From assembly GCF_900105255.1 (NCBI RefSeq), contig NZ_LT629763.1, positions 744,001 through 808,000 on the forward strand: a stretch of 64,000 nucleotides of DNA. The letters run 5' to 3'. The translations under genes were made by a program, and so were the position numbers. This document shows, piece after piece, positions 1 to 64,000 of this stretch. The first letter of the stretch is position 1; each line of letters opens with the position of its first letter. The notes beneath the pieces are model-generated. The model saw only the letters and a list, made by a program, of their open reading frames with translations. It had not been told where the DNA came from and made no database searches. The stretch comes from Halopseudomonas sabulinigri (GTDB taxonomy: Bacteria > Pseudomonadota > Gammaproteobacteria > Pseudomonadales > Pseudomonadaceae).

Positions 1-542
1 TCACCCATCGACTGGCCTTCAACATGCAGGAAGGTCACATCCTTGATGCCGATAAAGCCAAGCGCAGTGGTGATGTACGGCTGTTGGTGATCCTGCGGCA
101 TACCCTGGTGGCGACCGCCACGCGAGGTCACCACAAACACCTTGCGATCGGGCGTCAGACCAACCGGGCCGGTTTCGGTGTATTTGAAGGTTCGGCCGGC
201 GCGCAGTACGTGGTCAAACCAGGCTTTCAAGGTTGAGGTAATGCCGAAGTTGTACATCGGCGAGCCAATCACCACCACGTCACTGGCAAGCAGCTCATCG
301 ACCAGTACGTTGGAGCGATCAGACGCCGCGCGCTCGGCATCGGTCTGTTGGTCTACCGGCTTCATCCAGCCGTTGAGCAAGGTTTCATCCAGATGCGGCA
401 GGGCCTGGGCAGCTAGGTCGCGAGTGACGACCTTGGCTGCAGGGTATTGAGCCTGAAGCTTGGCAACCAGGTTAGCGGTGTATTCGCGCGACAGAGAACC
501 GTTCTGGCGTGCGCTGCTTTGAATGACGAGAATCTGCTGCAT
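1..542 (-). CDS. azoR: FMN-dependent NADH-azoreductase, 3' end cut by window edge
   Basis: The minus-strand reading frame starts at ATG 542 behind a GGAGG Shine-Dalgarno and runs off the left edge without a stop, giving about 180 residues of the roughly 200 expected. The N-terminus (MQQILVIQSSAR) is the flavodoxin-like phosphate-binding loop. The motif SPMYNFGITSTLKAWFDHV is the FMN-contacting segment typical of AzoR, and GGRHQ follows near residue 146. The family reduces azo dyes and quinones with NADH through a tightly bound FMN, as a cytosolic homodimer. A LysR regulator lies nearby, a common arrangement for azoreductases, but a small secreted protein gene sits between them. The family call is firm. 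Confidence 0.93.
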   Translation of the reverse strand, partial: MQQILVIQSSARQNGSLSREYTANLVAKLQAQYPAAKVVTRDLAAQALPHLDETLLNGWMKPVDQQTDAERAASDRSNVLVDELLASDVVVIGSPMYNFGITSTLKAWFDHVLRAGRTFKYTETGPVGLTPDRKVFVVTSRGGRHQGMPQDHQQPYITTALGFIGIKDVTFLHVEGQSMG

Positions 543-646
543 GAAAAACCTCCATCGAATGCGTTGTGATGGAGGCCATATTAGACCCAACAAAAAGATA
601 TAAAAGCGCAAATATACGCTGATTATGATCGATTAAGTTGATACAT

Positions 647-967
647 TTACTTGGGTTTACAGTTCAGCGTCACCCGTACCAGGGTAATCGCGCGTTCAAA
701 CGGCTGGGTCAGCACCGTGCTTTCACCCGGCTCGAGAATGGTGCGTCGGGGGAAGGGCCGTTCCGGGCCGCTGACGAAGGTGCCCTCGCATTCTGCGGTG
801 GTGTCGCCATTGTTGCTCACGGTCACAGTGGCAACGTTGCTGACATCGTCCGAGGTAGCGGAAATGTTGAGGCCCTCTGCATTGATTTCGATCTCGATGG
901 GAAAGGATGCCAGAGCCACCGCGGGCAGCAGGCAGCTCAACAGTAAAACCGGGGGTAAGCGCGACAT
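647..967 (-). CDS. Small secreted protein of unknown function
   Basis: The start is taken at ATG 967 (MSRLPPVLLL), preceded by AAGGAG at good spacing; a longer frame to 1084 would overlap the divergent regulator. The 106-residue product has a signal peptide ending near VALA and a mature part of about 85 residues with two cysteines (TAECEG, LNCKPK), which probably form a disulfide. It resembles small Pseudomonas exported proteins that databases often mislabel 3-phosphoglycerate kinase; it has no kinase motif. The mature chain looks beta-rich, with alternating hydrophobic residues. It is divergently transcribed from the LysR gene, which may control it. Function unknown. Confidence 0.8.
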   Translation of the reverse strand: MSRLPPVLLLSCLLPAVALASFPIEIEINAEGLNISATSDDVSNVATVTVSNNGDTTAECEGTFVSGPERPFPRRTILEPGESTVLTQPFERAITLVRVTLNCKPK

Positions 968-1046
968 GCTCAAGCTCCTTGTTATTAATCGACGATCAGT
1001 ACGTAAAGCGGCAGTACCAAGTGCTGCGCCACAGGAGGCAGTATAG
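968..1046. promoter_or_regulatory. Divergent promoter region between secreted protein and LysR regulator
   Basis: This 79-bp gap must hold the promoters or leaders of both divergent genes, the arrangement usual for a LysR regulator and its target. It carries AAGGAG for the minus-strand gene and AGGAGG for the plus-strand gene. I found no clear -35/-10 pair. Confidence 0.45.
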
Positions 1047-1937
1047 ATGAAAGCACCCCGGGTCACGCTGGAACAATGGCGCACACTCCAGGCGGTTGTC
1101 GATCACGGCGGCTATGCCCAGGCAGCTGAAGCTCTGCACCGCTCGCAGTCCTCGGTCAGTTACACCATCGCGCGCATGCAGGAGCAGCTCGGCGTGCCAT
1201 TGCTGACCATAGAAGGCCGCAAGGCAGTGCTGACCGAGGCCGGTATTACGCTGCTGCGGCGCTCACGCCAGGTGGTCGAACAAGCCAGCCAACTGGAGCT
1301 ACTCGCGTACCAGATGGAGCAAGGCTGGGAAGCAGAGGTTCAGTTGGTGGTTGATGCGGCCTACCCTACCGAGCGCCTGGCGGTGGCTCTGAAAGCCTTC
1401 ATGCCACTAAGCCAGGGTTGCCGGGTGCAGTTGCGTGAAGAGGTACTTTCCGGCGTTGAGGAGTGCCTGATCAACGGCAGTGCAGACCTGGCCATCTCTG
1501 GCATCAGCATTGCCGGCTTCCTGCCGCAACAGCTCAACGCGGTAGATTTTGTCGCGGTAGCGCACCCCGATCATCCTCTGCACCAATTGCAGCGTGCCCT
1601 CACCCACGACGATCTGCAGAGTCAGCTACAGGTCGTGATCCGTGACTCCGGCCGCCGCCAACCGCGCGACTCCGGTTGGCTGGGCGCCGAGCAGCGCTGG
1701 ACGGTTGCCAGCCTCGGCACTGCCGCCAAGCTGGTCGCACGCGGGCTGGGCTTTGCGTGGCTGCCAGAACACGAAATCAGCTCAGAGATCGCTGCCGGCA
1801 GACTCAAGATACTGCCGCTGGAACAAGGCGCACGCCGTTCGCATTATCTGTTTCTGTATGCCAACCGTGAGCGACCCATGGGCCCCGCCACACGGATTCT
1901 CGCCGACCTGCTGATTGAACATTCAGTGACAGCCTGA
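1047..1937 (+). CDS. LysR-family transcriptional regulator
   Basis: A 296-residue protein of normal family length, starting at ATG 1047 behind AGGAGG. Residues 1-65 hold the winged helix-turn-helix (LEQWRTLQAVVDHGGYAQAA, then SQSSVSYTIARMQEQLGVPL). About residues 90-290 form the periplasmic-binding-protein-like effector domain. The effector is unknown. Its position, divergent from a small secreted protein and close to azoR, suggests control of one or both, with autoregulation as usual for LysR proteins; that is inference. Nothing is truncated. Confidence 0.93.
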   Translation: MKAPRVTLEQWRTLQAVVDHGGYAQAAEALHRSQSSVSYTIARMQEQLGVPLLTIEGRKAVLTEAGITLLRRSRQVVEQASQLELLAYQMEQGWEAEVQLVVDAAYPTERLAVALKAFMPLSQGCRVQLREEVLSGVEECLINGSADLAISGISIAGFLPQQLNAVDFVAVAHPDHPLHQLQRALTHDDLQSQLQVVIRDSGRRQPRDSGWLGAEQRWTVASLGTAAKLVARGLGFAWLPEHEISSEIAAGRLKILPLEQGARRSHYLFLYANRERPMGPATRILADLLIEHSVTA

Positions 1938-2004
1938 TGCCAGGCTTCTCTTCGCGGCAGCTCCGTGCCTAGAATGGGCTTTTCGGCTTTCAGGGATGCA
2001 CCGC

Positions 2005-2826
2005 ATGCCGCAGATCAGACTCAATGGCTGCCAGTTTCATTACACCGATCAAGGCAGCGGGCCCCCGCTATTGCTGTTGCATGGGCTGGGGTCGAGCGAG
2101 CGCGACTGGGAATACCAGATTCCCGCATTGACCCCGCACTACCGGGTGTTGTGTCTCGATAGCCGTGGCCACGGACAGAGCGAGAAAGGCGGCGCCGGTT
2201 ACTCGATAGCCCTGTTTGCTGCTGATTGCCTGGCATTCATCGAAGCACTGAAATTGGAAAAGCCACACATTGTCGGCCTCTCCATGGGCGGCATGATCGC
2301 CTTTCAACTGGCGGTCAACTCGCCGCAGATCCCGGCCAGCCTGACCATCGTCAACAGCGCGCCGGAGGTCATTCCACGCAAGCCAAAAGAATACTGGATG
2401 GCCGGCAAGCGGCTGTTTTTTGCCCATGTGTTGCCGATGCGCGCCATCGCTGGCGGGCTAGGCAAGTTGCTGTTCCCCAAGCCGGAGCAGCAGCATCACC
2501 GCGATACCTTTCAGGCGCGCTGGAACGAGAACCACCGCGCCAGCTATCTGGCCTCGCTGCGCGCCATTGTCGGTTGGGGCGTGAGCGCCCAGCTGGATCG
2601 CATCGCCTGCCCGGTCCTTGTCGTCAGTGCGGACCAGGATTACACGCCAGTGGAACAAAAGCGCGAGTATGTCAGTCGATTGGGCGATGCCAGACTGGAA
2701 GTCGTCGACGATTCACGGCACGCTACACCGGTTGACCAACCCGAGGCCTTCAATGCGCTGCTGCTGTCGTTTCTGCAGGAAGTGGACGCCGAACGGACCC
2801 TGACCCACGAAGTAGATCCTGCCTGA
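2005..2826 (+). CDS. Alpha/beta-fold hydrolase
   Basis: About 273 residues. ATG 2005 (MPQIRLNG) is preferred over ATG 1996 because CAGGGA lies nine bases upstream of it; the two differ by three residues. The fold is clear: an oxyanion loop LLHGLGSSERDW, a nucleophile elbow GLSMGG with Ser93, an acid in VVSADQDYTP and a catalytic His in DDSRHATP. This layout matches the esterase, lactonase and 3-oxoadipate enol-lactonase group (SRGHGQSEKG). There is no signal peptide, so it is cytosolic. The substrate cannot be read from sequence. It is followed after 24 bp by ppiA on the same strand. Confidence 0.9.
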   Translation: MPQIRLNGCQFHYTDQGSGPPLLLLHGLGSSERDWEYQIPALTPHYRVLCLDSRGHGQSEKGGAGYSIALFAADCLAFIEALKLEKPHIVGLSMGGMIAFQLAVNSPQIPASLTIVNSAPEVIPRKPKEYWMAGKRLFFAHVLPMRAIAGGLGKLLFPKPEQQHHRDTFQARWNENHRASYLASLRAIVGWGVSAQLDRIACPVLVVSADQDYTPVEQKREYVSRLGDARLEVVDDSRHATPVDQPEAFNALLLSFLQEVDAERTLTHEVDPA

Positions 2827-2850
2827 GCAGGACTCTGAATAACGGAGTAA

Positions 2851-3414
2851 ATGATGCTGAAACACCTTATTGGCGCTGCCACCCTGATGCTGCTGAGCTG
2901 CACCGCACTGGCCGACAGCCCCCGCGTGCAACTCTCGACCTCGCTCGGCGATATCGTACTGGAGCTTAACGAAGAAAAAGCCCCGATCAGCGTGGCCAAC
3001 TTTCTGCGCTATGTGGAATCCGGGCATTACGACGGTGTGATTTTTCACCGCGTCATACCCGGCTTCATGATCCAGACCGGCGGCTTTGAAGAAAATATGC
3101 GCCAGCGTGACGTCGGCAAGCCGATCAAGAACGAGGCCGACAATGGACTGGACAACAACCGCTATACCATCGCCATGGCGCGCACCGGTGTGGTCGACAG
3201 CGCCACCAGCCAGTTCTTCATCAACCTGGGCAATAACGATTTTCTGAACCACGGTGGCCGCGACTTTGGTTACGCGGTGTTCGGCAAGGTGGTCAGCGGT
3301 GAAGGCGTAGTTGAAACCATCGGTAAAGTCGCCACCACCAGCAAGGGCGGCCACTCCGATGTGCCGGTCAATCCGGTCACCATCCTCAGCGCCAAGGTAT
3401 TGGACGCGGAATAA
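2851..3414 (+). CDS. ppiA: Periplasmic peptidyl-prolyl cis-trans isomerase A (cyclophilin)
   Basis: A 187-residue protein with a signal peptide (residues 1 to about 22, ending CTALA) and a complete bacterial cyclophilin domain. Key stretches are [16 protein letters not shown] (catalytic Arg and Phe), [18 protein letters not shown] and [14 protein letters not shown]. It catalyses proline isomerisation during folding of exported proteins. Translation begins at ATG 2851 behind GGAG, with an alternative ATG three bases on. It probably shares a transcript with the hydrolase upstream. It converges with the next gene, leaving only 10 bp between stops. Confidence 0.95.
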
Positions 3415-3424
3415 ACACGCTCGC

Positions 3425-4549
3425 TCAGGTTGCCTGCCGGAATGGCAGGTAACCTGTAGACTCCTGCTGGTAAGCCCTCACCCCGGCGCGCTCGCGCTGC
3501 AGAAACTCCGCCACCGCCTCGTGCAGCCCTGGCTGCAGTTTGTGCCAAGACTGCGTCAGTACCGGCTCAAAGCCGCGCACCAGTTTATGCTCGCCCTGCG
3601 CGCCGGCATCAAAGCGTTTCAGCCCCTCGGCAATACACCTATCCATGCCCTGGTAGAAACAGGTCTCGAAATGCAGCCGATCAAATTCCTCCAGGCAGCC
3701 CCAATAACGCCCGTAGAGCGTGTCGTCACCGACCAGAAAGAGCGCTCCGGCTACGTCCCGTCCGTCCTGCCGCGCAAACACCAGGCGCACAGCGTCGCTC
3801 AGCCCGGCTGACAGCTGGCTGAAAAAAGCGCGACTGAGATAGGGTTGCTGGCCGCGCTTGAGATAGGTCGCGGCGTAGAACGGGAAAAAACGCTCCCAGT
3901 GCGCCTCGCTTATTTCAATGCCCTGATGCCATTCAAAGGTGATGCCTTGCACCACCACCGACTGACGCTCCTTGCGAAAATTCTTGCGCTTGCGCGAACT
4001 GCACTCAGCCAGAAAGTCATCAAAGCTGCGGTAGTCACGGTTGAACCAGTGAAATTGGCAGCCCAGCCGTTGCTCCCACCCGGCCTGCTGCAACAAGGGG
4101 CTCTGCGCATCATCGTTGAACAGCAAATTGACGCCCGATACCAGGCCGCGCTCCAGGGTGTCATTCAGCGCCTGCACTATCAGCTGCTGGCTGGCCGTGC
4201 AGCGGCCCAGCAAACGCGGCCCCTGCACCGGCGAGAAGGGCACCGCGGCCAGTAGCTTGGGGTAATAGTTCTGCCCTGCTCGCTCCCAGGCCTCGGCCCA
4301 CTGCCAGTCGAACACGTACTCACCGTAGGAATGCATCTTCTGGTAGAGCGGCAAGAGTGCCTGCAGGCTACCGTCGCTGTTCTCAACGATCAGATGCGCC
4401 GGCAGCCAGCCGGTGCCTTCCCCAACCGAACCGCTGCGCTCCAGAGCGGCCAGAAAAGCATGGCGCAAAAACGGATAGCTACCAGGCAACAGAGCGTCCC
4501 ACTGGCTGGCGTCGACCTGGTCAATCTGCGTAAGCTGGCGTAGCTTCAT
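3425..4549 (-). CDS. FemAB-like / GNAT acyltransferase (DUF482 family)
   Basis: A 374-residue protein matching the family once called DUF482 and now grouped with FemAB-like GNAT-fold enzymes. Typical segments are YPFLRHAFLAALERSGSV near the N-terminus, YGEYVFDWQWAEAWERAG, the SSRKRKNFRKER basic patch, and GRYWGCLEEFDRLHFETC followed by KRFDAGAQGEHKLVRGF near the C-terminus. The biochemical role is not settled in the family; transfer of an aminoacyl or acyl group is inferred from the fold. It is read from ATG 4549, divergent from ada, with no strong Shine-Dalgarno. No signal peptide is seen. Confidence 0.82.
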   Translation of the reverse strand: MKLRQLTQIDQVDASQWDALLPGSYPFLRHAFLAALERSGSVGEGTGWLPAHLIVENSDGSLQALLPLYQKMHSYGEYVFDWQWAEAWERAGQNYYPKLLAAVPFSPVQGPRLLGRCTASQQLIVQALNDTLERGLVSGVNLLFNDDAQSPLLQQAGWEQRLGCQFHWFNRDYRSFDDFLAECSSRKRKNFRKERQSVVVQGITFEWHQGIEISEAHWERFFPFYAATYLKRGQQPYLSRAFFSQLSAGLSDAVRLVFARQDGRDVAGALFLVGDDTLYGRYWGCLEEFDRLHFETCFYQGMDRCIAEGLKRFDAGAQGEHKLVRGFEPVLTQSWHKLQPGLHEAVAEFLQRERAGVRAYQQESTGYLPFRQAT

Positions 4550-4647
4550 AAGGTGTCACATCTATAAATCGGCATAGCGCAGAGAGTGCCACAGCCCGAC
4601 GGCATTGCCGAACTGATTTACCCGCGGCACGAATTAATTCGGATTCG

Positions 4648-4656
4648 AGCGCAAGA
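4648..4656 (+). promoter_or_regulatory. Candidate Ada box upstream of ada
   Basis: The sequence AGCGCAAGA lies 63 bases before the ada start. It matches the core of the Escherichia coli ada operator (AAAGCGCAAGA). Methylated Ada binds such a box and activates its own gene, so autoregulation is plausible. The match is short and I see no convincing -35/-10 pair downstream, so this is tentative. Confidence 0.35.
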
Positions 4657-4718
4657 AATGCGATGCAGCCAAACGTAAGCGGCTGGCATGCTGTGACTTC
4701 ACTCGACCAGTTTGTGAG

Positions 4719-5831
4719 ATGAACATGAAGGCAGCAAACAACAGCAGCGCGACCAGCCCAGGGATTCCCAATCTCGCCCCTGCAGATACTGATGAGCTGC
4801 GCTGGCAGGCGGTGGTAGCGCGCTCAGCCGCAGCCGATGGTGAGTTCATCTATGCGGTGCTCAGCACCGGCGTATACTGCCGCCCAAGCTGCCCATCCCG
4901 TCAGGCGCGGCGTGACAACATGCGTTTCTTCGACAATCCGGCGGCAGCTGAACAAGCCGGTTTCCGCCCCTGCAAGCGTTGCCGCCCCACGGGTGCATCC
5001 CCTCAGGAGCACCAGCAACAGCGCATTGCCGAGCTGTGCCAGTGGATTCAGCGGACCGAGCACCTGCCAAACCTGCAGCAACTGGCCGAGCACGCGCAGC
5101 TCAGTCCCCATTATCTGCACCGTCTGTTCAAACAGACGCTGGGCATTACGCCCAAGGCCTACACCAGCGCCCTACGGCAGCAGCGCTTGCAGGCCGGCCT
5201 GAGCCAAGCCACCAGCGTTACCGAGGCCGCCTACGCTGCCGGTTTCGACTCCAGCAGCACACTCTACAACCAGGCGGCGCTCGGAATGGCACCCGCGAGC
5301 TACCGGGATGGTGGTCGTGCGCAGCAGATCACCTACGCCATCGCGCCCTGCCCGCTTGGTCAGGTGCTGGTAGCGATGAGCAGCAAGGGTATCTGCGCCG
5401 TTCTTCTGGGTGATGACCCTCAACAACTCGCTGCAGACCTGCACCAGCGTTTTCCGGCAGCGGCCTGCCTGCAACAGGACGCTGCCTTGCACGACAGCCT
5501 GAGCGCGGTGATCCAACTGATCGAGCAGCCGCACGCCGGCATCAAGCTGCCGCTCGATATTCGCGGCACCGCCTTTCAACAACGCGTCTGGCAGGCATTG
5601 CAGCGCATTCCGCCTGGTGAGACGCGCAGCTACCGCGAAGTCGCCATCAGCCTGAATGCGCCCAACGCGGTGCGCGCGGTCGCCGGCGCCTGCGCGGCCA
5701 ACCCCTTGGCCCTGCTGGTACCTTGCCACCGAGTGATACGCAGTGACGGAGCCTTGTCCGGTTATCGCTGGGGGCTGGAACGTAAACAGCAATTACTGAC
5801 GCGTGAGGCCCGGGAATCTGCTGATGCATGA
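4719..5831 (+). CDS. ada: Bifunctional Ada: methyl-responsive activator and O6-methylguanine-DNA methyltransferase
   Basis: A 370-residue three-part protein. Residues about 25-95 form the zinc-binding phosphotriester repair domain with Cys54, Cys58, Cys85 and Cys88 (GVYCRPSC, PCKRCRP); Cys54 corresponds to the methyl-accepting Cys38 of E. coli Ada. Residues about 105-195 are an AraC-type DNA-binding domain (LSPHYLHRLFKQTLGITPKAY). Residues about 205-365 are the methyltransferase with active-site LLVPCHRVI (Cys336). The protein repairs alkylated DNA and, once methylated, activates the adaptive response. ATG 4719 is used; ATG 4725 is possible. It overlaps alkA by 8 bp. Confidence 0.96.
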   Translation: MNMKAANNSSATSPGIPNLAPADTDELRWQAVVARSAAADGEFIYAVLSTGVYCRPSCPSRQARRDNMRFFDNPAAAEQAGFRPCKRCRPTGASPQEHQQQRIAELCQWIQRTEHLPNLQQLAEHAQLSPHYLHRLFKQTLGITPKAYTSALRQQRLQAGLSQATSVTEAAYAAGFDSSSTLYNQAALGMAPASYRDGGRAQQITYAIAPCPLGQVLVAMSSKGICAVLLGDDPQQLAADLHQRFPAAACLQQDAALHDSLSAVIQLIEQPHAGIKLPLDIRGTAFQQRVWQALQRIPPGETRSYREVAISLNAPNAVRAVAGACAANPLALLVPCHRVIRSDGALSGYRWGLERKQQLLTREARESADA

Positions 5832-6756
5832 CCTGAACCACGGCGTTCGCATCCGCACCACGCTAGCGCTGCCTGGCGACTTTCGCGTGGATGATGTGCA
5901 GCGCTTCTACCGCCGTGACGGCCAGCAGCTTGCTGAGCGCGTGAACGAGCGCGCTGTCTACAAGGCCCTACTGTACCGCGGCGTGCCCAGTCGCCTGGTA
6001 ATCGACTTTTCACCGCTGCCTGCCGCCCGCATCAGCCTGCACAGCGACGCGCCAGTCGAACTGACTGAAGCGGCGCTGGGCGACTGGGCAGCTCGCCTGC
6101 TGGGGCTAACCCAACCGATAGAGAGTTTCAGCCGTTGCTATGCCGAGCACCCACATCTGGGCGAACTGCTCCAGGCCAATCCGGGCTTACGCATACCGCA
6201 GGCCATCCTTCCCTTTGAAGCGGCCTGCTGGGCAGTGATCGGCCAGATGATCAGCGTTGAAGCGGCGACCTCCAATCGCCGACGATTGATCCAGACCTTT
6301 GGGGTAACCCACAGCAGCGGCCTGCTCTGTCACCCAGACGCCGCCATCCTGGCCGGGCTGGACGAGGCCCAATTGCGCTCCTGCGGTCTGTCGCGCAGCA
6401 AAGTCGCTGCATTGCAGCTATTGGCCAAGGAAACCCTGGCCGGCCAGCTGCCGCTGGAACAGACAGCAACACTGGACACAGCCGCAGCACAACGCCTGCC
6501 TGCCGACCTGCTGGCCCTGCGGGGTATTGGCCCCTGGACCGCCAGTTACATATTGCTGCGCGGCTTCGGTCTGCTGGATGGCTCGCTGCACGGCGACGTG
6601 GTGGTACGCAAACGTCTGCAACGTCTGTTGGCGCTGGAGGCCGCGCCTGATCAGCGCGAGACTGCAGCCTGGTTGGCGACTTTCAGCCCTTACCGGGCAT
6701 TGGTGGCGGCGCACCTGTGGGCCATGCCCAGCGAGCAGAAAACCACCGACTACTAA
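5824..6756 (+). CDS. alkA: DNA-3-methyladenine glycosylase II
   Basis: The start is ATG 5824, overlapping the end of ada; a GTG seven codons earlier is less likely. The 310-residue protein has an AlkA_N-type beta domain (residues 1 to about 115) followed by the helix-hairpin-helix glycosylase domain. The hairpin LRGIGPWTASYILLRG near residue 232 is followed by HGDVVVRKRL, in which Asp258 sits where the catalytic aspartate of AlkA (Asp238 in E. coli) is expected. It removes 3-methyladenine and other alkylated bases. Co-translation with ada fits induction by alkylating agents. Confidence 0.95.
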   Translation: MHDLNHGVRIRTTLALPGDFRVDDVQRFYRRDGQQLAERVNERAVYKALLYRGVPSRLVIDFSPLPAARISLHSDAPVELTEAALGDWAARLLGLTQPIESFSRCYAEHPHLGELLQANPGLRIPQAILPFEAACWAVIGQMISVEAATSNRRRLIQTFGVTHSSGLLCHPDAAILAGLDEAQLRSCGLSRSKVAALQLLAKETLAGQLPLEQTATLDTAAAQRLPADLLALRGIGPWTASYILLRGFGLLDGSLHGDVVVRKRLQRLLALEAAPDQRETAAWLATFSPYRALVAAHLWAMPSEQKTTDY

Positions 6757-6773
6757 GCTGGTTGCACCTGTAA

Positions 6774-6826
6774 GGCAGCGCTCCATACTCAGAAAAGTGA
6801 TCGGGCCCAAGCGCTGCCACTTTTTT
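6774..6826 (+). terminator. Rho-independent terminator of ada-alkA
   Basis: GGCAGCGCT (6774-6782) and AGCGCTGCC (6810-6818) form a perfect 9-bp stem, followed after two bases by six T on the plus strand, 18 bp after the alkA stop. The 27-nt loop is unusually long. Confidence 0.7.
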
Positions 6827-6833
6827 ATCGGGC

Positions 6834-6859
6834 AAAAAAAACCCCACCGAAGTGGGGTT
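6834..6859 (-). terminator. Rho-independent terminator of the porin gene
   Basis: Read on the minus strand: ACCCCAC, loop TTCG, GTGGGGT, then seven T. The stable tetraloop and T-run sit just after the porin stop at 6892, back to back with the alkA terminator. Confidence 0.9.
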
Positions 6860-6891
6860 CAAATCAGGAGCAGATCTTTGTTGCTAACAGC

Positions 6892-8157
6892 TTAGAACGC
6901 GTACTGCAGACGGGCAGAGATGGCGTCGCCGCTGTCGTCTACGCCAGCACCGTTGTAAGACGGATCGCTGGTTTCAGCCATGATGTAGTCCAGCATGACC
7001 TTGACGTTGTTGTTGGCGTACCAGTTCACACCCAGGGTGTGAGTCTGTGCGTCAGTGCTGCCAAAGCCGGATTCTTCAGCTTCGATATCGTCGTAGCGGT
7101 AAACCACTTCCCAGGCACCCATGCGCGAGTTGGACGGCTTGACCGCGTCAAACTTGCCCAGCTTGTAGCCGCGCGCTTCGCCAGTGATGGTCCAGGCCAG
7201 TTGTGCGTTGTAACCGGTGGCTTCACGATCGCCGCGACCAGAACCGCTCTGAGCGTCGATGTTGACCCGCATGTATTCGCTCTGGATCGAGAAAGGACCA
7301 GCTGCGAAGGCGGCTTCCAGGCCCCAGGCAGTGTCGTTCTCGTAAGCGTCAGCCACTCCGCCGGTGTCGAAAGGACGGCCGTTGGCGTTGGCAGAAGTAT
7401 CTTCAGTAACACCGCGAACGTTCAGACGTGAACGCAGACGGCCGTCGCTGTTGTCGGTGCCGCGGTCGGCGTAATTGATACCGAAGTGCAGTACGTTGCC
7501 CGCTTCGTGCATCGGGGCGAATACGGCACGCAGGTTCATCTGAACGTCGTCCTGACCGTCTTCGTCGTTAGAGTCTTCAGGCTGATTCAGACCAGCAGAA
7601 CCGTAGAAGCTGTCAGCCAATTTGGCTTGCAGCTGGATGCCCATGCCGTTGTCACGATCGTTGACCCAGCTGGCCAGATCATAGATGGACGAGCGCTCGA
7701 TGGTGGTGATCCACTTGGAGCTGGTGGCTTTTTCCAAACCGAAATCGGGGTCAAAACGACCGACCTTGATGCTGACCGGCTTCCAGCCAGTGTAGGCAAT
7801 GGAGGCTTCATCCCAATCACCGCCGCCTGCTTCGTTGGCAAAGTTGTAGTTCAGGGTGTACTGCCAGTCAGTGAACGCGTAGCCAGACAGTTCCAGAATG
7901 GCGCGGCGGAAGTAAGCTTCGTTGGCAGCGTTGCCGTTGCGAGTGTACAGACCGTCGAAGCTGTCGTAGTCAGCTTGCAGACGACCGCCCAACTTGAAAC
8001 CGAAAGACTTGTCAGAGGCGTCGAGGGTCAGGCCACTCTTGGTGCCCAGTACCAGATCGGAACCATCGGTAGTCACGGTACCGGCTACGGCTTGCATGGA
8101 TACAGCGGCTGCCAGGGCGCTGATAGCGAATCCGGCAAGTTGCTTACGCAGTGTCAT
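6892..8157 (-). CDS. Outer-membrane porin of the OprP/OprO (phosphate-selective) family
   Basis: The start is ATG 8157 (MTLRKQLAGF) with GAGGGAAG upstream; the open frame continues 20 codons further without support. The 421-residue precursor has a signal peptide of about 26 residues ending QAVAG. The mature chain consists of short alternating beta strands (FGFKLGGRLQADYDSFDG, QYTLNYNFAN, LGVNWYANNNVKVMLDYI) and ends in the terminal Phe (ARLQYAF) recognised by the outer-membrane assembly machinery. OprP-like trimers conduct phosphate or polyphosphate; whether this copy is phosphate-selective cannot be told from sequence. A possible PhoB box lies upstream. Confidence 0.88.
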   Translation of the reverse strand: MTLRKQLAGFAISALAAAVSMQAVAGTVTTDGSDLVLGTKSGLTLDASDKSFGFKLGGRLQADYDSFDGLYTRNGNAANEAYFRRAILELSGYAFTDWQYTLNYNFANEAGGGDWDEASIAYTGWKPVSIKVGRFDPDFGLEKATSSKWITTIERSSIYDLASWVNDRDNGMGIQLQAKLADSFYGSAGLNQPEDSNDEDGQDDVQMNLRAVFAPMHEAGNVLHFGINYADRGTDNSDGRLRSRLNVRGVTEDTSANANGRPFDTGGVADAYENDTAWGLEAAFAAGPFSIQSEYMRVNIDAQSGSGRGDREATGYNAQLAWTITGEARGYKLGKFDAVKPSNSRMGAWEVVYRYDDIEAEESGFGSTDAQTHTLGVNWYANNNVKVMLDYIMAETSDPSYNGAGVDDSGDAISARLQYAF

Positions 8158-8265
8158 TGAGTCTTCCCTCATTTGTGTTTTTGCGTTGACAGTGAAACAA
8201 CACATTTGGGCCGCCATGTGGCATCAGGCCCGGTGTTGGAGGGAATCTTGGCAGCGCTATATTTC

Positions 8266-8300
8266 ATATCAGTTGCGCGAAGATGAACATTCGATGACAG
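8266..8300 (-). promoter_or_regulatory. Candidate PhoB box and -10 element for the porin
   Basis: On the minus strand CTGTCAT, four bases, then TGTTCAT (8300-8283) resembles the paired 7-bp Pho box repeats; the first repeat is perfect and the second matches at four of seven positions. TGATAT (8271-8266), 11 bases on, could be the -10. This fits an OprP-type porin but is a weak match. Confidence 0.35.
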
Positions 8301-8306
8301 AGGAAC

Positions 8307-8346
8307 TTTTTACCGCAACCTGGGCTCGCGCAGGTTGCGGTAAAAA
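8307..8346 (-). terminator. Strong hairpin after the MNIO operon
   Basis: The arms TTTTTACCGCAACCTG (8307-8322) and CAGGTTGCGGTAAAAA (8331-8346) are perfectly complementary around an 8-nt loop. The hairpin lies about 60 bp after the DUF2063 stop on the minus strand. The flanking A and T runs let it end transcription in either direction. It sits directly next to the candidate porin promoter and may insulate it. Confidence 0.8.
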
Positions 8347-8404
8347 AGAGCAGAAGAGGAATATCGCTAAATCAGTAAGATAGGAAAACAATCCAGAATT
8401 ATTG

Positions 8405-9163
8405 TCAGCTAGGTTTTACGTCACCGGGCAGCAGGATGTCGTCGGTAAACCAGGCGTTCAAAAGCTGCAGCCCGTTGCCGAGAAAAACGTGGTCGCAGGC
8501 TAATCCGCATTGCGCGGCTACCTTGGTCAGCAACTTCTCGATGCGCTGCGCGCCGCTATCCAGTTCAGCCAGCAACTGATAAGTGAAGGCCGTCAGCTGC
8601 ATAAAACGCACCTTGTCGTGGCGGTCGCGCCAGACCAGCAGCCAGGTCGGTTGCTCCGGCCTGTTGCGCGGCTGAAAATTCACGCCAATTCGATGCACTG
8701 GCCATTCATACGCATGGGCACACACCAGCGGCGATACCTGAACACTGCTCTGCAGACTCAACGTGCTGCCCTGCTCTGCCGCGCCTGGCAGCTCAGCGCA
8801 GGCGGTATCCAGCGCGAGCTCCAGCCATTCGTAATGCGCCAGCTCCAGCAGATATGGAGGGTCATCCGCTTGCGCACGATAACCTTGTTGCAGCCACTGG
8901 ATGAATTCTTGCCCGATCTCCAGAAAGTACGGCGAGCGGCAGTGATGCTCGGCAATAAAATCGGTTACCAGCTCGCGCCAGCGCGGCGCCGGTAACAGGC
9001 TATGCACTACCGGGAAGGTTCCGCGCACGAAGCTTTCTATGCTTTGGTAAAACAACCGCTCGTACACCGCCACGCGTGCGGGCGGCACACCCTCAGGCAA
9101 GGCGGCGCGCTCGGGCGCGCGCACCCTGGCGGCAAAACCGCGTTGCTGATCGACCGCGCTCAT
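8405..9163 (-). CDS. hvfC: HvfC/BufC-type partner protein (DUF2063)
   Basis: A 252-residue protein whose N-terminal half matches the DUF2063 'putative DNA-binding' family: RVAVYERLFYQSIESFVRGTFPVVHSLL, then LVTDFIAEHHCRSPYFLEIGQEFIQWL and a domain break near residue 110. The C-terminal half continues with YEWLELALDTA. In characterised MNIO systems this protein is not a regulator: it forms a complex with the DUF692 enzyme and helps bind the precursor peptide. Its ATG overlaps the stop of the DUF692 gene (ATGA), so the two are probably made in equal amounts. It is the last gene of the operon. Confidence 0.9.
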   Translation of the reverse strand: MSAVDQQRGFAARVRAPERAALPEGVPPARVAVYERLFYQSIESFVRGTFPVVHSLLPAPRWRELVTDFIAEHHCRSPYFLEIGQEFIQWLQQGYRAQADDPPYLLELAHYEWLELALDTACAELPGAAEQGSTLSLQSSVQVSPLVCAHAYEWPVHRIGVNFQPRNRPEQPTWLLVWRDRHDKVRFMQLTAFTYQLLAELDSGAQRIEKLLTKVAAQCGLACDHVFLGNGLQLLNAWFTDDILLPGDVKPS

Positions 9164-10008
9164 GCGCGCAGCGCCTGCGGCGCGGCGGCTCGTTGCAGCG
9201 TGCGAATATGCTCGACCTCCGCGTAGAGTTCCGCCAAGGGAGGAAAGTTGAAGTCGCGCTCCAGCAAGGTGGGCCTGACACCGTGCTGCCGGTAAGCCAA
9301 TTGCAGCAATTGCCAGACCGGATCGATGACAGCGGCGCCGTGGCTGTCGATTTTCAGGTCCGGCTCGGCATCGAAGTGACCGGCTACATGCATGTAGGCA
9401 ATACGTTCACTGGGCATGGCACGGATATATTGCTCGGCATCGGTGGCAAAGTTGATGCTGTTGACCAGCACGTTGTTGACGTCCAGCAGCAACTGGCAAT
9501 CGGCCTCCTGCAATACCGCGTTGACGAAGCCAGGCTCATCCAGTTCGCCCGGAAAGCAGACGTAGGCCGACACGTTTTCAATGATCAAGGGCCTTTCCAG
9601 CGCGTCTTCAACCTGTTTGATACGCGCCGCTATACGCCGCACGGTGTCGTCGGTAAAAGGCACAGGCATGAGATCGTAGAGCTGACCGTCATCGGCGCAG
9701 GCCGACAGGTGCTCGCTATAAACATCGATGTGGTGAGTATCAAGAAACTGCTTTATATCGCCCAGCAGGCGCTGATCCAGCGGCGCCAGGCCGCCCAGGT
9801 TGAGCGACAGGCCGTGACAGGCGAAGGAGTAGCGCTCAGTTAGCGCACGAAACTGGCGGCCAAAGCGACCGCCCAGATTGATCCAGTTTTCCGGCGCTAC
9901 TTCAAGAAAGTCGGCCCCGGATACCGGGCCGGCATTGATCTCATTCAGCAGACTGCGGCGCAGACCCAGGCCTGCGCCCTGCACGCCGAAAGCGTGGGGA
10001 ATCGTCAT
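9160..10008 (-). CDS. hvfB: MNIO-family iron enzyme (DUF692), HvfB/BufB type
   Basis: A 282-residue TIM-barrel enzyme of the multinuclear non-heme iron-dependent oxidase family (DUF692; MbnB, TglH, HvfB, BufB). Expected metal-ligand neighbourhoods are all present in order: FACHGLSLNLGG, DVYSEHLS, LIIENVSAY, LLLDVNNVLVNS, AYMHVAGH, IDSHG and LLERDFNFPP. Members oxidise cysteine residues of ribosomal precursor peptides to heterocycles. It begins only 3 bp after the precursor gene stops and overlaps its partner downstream, so the substrate is very likely the EGKCGEG protein encoded just before it. No frameshift or missing block is seen. Confidence 0.93.
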   Translation of the reverse strand: MTIPHAFGVQGAGLGLRRSLLNEINAGPVSGADFLEVAPENWINLGGRFGRQFRALTERYSFACHGLSLNLGGLAPLDQRLLGDIKQFLDTHHIDVYSEHLSACADDGQLYDLMPVPFTDDTVRRIAARIKQVEDALERPLIIENVSAYVCFPGELDEPGFVNAVLQEADCQLLLDVNNVLVNSINFATDAEQYIRAMPSERIAYMHVAGHFDAEPDLKIDSHGAAVIDPVWQLLQLAYRQHGVRPTLLERDFNFPPLAELYAEVEHIRTLQRAAAPQALRA

Positions 10009-10011
10009 TGC

Positions 10012-10254
10012 TCAGCTACCGCAAGTGCCTTCACCGCACTTGCCTTCGCGTTCGCCCTTGCTCTCGCCCTTGTCTTCGCCACAGCTGCCCTCGCCGCACT
10101 TGCCTTCCATGTCACCTTCGCCATGGTTGTCGGCCAGGTTATAGCCACTTTGCAGCTCTTCTACGGCAAACGGATTGTCTGCAGCGTTGACGCTGGCGCC
10201 AGCGCCCATCAGCGTTACGCCCAGAGTAACGATAGCGGTATTGAGTTTGTTCAT
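10012..10254 (-). CDS. hvfA: Secreted cysteine-containing precursor with two EGKCGEG motifs (HvfA/bufferin-like)
   Basis: The start is ATG 10254 (MNKLNTAIVT) with GGAG upstream; a TTG two codons earlier is not needed. The 80-residue product has a signal peptide to about residue 24 (SVNA), a short linker (FAVEELQSGYNLADNH), then a Gly/Glu/Lys-rich tail in which EGKCGEGSCGE (50-60) and EGKCGEGTCGS (70-80) repeat with 20-residue spacing. The four cysteines are 53, 58, 73 and 78, all in these motifs. In HvfA-type proteins the EGKCG cysteine is modified by the MNIO enzyme, and the products are linked to copper binding. That this copy is modified is inference from the adjacent hvfBC pair. Confidence 0.9.
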   Translation of the reverse strand: MNKLNTAIVTLGVTLMGAGASVNAADNPFAVEELQSGYNLADNHGEGDMEGKCGEGSCGEDKGESKGEREGKCGEGTCGS

Positions 10255-10302
10255 GGTCAATCTCCATTTTGTAATGAGGACAGGAACTGCCCTCTCACCA
10301 AA

Positions 10303-10331
10303 CTAGACCAGGCTCGGTCGCTACGGTTACA
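10303..10331 (-). promoter_or_regulatory. Candidate ECF sigma promoter for the hvfABC genes
   Basis: On the minus strand TGTAACC (10331-10325), a spacer of exactly 16 bases, then GTCTAG (10308-10303). This has the form of a group-specific ECF promoter; TGTAACC is the -35 known for SigF/SigE-type ECF factors that control bufferin-like operons in other proteobacteria. Transcription would begin near 10296, about 42 nt before the precursor ATG. An A/T-only stretch (10331-10350) lies just upstream and could act as an UP element. Confidence 0.62.
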
Positions 10332-10358
10332 AAAAAGTGATTTTTTTCTTCGCGGCGG

Positions 10359-10619
10359 TTATTGCGGGCCATCGTGATCGGCTGCGGCGCCCTTCTTCCG
10401 CTGCTGTGCAGCCATGGCACGCAGCAGGGTATCTAGCTCTGCAACAGGAGCATCCGGCAGTTGGCGAATCACCCGCTGGCTGACTCGCAGTTGGCGAATA
10501 AAACGGCGACAACGAAAGCAGATTGCCAGGTGCGCACGCACGGAAATGCGCTGCCGCAGGCTCAACTCGCCATCCAGCAGGTCACTGGACTGTGCCACCA
10601 GATCCCTACACGTCAACAT
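10359..10619 (-). CDS. Zinc-binding anti-sigma factor (zf-HC2 type)
   Basis: An 86-residue soluble protein with the H-x3-C-x2-C signature (His30, Cys34, Cys37 in AHLAICFRCRRF) and an additional Cys4. These are the usual features of a ZAS-domain anti-sigma factor, which holds its sigma factor inactive until zinc release or thiol oxidation. There is no membrane segment, so sensing would be cytoplasmic. ATG 10619 overlaps the end of the sigma gene by 7 bp, strong evidence that they are partners. The signal sensed is unknown; metal or redox stress is likely from the operon content. Confidence 0.87.
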   Translation of the reverse strand: MLTCRDLVAQSSDLLDGELSLRQRISVRAHLAICFRCRRFIRQLRVSQRVIRQLPDAPVAELDTLLRAMAAQQRKKGAAADHDGPQ

Positions 10620-11215
10620 TCGCCGGTTACCTCAAAATGCTCCAAAGTCGCAAAAACGCTCAAGCGTGCACGGTGCAACAACACTCGAACATTAGAGTGC
10701 GATATGTCGAGCAGGTTACAGATTTCTTCCAATTCGAGGCATTGGCGGTCGCGCAACAGCAATACGCTGCGCTGCAATTCCGACAGGCTACTGAGGGTGT
10801 GTTCCAGACAATCACGCAGCTCCTGCGCATCCAGCAGCGCTTCGGGAGAGTCGCTGTGCCACCCGGCAGGGCCTTGCTGCCAATGGCCGTCCGGTTGGAA
10901 GCGATCGTTGTCTATGCTGCCGTGCGGGCCGCGAAGGTCATCGATAAACACTTCGCGGCGCTGTTTTTTCAGGCGGGTCTTGGCGGTATTGGCGGTAATG
11001 GTCAGCAACCAGGTCTTGAGACTGGAGCGCTCGGCAAAACCGTCGATATTGCGCACCACCGCAAGCCAGCTGTCCTGTACCACCTCGTCGGCGCTACTGC
11101 TGCCGACGATAGCGATGGCGACGGCGCGCATAGCCCCCTGATACTGCGTAACCAGGGCGGCGTAGGCCGCCTGGTGGCCGGCGCGCAACCCGGCGAGCAA
11201 TTGCTCTTCAGTCAC
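10613..11215 (-). CDS. ECF RNA polymerase sigma factor
   Basis: The protein has region 2 (ALVTQYQGAMRAVAIAI, then VVQDSWLAVVRNIDGFAE and LKTWLLTITANTAKTRLKKQ) and region 4 (LSELQRSVLLLRDRQ, LELEEICNLLDISHSNVRVL). I place the start at GTG 11215 (MTEEQLLAGLRAGH), giving 200 residues and the usual N-terminal length; GTG 11269 would add 18 residues and overlap the FabH-like gene. Neither has a clear Shine-Dalgarno. The linker between the two regions is long, about 45 residues. It lies 31 bp after the FabH-like gene and probably shares that transcript. The hvfA promoter is the likely target. Confidence 0.9.
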   Translation of the reverse strand: MTEEQLLAGLRAGHQAAYAALVTQYQGAMRAVAIAIVGSSSADEVVQDSWLAVVRNIDGFAERSSLKTWLLTITANTAKTRLKKQRREVFIDDLRGPHGSIDNDRFQPDGHWQQGPAGWHSDSPEALLDAQELRDCLEHTLSSLSELQRSVLLLRDRQCLELEEICNLLDISHSNVRVLLHRARLSVFATLEHFEVTGEC

Positions 11216-11246
11216 CGGCGCAGCAGCCGCGCAGTGGGCAGTGGCA

Positions 11247-12368
11247 TCAGTGCTTGCGTACCACGACACTGCCGATGGAGTAACCGGCGCCGAACGAGCA
11301 GATCACCCCGTGGCTGCCCACGGGCAGATCGGCCTGATTCTGGTGGAACGCGATGATCGAGCCGGCTGAGCTGGTATTGGCGTACTTGTCGAGTACCACC
11401 GGTGCCTCCTCGGCACTTGGGTCACGCCCCAGCAGCTTGCGCGCAATCAGCATGTTCATGTTCAGGTTGGCCTGATGTAGCCAGAAGCGCTTGATGTCTT
11501 CTACGTTCAGTCCTACTTCCTGCAGATGGTTGCCAATCAGCTCGGCCACCATGGGGCAAACGTCACGGAATACCTTGCGACCATTCTGTACAAAAAGTTT
11601 GTCTGGCTTACCGACGCCCTCCTCGTCACAGCGGTTAAGGAAGCCGAAGTTGTTGCGGATGTTGTTGGAGAACTTGGTCAGCAGCTTGGTGCCGAGAATC
11701 TCGTAGGGGTGCTCGCAAACCGCCTGGTCGGCGCGTTCTATCACCACGGCGGTGCAGGCATCACCAAAGATGAAATGGCTGTCACGGTCACGGAAGCTCA
11801 TGTGCCCGGTGCAAACTTCCGGGTTGACCATAAGCACCGCCCGGGCCTGGCCCAGTTGCACGGCGCTGACCGCGTTCTGAATACCAAAGGTGGCAGACGA
11901 ACAGGCGACGTTCATGTCGAAGCCAAAACCTTCGATGCCTAGCGCTTCCTGCACTTCAACCGCCAGCGCGGGATAGCCTCGTGGCAGATTGGAGCAAGCG
12001 ACGATCACGGCGTCGATATCGGCGGCCGTGCGACCGGCCGCTTCAAGCGCCTGATGCGCGGCCTTGACGGCCATTTCGCAGAGCAGCGAAGGCTCATCGT
12101 TACTGCGCTCGGGAATATCCGGAACCATGCGGTTAACGTCTAGAATGCCGCTCTTGTTCATCACATAGCGGCTTTTGATGCCGGAAGCTTTTTCGATGAA
12201 CTCGGTACTGGAGCCGGCCAGCGGCTCAACGGTACCGGCTTCGATAGCGGCGGCGTTGTCGGCATTAAACTGCGCGACATAGGTATTGAAGCTTTCCACC
12301 AGCTCTTCGTTGCTGATGCTTTCTGTGGGGGTGTACAAACCTGTTCCGCTGATCACGACTTTGTGCAC
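11247..12368 (-). CDS. Beta-ketoacyl-ACP synthase III-like enzyme (FabH2/PA3286 type)
   Basis: The start is GTG 12368 (MHKVVISGTG) behind AGAGGA; an ATG six codons earlier has no advantage. The 373-residue protein is about 55 longer than E. coli FabH, mainly from an insert after residue 30. The catalytic triad is intact: Cys156 in NVACSSATFG, His298 in WLHQANLN and Asn331 in YANTSSAG. The closest type I recall is PA3286 of P. aeruginosa, which condenses medium-chain acyl-CoA with malonyl-ACP and so feeds beta-oxidation products into fatty acid synthesis. Nearby fadD1, fadD2 and phaJ-like genes fit that role. Confidence 0.9.
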   Translation of the reverse strand: MHKVVISGTGLYTPTESISNEELVESFNTYVAQFNADNAAAIEAGTVEPLAGSSTEFIEKASGIKSRYVMNKSGILDVNRMVPDIPERSNDEPSLLCEMAVKAAHQALEAAGRTAADIDAVIVACSNLPRGYPALAVEVQEALGIEGFGFDMNVACSSATFGIQNAVSAVQLGQARAVLMVNPEVCTGHMSFRDRDSHFIFGDACTAVVIERADQAVCEHPYEILGTKLLTKFSNNIRNNFGFLNRCDEEGVGKPDKLFVQNGRKVFRDVCPMVAELIGNHLQEVGLNVEDIKRFWLHQANLNMNMLIARKLLGRDPSAEEAPVVLDKYANTSSAGSIIAFHQNQADLPVGSHGVICSFGAGYSIGSVVVRKH

Positions 12369-12444
12369 GGTCGGTCCTCTTCTCATGTTATGGACGCGGT
12401 CTACTGCACGCCGGCGCGTTACAACCAGTAAACCACTCTACTTT

Positions 12445-12476
12445 TCAGATACTAATCAGCTATGCGTCAGATACTA
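12445..12476. repeat. Direct repeat upstream of the FabH-like gene
   Basis: TCAGATACTA occurs twice, at 12445-12454 and 12467-12476. The copies are 22 bp apart, two helical turns, on the same face of the DNA. They lie upstream of the minus-strand FabH-like start at 12368, and the second overlaps the stop of the next hydrolase gene. They could be tandem half-sites of a regulator. Confidence 0.5.
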
Positions 12477-13361
12477 GCGCAGGTGTTGCTCAAGCCAACT
12501 CAATACCAGCGGAAAATGATCGACCTCCGCCTGCGGGTGAGTCAGCAGATCATTGTGGCCGTAGCGCCGAGAACAACCCTGGCCCTTCTGCAACAGGACA
12601 ATCTGCGCGTCGTGTGGGCCCAGCTCGCGGGCAAAGTCACGAACATCGCCGATATGCCCCTGTTGACGATCCGTTTCGCCGGCAAGATACAAACTTGGCG
12701 GCCACGCCAGCTCCGCTATCGCGCTAGCATAGTCGAATCCATCCTCAAGATCACGCCATTCACCGCGCATCCAGGCCAGATTGGCTGCATAGATGGCAGT
12801 GGATTCATCCGCGGACCCCAGCGCCATGGCGCGGGCCGGAATCAGGCCCTTGGCGTGGCCGAGCAGCGGCAGCAGGCGCCGCCAGAACAGCGCACTGGCG
12901 AAGCGGGTAAACAGGCCGCCATGCCGCTGCCCTCGGCGCACGGCAAACTGCAGCAGACCAGCGATCCCTGCCAGTAAATCCGGGCGGCGAATCAGCGCGC
13001 TGGCCAACCAAACACCGCCCCAGCCATGGCCGCCGGCAAACAGCGGTTGTTGCCGATGGCGTTCCTGCAGTAGCGCCAGCGCGGCTGGCAAATCTTCGGT
13101 AATCACTCGGTGCTGGGTAACCTCAGCCGCCGCGTCCTGCAGCCTGGGTTGACTCGCGCCATGACCGCGCAAATCGAGCACATAAACGCTGTGCCCTGCT
13201 GCCGTCAGCACGCCCACCAGGCCTTGGTCTCTCCGCGGGTGGAACACCCTGCCGTCTTCCAGCGCGCCGTGTACCAGCAGAACCACGGCGCGCTGCGGCG
13301 ACCCGGCAAAGCAGCGCAGTTGCAGCTCGACCGAGTCCAGATTCAGACTGAGCCTTTCCAT
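12474..13361 (-). CDS. Alpha/beta-fold hydrolase
   Basis: The start is set at ATG 13361 (MERLSLNLDS). GTG 13376, with a better AAAGGATG upstream, would add five residues; longer frames run inside hrpA. The product has about 295 residues. LLVHGALEDGRVF is the oxyanion loop and VLDLRGHGASQ follows. The nucleophile elbow reads GGHGWGG, with His where most family members have Ser or Asp, so ordinary esterase chemistry is doubtful. A C-terminal His is in RRYGHNDLL. Substrate unknown. The gene follows hrpA closely and is probably co-transcribed. Confidence 0.8.
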   Translation of the reverse strand: MERLSLNLDSVELQLRCFAGSPQRAVVLLVHGALEDGRVFHPRRDQGLVGVLTAAGHSVYVLDLRGHGASQPRLQDAAAEVTQHRVITEDLPAALALLQERHRQQPLFAGGHGWGGVWLASALIRRPDLLAGIAGLLQFAVRRGQRHGGLFTRFASALFWRRLLPLLGHAKGLIPARAMALGSADESTAIYAANLAWMRGEWRDLEDGFDYASAIAELAWPPSLYLAGETDRQQGHIGDVRDFARELGPHDAQIVLLQKGQGCSRRYGHNDLLTHPQAEVDHFPLVLSWLEQHLR

Positions 13362-13434
13362 CGCGGGGTCTTCCACCGGCCATCCTTTTGCGTTGAGTGG
13401 TTGTTGGCTCGGCAGTGTAGCGAGCAATGGCGCT

Positions 13435-16400
13435 TCAAGCTGTGATTTCGCGCCAAAGTTTGGCCAGTCGCTTGGCCGAAACCGGCATGCGCGTGCCGAG
13501 CTGCTGAGCGAACAGCGACACCCGGTATTCCTCCAGCATCCAGCGCCATTCATCCAGCTGGCTGTCCCAACGGCCCTCGCGTTGCCACTTGTCAGTGAGC
13601 GCCTGATATTGCTGCTGAAAACCCTGCAGCTCATCGGTCCAGGCGCGGTCACGCGGCACCTGGCCCGGCAACTTGTCGAGCCGTTGCTCGATGGCGCTGA
13701 GGTAGCGCGGGTATTGTGCCAGCCACTGGGCTGGTACCTCGCGAGCAAAGCCAGGGTAAATCAGTTTGGCCAGTTGATCGCGCACATCGTTCATGGCCAT
13801 GGCGTGGGCCAGTTCAACCTTACCCTTGAAGCGTTTACGCAGGCCGTGCCACTGCTTGAGGATCGCCAGCACTTGCTGCGCCAATTGCTCCGCAGCTGGC
13901 ACCCAGTCTGCACGGCGTTGCTCAAGCAAGGCCTTGATCGCATCGGGGGCACGCGGCAGCGGCTCGCCCTCAAGCAGAAAAACCCGATCAACCGCGCCCA
14001 GCAACACGTCTTCGGTCAGCTGTTTTGCCGTGCCCAGATCACGGTAATAGATGGCGGCGTCTTTCAATGCCTGGTTCCTCTGTCGCACCAGCCGGGCTTG
14101 CTCCGGCAGCGCCTGCAGCAACAGGCGTTGCACGCCCTTGCGGTGCTGTTGGGCGGCGATCTGCGCCACATCAAACAACTGCTCCACCACCTCCTCGCCC
14201 TGCTCCACCCAGGCTGGATAGACCTGCACGGCAATGCCCGCCTGCTTGCGCACCTGCGTTTCGGCCAAGGCATAACTGCCTGCCGGCTCAGCATTCTCAG
14301 GTGATTCCTGCACGGCGCTGCTGGCCGGCTCCGGCTCCATAGGGCGGCCCTCCAGCTCTCCGCAGAGGGCACTGTAGTCGCGCCCACTGCAGATCACCTC
14401 GCCAGCGGCGTCAACTACTTCGATACGCATGCGCAGGTGATCTTCCAGCGCGATGTCATGCCAATTCTGTTCATCCAGGCGTACGCCGGTCATGCGCGTC
14501 AGTTCCCGGCCCAGGGCCTGAGTGAGACTACCCTCGCCAAACGGCATGCGCTCCAGCGCCGCGCGCACAAAATCCGGCACAGGCACGAAGTTCTTGCGCA
14601 GCGCCTTGGGCAGGCCACGCACCAGTGCCACGCACTTGTCGAACAATAGCCCAGGCACCAACCACTCCAGGCGGGCCGGAGGAATGCGGCGCAGCAAGGA
14701 CGCGGGGATCCTCACCGTTACCCCGTCAGCCGGATGCCCTGGCTCAAAGTGATAACTGAGCGGCAACGCGGCAGACTCCCAGCGCAGCAGGTCAGGATAA
14801 AGGTCGGCACTAACGTCGTTGGCTTCGCGCTGCAGCAGATCATCGCGGGTCATGTGCAGCAACTTGGGCTGCTGCTGGCTGGTACGCTTCAGCCAGCGCT
14901 CGAAACTGGCCAACTGCACGATATCGGCGGGCAAGTGCTGATCGAAATAGCGATACAGGGTTTCATCGTCTACCACGATGTCGCGCTTGCGCGATTTCGC
15001 TTCCAGCTCATCCAGCTCACCGATCAGCTGTTGATTGGCCTTGTTGAACGCAGCGCGGCCATGCCATTCACCCGCCACCAGCGCATGGCGAATAAATAAC
15101 TCGCGCGACACCACCGGGTCTATTGGGCCGTAGTGCACCTTGCGCCGCGGCACTATGATCAGGCCGTAGAGCGTTACCTGCTCGAACGCTACCACTTGCC
15201 CGCGCTTTTTCTCCCAGTGCGGCTCGCTGTAGCTGGTCTTGGTCAGGTGCTTGGCCAGCGGTTCTATCCAGAGGGGATCGAGCTTGGCCGCCAGCCTACC
15301 GTAGAGACGCCGGGTTTCGGTCAATTCGGCCACCATGACCCAGGCAGGCTTTTTCTTCGCCAGCGCAGAGGACGGATGCAGCAGAAAGCGCCGTTGCCGT
15401 GCACCCAGATAATCTCCCTCCTCGGTCTTGTTACCCAAGTGGCTGAGCAGCCCGGACAACAACGCCTTGTGGATGGACTCGTGGCCTGCGGCCTGTTCGT
15501 TTTCTTTCAGACCCAGATCACGGCAGGTCAGGCGAATCTGGCGGTGCGTCTCACGCCATTCGCGCAGTCGCAGATAATTGAGAAAGTTGCGCCGACACCA
15601 GCTACGCAACTGGCCCTGGGTCAGCGCCTGACGTTGCTGCTCATGGCCGGCCCACAGGTTCAGGAAGGCGGCAAAGTCGGAAGCGTCGTCGGCCCATTGC
15701 GCATGTGCCTGGTCGGCGGCTTGCTGCTTTTCCAGCGGCCGTTCACGCGGGTCCTGCACGGCCAGCGCACTGGCAATCACGGCGATCTCATGCAGGCAGT
15801 TTTGTTGCGCGCCTTCGAGCAGCATGCGGCCGATCCGCGGATCGACTGGCAGGCGCGCCAGCTGGCGGCCCAACTCGCTCATGCCACCGGCCTTGTCTAC
15901 GGCGCCCAGCTCCTGCAACAAGGTAAAACCGTCACTGATGGCACGGCTGTCTGGTGGCTCGATAAAGGGGAAGTCCTCGATGCGCCCCAGACGCAGGTTG
16001 AGCATCTGCAGAATGACCGACGCCAGGTTAGTACGACGAATCTCCGGATCGGTAAATGCCGGCCGACCGTTGAAGTCTTCTTCACTGTAGAGGCGCACGC
16101 AGATACCCGGCGCAACGCGACCACAGCGACCCTTGCGCTGATTAGCGCTGGCCTGCGAGACCGCCTCGACAGGCAAACGTTGCACCTTGGAACGCGGGCT
16201 GTAGCGGCTGATACGTGCTTCGCCCGGGTCAATCACATAGACAATCCCAGGTACCGTCAGCGAGGTTTCCGCGACGTTGGTGGCCAGCACCACCCGACGC
16301 CCGGCGTGGGAAGCAAAAATCTTCTGCTGCTCGGCGGCTGACAACCGAGCGTAGAGCGGCAGAATCTCGGTATGTTTGAGATTGGCCTTGCGCAGATAGT

Positions 16401-17331
16401 CAGCGGTATCGCGAATCTCGCGCTCGCCCGGCAGAAAGATCAGCACATCACCCGGCGGTTGCCGCTGCGCACGTTCGTGATCGGCAATTTCGCGCAGGGC
16501 AGAGACGATGCCCTGATCGATACTCAGGTCTTCCTCTACGGCGTTGCCCTCTTCGTCCTGCTCCGCGGTGAGCGGGCGATACCAAAGATCGACCGGGTAG
16601 GTTCTGCCGGAGACCTCAATCACGGGGGCATTATTGAAGTGTTGCGAGAAGCGTTCCAGATCAATGGTCGCCGAGGTAATGATTACCTTCAGGTCTGGCC
16701 GCTTGGCCAGGATAGTCTTCAGGTAGCCCAGCAGAAAATCGATATTCAGGCTGCGCTCATGCGCCTCATCGATGATCAGCGTGTCGTAGCGGTTGAGAAA
16801 GCGATCATTCTGCGTCTCGGCTAGCAGAATACCGTCGGTCATCAGCTTGATCAGCGTCTTGTCCGAGCTTTGGTCGGTAAAACGCACTTGGTAGCCCACC
16901 AGTTCGCCCAGAGGCGTACCCAGCTCATCGGCGATACGGCTGGCGACACTGCGCGCTGCCAGACGTCTTGGCTGAGTGTGGCCGATCAGGCCGCGGGTGC
17001 CACGCCCCAGTTCCAGACAAATCTTCGGTAGCTGGGTGGTTTTACCCGAGCCAGTCTCCCCGGCAATAACCACCACCTGGTGCTCGGCAATAGCGGCTTT
17101 GATCTGCTCGCGCTTCTCGGCAATCGGCAAGCTGTCGACAAAGCGAATGGACGGAATGCTGGCCGAGCGCGCGGCAACCCTGGCAGCTGACGCCTCGAAG
17201 CGCCTGACCCAGTCGCCGCTGGCGCTGACCTGGCCGGCACCGCTCAGTTTGCGAAACTGTTGTTGCAGGCGCTGGCGGTCAGCCGCCATGACGCTGGAAA
17301 AATCGGGGCTGCGCATCTCTGAGTCGGGCAT
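13435..17331 (-). CDS. hrpA: ATP-dependent RNA helicase HrpA
   Basis: A full-length DEAH-box helicase of 1298 residues, the size normal for HrpA. Walker A is GETGSGKT (residues 91-98), followed by the DEAH motif in LIIDEAHERSLN, the SAT motif in IITSATIDLERF, and VLATNVAETSLTVPGI and QRKGRCGRVAPG in the second RecA domain. The helicase-associated and OB-fold domains follow, then the long HrpA-specific C-terminal region (residues about 650-1298). HrpA unwinds RNA and rescues collided or stalled ribosomes. Translation starts at ATG 17331 behind AGGAAG. Confidence 0.97.
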   Translation of the reverse strand: MPDSEMRSPDFSSVMAADRQRLQQQFRKLSGAGQVSASGDWVRRFEASAARVAARSASIPSIRFVDSLPIAEKREQIKAAIAEHQVVVIAGETGSGKTTQLPKICLELGRGTRGLIGHTQPRRLAARSVASRIADELGTPLGELVGYQVRFTDQSSDKTLIKLMTDGILLAETQNDRFLNRYDTLIIDEAHERSLNIDFLLGYLKTILAKRPDLKVIITSATIDLERFSQHFNNAPVIEVSGRTYPVDLWYRPLTAEQDEEGNAVEEDLSIDQGIVSALREIADHERAQRQPPGDVLIFLPGEREIRDTADYLRKANLKHTEILPLYARLSAAEQQKIFASHAGRRVVLATNVAETSLTVPGIVYVIDPGEARISRYSPRSKVQRLPVEAVSQASANQRKGRCGRVAPGICVRLYSEEDFNGRPAFTDPEIRRTNLASVILQMLNLRLGRIEDFPFIEPPDSRAISDGFTLLQELGAVDKAGGMSELGRQLARLPVDPRIGRMLLEGAQQNCLHEIAVIASALAVQDPRERPLEKQQAADQAHAQWADDASDFAAFLNLWAGHEQQRQALTQGQLRSWCRRNFLNYLRLREWRETHRQIRLTCRDLGLKENEQAAGHESIHKALLSGLLSHLGNKTEEGDYLGARQRRFLLHPSSALAKKKPAWVMVAELTETRRLYGRLAAKLDPLWIEPLAKHLTKTSYSEPHWEKKRGQVVAFEQVTLYGLIIVPRRKVHYGPIDPVVSRELFIRHALVAGEWHGRAAFNKANQQLIGELDELEAKSRKRDIVVDDETLYRYFDQHLPADIVQLASFERWLKRTSQQQPKLLHMTRDDLLQREANDVSADLYPDLLRWESAALPLSYHFEPGHPADGVTVRIPASLLRRIPPARLEWLVPGLLFDKCVALVRGLPKALRKNFVPVPDFVRAALERMPFGEGSLTQALGRELTRMTGVRLDEQNWHDIALEDHLRMRIEVVDAAGEVICSGRDYSALCGELEGRPMEPEPASSAVQESPENAEPAGSYALAETQVRKQAGIAVQVYPAWVEQGEEVVEQLFDVAQIAAQQHRKGVQRLLLQALPEQARLVRQRNQALKDAAIYYRDLGTAKQLTEDVLLGAVDRVFLLEGEPLPRAPDAIKALLEQRRADWVPAAEQLAQQVLAILKQWHGLRKRFKGKVELAHAMAMNDVRDQLAKLIYPGFAREVPAQWLAQYPRYLSAIEQRLDKLPGQVPRDRAWTDELQGFQQQYQALTDKWQREGRWDSQLDEWRWMLEEYRVSLFAQQLGTRMPVSAKRLAKLWREITA

Positions 17332-17349
17332 GGAGCTTCCTGTGGCATG

Positions 17350-17387
17350 AAAAAACCCCGCCGGGACCAGCCAGGCGGGGCTTTATT
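17350..17387 (-). terminator. Rho-independent terminator of fadD1
   Basis: On the minus strand the GCCCCGCC / GGCGGGG stem is followed by six T. It lies 32 bp after the fadD1 stop and just before hrpA, separating the two. Confidence 0.9.
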
Positions 17388-17418
17388 GTCGCAAAAATGC
17401 GCGCGTGATTGCAGGCGA

Positions 17419-19104
17419 TTAGCCGGCCAGTTTCTTCAGCTCTTCATCGCGCAGTTCACGGCGCAGAATCTTGCCTACGTTGGTGGTGGGCAGACTGTCG
17501 CGGAACTCGACGAACTTGGGCACTTTGTAGGCCGTCAGGTTGCTGCGCATGTGTTCCTTGACCTGGGCTTCGGTCAGGTTGGCATCCGCGCTCTTGACCA
17601 GGAAGACCTTGATCGCCTCACCGGATTTCTCATCCGGCACACCAATGGCAGCGCACTGGGCAACACCTGGAATAGCGGCCATAACGTCTTCCAGCTCATT
17701 GGGGTAGACGTTGAAGCCGGAGACCAGAATCATGTCTTTCTTGCGGTCGACGATGCGCAGGTAGCCGTCTTCCTGAATGATGGCGATATCGCCGGTCTTC
17801 AACCAGCCTTCGTCATCGAGGATTTCCTCGGTGGCTTCCTTGCGCTGCCAGTAGCCCTTCATGACCTGCGGGCCCTTGACACACAGCTCGCCGCGCTCGC
17901 CCAACGGCAACTCGTTGTTGTCTTCGTCGATTACCTTGCACAGCGTTGAAGGCACTGGAATACCAATGGTACCCAAGCGAATATCACTGATTGGGTTGAC
18001 CGTAGCGACCGGGCTGGTTTCGGTCATGCCGAAGCCTTCACATACCGGGCTGCCAGTTACCTCTTTCCAGCGTTCGGCCGTGGCCAGTTGCAGCGCCATG
18101 CCGCCGGACAGCGTGACCTTGAAGCCGGTGAAATCCAGCGCGCGGAAAGCCGCGTTGTTGCACAGGCCGGCAAACAGCGTATTCAGACCGACAAAACCGG
18201 TGAAGCGATGCTGCGAGAGCTCTTTGACAAAGGCATCCAGGTCACGCGGGTTGGTGATCAGAATGTTGTGGTTACCGCTCAGCATCATGGCCATGCAATG
18301 GAAGGTGAAGGCGTAGATATGGTAGAGCGGCAGCGGGCAGATGATCACCTCTTCACCGTCGATCATGTTGGAGCCCATCAGCGCCTTGGCCTGCAGCATG
18401 TTGGCCACCAGGTTGCGGTGCGTGAGCATCGCGCCCTTGGCAACCCCTGTGGTGCCGCCGGTGTATTGCAGCACAGCCAGATCTTCGGCGGCGGGCGTGG
18501 CTTCAGTGAAGGACAAGGCACGGCCCTTGGCCATGGCGTCATTGAACTTGACCATGCCCGGGATGGAATAGGACGGCACCATCTTCTTGACGTGTTTGAC
18601 GACGGTATTGACCAGAAAACGCTTCAGCGGCGGCAGCATGTCGCCCACTTCGGTCACGATGACCTGCTTCACGCCGGTTTTCGGCACCACCTGTTCCGCC
18701 AGATGCGCCATATTGGCCAGGCAGACCAGCGCCTTGGCGCCCGAGTCGTTGAACTGGTGTTCCATTTCACGCTGGGTATACAGCGGGTTGGTATTGACCA
18801 CTACGTAACCGGCGCGCATGGCACCAAAGACGACGATCGGATACTGCAATACGTTCGGCATTTGCACGGCGATGCGATCGCCGGGCTGCAGACCGCTGTG
18901 TTTTTGCAGGTAAGCGGCAAAGTGACCAGACAGGGTGTACATCTCACCGTAGGTAATGGTCTTGCCAAGATTGGTAAAGGCGGGCTTGTTGGCAAAGCGT
19001 TGGCAGGACTCTTTGAGCACAGCCAGAATATTGGGGTACTGATCGGGGTTGATCTCTGAGTCAACGCCCGCTGGATATTTGTCTTTCCAGAAATTTTCAA
19101 GCAT
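17419..19104 (-). CDS. fadD1: Long-chain fatty acid-CoA ligase
   Basis: A 561-residue AMP-forming acyl-CoA synthetase. The P-loop-like motif is YTGGTTGVAKGAMLTHRNLV, the FACS signature region is GWLKTGDIAIIQEDGYLRIVDRKKDMI, and the catalytic lysine lies in NVGKILRREL near the C-terminus. It activates imported long-chain fatty acids to acyl-CoA on the inner membrane, the entry step of beta-oxidation. The start is ATG 19104 behind GGAGCGGG. It is followed by its own terminator. The paralogue fadD2 lies immediately upstream on the same strand, the same order as in Pseudomonas aeruginosa. Confidence 0.96.
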   Translation of the reverse strand: MLENFWKDKYPAGVDSEINPDQYPNILAVLKESCQRFANKPAFTNLGKTITYGEMYTLSGHFAAYLQKHSGLQPGDRIAVQMPNVLQYPIVVFGAMRAGYVVVNTNPLYTQREMEHQFNDSGAKALVCLANMAHLAEQVVPKTGVKQVIVTEVGDMLPPLKRFLVNTVVKHVKKMVPSYSIPGMVKFNDAMAKGRALSFTEATPAAEDLAVLQYTGGTTGVAKGAMLTHRNLVANMLQAKALMGSNMIDGEEVIICPLPLYHIYAFTFHCMAMMLSGNHNILITNPRDLDAFVKELSQHRFTGFVGLNTLFAGLCNNAAFRALDFTGFKVTLSGGMALQLATAERWKEVTGSPVCEGFGMTETSPVATVNPISDIRLGTIGIPVPSTLCKVIDEDNNELPLGERGELCVKGPQVMKGYWQRKEATEEILDDEGWLKTGDIAIIQEDGYLRIVDRKKDMILVSGFNVYPNELEDVMAAIPGVAQCAAIGVPDEKSGEAIKVFLVKSADANLTEAQVKEHMRSNLTAYKVPKFVEFRDSLPTTNVGKILRRELRDEELKKLAG

Positions 19105-19245
19105 GGATGCCCGCTCCTGAACGCAGTCGGCCGTGATACGCCGCGCTGTTGTCTTATGGTTTTACCGTGCCGATGCACGCATTTCGACGCAGATTTATAA
19201 AATATCGTTATTTCTGCGGCCGAAGAGCCGGAAGACTAGCAGCTT

Positions 19246-19273
19246 TTCCGGGGGCAGACCAGCACCCCCGGAA
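19246..19273. repeat. Inverted repeat between fadD2 and fadD1
   Basis: TTCCGGGGG (19246-19254) and CCCCCGGAA (19265-19273) form a perfect 9-bp stem with a 10-nt loop, extended outside by CAGCT/AGCTG after a short bulge. It lies after the fadD2 stop. There is no T-run, so it may attenuate or stabilise rather than terminate. The rest of the 244-bp gap must hold the fadD1 promoter; I see no clear one. Confidence 0.6.
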
Positions 19274-19348
19274 TCAGCTGAAAGGCGCTGACTACGGGTG
19301 TTGTCAGGCGACAGGAGGCTGACCGAACAGTCAGCTTTAGCGGGTTAT

Positions 19349-21037
19349 CTATTCCTTGTCACGCAGCTCGCGGCGCAGAATCTTGCCCACAGCAGACATG
19401 GGTAGCGACTCGCGCATTTCGTAGTATTTGGGCACCTTGTAACCGGTGAAGTTGGCACGACAATAGGCTTTCAGTTCGTCTATTGTCAGATCGGGCGAGT
19501 TGGCCACCACAAACAACTTGACCGCCTCTCCCGACTTTTCATCCGGCACGCCAATGGCAGCGGCATTGGCCACTTTGGGATGCGCGGCCACCACGTCTTC
19601 AATTTCGTTGGGGTAGACGTTGAAGCCGGACACGATGATCAGATCTTTGATGCGGTCGACAATGGATACAAAACCATCGGCGTCGATAATCGCAACGTCG
19701 CCCGTGTGGAACCAGCCGTCGGCGTCCAGCACTTCATCAGTTGCTTCCGGCCGGTTCCAATAGCCTTTCATCACCTGCGGCCCCTTCACACAAAGCTCGC
19801 CACGCTCACCGATGCCCAGCTCCGCGCCCTGCTCGTCGATCACTTTCAGCGCTGTGCCAACAACCGCCAGACCCACAGTGCCGATACGCGAAAGGCCATC
19901 GCCCGGGCTCGCAGTCACCACCGGGGAACATTCAGTCAGGCCATAGCCTTCGCCGATCTTGCAGCCGGTTTTTTTCTCCCAGCGCTCCGCCGTCGCCTTG
20001 ACCAGCGCCGTGCCGCCGGAGCCGGTACTTTTCAAATGGCTGAAATCGATATTGGCGAACTCGGGATGGTCCATCAGCGCAACAAACAAGGTATTGAGGC
20101 CAACTACCGAGGAAAACGGCCACTTTGTCAGCTCGGCGACGAAACCGGGAATGTCGCGCGGGTTGGTGATCAGCACGTTGTGGTGACCGGCGATCATCAT
20201 GCACATACAGTTCACGGTGAAGGCGAAGATATGGTACAGCGGCAGCGGCGCGATGATGACCTCGCCACTGTCCTTGGTGATCTTGTTGCCGTCCTTGTCG
20301 AGCTGCTGCATGTTGGCGTACACCTGCAGCATGTTGGCCACCAGGTTGCCGTGGGTCAGCATGGCGCCCTTGGCAACGCCGGTAGTACCGCCGGTGTATT
20401 GCAGCACCGCCACATCATCCAGCGTCTTGCTGACCGCCGTCGGGCGCTGTCCCTGGCTACGCTGCAAGGCTTTCTTGAAGGAGATTGCCTGCGGCAGCTG
20501 ATAAGCCGGCACCATCTTCTTGACGTGCTTGACCACCGCATTGGTGATAACCCCTTTGAGACCCGGCAGCATGTCGCCAATCTTGGCTTCGAAGAGAAAC
20601 TCGATGTCGGTGTCTGGCAGTACTTCCTGCACCAGATGACCAAATACGTTCATGAAGATCAGCGCACGTGCACCGGAGTCCTTGAACTGGTGACGCATCT
20701 CCCGCGCGGTGTACAGCGGGTTGGTATTGACCACAATCAGGCCGGCGCGAATGGCACCAAATACGGCAATCGGGAACTGCAGTACGTTGGGCATCTGCAC
20801 GGCAATACGGTCACCGGGCTGCAGGCTGGTGTGTTGCTGCAGGTAAGCGGCAAACGCGGCAGAGTAGCGATCCAGATCAGCATAACTGAGGGTTACACCC
20901 ATATTACTGAAGGCAGGACGATCGCTGTGCTTCTGGCAGGCCTGCTGGAAGACATCTATGACCGATGTGTACTGTGCGGGGTCAATGCTAGCCGGGATGC
21001 CGGCTGGCCGTTTGTCGTCCCAGAACGAAGCGTCCAT
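19349..21037 (-). CDS. fadD2: Long-chain fatty acid-CoA ligase, second copy
   Basis: The start is ATG 21037 (MDASFWDDKRPAG), with AGAGGA upstream; the frame continues 23 codons further without support. The 562-residue protein shows the same signatures as FadD1: YTGGTTGVAKGAMLTHGNLV, GWFHTGDVAIIDADGF and VGKILRRELRD. It differs from FadD1 by a short insertion (QQLDKDGNKITKDSGEV) before the IIAPLPLYH segment. Tandem paralogues usually divide chain length or growth conditions; which does what here cannot be read. It is divergent from the lipase-like gene. Confidence 0.96.
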   Translation of the reverse strand: MDASFWDDKRPAGIPASIDPAQYTSVIDVFQQACQKHSDRPAFSNMGVTLSYADLDRYSAAFAAYLQQHTSLQPGDRIAVQMPNVLQFPIAVFGAIRAGLIVVNTNPLYTAREMRHQFKDSGARALIFMNVFGHLVQEVLPDTDIEFLFEAKIGDMLPGLKGVITNAVVKHVKKMVPAYQLPQAISFKKALQRSQGQRPTAVSKTLDDVAVLQYTGGTTGVAKGAMLTHGNLVANMLQVYANMQQLDKDGNKITKDSGEVIIAPLPLYHIFAFTVNCMCMMIAGHHNVLITNPRDIPGFVAELTKWPFSSVVGLNTLFVALMDHPEFANIDFSHLKSTGSGGTALVKATAERWEKKTGCKIGEGYGLTECSPVVTASPGDGLSRIGTVGLAVVGTALKVIDEQGAELGIGERGELCVKGPQVMKGYWNRPEATDEVLDADGWFHTGDVAIIDADGFVSIVDRIKDLIIVSGFNVYPNEIEDVVAAHPKVANAAAIGVPDEKSGEAVKLFVVANSPDLTIDELKAYCRANFTGYKVPKYYEMRESLPMSAVGKILRRELRDKE

Positions 21038-21276
21038 TATTTTTATCCTCTTTCCCGTTGGTGCATTTGTTATAAGCTGCTCTGACTGCTGACAGGCGCC
21101 GACCAACGCCGTTACCTGCGCCGTCGCGCAAAGATCCCAAAACTAACAGCTGCTTGGGGAAATACAAACTGCAGATATGTTTCATTTGGTTTGTGAATAC
21201 CTGGCTCCACTGGCGGGCAGTCAGCGCCAGGCTTGCTCCGTTTACACCCATAACAACAATCAGGATAACAGCCCGC

Positions 21277-22221
21277 ATGAATGCCGCCAGCACCGCTAAT
21301 ACCCAAACACCTGACCTTGACCAGCTACGTCAATGGCACCCGCAAGCCCCCTCTCGCGCCAGCGTGCTGATCTGCCATGGCATGGCGGAACACGGCGGGC
21401 GCTACGCCCGCCTGGCCGCTGTACTCAACGCGCAGGGCATCAGCGTGTATGCTCCGGACCTCCGTGGCCACGGGCCAGCTGCGCAAGCCCGGCCAGGGCA
21501 ACTACCGGGCGGCTGGCCTGCCATGGAAGAGGACCTGCGGCGATGGTTGGCTGCGATACGCAAGCGCAAGCCTGACGCCCCTTTGGTACTTCTGGGGCAC
21601 AGCATGGGTTCCTATCTGGTGCAGGGCTTGCTGTTGCAGCACTCAGCACTGGTGGACGCGGTCATCCTTAGCGGTAGCAACGCGCACCCTCCTACACTCA
21701 GCCGAGTAGGCCGTTTCGCCGCAGCAATAGAGCGTACGCTGCGTGCTGACGATGCGCCGGCCCAGACCCTTGGCAAGCTCAGTTTCGGGCAGTTCAACAA
21801 GGCTTTCACGCCAAACCGCACGGACTTTGACTGGCTCAGCCGTGACCCCGTTGAGGTTGATGCCTACGTAAACGACCCGTTGTGTGGTTTCACCCTGACC
21901 GCAGATTACTGGCATGGTCTGTTTACCACGCTGCTGCGTATCGCCGATGTAAAGCAACTGCGCAAGATAAGACACGATCTGCCCGTCCTGATCATCGGAG
22001 GCGATCAGGACCCGGTCAGTGCCGGCAATGGCTTACGTAAATTGCAAAGCCGCTTGCAGCAAGCGCAACTCAAGCAGGTAGAATTGCGGCTTTACCCACA
22101 AGCGCGCCATGAGGTGTTCAACGAAATCAACCGGGAGCAGGTTACCCGCGAGACGCTTGACTGGATCATGGCCACGCTTTCACTCGACAGCATAGGGAAG
22201 CCGACTGATGAAAATGCTTGA
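21277..22221 (+). CDS. Alpha/beta hydrolase, lysophospholipase/monoacylglycerol lipase type
   Basis: The start is ATG 21277 (MNAASTANTQ) behind CAGGA; the frame extends 41 codons upstream without support. The 314-residue product has the HGMAEHGGRY oxyanion loop of monoacylglycerol lipases, DLRGHGPAAQ, the nucleophile elbow LLGHSMGS, acid GGDQDPVS and catalytic His in YPQARHEVFNE. It likely releases fatty acids from monoacylglycerol or lysophospholipid, supplying the adjacent FadD enzymes. It overlaps the MaoC gene by 14 bp, so the two are co-translated. Confidence 0.91.
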   Translation: MNAASTANTQTPDLDQLRQWHPQAPSRASVLICHGMAEHGGRYARLAAVLNAQGISVYAPDLRGHGPAAQARPGQLPGGWPAMEEDLRRWLAAIRKRKPDAPLVLLGHSMGSYLVQGLLLQHSALVDAVILSGSNAHPPTLSRVGRFAAAIERTLRADDAPAQTLGKLSFGQFNKAFTPNRTDFDWLSRDPVEVDAYVNDPLCGFTLTADYWHGLFTTLLRIADVKQLRKIRHDLPVLIIGGDQDPVSAGNGLRKLQSRLQQAQLKQVELRLYPQARHEVFNEINREQVTRETLDWIMATLSLDSIGKPTDENA

Positions 22222-22675
22222 AAACCGTACCTACGACGAACTCACTGTGGGCGACAGCGTCCGTGTTGATCATCTGGTCAAGGAGCGCGACCTGATTCTG
22301 TTTGCCGAGGTGTCGGGCGACGTTAACCCGGTGCATCTGGACGAGGCCTTTGCTGCCAACACCCCGTTCAAGGGTCGCATTGCCCACGGCATGTTTTCCG
22401 GCGCGCTGATCTCCGCGACCATCGCCTGCGAGCTGCCGGGCCCCGGTACTATCTACATCGGCCAGGAAATGAGCTTTCTGCGCCCGGTGCGGTTGGACGA
22501 CACCATCAGCATTGAGCTGGAGGTACTGGAGAAATTGCCGAAAAACCGCGTGAAGATTGCCACCCGGGTGTTCAACCAGGATGGCAAGCAGGTTGTCGAC
22601 GGCGTGGCGACGGTGATGGCGCCTACGGAAAAAACCGCCATCCCACAGCCCGCGCTGCCGCCGATCAGCTTTTAA
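22208..22675 (+). CDS. MaoC-domain (R)-specific enoyl-CoA hydratase
   Basis: A 155-residue hot-dog protein carrying the hydratase-2 motif VSGDVNPVHLDEAFA, with the catalytic Asp and His, followed by FKGRIAHGMFSGAL. It hydrates 2-enoyl-CoA to (R)-3-hydroxyacyl-CoA and corresponds by context to PhaJ3 (PA3302) of P. aeruginosa, linking beta-oxidation to polyhydroxyalkanoate or other (R)-hydroxyacyl products. ATG 22208 is used; ATG 22214 would remove two residues. It overlaps the hydrolase upstream. Confidence 0.9.
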   Translation: MKMLENRTYDELTVGDSVRVDHLVKERDLILFAEVSGDVNPVHLDEAFAANTPFKGRIAHGMFSGALISATIACELPGPGTIYIGQEMSFLRPVRLDDTISIELEVLEKLPKNRVKIATRVFNQDGKQVVDGVATVMAPTEKTAIPQPALPPISF

Positions 22676-22723
22676 ACAGCAAGCAAGCAGCGTGATAACG
22701 CAGCTGTTTGCCATCATCCCCGC

Positions 22724-22760
22724 CATCGCAAGCTGCCAGTTTTGCTTGTCGCTTGCGATG
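22724..22760. terminator. Hairpin between convergent genes
   Basis: CATCGCAAGC (22724-22733) and GCTTGCGATG (22751-22760) are perfect 10-bp arms around a 17-nt loop, between the MaoC stop and the VWA stop. There is no T-run, so it is only a possible terminator. Confidence 0.45.
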
Positions 22761-22792
22761 AGGGCTTGTAGCTCTCGGCAACCGCCGCGCCG

Positions 22793-23977
22793 CTATTTGC
22801 TCAGATAACGCATGCCCTCCTCCAGACCTTCCAGCGTCAGCGGGTGCATGCGGTCTTCGATCAGATCGCGCACGATCTTGGTCGAGGTGGTGTAGTCCCA
22901 GGCATCACGCGGGTACGGGTTGATCCAGATCAGCTTCTTGTACTTCTCTGTAAAGCGCTGAATCCAGACGTGGCCCGCCTCCTCGTTCCAGTGCTCCACG
23001 CTGCCACCGGGCTGGGTAATCTCGTAGGGCGCCATGGCGGCGTCACCGACAAAAATGACCTTGTAGTCCGGGCCATACTTGTGCAGCAGATCCACTGTGG
23101 AAGTACGCTCGCTGGTACGGCGCATGTTGTTTTTCCACACCGATTCGTAAATACAGTTGTGGAAGTAGAAGTACTCCAGATGCTTGAACTCGGTACGGCA
23201 CGCCGAGAACAACTCTTCGCAAACCTTGATGTGCGCATCCATTGAGCCGCCTATATCAAACAGTAGCAGCAACTTGACGGCGTTGCGCCGCTCCGGTCGC
23301 ATCTGAATATTCAGCAAGCCGGCATCCTTGGCGGTGTGGTCAATGGTGCCGTCGATATCCAGCTCATCTGCCGCGCCCTGACGCGCAAACTTGCGCAGAC
23401 GGCGCAGTGCCACCTTGATGTTGCGCGTGCCCAGTTCAACCTGGTCGTCCAGGTTCTTGTATTCGCGCTGATCCCATACCTTGGCTGCCCTGCCCTGGCG
23501 TTTGCCGGCGTCACCCACACGAATGCCTTCGGGGTTGTAACCACCTGAGCCAAACGGGCTGGTACCACCGGTACCGATCCATTTATTGCCGCCTTCGTGG
23601 CGTTCCTTCTGCTCTTCGAGGCGCTTCTTGAACTCTTCGATGAGTTTATCCAGCCCACCCAGAGATTCGATCTTTGCCCGCTCCTCGTCACTCAGCATGC
23701 GCTCGAACTCCTTGCGCAGCCAGTCATCGGGGATCATCGCTTCAATCAGCTGGTCGAGATTTTCCAGGCCCTTGAAGTAGGCTCCAAAGGCACGGTCGAA
23801 CTTGTCGAAATGACGCTCGTCCTTGACCATTACGGTGCGCGCCAGATAGTAGAACTCGTCCATGTCGGCAAACACGACATGGTGCTTCAATGCATTGATT
23901 AGATCGAGCAACTCGCGCACCGATACCGGCACCTTGGCTGCACGCATTTCATTGAACAGGCCCAGTAACATGGGCAC
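22793..23977 (-). CDS. VWA-domain protein of the CoxE-like family
   Basis: A 394-residue protein. The N-terminal part (MPMLLGLFNEMRAAKVPVSV) and middle match the CoxE-like VWA family, and the C-terminal VWA domain begins at LLLLFDIGGSMDAHIK. The metal-ion site is DIGGS where the classical motif is DxSxS; Gly at this place is common in CoxE relatives. A charged, Gly-rich stretch (about residues 110-160) separates the two parts. It works with MoxR ATPases to assemble or activate metalloenzymes or complexes; the client here is unknown. It follows the MoxR gene by 133 bp. Confidence 0.9.
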   Translation of the reverse strand: MPMLLGLFNEMRAAKVPVSVRELLDLINALKHHVVFADMDEFYYLARTVMVKDERHFDKFDRAFGAYFKGLENLDQLIEAMIPDDWLRKEFERMLSDEERAKIESLGGLDKLIEEFKKRLEEQKERHEGGNKWIGTGGTSPFGSGGYNPEGIRVGDAGKRQGRAAKVWDQREYKNLDDQVELGTRNIKVALRRLRKFARQGAADELDIDGTIDHTAKDAGLLNIQMRPERRNAVKLLLLFDIGGSMDAHIKVCEELFSACRTEFKHLEYFYFHNCIYESVWKNNMRRTSERTSTVDLLHKYGPDYKVIFVGDAAMAPYEITQPGGSVEHWNEEAGHVWIQRFTEKYKKLIWINPYPRDAWDYTTSTKIVRDLIEDRMHPLTLEGLEEGMRYLSK

Positions 23978-24110
23978 CTCCCAATCAGGGAAAGACGACT
24001 ACGGCGATAAACCCGCCAGCCTTGTGGTCAGCGTTGAACCCGGGCACCGAAACCAGTCTCGGCGCGAGGGCTCTGCGAATGCACGGCGGGCGTTGGCCGG
24101 CCGACTTTCC

Positions 24111-24956
24111 TTAGCGGTTTTGACGGCGGGTCATGAAGGCCAGGCGTTCGAGCAGCTGCACATCCTGCTCGTTCTTGACCAGCGCACCGTAAAGCGGCGG
24201 AATCGCCTTGGTCGGATCGCGGTCACGCAACACAGCCTCGGGGATCTGATCAGCCATCAGCAGCTTGAGCCAATCAACCAGTTCGGAAGTAGAGGGCTTC
24301 TTCTTCAGGCCGGGCACCTTGCGCACGTCGAAGAAAATATCCATGGCTTCGGACAGCAGGTGCGTTTCGATTTTGGGGAAATGCACATCAACGATCTTCT
24401 TCATGGTCTCGCGATCGGGGAAGGCGATGTAATGGAAGAAGCAACGGCGCAGGAAGGCGTCCGGCAGTTCTTTTTCGTTGTTGGAGGTGATGATGATGAT
24501 CGGGCGCTGCTTGGCCTTGATCGTCTGATTGGTTTCGTAAACAAAGAACTCCATCTTGTCGAGTTCTTGCAGCAGGTCGTTAGGGAACTCTATATCGGCC
24601 TTGTCGATCTCGTCGATCAGCAGAATCGCGCGCTCTTCAGATTCGAAGGCTTCCCACAGTTTGCCCTTCTTGATGTAGTTGGCAACGTCATGCACTTTGT
24701 CGACGCCCAGCTGAGAATCACGCAGACGGCTGACCGCATCGTACTCATACAGCCCTTGATGCGCCTTGGTGGTCGATTTGATGTGCCAGGTAATGAGTTT
24801 GGCCCCCATGGATTCGGCCAACTGCTCGGCCAGCATGGTTTTACCTGTGCCAGGCTCGCCCTTGATCAGCAGCGGGCGTTCCAGGGTAATGGCGGCGTTG
24901 ACTGCCAATTTCAGGTCGTCGGTAGCGACGTAGGACTGAGTGCCTTCAAACTTCAT
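24111..24956 (-). CDS. MoxR-family AAA+ ATPase
   Basis: A 281-residue AAA+ protein with Walker A GEPGTGKT, Walker B AILLIDEIDKAD, sensor 1 IIITSNNEKELPDAFLRRC and the arginine region that follows. MoxR ATPases act as chaperones with VWA partners, here the CoxE-like protein downstream. The start ATG 24956 has AAGGA upstream. A sigma-70 type promoter lies at 25021-25050. Confidence 0.93.
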   Translation of the reverse strand: MKFEGTQSYVATDDLKLAVNAAITLERPLLIKGEPGTGKTMLAEQLAESMGAKLITWHIKSTTKAHQGLYEYDAVSRLRDSQLGVDKVHDVANYIKKGKLWEAFESEERAILLIDEIDKADIEFPNDLLQELDKMEFFVYETNQTIKAKQRPIIIITSNNEKELPDAFLRRCFFHYIAFPDRETMKKIVDVHFPKIETHLLSEAMDIFFDVRKVPGLKKKPSTSELVDWLKLLMADQIPEAVLRDRDPTKAIPPLYGALVKNEQDVQLLERLAFMTRRQNR

Positions 24957-25020
24957 CGGATATTCCTTGGGCCGAAGCCCGGTTAGACCAGGCGTTACGA
25001 GGATAAATGGGTAGTCAGAA

Positions 25021-25050
25021 ACTATAGCGTGCAGGCAATCGGGCTGTAAA
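25021..25050 (-). promoter_or_regulatory. Sigma-70 promoter for the MoxR-VWA pair
   Basis: On the minus strand TTTACA (25050-25045), an 18-bp spacer and TATAGT (25026-25021). This leaves a leader of about 58 nt before ATG 24956. Upstream, ATTCAA-GAT-TTGAAT (25063-25077) is a small palindrome that might bind a regulator. Confidence 0.55.
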
Positions 25051-25131
25051 CGAAGGGAGAGGATTCAAGATTTGAATGATACGGCGTCATTACTATTGAC
25101 GAGATCGCCAAAGCGCAGCGACTTCGGCGGC

Positions 25132-26202
25132 TCAGCGGTCGTCCTGAACCTGCTCGAATCGCGTGGTGAAGGCTTCGACGAAGGCGTTTCGCAAGATGCC
25201 GAAAAACGCTTGCAAAGGGCTGACATCAGCCTGGTCGATACTTCCTGAGAGTTCCACGCGCGTCGCGAACTGATCTAGCTTCTGGTTCTGCAGCACTTGC
25301 TGACCACCGCCCACTACCGCCTCCCATAGGCCGCGGAAGAATCCCTTATCCTCGTTTCGCACGTCCTGGTCCAGGTCAAATACATCGACATTGCGCAGCA
25401 AGGGTTTGACGTAGCCAGTCAACTGGCTGTCGCGCACCTTGGCTTCGATCACCAGATCGCCGGTGCCGGCCTTGAAATCGAACTTGCCATACGCTGAGGC
25501 AAACTCGTTAAGCCGCGGCAATTCCAGATCGGTCATGCGCAGACGCAAGTCGAGGTTTTCCATACGTACCAGCGGATCAAAACTGGCCGAGGCCTCAATC
25601 GGCGCCTGACCCAGAAACAGCGCGGTGCCCTCGGCCGTCGCATCACGCGCGCCCTCTTGCTGCTTGGCGTTGGTCAGGTTGAGCACCGTGAGATCAAGCT
25701 CATTTATATACAGGTTGACCGGCGGTTCGGAGTTGAAATTACGGAAGGCAACCACGCCTTGATTGATGTCTACCCGGTCCAGGCGTACCGGCAGAATGGA
25801 TTGCACCTTCTCGCGCCAATCCACCCCGGTACCGGATTGCTTCTGCTCCTCGCTGTCACCATCGACAAAATTGAGTTCCGGCTGGTTTACTTCCATTTCC
25901 GCCACCAGCACGCCGTTGCTCCAGAAAGGCCGCAAACGAATTTTGACGTTGGTTTCCGGTAGCTTGAGGAAAGGCGCCTGTGTATTGCCATCCACCTTGA
26001 CGATATTCAGACCTTCCATACGGTAGGCGCCGCGCCACAGGACGATATCGACATCCTCAACATGGCCACGGTAATCGCCCATGTCGGCCATCTTCTTGTT
26101 CAGCACGTCCTTGACGACAATCGGCAGCAACAAATGTACTGCCAGCAGCAACACCGCCAGCAGCACAAAAAAACCCAGAAGATAACGACTTTTTCGATTC
26201 AT
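25132..26202 (-). CDS. DUF748/AsmA-like membrane-anchored protein
   Basis: A 356-residue protein with a single N-terminal transmembrane anchor (YLLGFFVLLAVLLLAVHLLLP, residues 7-27) and a long periplasmic domain of the DUF748 type: repeated beta strands, PETNVKIRLRPFWSNGVLVAEMEV, DRVDINQGVVAFRNF and YAGLKLGTGDLVIEAKV-like segments. DUF748 proteins are related in architecture to AsmA-like lipid transport proteins, but this copy is short. The C-terminus (PLQAFFGILRNAFVEAF) fits the family ending. Function unknown; envelope maintenance is inferred. It is divergent from cysK. Confidence 0.8.
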   Translation of the reverse strand: MNRKSRYLLGFFVLLAVLLLAVHLLLPIVVKDVLNKKMADMGDYRGHVEDVDIVLWRGAYRMEGLNIVKVDGNTQAPFLKLPETNVKIRLRPFWSNGVLVAEMEVNQPELNFVDGDSEEQKQSGTGVDWREKVQSILPVRLDRVDINQGVVAFRNFNSEPPVNLYINELDLTVLNLTNAKQQEGARDATAEGTALFLGQAPIEASASFDPLVRMENLDLRLRMTDLELPRLNEFASAYGKFDFKAGTGDLVIEAKVRDSQLTGYVKPLLRNVDVFDLDQDVRNEDKGFFRGLWEAVVGGGQQVLQNQKLDQFATRVELSGSIDQADVSPLQAFFGILRNAFVEAFTTRFEQVQDDR

Positions 26203-26327
26203 ACCGGATTGACCCTCGCAACCCAGCGCAGTTCACCTCGATTGACGGATATTCCCGCCAGGCATAGGCTGATTGACCTGTATTCGGTAGTCACCCACCA
26301 CCTTCACTGCCCACAAGGAGCTCTCGC
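26203..26327. promoter_or_regulatory. Divergent region between DUF748 gene and cysK
   Basis: The 125-bp gap contains the leaders of both genes and the cysK Shine-Dalgarno AAGGAG. I found no distinct -35/-10 pair or CysB-like site. Confidence 0.3.
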
Positions 26328-27302
26328 ATGAGCCGCATTTTCGCAGACAATTCACAGGCCATCGGCAATACGCCGCTAGTGAGAATCAATCGACTCGGCC
26401 CCCAAGGCGTGACCATCCTGGCCAAGATCGAGGGCCGCAACCCGGCTTACTCGGTAAAGTGCCGGATTGGGGCGAGCATGATCTGGGATGCCGAATCCAG
26501 CGGCAAACTGAAAAGCGGTATGACCATCGTAGAACCCACATCCGGCAACACCGGTATCGGCCTGGCATTTGTTGCCGCCGCCCGCGGCTACAAGCTGGTG
26601 CTGACCATGCCTGCGTCAATGAGTCTGGAGCGGCGCAAGGTACTCAAGGCGCTCGGCGCCGAACTGGTACTCACCGAGCCCGCCAAGGGCATGAAAGGTG
26701 CGATTGAAAAGGCCAGCGAACTCGCCGAGCAAAATCCGGACGAGTACGTGTTACTGCAACAGTTTGAGAACCCAGCCAACCCGAGTATTCACGAAAAGAC
26801 CACTGGCCCGGAAATCTGGAACGACACCGAAGGCAGCATCGACGTGCTGGTGGCCGGCGTAGGCACCGGCGGCACCATCACCGGGGTTTCCCGCTATATT
26901 AAGCAGACCTGCGGCAAGCAGATTATTTCAGTCGCAGTTGAGCCCAGCAGCTCGCCGGTCATCTCCCAGACGCTGGCCGGCGATGACGTCAAACCCAGCC
27001 CACACAAGATTCAGGGCATCGGCGCCGGCTTTGTGCCTGGCAACCTCGACCTCAGCCAGGTAGACCGCGTAGAGCAGGTCAGCGACGAACTCTCCAAGGA
27101 AATGGCCCTGCGCCTGATGCGCGAAGAAGGCATTCTGTGCGGCATTTCCTGTGGCGCCGCCATGGCCGCTGCCGTGCGCATGGCCGAAGAACCCGAGATG
27201 CAGGGCAAGACTATCGTGGTGATCCTGCCGGATTCCGGTGAGCGTTACCTGTCTACCATGTTGTTTGCCGACATGTTCAGCGAGCAGGAAAACGTACAGT
27301 AA
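26328..27302 (+). CDS. cysK: Cysteine synthase A (O-acetylserine sulfhydrylase)
   Basis: A 324-residue PLP enzyme very close to E. coli CysK. The PLP lysine is Lys44 in [24 protein letters not shown] is the substrate loop, [10 protein letters not shown] binds the PLP phosphate and [10 protein letters not shown] lies near the end. It makes cysteine from O-acetylserine and sulfide. The SVKCR sequence, rather than SVKDR, and the overall match favour CysK over CysM. ATG 26328 is preceded by AAGGAG. Confidence 0.96.
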
Positions 27303-27385
27303 CCCAGCGCGCCGCCTCGCCTTCTCCGGCCTGGCGGCCTGCCCACTCGCAGCGCTTCCGCATCAGGCGCAGACTGGCTATGCTG

Positions 27386-27401
27386 CGGGGAAGTTTCCCC
27401 G
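27386..27401. repeat. Palindrome upstream of aceK
   Basis: CGGGGAAGTTTCCCCG is a near-perfect 16-bp palindrome 16 bp before the aceK start and next to a TATGCT that could be a -10. It resembles an operator and, loosely, the GGAAA/TTTCC half-sites of IclR. Confidence 0.45.
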
Positions 27402-27417
27402 TAACAGGCTTGGTTAA

Positions 27418-29133
27418 ATGTCCTACTCCCCCGATCTGATTGTGCAGCACATGCTCGACGGCTTTGATCGCTATCGTGACCAGTTCCGTGAGCTTACCGC
27501 CGGTGCCCGTGCGCGGTTTGAACAGGCCCGCTGGAACGATATTCAGGAAGCCTCCACTCAGCGTATCAACGCCTATGAAGATCAGGTGCATCGCACTGCC
27601 AACGAACTGGTCGCCTCACCAGCCGGCACTGCAGTCACTGATGTAAGTAACTGGCCAGACATCCGCCGCGCCTACATTAGTGCGATTGAGACCCGGTTCG
27701 ACGACGAACTGGCCGAAACCTGGTTCAACTCGATTTTCACCAGCCTGCACCAGCATGATCAGATCAGCGATGAAACCATGTTTGTGCATAGCACCCGTCC
27801 GCTGTCACGCCCGCCGTCGCGCAATGCACTGACCCGCGGGTTCATTTCCGACGGTTCACTGGAGAACCTGGCAAGCCAGATACTGCGCGAATTCAGTTTC
27901 GACACCCCTTGGGAAGACCTTGAACGCGATACCCAGATGATTGTGGCTGAGTTACAACAGGGCCTGCCGGATTGGGCCCAGATGGATCATGGACTCACCG
28001 TCGAAGTGGTGCAAAGCGTGTTCTATCGCAACAAGGGCGCCTATCTGGTTGGCCGACTGATCAGCCAGCATGAGCAATGGCCTTTCGTACTGCCGCTGCT
28101 GCATCGTGAAGGCCAGGGTATTTGTGTCGATACGCTGATCACCGATGAGTCCGAAGTCTCTATCATCTTTTCCTTCACACGCTCCTACTTCATGGTGGAG
28201 GCGCCGGTACCCAGCGAAATGGTCGCCTTCTTGAAACGCCTGCTACCCGGCAAGCATATCGCCGAGCTCTATACGGCGATTGGTTTCTACAAACAGGGCA
28301 AATCCGAGTTCTATCGCGCGCTGATCGCGCACTTGGCCAATAGCGATGATCGCTTCATCATGGCGCCCGGCGTGCGTGGCATGGTAATGAGCGTCTTTAC
28401 CCTGCCCGGCTTCAATACGGTGTTCAAGATCATCAAGGACAAGTTTGCCCCGTCCAAGAACATAGACCGCGCCACCGTCATCGAAAAATATCGCCTGGTG
28501 AAGCGGCACGACCGCGTCGGTCGCATGGCCGATACCCAGGAGTTTGCCGACTTCCGCTTCCCGCGCGAGCGCTTTGATCCTGATTGCCTGAAAGAGTTGC
28601 TCGAGGTAGCACCCTCGACCGTGGTGGATGAAGGCGATGTGATCCTGATTCGGCACTGCTGGACCGAGCGCCGCATGACGCCCCTCAACATTTATCTGGA
28701 GAGCGCCAGCGACGCGCAGACCGAGGAAGCCCTGTTCGATTACGGCAAATCGATCAAGGAGCTTGCCGCGGCCAACATCTTCCCCGGCGACATGTTGCTG
28801 AAGAACTTTGGCGTAACCCGCCACGGCCGCGTAGTGTTTTATGATTACGATGAGATCAGTTACCTCACCGAAGTTAACTTTCGGGTCATCCCCGAGGCGA
28901 TGTATCCGGAACAGGAAATGTCCTCCGAACCCTGGTACTCGGTGGCGCCCAATGATGTGTTCCCTGAAGAATTTCCGGTGTTTCTGTTTGCCGACATCAA
29001 CCACCGTCGGCGCTTTTTCAAAATGCACGGAGACTTGTTTGACGCCAGCTATTGGAAGGGGCTGCAACGCCAGATAGAAGACGGACAGGTGATTGATGTC
29101 TACCCGTATCGGCGGACCGAGCCCGCAGCCTGA
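27418..29133 (+). CDS. aceK: Isocitrate dehydrogenase kinase/phosphatase
   Basis: A 571-residue protein matching AceK throughout: an N-terminal regulatory domain ([16 protein letters not shown]), the ATP loop [17 protein letters not shown], the lysine region [11 protein letters not shown], and C-terminal [17 protein letters not shown] with the metal-binding Asp. AceK reversibly phosphorylates isocitrate dehydrogenase to divert carbon into the glyoxylate shunt, as expected in a fatty-acid-using organism. aceA and aceB are not in the window. Confidence 0.96.
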
Positions 29134-29196
29134 AACAACGCTTGCAAGGCTATGCAAAAAATCCGACGAAAGGCGTGTTATTTCTGGAAACTGTCG

Positions 29197-29202
29197 TATA
29201 CT
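29197..29202 (+). promoter_or_regulatory. Candidate -10 element of the cold-shock gene
   Basis: TATACT is a good -10; no convincing -35 stands 17 bp upstream. Use of it would give a leader of about 208 nt before the cold-shock ATG. Confidence 0.4.
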
Positions 29203-29208
29203 GAATTT

Positions 29209-29416
29209 CGTTTATTCGAGCCTGACAGTGGTTGTCAACACAGCTTGACTTGTACTACTGAAAGGCGCAGAGTGAGCGCGTAGGTTTTCAAGAGATAGAG
29301 TTGTAGGCTGCAAGCGCACTTTTCAGTACGTAAGTTTGTCATTCTCGTAATCTTTGATTCCCACGCTTTAATTGAGTGCAAGCTCAAGTATTTCAATTTG
29401 ATAGGAATTATCTGAA
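29209..29416 (+). promoter_or_regulatory. Long structured 5' leader of the cold-shock gene
   Basis: The 283-bp gap before the cold-shock gene has no ORF. Within it, 29248-29268 can pair with 29314-29335: ACTT with AAGT, TACTGAAA with TTTCAGTA and GCGC with GCGC, 16 pairs interrupted by small loops. Long leaders that refold with temperature are typical of cspA-type genes. The Shine-Dalgarno TAGGA lies about 11 bases before the ATG. Confidence 0.55.
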
Positions 29417-29623
29417 ATGGCAACTGGTACAGTTAAGTGGTTCAACGACACTAAAGGTTTCGGCTTCATCACTCCAGATGGCGGTGGAGACGACCTGTTC
29501 GCCCACTTCTCCGAAATCAAGGTTCAGGGCTTCAAGTCTCTGGCCGAGAACCAGAAGGTGTCTTTCGACATCACTACTGGTCCTAAGGGCAAGCAGGCTG
29601 CAAACATTCAGATCATCGGCTAA
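29417..29623 (+). CDS. Cold-shock domain protein (CspA family)
   Basis: A 68-residue OB-fold protein with both RNA-binding motifs, KGFGFIT (RNP1) and DLFAHFS (RNP2), and N-terminal [17 protein letters not shown]. It covers the family length exactly. Such proteins melt RNA structure at low temperature or act as general RNA chaperones; which member of the Pseudomonas set this is cannot be decided. The long leader and a strong terminator make it a one-gene unit. Confidence 0.97.
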
Positions 29624-29639
29624 TCCCGATCTCTGAACC

Positions 29640-29667
29640 AAAAAACCCGGCTCATGCCGGGTTTTTT
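29640..29667. terminator. Rho-independent terminator of the cold-shock gene
   Basis: CCCGGC, loop TCAT, GCCGGG followed by six T, with A residues on the left side. It begins 17 bp after the stop and is symmetric enough to work in both directions. Confidence 0.95.
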
Positions 29668-29897
29668 GTTGCCTGATTTTCTGCTCGCATCAGCCCCCTA
29701 CTACCGGAAAAATTACTCGCCTCAAGCCGCCGTACATCGTACCCTATGGCCCATATAGCAGAGGCCCCGGTAGTTATGCCATCGCCCGTCCGGGCGGCAC
29801 GCGCCAAACCCTACCCTGCAACACCAGGCCTCGTTTTCCGCTGCCAGCCTTCTTTGTTTACCGGCAGCGTCGACCATAATCACAAGGGGGTTTACCA

Positions 29898-30479
29898 GTG
29901 GACAGCAAAGGTAGCAGCCAGAGCCCGGAAGCAATCAAGGTCACTATTTTCCGTGCTGCCGAGGCCATCGTCAGCGAACTGGGCGCATCCCAGCTGACCT
30001 TTGAAACACTCAGTGCTCGCAGTGAAATCGCCGAGCCTGACATCAAAGCCCTGTTCCCTGACCGTGAAGCCCTGCTGACCGCCATGATCGAGTATCGGCT
30101 GGAACGCTTCCGGGTTCGTTGGGGCGCCTACGAGAGCGTACTGCCTGATGAGCCAATGCGCGAACTCAAGGCCTTGCTGCTGAGCAACATGAGCGAATCC
30201 AGCGAAGAGAAGAACCTCGACTCGGCCATTTTTGCCGCGGCCGCGAGCAATCCGGCTTTGCTGCAGACCAGTGCCGACAACGTTGAGGGGTTGTTTGATA
30301 TTCTGGCCAAGTCACCGCTGGGATTGGCACAGGCCAGCATCCTATTTTTCTCTGTGCGCGGTTACCGCCTGTTTGAGCAATTGGGCATGTGCCCGATGAC
30401 CGATGCACAGCGCACCGAGTTTCAAGAGCAGATCATGCGCCTGGCGCGCATCATGAACGAGCAACGCAGCGGCGAGTAA
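29898..30479 (+). CDS. TetR-family transcriptional regulator
   Basis: A 193-residue protein starting at GTG 29898 behind AAGGGGG. The N-terminal domain has the TetR layout (IFRAAEAIVSELGASQLTF, then LFPDREALLTAMIEYRLERF), although the recognition helix region (SEIAEPDIKALF) is less canonical. The C-terminal ligand domain is all-helical. Neither ligand nor target is evident; the 230-bp upstream gap contains nothing else I recognise. It converges with a small membrane-protein gene 21 bp away. Confidence 0.82.
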   Translation: MDSKGSSQSPEAIKVTIFRAAEAIVSELGASQLTFETLSARSEIAEPDIKALFPDREALLTAMIEYRLERFRVRWGAYESVLPDEPMRELKALLLSNMSESSEEKNLDSAIFAAAASNPALLQTSADNVEGLFDILAKSPLGLAQASILFFSVRGYRLFEQLGMCPMTDAQRTEFQEQIMRLARIMNEQRSGE

Positions 30480-30500
30480 TTGCCGCCACCGCGCAGCGTT

Positions 30501-30875
30501 TCAGGCGTCGGAACCAGTAGGTGGTGCATCCTGTTTGCGCCAATGGTGATACAAGGCCCGCAAGCCAACAAAGAACAGATAGGCCGCGAATGCCAACGTC
30601 ATGACCAGGCTAAGCTCACCCAGCATCCGCGCCTGGTTGTCCCCCGTATCCAATATCGTGTCCAGCAAATAGATGAGAAACGCCGGAGCCTGCCAGCCCG
30701 CGCCTACTTCAGCTTCGGTCGGGGTAAACAACAACACGGCCATGATGATCCACAGCGGCTCGCGGATAAACCACCATTTGATCAATCCGGCCAGCTTCCA
30801 CCAAACCAGCCAGCAACCAGTCGCTGCTGCCAAGTAGACCAGCCACACGGTTTGGTATTCTGATTCATTGAACAT
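30501..30875 (-). CDS. Small membrane protein of unknown function
   Basis: The 124-residue product has three likely transmembrane segments at about residues 10-26, 38-52 and 90-107, Trp-rich at its start (CWLVWWKLAGLIKWW), and a charged C-terminus. I do not recognise the family beyond conserved hypothetical proteins of Pseudomonas. It is divergent from oligopeptidase B with a 54-bp gap. Codon use and length look genuine. Function unknown. Confidence 0.65.
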   Translation of the reverse strand: MFNESEYQTVWLVYLAAATGCWLVWWKLAGLIKWWFIREPLWIIMAVLLFTPTEAEVGAGWQAPAFLIYLLDTILDTGDNQARMLGELSLVMTLAFAAYLFFVGLRALYHHWRKQDAPPTGSDA

Positions 30876-30929
30876 CGACAGTTATCCACTCGGCTACAAT
30901 ACGCGGCCCATCATAACGGTTTTTACCCC

Positions 30930-32963
30930 ATGCGTCCTGATCACGAACAGCCCATAGCCCACCGCCAGATTGGTACCGATCCCTACGCCTGGCTGGAGCA
31001 GCGCGACGCTGACAAGGTGCTTGCCTACCTGCACGAAGAAAACGCCTACACCGACGCCTGGCTTGCCCCTCACCAATCTTTGCAGCAGCAACTGTTTGAC
31101 GAGATACGCGGTCGTATACGTGAAACCGACCTCGGGCTGCCGAGCCCGCGCGGAGCCTGGCTGTACTACCAACGCACCGAAGCGGGCGCGGAATATCCGC
31201 GCTTCTACCGCTGCGCAAGGCCAACACCCCCAAGCCTGGCCATCGACGAGTCGAGCGAGCAACTGCTGCTCGATCTTAATCAATTGGCCACGGAGCACGA
31301 TTTCTTGCAGCTAGGCGATTTCAGCGTCAGCCCGGACCACAATTGGCTGGCGTACAGCCTGGACACCCAGGGTAACGAAACCTATAGACTGTTCCAGCGC
31401 TCTCTTACAGACCTGAAGACCAGCGAGCTGACACTGGCCGAGGCGGATGGCAGCCTTTGCTGGGCTCTGGACAGCAAAACGCTGTTTGCCGTGAGCATGG
31501 ACGAAACCTCCCGCCCCGCGACCCTGTGGCGATTGCAAACCGGACTGGCGCCTGTGAAGGTATTCCACGAGCCCGACCAACGCTTCTATCTGGGTGTGTA
31601 TCGCACCAGTTCAGACCAATTTATCTGCATCAGTAGCACCAGCAAGAACACCAGTGAAGTGCATTTTCTGCCCGCTGCGCGGCCCGAGGCCGCCCCGCTC
31701 TGCCTTGCCTTACGCGAGAGCGGACACGAATATGACGCCGACCACGGTGCAGACGGTTTCATGATACGCAGCAACCGACTTGGAGAAACCTTCGGTCTGT
31801 ACCAGTGCGCCGCCGATACGCCCGGACTTGCCAACTGGCAGCTCATTACCGCACCCGATAGCGCGCGTACTCTGGAAGAGATCAGCCTGCAAAGCACCGC
31901 CGTGGTGTTGCAGTATCGTAATCAGGCGCTGACCGAGTTGGAGATACGTCCTGTTGACGGCGCACCCTACACGCTTGGCATGCCCGATGCTGTCTATAGT
32001 CTTGGCGTACAGGGCGGCGAGGAGTACAGCAGCCCGCAAATCCGCCTGCGTTACGAATCACTCAACCGCCCTGCCGAGGTCCGTGCACTTACCTTGGCCA
32101 GCGGCGAACAACAGGTGCTCAAGCAGACGCCGGTGGAGGGCCAGTTCAACGCCGAGGACTACCTGGTCGAGCGCCGCTGGGCCACTGCCGGCGACGGTAC
32201 CCGCATACCCATAAGTGTGATTGGACACCGCAGCACACAGGGGGAAGCCCCCCTTTATCTGTATGGCTACGGCGCTTACGGCGCCTCGATGGACCCCTGG
32301 TTCTCGCACGCCCGCCTGTCACTGTTGCAGCGTGGCTGGCGCTTTGCCATAGCGCACGTTCGCGGCGGTGCCGATATGGGCGAACACTGGTATCAGCAGG
32401 GCAAGTTGCAGCACAAGGAGAACAGTTTCTCCGACTTCATCGCCTGTGCCGAGGAAATGATCCGCGCGGGCATCACCCAGCCGCAACTGCTGACAATCGC
32501 CGGCGGCAGTGCCGGTGGCCTGCTGATTGGCAACGTCATAAACCAGCGCCCAGAGCTGTTTGCCGCCGCCGTGGCCGATGTGCCGTTCGTCGACGTCTGG
32601 AATACCATGAACAACCCCGACCTGCCGTTGACGGTGGGTGAGTACGAGGAATGGGGCAACCCAAACGAGCCCGAGGTCGCTGCGCGGATCAAGGCCTACG
32701 CCCCCTATGAGAACGTCGCAGAGCAGCCCTACCCGGCGCTCTGGATTACTGCTGGCTATCATGATGTACGGGTGCAGTACTGGGAAGCCGCCAAGTGGGT
32801 AGCCAAATTGCGTCACCTGCGCAGTAACGACCAGCCATTGCTGCTGCGCACGCAGATGAGCGCTGGCCACGGCGGCGCCAGCGGGCGCTACCAGGCGATG
32901 CGCGAATTGGCTGAAGAATACGCTTTTGTACTGACCGTCGTACCGGCTGCAGCATCGGCCTGA
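30930..32963 (+). CDS. ptrB: Oligopeptidase B (S9 prolyl oligopeptidase family)
   Basis: A 677-residue protein with an N-terminal seven-bladed beta-propeller and a C-terminal alpha/beta hydrolase domain. The catalytic Ser527 lies in IAGGSAGGLLIG, the acid is in TAGYHDVRVQYWE and the His in SAGHGGASGRY. The segments DPYAWLEQRD and EYEEWGNP are typical of oligopeptidase B, which cleaves short peptides after Arg or Lys in the cytosol. It is followed by a strong terminator. Confidence 0.95.
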   Translation: MRPDHEQPIAHRQIGTDPYAWLEQRDADKVLAYLHEENAYTDAWLAPHQSLQQQLFDEIRGRIRETDLGLPSPRGAWLYYQRTEAGAEYPRFYRCARPTPPSLAIDESSEQLLLDLNQLATEHDFLQLGDFSVSPDHNWLAYSLDTQGNETYRLFQRSLTDLKTSELTLAEADGSLCWALDSKTLFAVSMDETSRPATLWRLQTGLAPVKVFHEPDQRFYLGVYRTSSDQFICISSTSKNTSEVHFLPAARPEAAPLCLALRESGHEYDADHGADGFMIRSNRLGETFGLYQCAADTPGLANWQLITAPDSARTLEEISLQSTAVVLQYRNQALTELEIRPVDGAPYTLGMPDAVYSLGVQGGEEYSSPQIRLRYESLNRPAEVRALTLASGEQQVLKQTPVEGQFNAEDYLVERRWATAGDGTRIPISVIGHRSTQGEAPLYLYGYGAYGASMDPWFSHARLSLLQRGWRFAIAHVRGGADMGEHWYQQGKLQHKENSFSDFIACAEEMIRAGITQPQLLTIAGGSAGGLLIGNVINQRPELFAAAVADVPFVDVWNTMNNPDLPLTVGEYEEWGNPNEPEVAARIKAYAPYENVAEQPYPALWITAGYHDVRVQYWEAAKWVAKLRHLRSNDQPLLLRTQMSAGHGGASGRYQAMRELAEEYAFVLTVVPAAASA

Positions 32964-32977
32964 ACGTGCAGCAGATA

Positions 32978-33013
32978 TAAAAAAACCGAACCCGGTCACG
33001 GGTTCGGTTTTTT
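32978..33013. terminator. Bidirectional terminator between ptrB and putP
   Basis: CCGAACCCG (32986-32994), loop GTCA, CGGGTTCGG (32999-33007), with eight A before and six T after. It serves the convergent ptrB and putP genes. Confidence 0.95.
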
Positions 33014-33028
33014 ATTACGCATAACGGC

Positions 33029-34504
33029 TTAGAAGCGCGAGTTCACATCGTCAAATTGCGCTTCGATACTGGCAGACGGTGGCGCCGTCAGCAGCGAAAC
33101 AACAATGATTGCGATGGTTGCCAGGATGAAGCCAGGGATGATTTCGTACAGCCCCCAGATGCCCAGCTGCTTCCAGATCACGACGGTAACGCCACCGACG
33201 ACGATACCTGCCAGCGCGCCATTGCGGTTCATCCGACGCCAGAACAGCGACAAGATCATGGCTGGGCCAAAGGCCGCACCAAAGCCTGCCCACGCGTAGG
33301 ACACCAGACCCAACACCGTGCTTTCCGGGTTGAAGGCAAACATCAGCGCCAACGCAGCAATACCCACTACCGCAAAGCGACCAACCCACACCAACTCCTG
33401 TTGAGTGGCGTCGCGACGGAACAGTGCCTTGTAGAAGTCTTCCGCCAGGGCAGAAGATGACACCAGCAGTTGCGAATCAGCTGTCGACATGATGGCAGCC
33501 AGTACAGCTGCCAGCAAAATACCGGCTACCAGCGGATGCATGAGTGCCTGAACCAGCGCCAGGAAGACGGTTTCAGCATCAGCCAAACCTGCTTCGCCGA
33601 AGTAACCGATACCAATCCAACCGATTACCAGTGCCGCCAGCAAACAAACACCTGACCAGATGACCGCAATACGGCGCGCAGTTGGCATGGCAGCATCGCT
33701 CTCAATCGCCTTGAAACGAGCCAGCACGTGCGGCTGACCAAAATAGCCAAGCCCCCAGCCCAATAGCGAGATAATCGCGACAAAGCCCAGTGGCGCCCCT
33801 TCGACATCAGTCCAGATATTCAGCAGCTCGGGATTACGCGTTTCCATTGCTCCATGCACTGCTTCCCAGCCACCCATTGTGCTCAGCGCCATGACGGGCA
33901 CCAGCACCAGCGCGGCGGCCATCAACAGCCCCTGAATCACATCAGTCCAGGAAACAGCGAGAAAGCCCCCAAAGAAGGTGTAGGAAATGATCGCCAGAGT
34001 GCCGACAATCACGGCAATGCTGTAACCAAAACCGAAGGTGCTCTCGAACAGTTTGCCCGCCGCAACCAGACCGGAACTGGTGTAGAACAGGAAAAACAAC
34101 AGAATGAAGATAGCCGAGATAACGCGCAGCAGACGGCTCGTGTCTTCAAAGCGGTTTTCAAAGTAAGCCGGCAGCGTCAATGAGTCGCTCGCGGTGTGGG
34201 AGTACACCCGCAGACGGCGCGCCACGATCAGCCAGTTCAGCCAGGTACCTGCCAGCAGGCCTACAGCAATCCAGATCGCTTCATAGCCAGCCGTCAGTGC
34301 GTAACCTGGTAAGCCCAGCAGCAGCCAACCGCTCATATCTGACGCACCGGCTGACAAGGCAGCGGTGCCCGGCCCCAGAGAACGCCCGCCGAGAATGTAA
34401 TCCGACAGGTTGGTGGTGCGCTTGTAGGCGATATAGCCCAGGGCGAGCATGACCCCGATATAGACCACGAACGTGGCCGTCACTATTGCGGTATTACCGT
34501 CCAT
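33029..34504 (-). CDS. putP: Sodium/proline symporter
   Basis: A 491-residue, 13-helix transporter of the sodium:solute symporter family. LGYIAYKRTTNLSDYILGGRSLGP at the start, LSAGASDMSGWLLLGLPGYA, and STADSQLLVSSSALAEDFYK with the conserved Ser/Asp are diagnostic of PutP. It imports proline with sodium. It lies 93 bp after putA on the same strand, so proline uptake and breakdown are probably co-expressed under the pruR-type regulator. Confidence 0.96.
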   Translation of the reverse strand: MDGNTAIVTATFVVYIGVMLALGYIAYKRTTNLSDYILGGRSLGPGTAALSAGASDMSGWLLLGLPGYALTAGYEAIWIAVGLLAGTWLNWLIVARRLRVYSHTASDSLTLPAYFENRFEDTSRLLRVISAIFILLFFLFYTSSGLVAAGKLFESTFGFGYSIAVIVGTLAIISYTFFGGFLAVSWTDVIQGLLMAAALVLVPVMALSTMGGWEAVHGAMETRNPELLNIWTDVEGAPLGFVAIISLLGWGLGYFGQPHVLARFKAIESDAAMPTARRIAVIWSGVCLLAALVIGWIGIGYFGEAGLADAETVFLALVQALMHPLVAGILLAAVLAAIMSTADSQLLVSSSALAEDFYKALFRRDATQQELVWVGRFAVVGIAALALMFAFNPESTVLGLVSYAWAGFGAAFGPAMILSLFWRRMNRNGALAGIVVGGVTVVIWKQLGIWGLYEIIPGFILATIAIIVVSLLTAPPSASIEAQFDDVNSRF

Positions 34505-34597
34505 TATTCTTCTCTCTCTTGGTTGCTGAACGTTCCCAGCATTAACTGTCCCTGCTGAATTGGCTTCCCTGTTGGTGTAGCACCTACCAACGAGCCG

Positions 34598-37500
34598 TTA
34601 TGGCTCGCCGTCCCCCAGCGACAGCAGGCTGGCGTTTCCGCCCACCGCCGTCGTGTTGATCGTGCGCGTGCGCTCGGTGACGAAGCGCAGCAGATAATGC
34701 GGCCCGCCGGCCTTGGGCCCAGTGCCGGACAAGCCTTGACCGCCAAAGGGCTGGACACCCACCACTGCGCCAATCTGATTGCGGTTGACGTAGACATTAC
34801 CAATACGCACGCGCGCATCAATATGCTCGGCGGTGTCTTCATTACGGCTGTGAATGCCCAGTGTGAGACCAAACCCCGTGGCATTGATGTCGTCGATGAT
34901 CTTGTCCAGATCCTTGTTGCGCCAGGTCACCACGTGTAGCACCGGGCCGAACTGTTCCTTTTCAAGTTCGCTGATGCTGTCCAACCGGAAGGCTACCGGT
35001 GAAACGAAGTAACCATCAAGCCCCTCTGGCAACGTTGTTTCGGCAATCAGCCGACCCGCCGCCTTCATTTTGTCGATGTGCTGCTGCAATCCCGCGCGCG
35101 CCTCGGCATCAATAACCGGCCCCACGTCCGTTGCGCGGTAGCCGGGGTTGCCAATATTCAGTTCAGCCATCGCACCTTTCAGCAGCTCCAGCACCCGCTC
35201 GGCAATATCCTCCTGCACAAAGAGCACGCGCAGGGCGGAACAGCGCTGTCCGGCACTCTGGAAGGCGGAATGCACCACATCCTTGATCACTTGCTCCGGC
35301 AACGCTGTGGAGTCGACAATCATCGCGTTCTGGCCGCCGGTTTCGGCAATCATCGGGGCGATGGCGCCGTCACGCGCCGCCAGCGCGCGGTTGATGATGT
35401 GTGCCGTCTGGGTGGAGCCAGTGAAGGCTACGCCGGCGATGCGTGGGTCCGATGTCACCACGCTGCCTACCTGTGCACCGTCCCCTGGCAGTAGTGCCAG
35501 TACATCCTTGGGCAGGCCCGCCTCATGCATCAACTCGACACAGCGCATGGCCACCAGGCTGGTCTGCTCTGCTGGCTTGGCAACCACGGTATTGCCGCAG
35601 ACCAGTGCCGCCGACACTTGGCCCAGGAAGATGGCCAGCGGGAAGTTCCAGGGGCTGATACAGGCAAACACGCCGCGCCCCTGCAGGTAAATCTCGTTAC
35701 TCTCGCCGGTCGGTCCAGGCAGGGTGATGGTAGCGAAGCGCTGCCGGGCCTGTAGCGCATAATAACGACAGAAATCGACCGCCTCGCGCACCTCGTCGAT
35801 ACCGTCCTGCAGGCTCTTGCCAGCTTCCCGGGTGCACAGCGCCATCAGCTCCGGCATGTGCTCTTCAAGCTTGTCAGCAGTGCGCTCGAGCACCGCCGCA
35901 CGCGTGTCCACCGGGGTTGCGTTCCAGCCGACGAAGGCGGCGCTCAGGTGGTCAATGGCGTCGCGGGTCTGTTCTGCACTGGCCCAAACCACCTCACCGA
36001 CCTGATGCGACAGCTGATACGGGCACATCACCTTGCGCACCTCGCCGGCCAGCCGGTTTCCACCGACCAGCGGCGCGGCTTGCCATTGCTTATCCCACCA
36101 ATTTTTCAGTTCGGCCTGCAGTGGCAACCACTGGTCCAGAACGTTCATATTGATTCCGCGGGAATTGCGCCGCTCTTCACCGTAAAGGGCCGGCGGCAGG
36201 GGGATTCGCGGATTGGCCAGCGAGGCATGGCGCTGCAGGCTGGTTACCGGATGCTCGATCAGGCCTTCCACCGGCACCCGTGAATCAACCAGCTTGTGAA
36301 CGAAAGAGGAGTTTGCGCCGTTTTCCAGCAGGCGGCGCACCAGATATGGCAGCAGATCCTTGTGTGCGCCGACGGGGGCGTAAATACGTACCGGGCAACC
36401 GGCCTTTTCTATCACGGTGTCATACAGTGCATCGCCCATGCCGTGCAAACGCTGGAACTCGAACTCTTCGCCCTGGGCCATGGATAGAATACAGGTGACT
36501 GTGTGCGCATTGTGCGTGGCGAACTGCGGGTAGATCAGGCCGCTGGTGAGCGGGCTCAGCAAAAAGCGAGCGCAGGCCAGATAGGAAACGTCAGTTGCTT
36601 CCTTGCGGGTAAAGACCGGGTAAGCGGAAGTACCGCCCTGCTGGCACCACTTGATCTCGGAGTCCCAATAAGCACCCTTCACCAGACGTACCGGGATACG
36701 ATCGCCCTGTTCCTTGGCCAGCAAGGTCAGCCAGCACAGCACCGGCAGAGCGCGCTTGGAATAGGCCTGAACCACCAGGCCGAAGTTGCCCCAGCCTTTC
36801 ACGTCAGGGTGCTGATATACCTTGTGAAACAGCTTCAGCGACAGCTCCAGCCGGTCTGCCTCTTCCGCATCGATGGTAATCCCCACATCACCGATTCGCG
36901 CTTGACGCACTAGCTGCAACACCGTTTCGCTCAGCTCGGCGAGCACCTGTTCTTCACGGGCGGTTTCATAGTGCGGGTGTAGCGCGGAAAGCTTGATCGA
37001 GATGGTCGGCTTGGGGCTGCTACCCTTGTATTTGTCATCCACCAGGGCGGCGATAGCGTCACTGTAATCTTTCAGATACTTGCTGGCATCGGCATGCGTC
37101 AGTGCCGCCTCGCCAAGCATATCGAAGGAGTAAGTATAACCGCTATCGCGCTGCGGCTTACCGTTCTTCAGTGCCTCCTTGATGGTGCGCCCAAGCACAA
37201 ATTGCCGGCCCATAATTTTCATTGCCTGCATCATTGCAGCGCGAATGACCGGCTCGCCGCTACTCTTGACCAAGCGCCCCAGCACCGTACCGGGGGTACC
37301 GTCATGGCGTTTGTCGAGGTTTACTACCTTGCCGGTCATCACCAGGCCCCAGGCCGCCGCGTTGACCAACGTGTGCTCGCTCTGGCCCACATGCTTGTCC
37401 CACTGGGCAGCATTCAACTTGTCGCGAATCAGTGCGTCGGCAGTGTCGGCATCGGGTACGCGCAACAAGGCTTCTGCCAGGCACATCAACATGATGCCCT

Positions 37501-37753
37501 CCTGCGTATCCAGGCTGTACTGCTGCAGTAGCGCGTCAATGCTGTCTACAGCGTTGTCACGCTTGCGCACATCAAGGATCAGTTGCCTGGCCTGCGCCGT
37601 GAGCGCATCGAGATCGCGCGGGCGCGCAAGCTCCAGCAGCTCCTGCAGATAAGCCGTCTCATCTACCGAATAGTTTTCACTTACCTTCAGCAGAAAGGCT
37701 TCCGGCTCACTGCCCATGAAGTCACCCTGCAACACCGCACTCGCTTTGAACAT
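34598..37753 (-). CDS. putA: Bifunctional proline dehydrogenase / P5C dehydrogenase
   Basis: The start is ATG 37753 (MFKASAVLQG); the frame runs 36 codons further without support. At 1051 residues it is the short PutA type: a small N-terminal helical part, the FAD-binding proline dehydrogenase barrel (about residues 85-470, with RIPVRLVKGAYWDSEIK and RIYAPVGAHKDLLPYLVRRLLENG), and the NAD-dependent P5C dehydrogenase (about residues 550-1020, catalytic Cys in SAGQRCSALRV). It lacks the ribbon-helix-helix repressor domain of E. coli PutA, so it should not regulate itself. It oxidises proline to glutamate at the membrane. Confidence 0.96.
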   Translation of the reverse strand: MFKASAVLQGDFMGSEPEAFLLKVSENYSVDETAYLQELLELARPRDLDALTAQARQLILDVRKRDNAVDSIDALLQQYSLDTQEGIMLMCLAEALLRVPDADTADALIRDKLNAAQWDKHVGQSEHTLVNAAAWGLVMTGKVVNLDKRHDGTPGTVLGRLVKSSGEPVIRAAMMQAMKIMGRQFVLGRTIKEALKNGKPQRDSGYTYSFDMLGEAALTHADASKYLKDYSDAIAALVDDKYKGSSPKPTISIKLSALHPHYETAREEQVLAELSETVLQLVRQARIGDVGITIDAEEADRLELSLKLFHKVYQHPDVKGWGNFGLVVQAYSKRALPVLCWLTLLAKEQGDRIPVRLVKGAYWDSEIKWCQQGGTSAYPVFTRKEATDVSYLACARFLLSPLTSGLIYPQFATHNAHTVTCILSMAQGEEFEFQRLHGMGDALYDTVIEKAGCPVRIYAPVGAHKDLLPYLVRRLLENGANSSFVHKLVDSRVPVEGLIEHPVTSLQRHASLANPRIPLPPALYGEERRNSRGINMNVLDQWLPLQAELKNWWDKQWQAAPLVGGNRLAGEVRKVMCPYQLSHQVGEVVWASAEQTRDAIDHLSAAFVGWNATPVDTRAAVLERTADKLEEHMPELMALCTREAGKSLQDGIDEVREAVDFCRYYALQARQRFATITLPGPTGESNEIYLQGRGVFACISPWNFPLAIFLGQVSAALVCGNTVVAKPAEQTSLVAMRCVELMHEAGLPKDVLALLPGDGAQVGSVVTSDPRIAGVAFTGSTQTAHIINRALAARDGAIAPMIAETGGQNAMIVDSTALPEQVIKDVVHSAFQSAGQRCSALRVLFVQEDIAERVLELLKGAMAELNIGNPGYRATDVGPVIDAEARAGLQQHIDKMKAAGRLIAETTLPEGLDGYFVSPVAFRLDSISELEKEQFGPVLHVVTWRNKDLDKIIDDINATGFGLTLGIHSRNEDTAEHIDARVRIGNVYVNRNQIGAVVGVQPFGGQGLSGTGPKAGGPHYLLRFVTERTRTINTTAVGGNASLLSLGDGEP

Positions 37754-37992
37754 CCTGGCACGCTCCTGGAATCGCCTGCCACTGCCAGCCACGGCAGCCA
37801 CAGTTGAATGAGTTCGCCTATCCCCTAACCCTAGACCATGGTCGGCAATTGAACGAATCACCCGTTGTTATTGAGATCTGTCGACCGATCCGCGCGCGCG
37901 CAGATACAGGCCATAAGCGACTCTAGAAGCTGGCTGGGTGAAAATATTGTTGGAAACTATGTTTTTTTTGCAAAAAACTGCGGACTAAACGG
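37754..37992. promoter_or_regulatory. Upstream region of putA
   Basis: A 239-bp gap after the AraC-type gene. It must contain the putA promoter and the regulator's binding site. It includes an alternating CG tract near 37894-37901 and an A/T-rich part near 37945-37980. I could not pick a reliable -35/-10. Confidence 0.35.
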
Positions 37993-38763
37993 TTAATGCA
38001 GCCGGCCCAGACGCAGCTGCCGCGGCGTGACGCCGAGCTGGCGACGCATGGCGTGATTCAGGGCACTCTGACTGGAAAATCCGCAGCGGCTGGCCAGCTG
38101 AGCTACCGGAAGCCTGGTGTCGCGCAGCAATCGACTCGCTTCGCGCAGCCGCAAATCCAACACATGCTGGTGGGGTGTCCGGCCGCTAGCGGCACGAAAC
38201 AGGGCATGGAAGTGACTGGGACTGACGCAGACCAGAGCCGCCAGCGCAGCCACACTCACGGTTTGCTCAAGGTGTTGAATGATGTAGGCATCAATGCGCT
38301 GCAGGTCCGCCGCATCCAGCGCATGCGGTCGCTCCTGAACCGGCCGCACCAGGCGTTCGTGCAGCGCATGCAGTAACACGCCACCCAAGTGCCAATTCAG
38401 CTGCGGCGAGCTGTGCGGCTGGTTGAGGCTGTGATCGGCGAAATCAAGCAAGCCCTGCAGTTGATGGTCCAGGTGTACAAAGCGCGGGCGGTCGAACAGC
38501 TCCGCCAAACTGTCGTCCGCGTAACCCGCCAGACCCGAGGCCTCGACCGGCAGGTCCATGATCAACATGTGATTATGGCCGCGACCGGAAAACGCATGCG
38601 CTTCACCACCGGGCACCAGGCAGGCGTGCAAGCGACTTACCGCACCGCCCTGCCCCATGACCTCAAAGTCGGCGCAGCCCTGCAACCCGACCACCAGCTG
38701 GTGTTCCGGGTGAGCATGGGTTGCCGATTGGCTCGGCAGATCGAGGATGCGCGTTTTGATCAT
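37993..38763 (-). CDS. pruR: AraC-family regulator, likely proline-responsive PruR type
   Basis: The start is ATG 38763 (MIKTRILDLPSQS), giving 256 residues. An N-terminal cupin-like effector domain (HAHPEHQLVVGLQGCADF) precedes a C-terminal AraC DNA-binding domain with two helix-turn-helix units (VSVAALAALVCVSPSHFHALF and LPVAQLASRCGFSSQSAL). In P. aeruginosa the equivalent gene next to putA activates proline catabolism in response to proline, and the same order asrA-pruR-putA-putP is seen here. The gene name rests on this context. It is divergent from asrA. Confidence 0.85.
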   Translation of the reverse strand: MIKTRILDLPSQSATHAHPEHQLVVGLQGCADFEVMGQGGAVSRLHACLVPGGEAHAFSGRGHNHMLIMDLPVEASGLAGYADDSLAELFDRPRFVHLDHQLQGLLDFADHSLNQPHSSPQLNWHLGGVLLHALHERLVRPVQERPHALDAADLQRIDAYIIQHLEQTVSVAALAALVCVSPSHFHALFRAASGRTPHQHVLDLRLREASRLLRDTRLPVAQLASRCGFSSQSALNHAMRRQLGVTPRQLRLGRLH

Positions 38764-38876
38764 CGGCCGATCTTGCCACAATCGCCAAAAAATTACCTGC
38801 CATTGAAAAACCCGATTGCCGTCTCCACTTCTTAAGCAAGCGAGACAACGTCCTTTTGCAGCCGCAAGGTAGACCC

Positions 38877-41279
38877 ATGACCGATCAGGATTCAGCAGCT
38901 CCAGACTATATCGAACGTGACCAGGCCGAGCCCTCCGGCACCGGCCTGGCACTACCCAATCAGCGCCTGCCCGACAGGCTTTACCTGTTGCCTATCAACA
39001 ATCGGCCCTTCTTCCCGGCGCAGGTCATGCCAGTGGTAGTCAACGAAGACCCCTGGTCCAAGACCATAGATCTGGTAGCCAATACCGAACACAAGGCACT
39101 TTCACTGTTCTATCTTGAGCACCCGCCGAAGGCCGATGGCGAGCTGTCGGCAGATCAGTTGCCCGCGACCGGCTGCGCGGTGCGCATTCGTCATGCGGTA
39201 CGCGAAGACGGCAAAATCCAGTTCATTGCTCAGGGCTTGACCCGGGTGCGCATAACCCAGTGGCTGAGCCGCAAGCCGCCGTATCTGGTCGAGGTCGAAT
39301 ACCCCGATACCGCAGACGATGAGCGCGATGAAGTACGCGCCTATGCCATGGCACTGATTAACGCCATCAAAGAGCTGCTCCCACTCAACCCGCTGTATAG
39401 CGAAGAGCTGAAGAACTACCTGAACCGCTTTAGCCCCAACCAACCCTCCCCCCTATCCGACTTTGCCGCCGCACTCACCTCTGCCAAAGCCGGCGAGTTG
39501 CAGGACGTGCTCAATACGGTGCCCATTCTGCGGCGAATGGAGAAAGTGCTGGTGTTGCTGAAGAAGGAAATCGACGTCGCACGACTGCAAGGCGAAATCA
39601 GCGCCGAGGTTAACCGCAGCATCAGCGAGCATCAGCGTACCTTCTTCCTGAAGGAGCAGCTCAAGGTCATTCAGAAAGAGCTGGGACTGTCCAAGGACGA
39701 CCGTACGGCAGATATCGAACAATTCCGCGAGCGTCTGCAGGGCAAGCAGGTACCTGAAGCCGCGCAGAAGAAGATCGACGAGGAGCTGAACAAACTTTCG
39801 GTGCTGGAAACGGGGTCGCCCGAGTATGCCGTCACCCGCAACTATCTCGACTGGGCGACGGCAATGCCTTGGGGCATCACCCATACCGACAAACTGGACA
39901 TCCCGCACGCGCGCAAGGTGCTCGACCGCGACCACGATGGCCTGGACGACGTAAAACAGCGGATCCTGGAGTTTCTCGCTGTCGGCGCCTTCAAGGGCAG
40001 CGTGTCAGGCTCCATCATCCTCTTGGTGGGCCCGCCTGGCGTCGGCAAAACCAGCATCGGTCACTCCATCGCCGAAAGCCTGGGACGCCCGTTCTATCGC
40101 TTCAGTGTAGGCGGTATGCGCGACGAAGCCGAGATCAAGGGCCACAGGCGCACCTACATCGGTGCCATGCCGGGCAAGTTCGTGCAGGCATTGAAAGACG
40201 TCGGTGTAATGAACCCCGTCATCATGCTGGACGAGATCGACAAGCTCAGCAGCAGCCATCAGGGCGACCCGGCCTCAGCCTTGCTGGAGACGCTGGACCC
40301 CGAGCAGAACAATCAGTTTCTCGATCACTATCTGGATCTGCGCCTCGATCTTTCAAAGGTGCTGTTCGTATGCACTGCCAACACCCTGGACAGCATTCCC
40401 GCCGCCCTGCTCGACCGCATGGATGTCATTCGTCTCTCCGGCTATATCGCCGAGGAGAAGCTCGCCATCGCCAAGCACCATCTCTGGCCACGGCAGCTAG
40501 AGCGCGCAGGACTGCGCAAAAGCCAGCTACGCATCACCGACAAGGCGCTGCGTCAGGTGATCGACGGCTACGCGCGCGAAGCCGGGGTACGTAACCTCGA
40601 CAAACAACTGGCCAAGCTGGTGCGCAAATCCCTGATGCAACTGCTGGAAACACCAGAACAGAAACTCAGTATCAAGCCGGCCGACCTGCAGGCGATGCTG
40701 GGAACGCCCGCCTTCAAAACGGAAAAGCGCCTGAAAGGCACTGGCATTATTACCGGCCTGGCGTGGACCTCCATGGGCGGCGCTACGCTGCCGGTGGAAG
40801 CCACCCGCATTCATACGCTCAACCGGGGCTTCAAATTGACCGGTCAGTTGGGTGACGTGATGAAAGAGTCAGCCGAGATCGCCTACAGCTACCTGTGCGG
40901 GAACCTCAAGACCTACCGGGCCGACAAGAGTTTCTTCGACGAAGCCTACGTACATCTGCACGTACCTGCGGGCGCTACACCCAAGGACGGCCCCTCTGCT
41001 GGCGTGACTATAGCGAGCGCCCTGCTCTCGCTGGCCCGTCAACAGGCACCGCGGGCCGGCCTGGCGATGACGGGTGAAATAACACTTACCGGTCACGTAC
41101 TACCGGTGGGCGGTATACGCGAAAAGGTCATCGCAGCGCGCCGGCAACAGATACACGAGCTGATACTGCCGGAGGCAAATCGGGGTGATTACGATGAACT
41201 GCCGGATTACCTCAAGGCGGGCATGCAGATCCACTTTGCCCAGCATTTCCGCGACGTCGCCAAGCAGCTATTCGACTAG
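38877..41279 (+). CDS. asrA: Lon-family ATP-dependent protease AsrA
   Basis: The start is ATG 38877 (MTDQDSAAPD) behind AAGG. The 800-residue protein has the Lon N-terminal substrate domain (LPINNRPFFPAQVMPV), AAA+ module with Walker A GPPGVGKT and Walker B VIMLDEIDKL, and the C-terminal peptidase with catalytic Ser707 in KDGPSAGVTIA and Lys750 in REKVIAARR. It is distinct from housekeeping Lon by its N-terminus; the context beside pruR-putA matches AsrA (PA0779), a heat-shock protease linked to aminoglycoside stress. No heat-shock promoter was identified. Confidence 0.92.
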   Translation: MTDQDSAAPDYIERDQAEPSGTGLALPNQRLPDRLYLLPINNRPFFPAQVMPVVVNEDPWSKTIDLVANTEHKALSLFYLEHPPKADGELSADQLPATGCAVRIRHAVREDGKIQFIAQGLTRVRITQWLSRKPPYLVEVEYPDTADDERDEVRAYAMALINAIKELLPLNPLYSEELKNYLNRFSPNQPSPLSDFAAALTSAKAGELQDVLNTVPILRRMEKVLVLLKKEIDVARLQGEISAEVNRSISEHQRTFFLKEQLKVIQKELGLSKDDRTADIEQFRERLQGKQVPEAAQKKIDEELNKLSVLETGSPEYAVTRNYLDWATAMPWGITHTDKLDIPHARKVLDRDHDGLDDVKQRILEFLAVGAFKGSVSGSIILLVGPPGVGKTSIGHSIAESLGRPFYRFSVGGMRDEAEIKGHRRTYIGAMPGKFVQALKDVGVMNPVIMLDEIDKLSSSHQGDPASALLETLDPEQNNQFLDHYLDLRLDLSKVLFVCTANTLDSIPAALLDRMDVIRLSGYIAEEKLAIAKHHLWPRQLERAGLRKSQLRITDKALRQVIDGYAREAGVRNLDKQLAKLVRKSLMQLLETPEQKLSIKPADLQAMLGTPAFKTEKRLKGTGIITGLAWTSMGGATLPVEATRIHTLNRGFKLTGQLGDVMKESAEIAYSYLCGNLKTYRADKSFFDEAYVHLHVPAGATPKDGPSAGVTIASALLSLARQQAPRAGLAMTGEITLTGHVLPVGGIREKVIAARRQQIHELILPEANRGDYDELPDYLKAGMQIHFAQHFRDVAKQLFD

Positions 41280-41292
41280 CCAACAGACGAGC

Positions 41293-41326
41293 AAAAAAAG
41301 GGCGACTTTTCAGTCGCCCTTTTTTT
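41293..41326. terminator. Bidirectional terminator between asrA and the FimV-like gene
   Basis: GGGCGACT, loop TTTC, AGTCGCCC, flanked by seven A on the left and seven T on the right. It serves two convergent genes. Confidence 0.95.
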
Positions 41327-41354
41327 CGCTTGTACGACAGCAACAGCCCGTATC

Positions 41355-43400
41355 TCAATCGTCCCGATTACGACGATCATCTTCCGATGTCACGCTGAAT
41401 CGATGATCCTCATCCAGCTCTTCGATTTCCGGGAACTCATGCAAGCTGCTCTCGAAGTCGTCATCGTCTTCCTCGGGCTCAGCTTCCGGCTTCTCGACTG
41501 ATTTGCGCGCAGGTGCCGGGGTGAGACCTTCGATCAAATCCCAATCGGGGTCCAGGGTGAAATCGTTCAGGTTAAGGCGAGACTCGGCCAGGTCTTCGTC
41601 ATCCGCCATGACATCTTCAACGGTATCCAGTGCAACGGCACTCGCCACACCGGTTTCCAGTTGTGGGAAGCGCGCCTTGAGCTGATCAACCCGCGCCATG
41701 TCACCGCCCAGCGACTCAATGGCGGCGGCCTGCTCGGCAAAGCCCTCAGCATCGCCCAGCTCGCCCATCACTCGCGCTTGCTTGTAGCGCAGCTCCAGAC
41801 GATCCGGCTCTTCCGCAATGGCCTTGTCCAGCATGGTCCGCGCCTCAGGAAAGCGGCCGTAAGTGATGTAAAGCTCTACGCCATCCAGGTCATCCAGCGG
41901 GTCTGCCGGTGGCGCTTCTGCGGCTTGGGGCTCGACCACCCGGGCACTGCTTTGTTCACGTGGCGAAGCCATGCCAGCTGCGCCGATGACAGGTTCTGAC
42001 GGTTCAGGACCACGCTCATCGCGCTTGCCGGTAGAACGCAGCTTGGAAATCAGCCAACCGAACAGGAAGGCCAGACCGGCAACCACCAGCGACCACCAGC
42101 TGAACCAGGAAGACGACTCCTGCTGCTGAGTTGCCTCCGGCGGCAGCACCTCGGCGGAGATAGCGCCGGCTGCCGGGGCATCGCTGCCTGACGCTGAGGC
42201 GTTGGCGCCGCCAGCACCGGAGCCCACGGTACCTGCAGCAGCACTGGCAATCGCCGCTTCACTTTCGGCGTCTTGCGCGGCGCGCAGGACTTCCAGCTCG
42301 GCCTGCAGACTGGCAATTTGACGATCACGGTCATCCAGCTCGCTAAGCAATGCGTTGAAGCGCCCTTCGAGTTCTGTCAGGCGACCCAGCAGCTCCGCAG
42401 CATTCGCCTGCGCAGCGGTGGCTTCACCCTCTTCAATGCGCAGACGCGCCTGTTGCTCTTGGCTAGCATCCGCCTGTGACTGGCTGGCAGCACCATCGCC
42501 AGCCTCATCGGTAGCCTCAGCTTGCGCAGCAGTAATCTCTGCCAGCTCGGCATCGGTCAACGGCATCTGAGCACTGTCGCTCGGCAGTGATTGGCTGCCG
42601 CTGGCGGTCCCAGCTGACGGAAGGCTCTCTGGCGAACTTTGCACGGCAACCGGTTCACTGGCCGCAACACCCAGTTGGTCAGCCGTTGGCAGCGTCAGGG
42701 TTTGCCCCAACTTCAGCCGGTTACGGTCGCCATTGACGAAAGCCGCAGTGTTCAGCGCATGGATAGCTGCCATGGTATCGGGGATGCTGGCGCTTTCCGC
42801 CGGGCGGGTCCGTTGGGCGATATCCCAGAGAGTGTCACCCGATACCGTGGTGTACTGCTTGGCACCGGCTTGCGGTTCAAGGGATGGGAGTGGCTGAGCT
42901 TCCGGCGCCGCTATCGGCGCGGGCGCCCGATCCGCAGACTGAACCCGAGCGGGTGGTGCCGATTGCGCCATGCTTTGCACCGGTGCCGGAGCGTTGGCGC
43001 CGTACAGCGGCGGATCCAGCAACAGGGTATATTCGCGCAGTAGTCGCCCATTGGGACGGCGCAATTCAACCAGGAAATTCAGATAGGGTTCGCGCACCGG
43101 CTGGCTGGAATCAACTTTGATCGCCAGTTTGTTGCCCTGCATCACGGGTTTGAAACGCAGATCCGTAAGAAAGTAAGGACGCTCAATGCCCGCCTCGTCA
43201 AAGGCGGCGGTATCGGCCAGCGAGACCAGCACGTCGTCGGGAGAAAGCCCTTCCGCGCCCTGGAGTACAATGATCGCACTCAACGGTTGATTAAGCGCAG
43301 AGTCCAGCTGCATCTCGCCCAGCCCCAGCGCGTTGGTGACTCCGACGTAGAGAGAAGCCAATGAAGCTGCTCCCAAGACTATTTGGCGCTTAACAGCCAT
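41355..43400 (-). CDS. FimV-like LysM membrane protein, lacking the usual C-terminal TPR domain
   Basis: A 681-residue protein with a signal or anchor sequence, then the FimV N-terminal domain (LGEMQLDSALNQPLSAIIVL to LLLDPPLYG, residues about 26-135), a LysM domain (YTTVSGDTLWDIAQRTR to LGQTLTLP, about residues 183-240), a coiled coil (about 320-375) and one transmembrane helix (WWSLVVAGLAFLFGWLISKL, about 430-450). A short cytoplasmic TPR-like part (ITYGRFPEARTMLDKAIAEEPDRLELR) follows, then an acidic tail. The conserved C-terminal FimV repeat domain is absent. It may help polar organisation or type IV pilus function; no pilus gene is near. Confidence 0.85.
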   Translation of the reverse strand: MAVKRQIVLGAASLASLYVGVTNALGLGEMQLDSALNQPLSAIIVLQGAEGLSPDDVLVSLADTAAFDEAGIERPYFLTDLRFKPVMQGNKLAIKVDSSQPVREPYLNFLVELRRPNGRLLREYTLLLDPPLYGANAPAPVQSMAQSAPPARVQSADRAPAPIAAPEAQPLPSLEPQAGAKQYTTVSGDTLWDIAQRTRPAESASIPDTMAAIHALNTAAFVNGDRNRLKLGQTLTLPTADQLGVAASEPVAVQSSPESLPSAGTASGSQSLPSDSAQMPLTDAELAEITAAQAEATDEAGDGAASQSQADASQEQQARLRIEEGEATAAQANAAELLGRLTELEGRFNALLSELDDRDRQIASLQAELEVLRAAQDAESEAAIASAAAGTVGSGAGGANASASGSDAPAAGAISAEVLPPEATQQQESSSWFSWWSLVVAGLAFLFGWLISKLRSTGKRDERGPEPSEPVIGAAGMASPREQSSARVVEPQAAEAPPADPLDDLDGVELYITYGRFPEARTMLDKAIAEEPDRLELRYKQARVMGELGDAEGFAEQAAAIESLGGDMARVDQLKARFPQLETGVASAVALDTVEDVMADDEDLAESRLNLNDFTLDPDWDLIEGLTPAPARKSVEKPEAEPEEDDDDFESSLHEFPEIEELDEDHRFSVTSEDDRRNRDD

Positions 43401-43683
43401 ACCCTTTCCTCATTTTGCATGTGAGCTTCAGCTGCGTTTTCACGCGTGAAACTCTGCTATCCGTTGCTTGATTTTTTTGGATTGCCTTCCCAGCCAAGCT
43501 GCTGGATACACGGCAATCTGATTGGGGTCATTATGCCACCACGTACTTCAAAAAAAGAACCCTGCCACAGCTTTCTGCCAGAAAATACGCGATTAAATAG
43601 CAACATGATAGCGCAAAGTCATAATTTTGACTTCTCTGGCCAGTGCGACATTGTTCTGTCAGTCAAGCAAGCAGTTGCGGTTC
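43401..43683. other. Non-coding stretch upstream of the FimV-like gene
   Basis: With the next element this makes a 344-bp gap between divergent genes. I see the leader of the FimV-like gene (AGGAAAGGGT before its start) and A/T-rich stretches near 43550-43615. An 87-codon frame from 43446 lacks a good Shine-Dalgarno and is not called as a gene. Confidence 0.4.
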
Positions 43684-43712
43684 CTGTCAAGGTCGCCGAG
43701 TTGCGTTAGAAT
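43684..43712 (+). promoter_or_regulatory. Sigma-70 promoter for cmoA-cmoB
   Basis: CTGTCA (43684-43689), 17-bp spacer, TAGAAT (43707-43712). The leader to ATG 43745 would be about 26 nt. Confidence 0.55.
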
Positions 43713-43744
43713 ATCTGGCTTGCTTTTGCCTTTGGATCCCGCGC

Positions 43745-44485
43745 ATGACCGATGTAGACAAACTCTTTGCAACACCCTTCAGCAAGGTCGCAGACTTTGC
43801 CTTTGATGAACAGGTCGCGCGCGTGTTCCCGGATATGATCAAGCGTTCAGTGCCGGGTTACCCGACTATTATTGAGAGCATCGGCCTGATAGCAGCGCAG
43901 CACGCCCAGCCGCAGTCGCTGATATACGACTTGGGCTGTTCACTGGGCGCCGCCACTCAATCAATGCGCCGCCATGTCGGCAGCGAGGGTTGCCAGATTG
44001 TTGCGATTGACAATGCCGCAGCAATGGTTGAGCGCTGTCGCGAATACCTGAGCGCGCAGGACGCCATGCTTGAAGAGCCACTACCGGCGCAGGTCGTGCT
44101 TGGCGACATCGTGAATTACCCGCTGGCGCCCTGCTCGGTCGTGGTACTGAATTTCACCCTGCAGTTCGTCAAGCCAGAGGAACGGCTCGCGCTGCTCACC
44201 CGCATACGCCAAGCGCTGCAACCCGGCGGCGTACTCATTTTGTCCGAGAAGCTGAACTTCGCCGACACCAATACCCAACAAAGCCTTGAGCAACTGCACT
44301 ACGCGTTCAAACGAGCCAATGGCTACAGTGACCTCGAGATTGCCCAGAAGCGCAGCGCCATCGAAAACGTCATGCTGCCCGATACCCAGGAGCAGCATCA
44401 GCAACGCCTGCAGCAAGCCGGCTTCAGCCATAGCCATATCTGGTTCCAGTGTCTCAACTTCTGCTCGATGATTGCTCACACGTGA
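43745..44485 (+). CDS. cmoA: Carboxy-S-adenosyl-L-methionine synthase
   Basis: A 246-residue protein starting at ATG 43745 ([12 protein letters not shown]). It has [22 protein letters not shown], the SAM loop [12 protein letters not shown] and [16 protein letters not shown], all typical of CmoA. It makes carboxy-SAM from SAM and prephenate, the donor for CmoB in forming 5-oxyacetyluridine at tRNA position 34. The stop overlaps the cmoB GTG start by two bases, so the pair is translated together. Confidence 0.96.
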
Positions 44486-45456
44486 TTGATTACACCGCTT
44501 TTCTCGCCTCCCTGGCCGACGGCCCACTTACCAAATGGCGCCGTCCCATCAGCGAAGGTCTGCAACAACGCTTTGACAGCCTGCAGCACGGCGACCTTGA
44601 GCGCTGGCAGGCCAGCCTGAACAAGCTGCCGTCCCTCGACGATGTCGAAGCAGACCTGGTCAACGGCGTAACCCTGCGCAGTCGGCATCCCTTAGACGCA
44701 AAGGCGCAAACCACGCTCGAAGAGGGCTTGCGCGGCCTGCATCCATGGCGCAAGGGCCCCTTTGACCTGTTCGGCGTACACATAGACACGGAGTGGCATT
44801 CGGACTGGAAGTGGCAACGCGTCGCGCCGCACATCGATCTGCGTGGCCGGCGGGTGCTGGATATTGGCTGCGGCAACGGCTATTACATGTGGCGCATGTG
44901 GCAGGCTGGGGCGAGCATGGTCATTGGAGTTGACCCGAACCTGCTGTTTCTCAACCAGTTCGAAGCGGTAAAACGTTACCTACCCAACGCGCCGGTCTGG
45001 CAGCTACCTTTCACCCTTGAGGCACTGCCTGAACCCAGCAACGCCTTTGATACGGTATTTTCAATGGGCGTGCTCTACCACAGGCGCGCGCCCATAGACC
45101 ATCTGCTGCAGCTCAAGGCCTGCTTGCGTCCTGGCGGTGAACTGGTGTTGGAAACTTTGGTGATTGAAGGTGATGAGCAGCAGTGCCTGCTGCCGGAAGA
45201 CCGGTATGCGCAGATGCGCAACGTGTGGTTTCTACCGTCGGTAGCGATGCTGGAGCGCTTTCTCGCCCGCGCGGGATTCAACGACATTCGCTGCGTTGAC
45301 CTGAATCGCACCAGCGTGGAAGAGCAGCGCAGCACCGATTGGATGCGCTTTCAATCCCTGCCGGATTTCCTGCAGCCCGGCGACGCAAGCAAAACCATCG
45401 AAGGCCATCCGGCACCGCTACGGGCCACGCTGGTCGCGCTCAAGCCAGGAGGATGA
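44482..45456 (+). CDS. cmoB: tRNA U34 carboxymethyltransferase
   Basis: The start is GTG 44482 ([15 protein letters not shown]), overlapping the cmoA stop; this gives 324 residues, matching E. coli CmoB (323). It has [20 protein letters not shown], the SAM loop [15 protein letters not shown] and [16 protein letters not shown]. It transfers the carboxymethyl group to 5-hydroxyuridine of tRNA, expanding wobble decoding. Converges with the thioesterase gene 12 bp away. Confidence 0.96.
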
Positions 45457-45468
45457 GCGCGAGGCGTC

Positions 45469-46263
45469 TCAGCCGAACACCGCCACGGTTTGTCGGCTGA
45501 TCGCGACCAGCTCGCCAGCCTGGCTCCAGATCATCGCCGCGATATGTCCGTAGCCATCGCGGGCATGTTCGATATTAGCCTTATAGAGCAACCAGCCTTG
45601 ATCTCCCAGGTCGGGCTGTGGCTGAACAAACTCGATAGTCCAGGTAAGCGAACTGGCCGGCGCACGCTCTTTCAGATGCGGCAGTACCGCCGGCGGCCAG
45701 ACATCGACCAGACCCACCAGATGGACTGAATCAAAGTGCGCGAACTGCTCGTCAAAACGCATCCAGCCGCCCATTTCCCGCTTACGGCTGTTGGTGCAGG
45801 GGTAGTCGCCGAAGGTCCAGCGCACATCAAAATAGCGAATGAACGGAGGGTTCATACCTTCGATGTAGGGCATGCGTTGGCAGCTTTCCGGCACCGGCGC
45901 GGGCGGAGCGGGCAAGGCAGCCACATCGACACTGGACTCGCGCCCCGCACCGAAACTGCCTTGGATGATGCACATTGTTTGCCCGTTCTGCAGCGCCCGC
46001 CCCAGAACCTGGCTGACCGCTCTTCCCTCGCGAAGCACTTCTGCTTCGACTGACATCTCCTCACCCGGCGTGACTGGCCCGACGAAGGTAATGGCCAGCG
46101 AGCGCAGTGGTCGCCCGTCTGCCACCTTGGCGCGCATGCCCTGCACTACCAGCGCGGCAACCAGACCGCCGTAACCCGCGCGACCTTGAGCCCAGTCGGC
46201 GGGGATGGTGACGCGCTGATCAGTAGAGGCGCTGAAAGCGCGCAACAACTCGGCAAAATTCAT
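45469..46263 (-). CDS. TesB-like acyl-CoA thioesterase
   Basis: The start is ATG 46263 (MNFAELLRAFSAS) behind AGGA. The 264-residue product has a double hot-dog layout: an N-terminal half with GRAGYGGLVAALVVQGM and RSLAITFVGPVTPGEEM, and a C-terminal half with DSVHLVGLVDVWPPAVLPHL and SSLTWTIEFV. This matches the thioesterase-like superfamily related to TesB. It would hydrolyse acyl-CoA in the cytosol; chain-length preference is unknown. Confidence 0.88.
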   Translation of the reverse strand: MNFAELLRAFSASTDQRVTIPADWAQGRAGYGGLVAALVVQGMRAKVADGRPLRSLAITFVGPVTPGEEMSVEAEVLREGRAVSQVLGRALQNGQTMCIIQGSFGAGRESSVDVAALPAPPAPVPESCQRMPYIEGMNPPFIRYFDVRWTFGDYPCTNSRKREMGGWMRFDEQFAHFDSVHLVGLVDVWPPAVLPHLKERAPASSLTWTIEFVQPQPDLGDQGWLLYKANIEHARDGYGHIAAMIWSQAGELVAISRQTVAVFG

Positions 46264-46336
46264 CTTGATGTCCTGCAAAATGACGGCCCAGCATGGTAGT
46301 TGAATTCAGACCATACTGACCAGCCTGGCGCATCGC

Positions 46337-47026
46337 TCAGTTGGCGCCCTGCAGCCGCAGACCACACAACCAGCCAAGCGCCAACCAGGCTGGCGGCATG
46401 TCGGGCCAGTCGACGTCACTGAGGTCGGTCAGCTCAAAGTCGGGCATGCCGGCCCGCGCCATCAGGCGCTCGTACCACCAGACCACATAAAAACCATGGC
46501 CGGTACGATGTTCATTCGCGAGGCTGCTACGCAGACGCATCGGCAAGGAGCCAAACAGCAGTTCATCCAGCGCGACAAAAATGCGTTTCTCATTTTCCAG
46601 GTAGGCGCTGGGCGCGGCAGCATCACACCCCATTTCATTGGCAAGGATGGCCAGTTGATTAGCGTAATCGCGGTGGCTTTTCAGCGGATTCAGCTGGCTA
46701 CGCCAATCCAGCTGCTGGCGTTCAATCGCATCGATCAGGGTATTGCTGCCTGCTCTTGGCGCGCCCAGCAGGGCAGCCAGCCAGCGCCGTTGAAACAATG
46801 GGAGTTTGTCGACCCAAAGGCGCAGTTCAGCGCTACTGGAGCCAGGCGCCGGCTGCCAGCCACTGACCTCTCCATCGGGAATCAGCTGTACAGCCGCCAT
46901 GCGCTCCGGCCAGGCCGGCGACACGAACTGCTGCTGAAACCTGCCCCACTTCTTGTCAAATACTGCCTTGCGTTCGGCTAGCCAGCGTTCCGCCAGCCAA
47001 CGTCGCCGTGATTTATAACCTGTCAT
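46337..47026 (-). CDS. Protein of unknown function in the ycjX-ycjF operon
   Basis: A 229-residue soluble protein that I do not recognise. It starts with a basic stretch (MTGYKSRRRWLAERWLAERK), has many Trp residues and no signal peptide or transmembrane helix except a weakly hydrophobic end (WLALGWLCGLRL). It overlaps the YcjF-like gene by 14 bp, so it is very likely co-translated and functionally tied to the YcjX/YcjF pair. The gap to the next gene (46264-46336) holds nothing obvious. Confidence 0.8.
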   Translation of the reverse strand: MTGYKSRRRWLAERWLAERKAVFDKKWGRFQQQFVSPAWPERMAAVQLIPDGEVSGWQPAPGSSSAELRLWVDKLPLFQRRWLAALLGAPRAGSNTLIDAIERQQLDWRSQLNPLKSHRDYANQLAILANEMGCDAAAPSAYLENEKRIFVALDELLFGSLPMRLRSSLANEHRTGHGFYVVWWYERLMARAGMPDFELTDLSDVDWPDMPPAWLALGWLCGLRLQGAN

Positions 47027-48041
47027 CCGTTGTGCGTCCCAACCGTTCCTTCATGGTTCTAATGATGCCCTTGTTGTCCTCCAGCAGCGCGCTGGTCTCA
47101 GACAGCGGGACTGCACGGCAAAGATCCAGGGTGAAATGTCCCAACCGGGCACTGTACAAGCCGATGCCCATGCCCTGCCCCACCCGAGCAGCCAGCTTTT
47201 CCAGCAAACCTGACAGCAGTGAGTCACTAAAGGCGCCCATGGCCATTTCAGTTCCACCTGCCAGGGCGATATTACGCAACACATGGCGAGCTAGACGCCA
47301 GCGGCTCAAGCGGCCAATCGGCAGTCCGTAGCACACCGCCACACGTTGCATCATGCGTATGTTGCGCCACACCACCAGCAACAGATCAACTGACACCCAG
47401 GGACTGGAAGCAACCAGCACGCCGGTGCCCACCGCTTCGTTGCGAACGATCTGCCGCGCCTGTTGATCAATGCCCTGGTAGAACTGCAGATTCAACCGGC
47501 GGCATACCTCGTCCGCCTCATGTGCTGCGTCAAGGTCGGCGCACGCGGCCTGCAACCTGGCAGCCAGCGGCGTACCGGCGTAAACACCAGCCAGGCGGTC
47601 AAGCCAGTCGAGTGCCAGGCGCTGACGCGGGTCACGCAGCGCAGCCTGCATTTCACTGCGTAATTGCTCGAGATCACTTAGCCGGTGACGCTGGCGTCGC
47701 AAATCGCGCAATGCAAACAAGCCAGCCCCGCCCAGGAGAGCGCCCAGACCACCCACCAGCGCCCCGGCCACCGGGTGCCAGTGCCACGAGGCCCAGGCCC
47801 ATTGCCCCCACTCCACAGCAGCGCCACCCACCACCACCATGACAGCCAGCTTCAGCAGGCGCGACGGCCAGCGGCTTGGCGGTGGCGCGTTGAGCGTTCC
47901 AGGCAATGGCACTTCATTGGCCCGGTGCGCCTGCAGCTGCGATTCGTCTACTTCACCCAGCAGCTCGGTGACCCGCCTGTCGGCCTCCTCTGAGGGCAAC
48001 TCCCAGGTATCCAGAATGCGGGTCTTGTTGTCGTCACTCAC
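47013..48041 (-). CDS. ycjF: YcjF-like membrane protein (TIGR01620/DUF697)
   Basis: A 342-residue inner-membrane protein with two close transmembrane segments at about residues 65-110 (LLKLAVMVVVGGAAVEW and ALVGGLGALLGGAGLFALR) and a DUF697-type C-terminal domain (VSVDLLLVVWRNIRMMQRVA, LARHVLRNIALAGGTEMA). It starts at GTG 48041, overlapping the ycjX stop (GTGA). YcjX and YcjF are stress-induced partners; in E. coli they belong to the phage-shock regulon. Confidence 0.88.
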   Translation of the reverse strand: MSDDNKTRILDTWELPSEEADRRVTELLGEVDESQLQAHRANEVPLPGTLNAPPPSRWPSRLLKLAVMVVVGGAAVEWGQWAWASWHWHPVAGALVGGLGALLGGAGLFALRDLRRQRHRLSDLEQLRSEMQAALRDPRQRLALDWLDRLAGVYAGTPLAARLQAACADLDAAHEADEVCRRLNLQFYQGIDQQARQIVRNEAVGTGVLVASSPWVSVDLLLVVWRNIRMMQRVAVCYGLPIGRLSRWRLARHVLRNIALAGGTEMAMGAFSDSLLSGLLEKLAARVGQGMGIGLYSARLGHFTLDLCRAVPLSETSALLEDNKGIIRTMKERLGRTTDDRL

Positions 48042-49399
48042 AGGCGGGCTCCCTTTAGCAACCAGGCAACCAGATCGTCCATACGGTAATGCGGAAAAGG
48101 TTCATTGCGGTGCAATCCCGGTGGTGGGCGCAGAGCCAGCAGTTGCGGACTGTTGACCTGCAGTGATTGCGGTAGATGTGCGGGGATGTCGCCGGGCTGG
48201 TAGCGCACCCAGCCGGTTTTGCCTTGCAAGCCGGCGACCAGTGCGTCGCCCTCCTGCCGGGTCGCACGAATAGCGGACAACGGAATACCCTTGATCTCAA
48301 CGCCGCCATGTCGCACATCAGCCAAGCGATCAACCATCAAATCTTCAAGGCATTGCTGTACCGCGCGCTGCTGCAACGGGCCTACCTTATCAACCTTGGT
48401 AGCGCACAAAGCCAGCCGACGAATGCGTGGACGAAACCTCAGCAGGCGCGCCAAAAATCCATTCTGGCCATAGTGGAAACTCTCCAGCACTGCTTCCATC
48501 GCACCTTTCAGATCGCTCAGCGCGGCCTGCCCTGCATCCATCGGCGTGAGCATATCGACCAGCAGAACCTGTTGATCCAGGTGTCGGAAGTGCTCGTCGT
48601 AGAATCCGCGCACGATGAAATCGCGGTAGTAGTTGAACCTTGCTTCACATACGCCCCACCAACTTTTGGCGTTACCCTCACTATGCTGGTTGGCCCGCAA
48701 TAACGGCACGAAGTGCAGCATCTGCGCAGCCACATCGCTACCCGGCTGCAGAAATCGCGCTGGCTGATTACGCGAAAGCCCAGCCTCTGAACGACAACGC
48801 TGCAGGAAAGCCGACCACGCCCCCGCGAGATCGGCCAGCTCAGCCTCATCAGCCTCCGCCTGCGGATCAAGCGACTGCAGACGCTCACGCAGGCTGACCG
48901 CCAGTTCGGCCCGCGGCGACTGCGCCAGCCACTGCGTCATCTGCTCGCACCACTGGCCAAAGTTCAGGTTGAGCAGCGGCAAATCGAGCAGCCACTCTCC
49001 CGGATAATCAAGTATCTCGATACTGACGTCTCGGGTGCCCTGCACTTTGCCCAGCAAGCCTCGGGGCTTGAACCGCAAGTCGAGCAATACGCGTGACAAA
49101 TCGGCGGTGGATTGCGGCCAAGTCGCAGGTTCGGCAGACAGCGCGGCTAGCGAGTCCAGATAGGGAAAGGGCTGCTCCACCTCGTCGCGTCGCCAGCGCA
49201 CGGACACCAGACGATCGAACGGCGCGCGCTGTGCGAGAAGCCCTTTTTGGTGATTCTCCAATTGATTGATCAAACTGGTAATGAAGGTGGTCTTGCCTGC
49301 GCCACTCAAACCGGTCACACCCACTCGCAAACTCTGACGCCGCAGCGGGTTGCCGGCGCGTCCCGCTTGCTTGAACCAGTTCGCACTTTTATTTGACAC
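48038..49399 (-). CDS. ycjX: YcjX-like NTPase
   Basis: A 453-residue protein starting at GTG 49399 with GGGAG upstream. The P-loop GLSGAGKTTF is near residue 30, DYPGEWLLDLPLL lies near residue 131 and ATKVDKVGP serves as the base-specificity motif. YcjX is a stress-inducible P-loop protein with a GTPase-like fold. It is the first gene of a three-gene overlapping operon, and lies divergent from the TM2 gene with an 79-bp gap. Confidence 0.9.
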   Translation of the reverse strand: MSNKSANWFKQAGRAGNPLRRQSLRVGVTGLSGAGKTTFITSLINQLENHQKGLLAQRAPFDRLVSVRWRRDEVEQPFPYLDSLAALSAEPATWPQSTADLSRVLLDLRFKPRGLLGKVQGTRDVSIEILDYPGEWLLDLPLLNLNFGQWCEQMTQWLAQSPRAELAVSLRERLQSLDPQAEADEAELADLAGAWSAFLQRCRSEAGLSRNQPARFLQPGSDVAAQMLHFVPLLRANQHSEGNAKSWWGVCEARFNYYRDFIVRGFYDEHFRHLDQQVLLVDMLTPMDAGQAALSDLKGAMEAVLESFHYGQNGFLARLLRFRPRIRRLALCATKVDKVGPLQQRAVQQCLEDLMVDRLADVRHGGVEIKGIPLSAIRATRQEGDALVAGLQGKTGWVRYQPGDIPAHLPQSLQVNSPQLLALRPPPGLHRNEPFPHYRMDDLVAWLLKGARL

Positions 49400-49478
49400 C
49401 GCGCAGGCACTCCCCGAATCGTTTATGGTCTATGACCAGTATTACACAACCAACACACGGAGCGGAGGAGCACCCCCC

Positions 49479-49880
49479 ATGGCCTATTCGGACACCCACA
49501 GCAAAGCAATCGGATATCTACTCTGGATATTCGGCTTTATGGGGGCGCATCGCTTCTATTATGGAAAGCCCATCACCGGGACCCTCTGGTTCTTCACGCT
49601 GGGGCTGTTTTTCATCGGCTGGATTGTGGATCTGTTCCTGATCCCTTCGATGGACCGCGACGCTGATCGCCGGTTCCGCACGGGTCCGATCAACTTCAAC
49701 CTGACCTGGATACTGCTGACCTTTCTGGGCGTCTTTGGCGCCCACCGGCTGTACATGGGCAAGTGGATTACCGCGATCATCTATTTCTTCACCGTTGGCC
49801 TGTTCGGCCTGGGCCTGCTGTACGACTACTGGACCCTGAACGAACAGATCTCGGTAAAGAACATGCAGCGAGACTGGTGA
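49479..49880 (+). CDS. Membrane protein with two TM2 domains
   Basis: The start is ATG 49479 (MAYSDTHSKAIGY), behind CGGAGGAG. The 133-residue product contains two copies of the TM2 hairpin: GFMGAHRFYYGKPITGTLWF with LGLFFIGWIVDLFLI (about 16-58), and GVFGAHRLYMGKWITAIIYF with VGLFGLGLLYDYW (about 81-122). Each has the GAHRxYxGK turn and a DxF/DYW end. TM2 proteins usually have one domain and no assigned enzyme function. It is convergent with the efflux gene. Confidence 0.88.
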   Translation: MAYSDTHSKAIGYLLWIFGFMGAHRFYYGKPITGTLWFFTLGLFFIGWIVDLFLIPSMDRDADRRFRTGPINFNLTWILLTFLGVFGAHRLYMGKWITAIIYFFTVGLFGLGLLYDYWTLNEQISVKNMQRDW

Positions 49881-49901
49881 GCGCGAGCACGCACCAAACT
49901 T

Positions 49902-51437
49902 TTACTCCATAACCACGGCGTCACCCTGGCGCCGCTGTGGGCTGCGTTGCAGCAACAGCAGCAATGGAAATGCGCTCAGGGCAATCCACATCATGAAGCG
50001 AAAGTCCTGCAAGTATCCCAACGTGGCAGCCTGCCGGTTCAGTTCCTGATTCAGTCCAGCCAGCCCTGCGGTTGAATTGATGCTGTAGGCGCCAAGCTCC
50101 GTCGCCTGGCGCAAGGCGAGATTGAAGGGGTTGATATAGTCAGCGAACGCTGCGTGGTTGACCTGCGTGCGTTGCGCCAGATAGGTCACCACCAGCGAGA
50201 TGCCAATGCTGCTGCCGATGTTGCGCACCAGACTGAACAGCGCGGTACCGTCATTGCGGTACTCCGCCGCCAGCGTCGAAAACGTCAGCGTCGACAGCGG
50301 CACGAAGATCAAACCCAACCCCAGCCCTTGAATGATGCCCGTGCGCACCACATCGGCGGCCGCCACATTGAGGTTGAAACCACTCATTTCCCACAGCGAA
50401 ACGCAGGTCAACAGTAGCCCTACGGCGATCATCAGACGTTCATCTACCCGCCCCGACAAACGCCCGACCAGCACCATGCCGACCATGGTACCCAAGCCTC
50501 TGGGAGCCAGCAGCATGCCCACGTCGATTACCGGATAGCCCAGCAGGTTCTGCAGAAACGGCGGCAGTAGCGCCATGGTCGCCAACAGGATGATGCCGAT
50601 AATGAAAATGAAGATCAGGCCCACGCTGAAATTACGATTGCGGAACATGGCAGGCTCAACAAACGGCTGACGCCGCGTCAGAATGTGCGCAATGAACAGA
50701 TAGAACCCCAAACCCGCCAGCACGGCTTCAATCACCACCTCGCGACTGGCAAACCAATCCAGCGACTCGCCGCGGTCAAGCATCATCTGCAGCGCGCCTA
50801 TGCCGAGCGCCAATAACAGAAAACCCAGCAAATCAAAGCGTCGCTTGTTGCTCGTCTCTGTCTCGGGCAGGAACGCGAGCAAACCGAACCAGGCCAGAAT
50901 CCCCAAAGGAACGTTGATATAGAACACCCAGCGCCAACTGTAGTACTCGGTCAACAACCCGCCCAGAGAGGGCCCAAGAATAGGCCCAACCATAACCCCT
51001 ACGCCCCACATCGCCATAGCCGATCCGTGCTTCTCCGGCGGATAGGTGTCCAGCAACACCGCCTGCGACAGCGGCACCAGACAGGCACCAAACACGCCCT
51101 GCAACAGACGGAACAACACTATCTGCTCAAGACTCTGAGCTGCACCGCACAGCATCGACGCCAGGGTGAAGCCAACCACCGCCGCCATGAAAAGACGCTT
51201 GCGGCCAAACCTAGCGCTAAGAATCCCGGTGAGTGGCATGCAGATAGCCGCTGCAACAATATAAGACGTCAGCACCCAGGATATCTGATCCTGGGTGGCG
51301 CCCATCGACCCCTGCATGTGCGGCAGCGCCACGTTGGCAATAGTTGTATCCAGCGCCTGCATGATGGTCGCCAGCATCACCGACAGCGTGATCAGCAGTC
51401 GCTGTGCTCCAGCGGAGTTTTTGCTAGCCGCGGTCAT
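49902..51437 (-). CDS. MFS multidrug efflux transporter, DHA2/EmrB type
   Basis: A 511-residue protein with 14 predicted transmembrane helices. The family signature near the start is MQALDTTIANVALPHMQGSM, motif A is GILSARFGRKRLFM, and GVGVMVGPILGPSLGGLL is motif C of drug antiporters. It pairs with the HlyD-type protein encoded 9 bp upstream to export compounds across both membranes. Substrates unknown; the local MarR regulator presumably senses them. Confidence 0.94.
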   Translation of the reverse strand: MTAASKNSAGAQRLLITLSVMLATIMQALDTTIANVALPHMQGSMGATQDQISWVLTSYIVAAAICMPLTGILSARFGRKRLFMAAVVGFTLASMLCGAAQSLEQIVLFRLLQGVFGACLVPLSQAVLLDTYPPEKHGSAMAMWGVGVMVGPILGPSLGGLLTEYYSWRWVFYINVPLGILAWFGLLAFLPETETSNKRRFDLLGFLLLALGIGALQMMLDRGESLDWFASREVVIEAVLAGLGFYLFIAHILTRRQPFVEPAMFRNRNFSVGLIFIFIIGIILLATMALLPPFLQNLLGYPVIDVGMLLAPRGLGTMVGMVLVGRLSGRVDERLMIAVGLLLTCVSLWEMSGFNLNVAAADVVRTGIIQGLGLGLIFVPLSTLTFSTLAAEYRNDGTALFSLVRNIGSSIGISLVVTYLAQRTQVNHAAFADYINPFNLALRQATELGAYSINSTAGLAGLNQELNRQAATLGYLQDFRFMMWIALSAFPLLLLLQRSPQRRQGDAVVME

Positions 51438-51446
51438 GGCACGCCG

Positions 51447-52505
51447 TCACAAAAGGTCGGATAACTGGCGGCGATGGCCGGTGTCAATCTCTACTTCGGT
51501 GCTCAGACCCGCCAGCAACGAGGGCGCGCCTGCCTCAGTCTGCAACTGAATACGCACTGGCACCCGTTGTACAATCTTCACCCAGTTACCGGTGGCGTTC
51601 TGTGCTGGAATTACCGAAAACTCGGACCCGGTTGCAGGACTCAGACTTTGCACGGTTGCCTGCCATACCCGGTCAGGATAGATGTCGATGCGCACTTCAA
51701 CCGACTGCCCGGGCTGCACGTGGGTGAGATCGGTTTCCGGAAAATTGGCTTCGATCCAGGGGGTATCCGAGGCGACCAACGCCAGAGCCATGCTCCCGGC
51801 GGACAGGTACTGACCCGGTTTTGGCAGATTACTGACCACGCCCGCAATCGACGCTCGTACCAGCGTACGTTGCTGGTTCAACAGCGCGTCCTCCAGCTCC
51901 GCCTGCGCCGCCTGATAACTGGGGTGCGACTCGGCCGGCGCATCGGCGCTGCCGCCCAGCATTTCAGTCAGGCGACTGAGTTCCTGTTCGAGTACGTTGA
52001 CTTCCTGCGCCGCCACATCGCTGGCCTGCCGTGCGTTATCAAAGGTAGCTGCAGAGATGTATTCCTTGTCCAGCAGCTGCGACTGCCGCCGTTCCTCTTT
52101 CTGACTGAATGCCGAACGTGTCTTGCGCAGCGCCAGTTGCGCCTGGGTTTCTCTATAGCTTGCCTTCATGGCTGCAAGATCGGCGCGCACTTGGGCCAAG
52201 TGCGCCCGGGCCTTGGCCACGCTGATGTCGAAGGGCGCTGAGTCTATGCGAAACAGCGGCTGACCTGCCTCGACATGCTGGTTTTCCACAACCAGAACCT
52301 GCTCCACACGACCAGACACCTGAGAGCTTACCGGGACCTTGTCTGCACGTACGTAGGCATTGTCGGTAGTAACGTAGCGTCCGCCTTGCAAGTAAAAGAC
52401 AGCCGCCCCTGCCAGCAGCACAACGGGTACCAATACCAGCAACACTAACCGGCGACCACGCTGGCGTGGCTCGGGCGATGCTGCAACTGCGGTAGATTCA
52501 GTCAT
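51447..52505 (-). CDS. HlyD/EmrA-type membrane fusion protein
   Basis: A 352-residue periplasmic adaptor. One N-terminal transmembrane helix (LVLLVLVPVVLLAGAAVFYL, residues 20-39) is followed by a lipoyl half (VSSQVSGRVEQVLVVENQHVEAG), a coiled-coil hairpin (about residues 95-195) and beta-barrel (IEANFPETDLTHVQPGQSVEVRIDIYP). It bridges the MFS pump to an outer-membrane channel not encoded here. The gene lies 32 bp after marR. Confidence 0.93.
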   Translation of the reverse strand: MTESTAVAASPEPRQRGRRLVLLVLVPVVLLAGAAVFYLQGGRYVTTDNAYVRADKVPVSSQVSGRVEQVLVVENQHVEAGQPLFRIDSAPFDISVAKARAHLAQVRADLAAMKASYRETQAQLALRKTRSAFSQKEERRQSQLLDKEYISAATFDNARQASDVAAQEVNVLEQELSRLTEMLGGSADAPAESHPSYQAAQAELEDALLNQQRTLVRASIAGVVSNLPKPGQYLSAGSMALALVASDTPWIEANFPETDLTHVQPGQSVEVRIDIYPDRVWQATVQSLSPATGSEFSVIPAQNATGNWVKIVQRVPVRIQLQTEAGAPSLLAGLSTEVEIDTGHRRQLSDLL

Positions 52506-52537
52506 GAGAGAACAATCCGATTAGTTGAACAGAGACG

Positions 52538-52975
52538 TTACTGACCCATCTGCGCGTGCACATGCCGCAGCAGAAGTAGCAACTGCGCTACCTCTGCGTC
52601 ACTCAGACCTGCGGTCATTCGCTGGGATATCTGGTTTTTCAGAGTTTCGAAGGTTTGCAAATGAGGTTTTGCAGCATCCGTCAGAAAAAGCTGATGAGCA
52701 CGTCGGTCGTTGGGCGCCGGACGACGCTCGATCAGGCCCGCCTGGCCTAGCTGATCGAGCACGCGGGTCAAGGTAATCGGCTTTATCTCAAGGATGTCGG
52801 CCAACTCTACCTGCCGTATACCCTCACGCAGCGACAGGTGCACTAACGTGCGAAACTGCTCTTGAGTAAGACCATCAGGCTGCCGACTGGCAATAAAAGT
52901 CTTGCGCACCAAGCGATTGACGTCGGCAACAAGAATAGGCAACCAGGTTTTATCCACAAAAAACACCGCAGGCAT
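52538..52975 (-). CDS. MarR-family repressor of the efflux operon
   Basis: A 145-residue winged-helix protein (LTQEQFRTLVHLSLREGIRQVELADILEIKPITLTRVLDQL, then LIERRPAPNDRRAHQLFLTD). ATG 52975 lies inside a perfect inverted repeat and has no Shine-Dalgarno; GTG codons at 52966 and 52957 are alternatives. It heads the marR-emrA-emrB operon and probably represses it, being released when a drug or phenolic ligand binds. Confidence 0.9.
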   Translation of the reverse strand: MPAVFFVDKTWLPILVADVNRLVRKTFIASRQPDGLTQEQFRTLVHLSLREGIRQVELADILEIKPITLTRVLDQLGQAGLIERRPAPNDRRAHQLFLTDAAKPHLQTFETLKNQISQRMTAGLSDAEVAQLLLLLRHVHAQMGQ

Positions 52976-53004
52976 ATAGTAAGCTTTACGTACTATATGC
53001 CTGC
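52968..53004. promoter_or_regulatory. MarR operator: perfect 14-bp inverted repeat
   Basis: GCAGGCATATAGTA (52968-52981) and TACTATATGCCTGC (52991-53004) are perfect arms around a 9-bp spacer. The repeat covers the candidate -10 and the marR start codon. It is the expected site of autorepression. Confidence 0.85.
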
Positions 53005-53021
53005 AAAACGCACAGGGTCAA
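52992..53021 (-). promoter_or_regulatory. Sigma-70 promoter of the marR-efflux operon
   Basis: On the minus strand TTGACC (53021-53016), 18-bp spacer, TATAGT (52997-52992). The start of transcription would fall near 52985, leaving about 10 nt before ATG 52975. Confidence 0.65.
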
Positions 53022-53057
53022 CCCGAAAGAAATAGGGAGTGGTCCGTGAAACGATGC

Positions 53058-53083
53058 GGCCGTCATGCCCGAGCAAGACGGCC
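53058..53083 (-). terminator. Possible terminator after ycgL
   Basis: GGCCGTC (53058-53064) and GACGGCC (53077-53083) can form a 7-bp stem just after the ycgL stop, without a T-run. Weak. Confidence 0.35.
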
Positions 53084-53092
53084 TGGAGGCGC

Positions 53093-53386
53093 TTAAACGG
53101 GATCGTTGCGCGTCAGCAACTCATCCGGCAGGTGCACTATGTAATCCTCTTCCTGCGGTGGCATCTGCACATGAAAACCTTGCCCCTGCAGATTTTCCAA
53201 TACCTTGAGAATATCTTCCTGGGCCAGCTTGCGCTCTTCGGTCAGCACCAGGTCCATTGCGTGCTCAGCACGACCAAATAGCGTCATCAGTTCGGCTGGC
53301 ACCTCGCGCAGGCCCGCCTCGCGGGGCACATATAAATACATGCCAGGCTTATTGCGGCTGCGGTAAATCGAACAGAGTACTTTCAT
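53093..53386 (-). CDS. ycgL: YcgL-domain protein
   Basis: A 97-residue protein starting at ATG 53386 ([20 protein letters not shown]), with AAGG upstream. This start sequence is diagnostic of the YcgL family of small cytosolic proteins. Its biochemical role is not established. It follows rnd by 10 bp on the same strand, an arrangement conserved in many gammaproteobacteria, suggesting a link to RNA metabolism. Confidence 0.93.
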
Positions 53387-53396
53387 GCACACACCT

Positions 53397-54545
53397 TCAT
53401 ACCGGCTCTTCCACTTCTGCGTTGGCGACGGCTAACAGCGCCTCACCCATCAACTCACGACGCCAGCCGTTCAGCTCGTCTGGCAGACTATAGGGTCCGC
53501 TGGGGAATCCGGTTCGCAACATGGCTTCCAGCACCTTTTTGCGCAGCATGATTTCCGGTGCGATACCCAGTCGTTCGGCTTCTGTTTGCCCTACCTTGCG
53601 CATGAGTTTGAGCAACCGGTTGGCAGCAGCGGGCAAGGGCTCAGGGAGCCGCTCGGGATAATCCTGCGGGTCTGCTGCCTTGCCTTCGCGAATCAACTGC
53701 AGCAGCGTTTCGCCGTCCTGACGTACAGTGCGCGGGTGCATATCTTCGATGCGCGCCAACGTTTGCAAGTTGTCGGGTTGCTGCTGGGCCATGGGCACCA
53801 GCGCGCGCTCACGTACCAGGCGATTACGTGCCTGGTCGCGCTGGCGTGATTCGGTTTCTCGCCAATAAGCCAGCCGCTGCAAGATCGCCAGCTGCGCGGG
53901 GTTCAGCCGCCAGGCCTGCTTGACTTGCTGATAAGCCTGCTCCGGGTCGGTAACCTGGCCACTTGCCCTCACCTGCTCCGCGGTATCGGCAAACAGCCAC
54001 GGTTCTACGCCAGCAGCGGCGATGCGCGGTGCCAGCAGCTGATATAGCTCGGCCAGGTGCTGGGCATCACGGGCAGCGTATTCAATCTGGCCGGGGCTCA
54101 GTGGCCGCTGCAGCCAATCGGAGCGCGTCTCTTCCTTGGGTAGATCGATGTTCAGCAGCTCGCTGACCAAACGCGAATACCCCATGGAAAAGTCCATACC
54201 GAGAAAGGCGGCGGCCAGCTGGGTATCAAACAATGGCAACGGCACGGCATTACAGAGCCGGGTAAAGACTTCAAGGTCTTCACTGCAGGCGTGCAGCACC
54301 TTGACCACATCAGGCGCCTGTAGCAGCGTCACTAACGGCGACCAGTCGGTAATCGCCAAGGGATCAATAAGATACGCACGTTGCCCGTCGCCTACCTGAA
54401 TAAGGCCGGCAATCGGATAGAAGGTTTCAGTGCGAACAAACTCGGTATCCACAGCGACATAGGGCAGGGTCAGCCAACGGCTGCACCAGGAGGCCAATTC
54501 GGCGTTAGTGTCGATCATCAACGGGGGAGCCAGCGGGCTTGTCAT
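53397..54545 (-). CDS. rnd: Ribonuclease D
   Basis: The start is ATG 54545 ([14 protein letters not shown]) behind AAAAGG; the longer frame to 54632 has no support. The 382-residue protein has the DEDD exonuclease motifs: [13 protein letters not shown] (Exo I), [11 protein letters not shown] (Exo II) and [16 protein letters not shown] (Exo III), followed by an HRDC domain (about residues 215-290). It trims the 3' ends of tRNA and other stable RNAs. Confidence 0.95.
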
Positions 54546-54732
54546 GGGAAACCTTTTCAATAAATTGCCGTGAGTATAACTGATCTGCAACCGCCCTGCC
54601 CCGGCGGCATTCACACCCTGTTTCACCATCAAGTTTGATCAGAATCAACCGATAAAGTGGGTAGGTTTGGCATAATGCCGTCTTCAGGCTGGCCGTCAGT
54701 ACTCCCGAGTTCACTGCACTATTGGAGCATGC

Positions 54733-56157
54733 ATGCAATTTCTTCAGCACCTGCCATTGAAATACAAATTCTGGGCCGTCAACAGCGTTGCGTTCATCGC
54801 CACCTTGCTGTTGGTGCTGGTAGCCGTGTGGATCGAGCAGGACAGCATTCAGGACAACCGCAAAGCACTGGGCAAGGCATTAATCAGTAATCAGGCCGAG
54901 CTGCAGCCTGATCTCCCCGGCCTGCGCTGGTTAGGGACTGATAACCTCAATACTTCCGGCACGACGCCGGTGTGGCGCGACGCCAACGCGTTGCCGGCCG
55001 GCACGGGCGGCGACCTGCAAGGCGTCTGGAGTACTCCGACCCGCGCACTGGGTGTGGAGCATCAGGGCTACGTGAGCTTGCTGTTCACGCGTGCACCGCT
55101 ATATGCCGTGGTGGTGTTCGCATTGATGCTGCTCGTGCTCGCCGTGTCTCAGCTACTGATCCTGTTTATCACTCGCCATATTCTCAGCCTTCGCGACACC
55201 ATGACCAAGGTGCAGCAAACCGGCGATCTGACGCTGCGCGCGCGCGCTACCAGCCGCGATGAAGTCGGCTCAATGGCCGCTGCGTTCAACGCCATGCAAC
55301 AGGCCCAGCAACAGGTGGTCGCTGCCGTGCGCCAGGCTTCGCTCGAACTCGATCAGGGCGCGAGTAATCTGGCCGGGCTGATGGGCCAGGTGCGTGACGG
55401 CATGGTGCAACAACAGGGCGAAACTGACCAAGTGGCGGCCGCGGTCAATGAAATGAGCGCGACGGTACAGGACATTGCCGGCAATACTTCGACCACCCGC
55501 GATCAATCCAGCCAGGCGGACACGCTAGCGAGCGACGGCCGCGATCAGGTGGAGCAAGTACGCAAGACCATCACCGGCTTGGCAACCAGCATTGAACGCT
55601 GTACTCAGCATATGCAGACACTGGCATCCAACAGTGAGGACATCAGCGGTGTAGTTCAGGTGATCCGCAGCATCGCCGAGCAGACCAACCTGTTGGCTCT
55701 CAACGCGGCAATCGAGGCAGCACGCGCAGGCGAATCGGGTCGCGGCTTTGCTGTAGTGGCAGATGAGGTGCGCGCCCTGGCGCAACGCGTGCAAAGCTCG
55801 ACCGACGACATCCAGCGCATGATCGAAACGCTGCAATCAGGTACCCAGGTGGCGGTGCAGGACATGCAGGCCAGCGCCGGACTGACCCATGATTCGGTAG
55901 AACAGGTTGCCCAGGCTGGCGACTCTCTGCATGAAATTGCCAGCGCTGTCAGCCGGATCAGTCGCGGCAACAGCGAGATCGCCTCGGCGGTTGATCAGCA
56001 AAGCCAGGTGGCCGAAGCCATTACGCAAAGCATTGTGGAAATTCGCGACGTCACTGAGCGCACGGTTGATCAAACCATGCAAAGCGCGGCGACCAGCGAT
56101 CAACTGGCCAAGCTGGCGCACCAGTTGAAACTCTCGGTCAGCCAGTTGAAGGCGTAA
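54733..56157 (+). CDS. Methyl-accepting chemotaxis protein
   Basis: A 474-residue chemoreceptor. Transmembrane helix 1 spans about residues 12-35 ([22 protein letters not shown]), the periplasmic sensing part is short (about 36-125), helix 2 spans about 126-148 ([22 protein letters not shown]), then HAMP and the signalling domain with the hairpin tip [35 protein letters not shown]. It has no C-terminal CheR/CheB pentapeptide. The ligand is unknown; the small sensor fits a minor receptor. Confidence 0.93.
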
Positions 56158-56165
56158 AGCCAATT

Positions 56166-56210
56166 TGTAGCGCTTAGGCTGAAGCGGCCTGCATTCAGGC
56201 CGCTTCTACA
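56166..56210. repeat. REP-like hairpin between convergent genes
   Basis: GAAGCGGCCTG (56181-56191), loop CATT, CAGGCCGCTTC (56196-56206), with TGTAG and TCTACA at the outside ends. The TGTAG...CTACA frame is typical of Pseudomonas intergenic repeats. It may also terminate both genes. Confidence 0.6.
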
Positions 56211-56214
56211 GAGG

Positions 56215-56511
56215 TTATTGCAGCTTGATGCGATCACTATTGTTCGCCAGCGTACTCGGCCCAATCCCCTTCACGGCGGTAATTCCATCGACCGAGGTAA
56301 AAGCGCCGTTCTGCTCGCGATAATCCACAATTGCCTGCGCCTTGGCCTGACCAACGCCCTGCAGCACCTCGGCAATCTCGTCCGCTCCGGCGGTATTGAT
56401 GTTGACACTGATTGCGGCTTCGCTCGCAGCCGGCATGGCCTCGTCGGCCAGCGCGGGAACGGCCAGCCAGCAAGTCATCAGCAGGCAGAATGCAGTAACT
56501 AGTTTACGCAT
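56215..56511 (-). CDS. Secreted ComEA-like helix-hairpin-helix protein
   Basis: A 98-residue protein with a signal peptide (residues 1-22, ending AVPALA) and a ComEA-type domain: VNINTAGADEIAEVLQGVGQAKAQAIVDYRE and ITAVKGIGPSTLANN, the two helix-hairpin-helix turns. Such proteins bind DNA in the periplasm. The transformation role is possible, but no other competence gene is nearby. Confidence 0.9.
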   Translation of the reverse strand: MRKLVTAFCLLMTCWLAVPALADEAMPAASEAAISVNINTAGADEIAEVLQGVGQAKAQAIVDYREQNGAFTSVDGITAVKGIGPSTLANNSDRIKLQ

Positions 56512-56676
56512 GGGACTCTCCTTATTTGATTTAGGGTTCGCCGCACTGAAGGAACATACTTCAGCAGCCCTGGACCGCCATCCCTGCGGCCCGGCAACAC
56601 TAAAACAAAGGCCGGCGGGGTTATAACCCGGCCGGCCTTGAATGTGAAACCAATCGCATTTGCCTGCGCAATCAAC

Positions 56677-57891
56677 TCATCTTTGCGCATCCAGCCCGCG
56701 CTGCAAGTCGGCTTTAAGGTCTGCCACCTCTTCCAGGCCGATCGCCAGGCGAATAAGGCCATCGCGGATGCCAGCCGCGGCACGCGCCTCGGGTGTCAGG
56801 CGGCCATGCGTGGTCGTCGCAGGGTGCGTAATGGTGGATTTGCTGTCGCCGAGATTGGCGGTAATCGAAAGCAATCGCGTGGCATCAATAAACCGCCAGG
56901 CCGCATCCCGCCCGCCTTTCAGCTCAAAGCTCACCACTGCACCAAATGCCGATTGCTGCGCCTTGGCCAATTCATGCTGTGGGTGACTTGGCAGGCCCGC
57001 GTAGTAAACGTGCTCCACCTGCGGTTGCTGTACCAGCCACTCCGCCAGAGCCTGCGCGGCTTCACAATGTGCACGCATACGCAGGCGCAGGGTTTCCAGC
57101 CCCTTGAGAAATACCCAGGCGTTGAAGGGGCTGAGTGTTGGCCCGGCCGTACGCAGGAAACCCACCAACTCCTGCATGTGCTCCTTGCGCCCGGCGACTA
57201 CGCCACCCAGGCAGCGCCCTTGCCCGTCGATGTATTTGGTCGCCGAATGCACAACGATATCGGCGCCCAGCGTCAGCGGTTTCTGTAATGCCGGCGTGCA
57301 GAAGCAGTTGTCCACCACCAGGAGCACGCCCTGCTCCCGCGCCACGGCGCTGAGAGCTCGAATGTCGGCCAACTCGGCAAGCGGGTTGGACGGTGACTCC
57401 AGAAACATCATCCGGGTATTGGGCTTGCAGGCGGCTTGCCAAGCGGCGATATCCGACAACGGCACATAATCGACCTCGATGCCAAAGCGCTTGAGGTACT
57501 TCTCACACAGGGTCACGGTCGAGCCGAATACACTGCGTGACACCAAAATATGATCGCCAGCTGAGCACAGGCTCATCACTGTCGCCAGGATGGCAGCCAT
57601 ACCCGACGCCGTAGCGACGGCCTGCTCGGCTTGCTCCATCAGCGCAATGCGCTCTTCGAAGTTGCGCACCGTCGGGTTCATGTAACGTGAATACACGTTG
57701 CCGCCAGACTCGCCGGAGAAACACGCAGCCGCTTCAGCAGCGCTGCGAAATACGTAACTTGACGTCAGAAACAGCGCCTCGCCGTGCTCCGCCTCAGGGC
57801 TGCGGCGTTGGCCGGCGCGCACTGCCAGGGTATCGAAACCTGCGCCGTCCAGATCACTGTCGAGCCGTCCGGCGTCCCAATCCTGTGTCAT
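56677..57891 (-). CDS. metZ: O-succinylhomoserine sulfhydrylase
   Basis: A 404-residue PLP enzyme of the Cys/Met metabolism family. The PLP lysine is Lys219 in VVHSATKYIDGQGR, and EALFLTSSYVF and NVYSRYMNPT are typical. It makes homocysteine directly from O-succinylhomoserine and sulfide, as in Pseudomonas. It lies 49 bp after purF on the same strand. Confidence 0.94.
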   Translation of the reverse strand: MTQDWDAGRLDSDLDGAGFDTLAVRAGQRRSPEAEHGEALFLTSSYVFRSAAEAAACFSGESGGNVYSRYMNPTVRNFEERIALMEQAEQAVATASGMAAILATVMSLCSAGDHILVSRSVFGSTVTLCEKYLKRFGIEVDYVPLSDIAAWQAACKPNTRMMFLESPSNPLAELADIRALSAVAREQGVLLVVDNCFCTPALQKPLTLGADIVVHSATKYIDGQGRCLGGVVAGRKEHMQELVGFLRTAGPTLSPFNAWVFLKGLETLRLRMRAHCEAAQALAEWLVQQPQVEHVYYAGLPSHPQHELAKAQQSAFGAVVSFELKGGRDAAWRFIDATRLLSITANLGDSKSTITHPATTTHGRLTPEARAAAGIRDGLIRLAIGLEEVADLKADLQRGLDAQR

Positions 57892-57940
57892 CCTGAAACC
57901 CTCTCTTGCCGACCACCCTCAGGCAGTGCGGCCTTTACTA

Positions 57941-59446
57941 TCAATTGTTGTGCAGATCGATGATGGCGTTGCCTGTGTCTGCGACAGCCTTGGCAGAATC
58001 GTTACGTGCCTGCTCGATCTTGCCCAGATAAGCCTCACTGACGTCGCCTGTAACGTATTCGCCATTGAATACCGAGCAGTCGTAACGCTTGATATCCGGA
58101 TTACCCTCTGACACGGCCTCGATCAGGTCCTCAAGGTCCTGATAGATCAGCCAGTCCGCGCCGATCAGCTCTGCAACTTCCTCGGTCGTACGACCGTGAG
58201 CGATCAGCTCGTGGGCCGTTGGCATGTCAATACCGTAGACGTTCGGGTAACGCACAGCCGGCGCCGCCGAGCAGAAGTAAACCTTGGCAGCACCGGCCTC
58301 TCTGGCCATCTGGATAATCTGCTTGCAGGTAGTACCGCGCACGATGGAATCATCCACCAACAGAACATTCTTGCCACGAAATTCGAGGTCAATCGCGTTC
58401 AGCTTCTGGCGTACCGACTTTTTGCGGGCCGCCTGCCCGGGCATGATGAAGGTGCGGCCGATGTAGCGGTTCTTGACGAAACCCTCGCGGAACTTCACGC
58501 CCAGATGGTTCGCCAGCTCTACCGCCGAGGTACGGCTGGTATCGGGAATCGGGATAACCACGTCAATACCGTGGTCCGGCCGCTCGCGCTCAATTTTCTC
58601 GGCCAGTTTCTCGCCCATGCGCAAACGCGCCTTGTAGACCAGCACCTTGTCGATCATCGAATCCGGGCGCGCCAGGTATACGTGCTCGAAAATGCACGGC
58701 GAGTATTCCTGGTGGCTGGAGCACTGACGGGTAAACAGTTCGCCCTCGTCGGTGATATACACGGCTTCGCCAGGCTCCAGATCGCGGATCAGGTCAAACC
58801 CCAGCACATCCAGCGATACGCTTTCGGAGGCGATCATGTATTCGACACCGTTCTCCGTTTCACGCTTGCCGAACACAATGGGACGGATCGCATTGGGGTC
58901 GCGGAAGCCGACAATGCCATAGCCGGTGACCATGGCGACTGCCGCGTAACCGCCACGGCAACGCTCGTGGACGGCGCGAACGGCGTTGAAAATATCCTCT
59001 TCACTGGGTTGCAGCTTGCCACCCCGGGCCAGCTCGTGGGCGAACACGTTGAGCAGCACTTCCGAGTCGGAGGTGGTGTTTACGTGGCGCAGGTCGGATT
59101 CATAGATCTCGCGCGACAGCTGCTCGACGTTGGTCAGGTTGCCGTTATGTGCCAGCGTGATGCCATAAGGCGAGTTGACATAAAACGGTTGCGCCTCGGC
59201 GGAACTGGAGGAACCGGCAGTGGGATAGCGCACATGCCCGATCCCCATGTTGCCGACCAGGCGCTGCATGTGACGCTGATGAAAGACGTCACGTACCAGA
59301 CCGTTATCCTTGCGCAAGAACAGGCGACCACGATCACAGGTCACAATGCCGGCGGCGTCCTGGCCGCGATGCTGCAGGACGGTCAAGGCATCATAGAGCG
59401 CCTGATTGACGTTCGACTTGCCCACTATGCCAACAATGCCACACAT
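57941..59446 (-). CDS. purF: Amidophosphoribosyltransferase
   Basis: A 501-residue protein. The N-terminal glutaminase nucleophile is Cys2 ([15 protein letters not shown]), with [11 protein letters not shown], and the PRPP-binding loop is [15 protein letters not shown]. It performs the first committed step of purine synthesis. It sits in the conserved cvpA-purF-metZ order. Confidence 0.97.
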
Positions 59447-59499
59447 GCCTAAACACCTTTTAGTAGAGTATGTGAAAAACCATTCGGCGCCAGGCCGAA

Positions 59500-59988
59500 T
59501 CAGCGACCAGCCAATTGCAGAATAAAATTCTTGGACCAGTCAGCTACCAGTAAGAAGTGAGGAATCAGCGCTGACTCGCGCCACCAGGTATCGGCGTCAA
59601 CCGGGGCCAGACTCAGCAGCCCCACGATAACCACCACCAGCAAGCCACCCCGCGCGGCACCAAACACCATGCCCAGAAAGCGGTCTGTGCCGCTCAAGCC
59701 CGTCGCCTTGACCAGTTGACCGATCAGATAGTTGATCAGCCCGCCAAGCAGCAATGTCAGTATGAAAAGAATAGAACAGGCGGCGATAACCCGCAGTGAA
59801 GGCGTATCAATGTAGGGCGCCAGCAGCTCGGCCAGCGCACCGCCGAACAACCAGGCCACCAGACCGGCCAGAATCCAGGTCACCAGCGACAACGCTTCTT
59901 TAACGAAGCCTCTGGTCAGGCTGATCAAGGCCGATACAGCAATGATGGCGATGATAGCCCAGTCAACCCAGGTAAATGGCACGGTCAC
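59500..59988 (-). CDS. cvpA: CvpA-family inner-membrane protein
   Basis: A 162-residue protein with four hydrophobic segments ([51 protein letters not shown] and [14 protein letters not shown]) and a conserved basic end. CvpA is needed for colicin V export in E. coli and for envelope resistance to bile salts; its mechanism is open. It precedes purF, as in most gammaproteobacteria. Confidence 0.95.
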
Positions 59989-60111
59989 AACACCCTGTTA
60001 CGCAAAGAGCGGTATTCTAGCAGAGCAGTAAAGGGCATCGAAACAGCAAACTTGCACCCTGCAAATTTAGGCAACCTGCCGGGCAATTCCGCCGCCAAGC
60101 TGATATATGCC

Positions 60112-60720
60112 TCAGCCGCGACCACTGTCCGCATCGTACGCCACAACCAGGCCTTTGCTGCCACGCTTGCTGGCCAATTCGTCCCGCAGACGATTGGCGG
60201 CCTCGCGGCTAGCCAGCGGGCCGACGTATACGCGCGTAATTGCATTACCCTGCACAGTGACCGAATGCGTATAAGCGTTATAACCCTGTTTGCGCAGGGT
60301 TTCGCTCAAACCCTCGGCGTTGGCACTGCTGGAAAAACTTCCCAGCTGAATCACCCAGTCGCCGCTAGCCACTGCGGCAGGCGGTGCTACAGGCGCGGGC
60401 TCGGGCTCCTTGACCGGCTCGGCGCTGGCCTCGTCTGCCACTGCAGGCTCGGTAGGCGGCTGCGCCGGCGAGACCTCGGCTGCAGGCTGCTCAATGACCG
60501 TATCCGCTGCGGGAATCTCCGGCACTTGTGGCGGTTGAGGCAGGGGCACTGGCTCGGCGGGCGCTATCGGCTGTTGATCAAGCACCGGCTGCTCAGGCAC
60601 ATCGACGACGACTTCTACCGTTTCATCCTGCCCGGATAACAGCATCGGCAAAAACACCACGGCAGCAACGATCAACACCAGGGCGCCGATGATGCGCTGT
60701 TTCAGACCTTCATCCATCAA
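60112..60720 (-). CDS. dedD: DedD-like SPOR-domain cell division protein
   Basis: A 202-residue protein: a transmembrane anchor (IIGALVLIVAAVVFLPMLL, about residues 10-28), a Pro/Glu-rich periplasmic linker, and a C-terminal SPOR domain (DWVIQLGSFSSSANAEGL to YVGPLASREAANRLRDEL). SPOR domains bind denuded peptidoglycan at the septum. It overlaps folC by 11 bp. The gap to cvpA is 123 bp. Confidence 0.94.
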   Translation of the reverse strand: MMDEGLKQRIIGALVLIVAAVVFLPMLLSGQDETVEVVVDVPEQPVLDQQPIAPAEPVPLPQPPQVPEIPAADTVIEQPAAEVSPAQPPTEPAVADEASAEPVKEPEPAPVAPPAAVASGDWVIQLGSFSSSANAEGLSETLRKQGYNAYTHSVTVQGNAITRVYVGPLASREAANRLRDELASKRGSKGLVVAYDADSGRG

Positions 60721-61999
60721 TCAGTTCTCCGGACGTTTCAGACAGCCAGAGTATGGCCGCAGCGACGCAGAAAAACGACCCGAAAATAACAATTTCAGTC
60801 TCACTAGCGGTTTCGTCCAACGCGCAACGCAACGCTTCGGCGATACTGCTGCAAGCCTTCACCTGCTCACCCCGCTCGCTCAGGTGCTCTGCCAACTCGG
60901 CGGCAGGCCGGCTGCGCGGGCTATCGAGCGGCGCCACATACCAACGGCTGAACATCCCCTGAAGCGGCAAGTGCACACCCGCAAGGTCCTTGTCTGTAAG
61001 CAAACCGAACACCGCGACGCGCTCGCGCTTGGACGCTGCCAAGGCGTTGGCCATGAACGTAGCGGCATGCGGGTTGTGGCCGACATCCAGGCAAACCTGC
61101 CTTGGCTGCCCGCGCCAGCTCACGCGGCGCACCTCCAGACGGCCCGGCGCGGTAGCCGCGGCCAGTGCCTGACGCACTTTTGGTTCTGGGAGACGAAACC
61201 CCGCCTGCAAAAAAGCTTGCAGCGCAACTGCAAGATTGTCGCGCGGCAAGCTCACGGGCGGCAGATCGTGATAGTCGCAAGCTTGACCGTCCACCCGAGC
61301 GAAGGCACACCAACCATCCTCGCCCTCGGGCTGCCAACCAAAATCAACGCCGCGCACCAGCAGCTCACAATCTAGCTCTGCCACTTTTTGCTTGAAGCTG
61401 CTCGGCAGATGCTGCTCACCACTTATCACTGGCCGCCGGCTGCGCAAGATGCCCGCTTTCTCAAACCCCACCGACTCCAGGGTGTTACCCAGATATTCCT
61501 GATGATCCAGGCCAATACTGGTAACGATGGCCACGTCAGCATCGACGACATTGACCGCATCCAGGCGACCACCCAAGCCAACCTCCAGCACTACGGCATC
61601 CAGCCTTGCAGCTTTGAATAGCCATAGCGCCGCCAGGGTACCGAACTCGAAATAAGTGAGAGTTACATCACCACGAGCTTGGTCCACGGCCGCGAATGCC
61701 TCGCATAGCGCCTCATCACTGACCATCTGGCCATTGATGCGAACGCGCTCGTTGTAATGCAACAGGTGTGGGGAGGTGTAACAGCCGGTTTGCTGACCGG
61801 AGACGCGCAGTAAAGAGTCCAGCGCAGCACAGGTAGAACCCTTGCCGTTGGTTCCAGTTACCGTAAAGACTATCGGTGCGGGCTGCAGCAGCTCGAGCCG
61901 CTCAGCGACCTGGCGCACGCGCGCCAGGCCCATATCGATCTCACTCGGATGCAGCCCTTCCAGCCGCGTCAGCCACTGGGCAAGACTGCGTTGCGACAT
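60710..61999 (-). CDS. folC: Bifunctional folylpolyglutamate/dihydrofolate synthase
   Basis: A 429-residue Mur-ligase-type enzyme. The ATP loop is VTGTNGKGSTCA, EVGLGGRLDAVNVV and TSIGLDHQEYLG follow, and DVGHNPHAA lies in the C-terminal domain. It adds glutamate to dihydropteroate and folates. It overlaps accD by one base (ATGA). Confidence 0.96.
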   Translation of the reverse strand: MSQRSLAQWLTRLEGLHPSEIDMGLARVRQVAERLELLQPAPIVFTVTGTNGKGSTCAALDSLLRVSGQQTGCYTSPHLLHYNERVRINGQMVSDEALCEAFAAVDQARGDVTLTYFEFGTLAALWLFKAARLDAVVLEVGLGGRLDAVNVVDADVAIVTSIGLDHQEYLGNTLESVGFEKAGILRSRRPVISGEQHLPSSFKQKVAELDCELLVRGVDFGWQPEGEDGWCAFARVDGQACDYHDLPPVSLPRDNLAVALQAFLQAGFRLPEPKVRQALAAATAPGRLEVRRVSWRGQPRQVCLDVGHNPHAATFMANALAASKRERVAVFGLLTDKDLAGVHLPLQGMFSRWYVAPLDSPRSRPAAELAEHLSERGEQVKACSSIAEALRCALDETASETEIVIFGSFFCVAAAILWLSETSGELIDG

Positions 62000-62895
62000 C
62001 AGGCCTCACTCGGCTCGGGGCTATCTTCGCTCACCGGCGCCGGGGCATTGGTGAAGATAGACAGCATACTGGCCAGCCGATCACGCATCTCACCACGCGC
62101 AATGATCATATCCAGTGCACCGTGATCCAGCAGGAACTCGCTACGCTGGAAGCCGGCAGGCAGCTTTTCACGTACTGTCTGCTCAATAACGCGCGGTCCG
62201 GCAAAACCGATCAAGGCATTGGGCTCAGCCACGTTGAGGTCGCCCAGCATTGCCAGGCTCGCGGACACCCCGCCATAAACCGGATCAGTCATCACCGAAA
62301 TAAACGGAATGCCCTCTTCCTTCAAGCGTGCCAAAGCAGCACTGGTCTTGGCCATTTGCATCAGCGAGAACAACGCTTCCTGCATCCGCGCGCCGCCGGA
62401 GGCAGAAAAGCAGACGTAAGGGATACGCTCACGCAGTGCCACTTCAGCGCCACGCACAAAGCGCGCGCCAACCACACTACCCATGGAGCCACCCATGAAG
62501 TTGAACTCGAACGCGCTGGCGACAATGGGCGAACCCTTGAGCTTGCCCTGCATGACCACCAGCGCATCTTTCTCACCTGTTTCCTTCTGCGCTGCGCTCA
62601 AGCGGTCCTTGTACTTCTTGCTGTCGCGAAACTTCAACCGGTCGATTGGCTCCAGCTCGGCGCCAATCTCGCTGCGATCACCCTCGTCAAGAAAGATATC
62701 CAGACGCCGGCGGGCATTGATACGCAGATGGTGGCTGCACTTGGGGCAGACATCCAGGTTCTTTTCCAGCTCAGGACGGTACAAAACCGCCTCGCATGAT
62801 GGGCACTTGCGCCACAGCCCTTCGGGCACGCTGCTCTTTTGTGCTTCAGAGCGCACGATGGAAGGAATCAGTTTGTCCACCAGCCAATTGCTCAT
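61999..62895 (-). CDS. accD: Acetyl-CoA carboxylase carboxyltransferase subunit beta
   Basis: The start is ATG 62895 ([12 protein letters not shown]). The 298-residue product has the zinc ribbon with Cys31, Cys34, Cys50 and Cys53, and the carboxyltransferase domain ([47 protein letters not shown]). It works with AccA in the first step of fatty acid synthesis. Confidence 0.97.
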
Positions 62896-62956
62896 CGCCA
62901 TTCCTTATTTCGTTTATCGGGCCAGGCTGCGCAGGCAGTCCGGCTGATTAAATCTT

Positions 62957-63760
62957 TTATTGGTCCATTGCGCTACGCATGCTGCTGATGATGGCAGCAA
63001 TACCCTTGCGGGCCTGCTCTGGCTCGTCAGCATGGTCGGCAATCTGGTTAACCAGTACCGAGCCAACCACCACGCCATCGGCCACCTTGGCCACTGCCGC
63101 CGCCGATTCACCATCGCGGATGCCAAAGCCCACGCCAATTGGCAAATCGGTCACCGTGCGCAGCATGTCCAGCCTGTTTGCTACTTCGGTGACGTTCAAA
63201 GCACTGGATCCGGTCACACCTTTCAATGAAACATAATAGACATAACCGCTGGCCTGCTCACAAATCAGCCGGGCACGTTCTTTGGTTGTGGTTGGCGAAA
63301 GCAGGAAAATACTGTCGAGCCCCTGGGCCTTGAACACCGGCAATACGTCCTGAGCTTCTTCCGGCGGCAGATCTACAGTCAGAATGCCATCCACACCCGC
63401 GTCAGCTGCGGCTGCAGCAAACGCGGCGTAACCCATGCGCTCAACGGGATTGAGATACCCCATAAGCACCACCGGCGTCTTGTCGTCATCCTCGCGGAAG
63501 CGCCGGACCATGTCCAGTACCTGCTCCAGGCTGACGTGGTGCGCCAAAGCGCGCTCCATTGCCAGCTGGATCACCGGACCGTCAGCCATGGGGTCGGAGA
63601 ACGGGATGCCTAGCTCGATAATATCGGCACCCGCTGCCACCAGGTCGTGCATCAACGGCAGGGTAACGTCCGGAGCGGGATCGCCAGCAGTGATGTAAGG
63701 AATCAGCGCCTTGCGGCCCGCAGCCTCAAGGGCGGTAAAACAGTCTTTGATTCGGCTCAT
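62957..63760 (-). CDS. trpA: Tryptophan synthase alpha subunit
   Basis: A 267-residue TIM barrel. Catalytic Glu49 and Asp60 are in place ([16 protein letters not shown]), with [13 protein letters not shown] and [11 protein letters not shown] for phosphate binding. It splits indole-3-glycerol phosphate and passes indole to TrpB. It follows trpB by 11 bp and precedes accD by 61 bp. Confidence 0.97.
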
Positions 63761-63771
63761 GCTAGCTCTCG

Positions 63772-64000
63772 TTAAATGCTGATGCCGTCGATACCGGCGA
63801 CAGTATGAATATCCTTGTCACCACGACCTGACAGGTTGACGACAATCATCTCATCGGGGCGCATGCGCGCGGCCAGCTTCATTGCGTATGCAACGGCATG
63901 GCTGGACTCCAGCGCGGGCATGATGCCCTCAACCCGCGTTAGTTCGCGGAACGCTGCCAGTGCCTCATCGTCGGTGGCATCAACGTAGTCAACCCGGCCG
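63772..64000 (-). CDS. trpB: Tryptophan synthase beta subunit, C-terminal part only
   Basis: The last 75 or so codons read [31 protein letters not shown] and [16 protein letters not shown] before TAA at 63772-63774. The [11 protein letters not shown] and SGRGDKD motifs are specific for TrpB. The gene continues beyond the right edge of the window. Confidence 0.95.

Follow-up and report, generated by a model that had tools for sequence, protein, structure and literature searches.

Systems that modify EGKCG-repeat peptides have been described in several bacteria. For example, in Neisseria the ZAS-type protein MseR is reported to repress the sigma factor sigma-E, and the published sigma-E consensus, GTMAGBWTT-N12-13-CGTCTAAH, amounts to GTAA, 17-18 nt and CGTCTA (PMC2893595, in the part of the text available). 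The genes NGO1944-1948, which encode an ECF sigma factor, a DUF2063 protein, a DUF692 protein, a periplasmic protein and DoxX, may be co-transcribed according to the portion of the source at hand. It has further been reported that FonBC acts on a substrate with two repeats, though not on one with a single repeat, and accepts Thr in place of the Lys, that EGKCG products made in E. coli bind copper (both PMC13097082, excerpted text), and that bufferins improve growth under copper stress (PMC12452194, excerpted text). The inducer of EGKCG thiooxazole peptides and the role of the uncharacterised DoxX partner are stated as open in the available sections of two reports (PMC13097082, PMC13419390).

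The window, i.e. the whole 64,000-nucleotide stretch of Halopseudomonas sabulinigri DNA that was analysed, holds an operon which, as judged from its sequence, is an HvfABC (EGKCG, "oxazolin/captophorin") system. This kind of system is already known from Neisseria and Haemophilus, and it is the regulatory layout that is a new variant. All operon and regulator genes are on the minus strand, beginning with a KAS III gene (beta-ketoacyl-ACP synthase III of the PRK07515 type, 11247..12386; NCBIfam NF005703, 658.6 bits, cut-off 304), followed by the genes for an ECF sigma factor (10613..11269; Pfam Sigma70_r2 52.1 bits and Sigma70_r4_2 45.2 bits; NCBIfam sigma70-ECF 81.1, cut-off 42.9) and a soluble ZAS-type anti-sigma factor of 86 aa (10359..10619; Pfam zf-HC2 37.1 bits, cut-off 22.2; NCBIfam antisigmaE 55, cut-off 50), the latter gene overlapping the former by 7 bp. 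Then come the hvfA-like precursor of 80 aa (10012..10254), the HvfB multinuclear non-heme iron (MNIO) enzyme (DUF692, 9160..10008; NF003818 404.5 bits, cut-off 360; PDB 3bww, E 2.4e-65) and its HvfC partner, an RRE-type DUF2063 protein with an NGO1945_C C-terminal domain (8405..9163; NF050145 277.4 bits, cut-off 142; PDB 3dee, E 4.8e-12). The initial annotation had placed the five genes from sigma factor to HvfC on one strand at these positions, with gaps or overlaps of 3-4 bp through the last three, and both descriptions hold wherever they were checked: a 3-bp gap separates the precursor from HvfB, and HvfB and HvfC overlap by 4 bp. Since the family models match at low E-values (HvfC 1.2e-82; HvfB 2.1e-121; precursor domain 7.8e-07) and the same gene order was found again in relatives, in a locus comparison where the sequence of L017 and L019 ends before the end of hvf, the operon is more than a chance arrangement. 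Within 6800-12600, Sigma-70-type promoters were not found (0 against 2.0 expected), and intrinsic terminators were near chance level (6 against 5.4 expected).

Curated models, synteny and the conserved promoter all support what the initial annotation put forward, an MNIO operon of the HvfABC type accompanied by an ECF sigma factor and a ZAS anti-sigma factor; HvfB, HvfC and the EGKCG-repeat precursor each pass curated NCBIfam cut-offs. Two other memberships were rejected, namely Buf1 bufferin (DUF2282), for which the precursor gave no Pfam hit and the BufB model reached 246.9 bits against a cut-off of 310, and methanobactin, for which the MbnB equivalog model reached 46.3 bits against 325. The operon probably modifies cysteines of a secreted, metal-binding peptide. 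It had also been claimed that HvfABC-type systems protect against copper, which for this EGKCG type is at most a candidate function: a Microbulbifer homologue showed no copper induction, and its authors are hesitant about a role in copper protection in the part of their text available (PMC12538549).

The precursor carries a signal-peptide-like N-terminus, a NPFAVEELQSGY motif and two EGKCGEG[ST]CG cassettes, EGKCGEGSCG at residues 50-59 and EGKCGEGTCG at 70-79, so that the exact count of two, the 20-residue period and the four named cysteines (53, 58, 73 and 78) are as first described. Its N-terminus is hydrophobic (best 19-residue hydropathy 1.51, from residue 7), with an AxA-like site recognised by eye alone. 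A check against profile models gave a divided outcome, as the precursor passed NF050137 KCGExKCG_twice (28.7 bits, cut-off 19.5) but failed the HvfA equivalog NF050188 (22.3 bits, cut-off 95) and had no hit in Pfam, DUF2282 included. The description of its tail as minimal is fair but the tail is not unique, because the number of cysteines ranges from 3 to 7 among 27 distinct precursors of this type, with three in L002/L015, and one precursor of a wider set (L087) has two. A search for a second EGKCG precursor in the genome yielded none that was convincing (other matches E 0.23 and 0.43).

Upstream of the precursor lies a predicted ECF promoter of hvfABC (10304..10331, minus strand), identified by motif search and conservation: TGTAAC (10326-10331)-N16-GGTCTA (10304-10309), 49 nt before the precursor ATG. 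This motif is the only match in the window, where 0.10 would be expected with one mismatch allowed, and the strict form TGTAAC-N15..17-SGTCTA matches only at the hvfA site in the 4.03-Mb genome (reversed-pattern control 2). An equivalent site occurs in 25 of 27 distinct hvfA upstream sequences of the same type, with or without the sigma gene nearby, and in 0 of 27,000 mononucleotide shuffles; the spacing was 16 nt in all 34 sites found when 14-19 was allowed, a count that includes the same species twice in some cases. The other 53 hvfA upstream sequences of the survey lack the motif. The promoter is present in 9/9 hvf genomes of the genus and, across the family, is kept in all eight tested among nine cases where hvf is unlinked to the sigma gene. 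In sequence and spacing it resembles the Neisseria sigma-E consensus, and it is very likely recognised by the adjoining sigma factor.

The initial annotation had noted that no DoxX-type gene follows, which is right locally, as no DoxX (HvfX) gene stands after hvfC within the window; an operon DoxX is common, not universal, in HvfABC systems. Elsewhere in the genome, however, a DoxX homologue is encoded at G000:C1:1398978, about 645 kb from hvf. It is homologous to the gene that follows hvfC in Pseudomonas loci and shares 72% identity with the doxX that L034 carries in its operon. Same-type doxX was found in 6 of the 37 genus genomes, all of them among the nine with the same hvf (hypergeometric 3.6e-5, uncorrected); the remaining 3/9 hvf genomes lack it. 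All six genes are preceded by TGTAAC-N16-[AC]GTC[TC]T, which reads TGTAAC-N16-AGTCTT in the window's genome, and in 5/6 the pyk stop codon and the TGTAA overlap, which places part of the doxX site under coding constraint. A relaxed pattern was devised with both sites already known; across the 4.03-Mb genome it matches at exactly two places, upstream of hvfA and of doxX (reversed control 11). Because this motif occurs only at these two genes and the distant DoxX is homologous to the operon version, the "missing" DoxX is present after all and probably co-regulated in trans. The locus is accordingly not the complete, self-contained operon first proposed, its usual DoxX partner lying far away with a matching promoter.

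The survey with the relaxed pattern covered 27 of the genus's 36 other genomes, eight of them with hvf and 19 without the same type (the nine omitted are mostly less complete), and loci were read for 30/43 sites. The eight hvf genomes hold 15 further sites besides those of hvfA and doxX, which means that a regulon of exactly two sites is not the rule, and the other 19 hold 15 sites. Reversed controls exceeded the pattern itself (110 hits to 28 in the former group, 213 to 15 in the latter), and the reversed pattern is therefore not a matched estimate of chance.

A displaced doxX is also what would be seen if a longer precursor were decaying, with the four-cysteine form as its remnant, and Halopseudomonas were losing the function of the system, a reading that we regard as very improbable. 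In its favour are the low number of cysteines, down to three in L002/L015, a broken anti-sigma frame in H. pachastrellae (from a locus comparison in which the duplicates L002, L003, L005 and L008 were left out), a doxX frame broken near its start in one of the six genomes (G012), and the absence of HvfB of the same identity class from 28/37 genus genomes. Nevertheless, the reading frames within the window are all intact; comparison with the precursor of the relative locus L016 shows, among 80 codons, 28 that differ only synonymously and 14 with a changed residue, all four cysteines being kept; every hvf genome of the genus retains the promoter; and two repeats are enough for FonBC in the available text (PMC13097082).

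Concerning the regulators, the sigma start was initially set at 11215 (200 aa). The open reading frame does extend to a first GTG at 11269 (218 aa), but the frame in several relatives (e.g. L003 and L016) is only 201 aa, and the GTG at 11215 fits these better. The H-x3-C-x2-C motif first noted in the anti-sigma factor was confirmed in the fuller form C4-x25-H30-x3-C34-x2-C37, with zf-HC2 over its cut-off, and it matches the published C/H-x23-26-H-x3-C-x2-C form (PMC7907618, excerpted text). The protein is soluble, with a best 19-residue hydropathy of 0.51 and no membrane-like stretch, and the ZAS pattern recurs in 62/64 loci, same-species duplicates included. A PDB search with the anti-sigma factor gave nothing at E 0.001, RsiW appearing at 0.056.

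The claim that this pair is the operon's own has to be given up, for the sigma and anti-sigma genes form a broader unit linked to the KAS III gene and are not exclusive to hvf. KAS III stands directly upstream of the pair in 40/40 fetched loci without a complete adjacent hvf operon (unlinked or sigma-only), and of the 97 family genomes in which a strong sigma orthologue occurs, 30 lack any HvfB that passes the cut-off; KAS III is probably the older partner. Two motif forms tried at those 40 loci were absent from all of them, and the sigma factor there must therefore have other targets or another promoter form. It is thus conceivable, although we consider it unlikely, that the sigma factor is only an old neighbour, that some other ECF sigma factor, one with a similar motif, uses the hvfA and doxX promoters, and that the pair serves KAS III in fatty-acid or envelope physiology. 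These 40 loci and the nine of 31 genomes with same-type HvfB (68% identity or more; 31/248 family genomes) in which hvf and the sigma gene are unlinked speak for it. Against it, a strong sigma orthologue is present in 31/31 of these genomes, as compared with 97/248 family genomes overall (kinship ignored), the two genes lie within 4 kb on one strand in 22/31, and in Neisseria the sigma-E that is under MseR control, and that itself controls the homologous operon, recognises a similar motif, as far as the available source text goes.

The strict site also occurs in 2 of 20 sigma-bearing genomes without same-type hvf (11 without HvfB over the cut-off and nine with another HvfB type), once in each and identical in sequence. 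The idea that the sigma gene regulates itself via this motif was rejected, there being no site at the 40 unlinked or sigma-only loci and none in the genome beyond hvfA and doxX. Returning to the adjoining sigma factor as regulator, we give about even chances to a more specific proposal: a private two-promoter regulon of hvfABC and the unlinked doxX, nearly whole in the window, in which the sigma factor (possibly ECF293, filed under transcriptional control) would be governed by a zinc anti-sigma switch conserved across Pseudomonadaceae, and DoxX would be an obligate partner of the thiooxazole peptide, with common control kept after leaving the operon.

Taken together, the best explanation, and one that we hold to be likely, is that the locus belongs to a stress-inducible regulon for a thiooxazole metallophore of the captophorin/oxazolin type. 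By analogy with its family, the ZAS anti-sigma factor would hold the ECF sigma factor in the cytoplasm until thiol oxidation or zinc displacement, e.g. by hypochlorite-like oxidants or Cu(I), sets it free. The sigma factor would then transcribe hvfABC from TGTAAC-N16-GGTCTA and doxX in trans from TGTAAC-N16-AGTCTT, and HvfB and HvfC, as in their homologues, would oxidise up to four precursor cysteines to 5-thiooxazoles before Sec export. In the weakest step, the exported peptide would bind Cu(I) and, with membrane-bound DoxX, might protect the envelope from copper or oxidant stress. An alternative that is compatible with the operon and regulon assignment, and that we view as possible though less than probable, is that the product mainly defends the cell against hypochlorite or further reactive chlorine or oxygen species, and that copper binding by its thiooxazoles is a side property. 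In this regard, HOCl and H2O2 induce the Haemophilus gene rpoE2, whose sigma factor is held by HrsE, a ZAS factor; deleting rpoE2 left oxidant resistance at the wild-type level in vitro (PMC7907618). MsrAB is under Neisseria sigma control, and neither peroxide nor diamide nor singlet oxygen elicited a response from the meningococcal sigma factor (PMC2893595). The missing copper induction in Microbulbifer also favours oxidant defence, whereas copper binding by EGKCG products and the growth benefit from bufferins weigh against it; all these statements follow the portions of the sources available.

Determining what triggers such peptides is made easier by this genome, which names a likely regulator, a promoter and two likely targets, so that inducer, chemistry and DoxX function could each be tested by single deletions, the split layout making both the trigger and the partner protein easy to address. 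The equivalence of the hvfA promoter to that of Neisseria sigma-E further suggests that one old ECF/ZAS stress circuit may drive EGKCG peptides in beta- and gammaproteobacteria.

Among described systems, PA3285 of Pseudomonas aeruginosa (ECF293), beside the KAS III gene PA3286 and near oprO/oprP, is a possible orthologue of the sigma factor; by comparison, a ZAS anti-sigma gene overlaps the sigma gene in the family loci studied here. A review lists certain members of ECF293 under transcriptional regulation, PA3285 by PvdS (PMC8999054, in the part available). In Buf1 bufferin operons, whose MNIO enzyme belongs to the same superfamily, sigma-factor genes likewise stand alongside, but with a DUF2282 precursor and an NrsF anti-sigma factor (PMC12452194) instead of an EGKCG precursor and a soluble ZAS protein. 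Fontiphorin (FonABC) and other captophorins share the MNIO enzyme, the DUF2063 partner and the EGKCG repeats; FonA has seven modified sites, a two-repeat substrate, as here, is accepted with Thr tolerated at position 3, and the available source text mentions no ECF/ZAS pair for FonABC (PMC13097082). The HvfABC-HvfX (oxazolin) system of Haemophilus influenzae has homologous HvfA, HvfB and HvfC, an exported precursor (here predicted) and EGKCGEGKCG-like cassettes; its three AEGKCGEGKCG motifs hold six cysteines, and its operon includes a DoxX-like HvfX (PMC13419390, excerpted text), whereas here there are four cysteines, Ser/Thr replace the second Lys and doxX is outside the operon. Finally, the Neisseria sigma-E/MseR operon (NMB2140-2145; NGO1944-1948, gonophorin) shares the ECF sigma factor, ZAS-type anti-sigma factor, DUF692 and DUF2063 proteins, EGKCG peptide and DoxX, as well as a GTAA...CGTCTA promoter of equivalent spacing (PMC2893595). 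The available account places its sigma gene and doxX together in an operon that is autoregulated, and names MsrAB as a target, whereas here the promoter follows the regulator genes, about 645 kb separate doxX from hvf, KAS III precedes the sigma gene and the strict motif is found only at hvfA.

The five minus-strand genes proposed in the initial annotation, encoding an ECF sigma factor (10613-11269), a ZAS anti-sigma factor (10359-10619), a precursor (hvfA, 10012-10254), the MNIO (DUF692) enzyme HvfB (9160-10008) and its DUF2063 partner HvfC (8405-9163), were confirmed in position and strand. HvfB and HvfC score 404.5 and 277.4 bits against NCBIfam cut-offs of 360 and 142, respectively, and align with PDB 3bww (E 2.4e-65) and PDB 3dee (E 4.8e-12), while the Pfam domains in operon and regulators comprise DUF2063 with NGO1945_C, MbnB_TglH_ChrH, zf-HC2 and both sigma regions. 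The top named HvfB matches belong to Halopseudomonas sabulinigri (82%) and Pseudomonas neustonica (81%), and the genome, a single contig of 4.03 Mb, contains one HvfB match at E 0.001. Cysteines 53, 58, 73 and 78 of the precursor do lie within EGKCGEGSCG and EGKCGEGTCG; the HMM check suggested for this protein recovered the NCBIfam domain KCGExKCG_twice (28.7, cut-off 19.5) but not the full HvfA equivalog (22.3, cut-off 95). The anti-sigma factor carries C4, H30, C34 and C37 and is devoid of a membrane-like stretch.

A predicted promoter, TGTAA[CT]-N16-NGTC[TC]A, precedes hvfA in relatives at 45-59 nt from the start codon, being present in 22 of 23 loci where hvf lies close to the sigma gene and in 12 of 65 other loci, with none in the remaining 53 (some species are counted twice). 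Its spacer measures 16 nt every time within a search range of 14-19, and under a second start rule it was found for 25/27 distinct genes of the window's precursor type, the two exceptions being L034, a Pseudomonas locus which carries TGTAAC-N16-ACTCTA, and L067, a locus outside the family; mononucleotide shuffles yielded the site in 0/27,000 cases. The site is also kept in all eight tested of the nine genomes in which window-type HvfB is unlinked to the sigma gene. In the window it is the sole match, and across the whole genome the strict form TGTAAC-N15..17-SGTCTA matches the hvfA site alone (reversed control, 2). The Neisseria sigma-E consensus has been given as GTMAGBWTT, 12-13 nt and CGTCTAAH (PMC2893595); when measured from GTAA, its spacing equals that of the hvfA promoter within one base.

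The initial statement that no DoxX-type gene follows holds for the region after hvfC, but one DoxX homologue lies approximately 645 kb away, at 1,398,978, between pyruvate-kinase-like and fumarase-like genes (open frames read by eye); it is the genome's single match, 72% identical, to the operon DoxX of L034. In the genus, doxX (E 1e-40 or better) occurs in 6/37 genomes, all within the nine that carry hvf (hypergeometric 3.6e-5, which ignores kinship), and TGTAAC-N16-[AC]GTC[TC]T is found upstream of it in 6/6, its TGTAA overlapping the stop codon of the preceding gene in five and being intergenic in the window's genome. Apparently, then, doxX has been displaced yet is still co-regulated with hvf. 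In one of these genomes (G012) the doxX frame is disrupted near its start.

A relaxed pattern, TGTAAC-N16-NGTCYW, was devised once both the hvfA and doxX sites were known, and its only matches in the window's genome are these two. Eight further hvf genomes yielded 28 matches, including hvfA in 8/8, doxX in all five having that gene and 15 others, while 19 genomes lacking window-type hvf gave 15; as the relatives' hvfA and doxX sites were known beforehand, it is the genome-wide counts that are new. The reversed control exceeds the pattern throughout (11 versus 2, 110 versus 28 and 213 versus 15 for the window's genome, the hvf genomes and those without hvf, respectively) and is therefore not a matched estimate of chance. 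Among 25 other sites with loci read, 21 fall inside an open frame of at least 200 codons, which discriminates only weakly, as hvfA and doxX sites too are in some cases found in such frames or in shorter ones. A further near-identical match, TGTAACCGTCGAACAGGATRCGTGTCTT, is common to three hvf-bearing relatives (L209, L221 and G023:C272:15847-15874) and sits inside an open frame of more than 280 codons in the two loci read.

HvfB with at least 69% identity occurs in 9/37 genomes of the genus. In 248 Pseudomonadaceae genomes, HvfB exceeds the NCBIfam cut-off in 76 and the sigma factor is found at E 1e-40 or better in 101, 97 of them strong. HvfB identity is two-humped, with 31 genomes of window type (at least 68%) and none of the remaining listed matches above 60%, and all 31 carry a strong sigma orthologue (hypergeometric 7e-15, ignoring kinship). 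Both genes share a strand within 4 kb in 22 of these 31, and within 1.2 kb in 17 of the 22. Sigma and HvfB distances correlate in 20 linked (r 0.86) and 8 unlinked loci (r 0.81), with 0/2000 permutations reaching each value, as joint vertical descent would give.

The sigma factor, which from gene order may be an orthologue of PA3285, follows a KAS III gene (11247-12386), and the KAS III-sigma-anti-sigma trio is found in 40/40 fetched loci without a complete adjacent hvf operon (20 with HvfB elsewhere in the genome, 20 without HvfB over the cut-off), indicating that the regulator pair extends beyond its association with hvf; the anti-sigma partner shows the ZAS pattern in 62/64 loci. At L177 (2886-3506), an HvfC-like piece immediately adjoins the anti-sigma gene, and neither HvfA nor HvfB was matched in the fetched 8 kb; it looks like the remnant of a once-linked, lost operon. 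The anti-sigma frame of L029 (4381-4640; Halopseudomonas pachastrellae) is disrupted near H-x3-C-x2-C, identically so in L005 (G012), despite which the frames of sigma and of hvfABC are matched from end to end; provided there is no assembly error, this sigma factor should be unrestrained. L186 (G073) and L187 (G133), with sigma but no HvfB over the cut-off, each carry one identical strict site, TGTAAC-N16-CGTCTA, a possible alternative target. Among 80 loci of HvfB relatives, the only one outside Pseudomonas and Halopseudomonas with a sigma match in the fetched stretch is L068 (2547-3665; Methylococcales MAG), where a diverged ECF sigma factor, a ZAS-like anti-sigma factor and an EGKCG-like precursor are consecutive, with HvfB about 1.3 kb on.

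Downstream of hvfC, nine linked Pseudomonas loci with hvf close after the anti-sigma gene (L023-L028, L030, L031 and L034) carry a gene of one cluster, which is DoxX in the single member tested (L034, Pfam 78.3 bits). The four named, linked loci of the Halopseudomonas clade whose flanks extend far enough (L015, L016, L021 and L029) carry a porin-like gene, with no DoxX-cluster gene between it and hvfC, and in the window a phosphate-selective porin O/P gene (6892-8217; Pfam 286.4 bits) follows the operon. Of the 40 fetched loci lacking adjacent hvf, 24 also have porin-like clusters, identified by eye, no more than 4.5 kb downstream of the anti-sigma gene. The interval from hvfC to the porin gene contains a 19-nt inverted repeat (8307-8346; 95% complementary, arms 2 nt apart) with a T run at one outer end and an A run at the other, which may end transcripts from both directions or serve as a site for a regulator.

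The system probably operates as follows: the anti-sigma factor would sequester the sigma factor, oxidation or displacement at the anti-sigma zinc site would free it to transcribe hvfABC and doxX, HvfB with HvfC would turn cysteines into 5-thiooxazoles, and the peptide would then be exported. The chemistry is established for homologues, in which a two-repeat substrate was modified, a one-repeat substrate was not and Thr for Lys was tolerated (PMC13097082), making it plausible, by analogy, that the two-cassette, Ser/Thr-containing precursor is a complete substrate. The inducing signal and benefit are less clear. EGKCG products bind copper (PMC13097082), but a Microbulbifer operon showed no copper induction (PMC12538549), HOCl and H2O2 induce the Haemophilus ECF gene while the corresponding deletion strain had wild-type resistance in vitro (PMC7907618), and none of the oxidants tried elicited a response from the meningococcal system (PMC2893595).

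In the accessible text of the MNIO landscape paper, sigma and NrsF genes are described for Buf1 clusters and none are named for EGKCG clusters (PMC12452194). No account of this regulon was found in the literature searched, the scope being partial texts outside supplementary tables, where one paper places regulators. A review files PA3285 (ECF293) under transcriptional control (PMC8999054); if the window's sigma factor is indeed its orthologue, the conserved ZAS partner would alter this picture of ECF293. The nearest known arrangement is that of Neisseria, in which NGO1944 (ECF), NGO1945 (DUF2063), NGO1946 (DUF692), NGO1947 (periplasmic) and NGO1948 (DoxX) are possibly co-transcribed (PMC2954202) and, in N. 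meningitidis, the anti-sigma factor is MseR (PMC2893595). The hvf operon is thus of a known kind, whereas the window differs from Neisseria in having the promoter behind the regulators, a KAS III gene in front, a displaced doxX and a short four-cysteine precursor.
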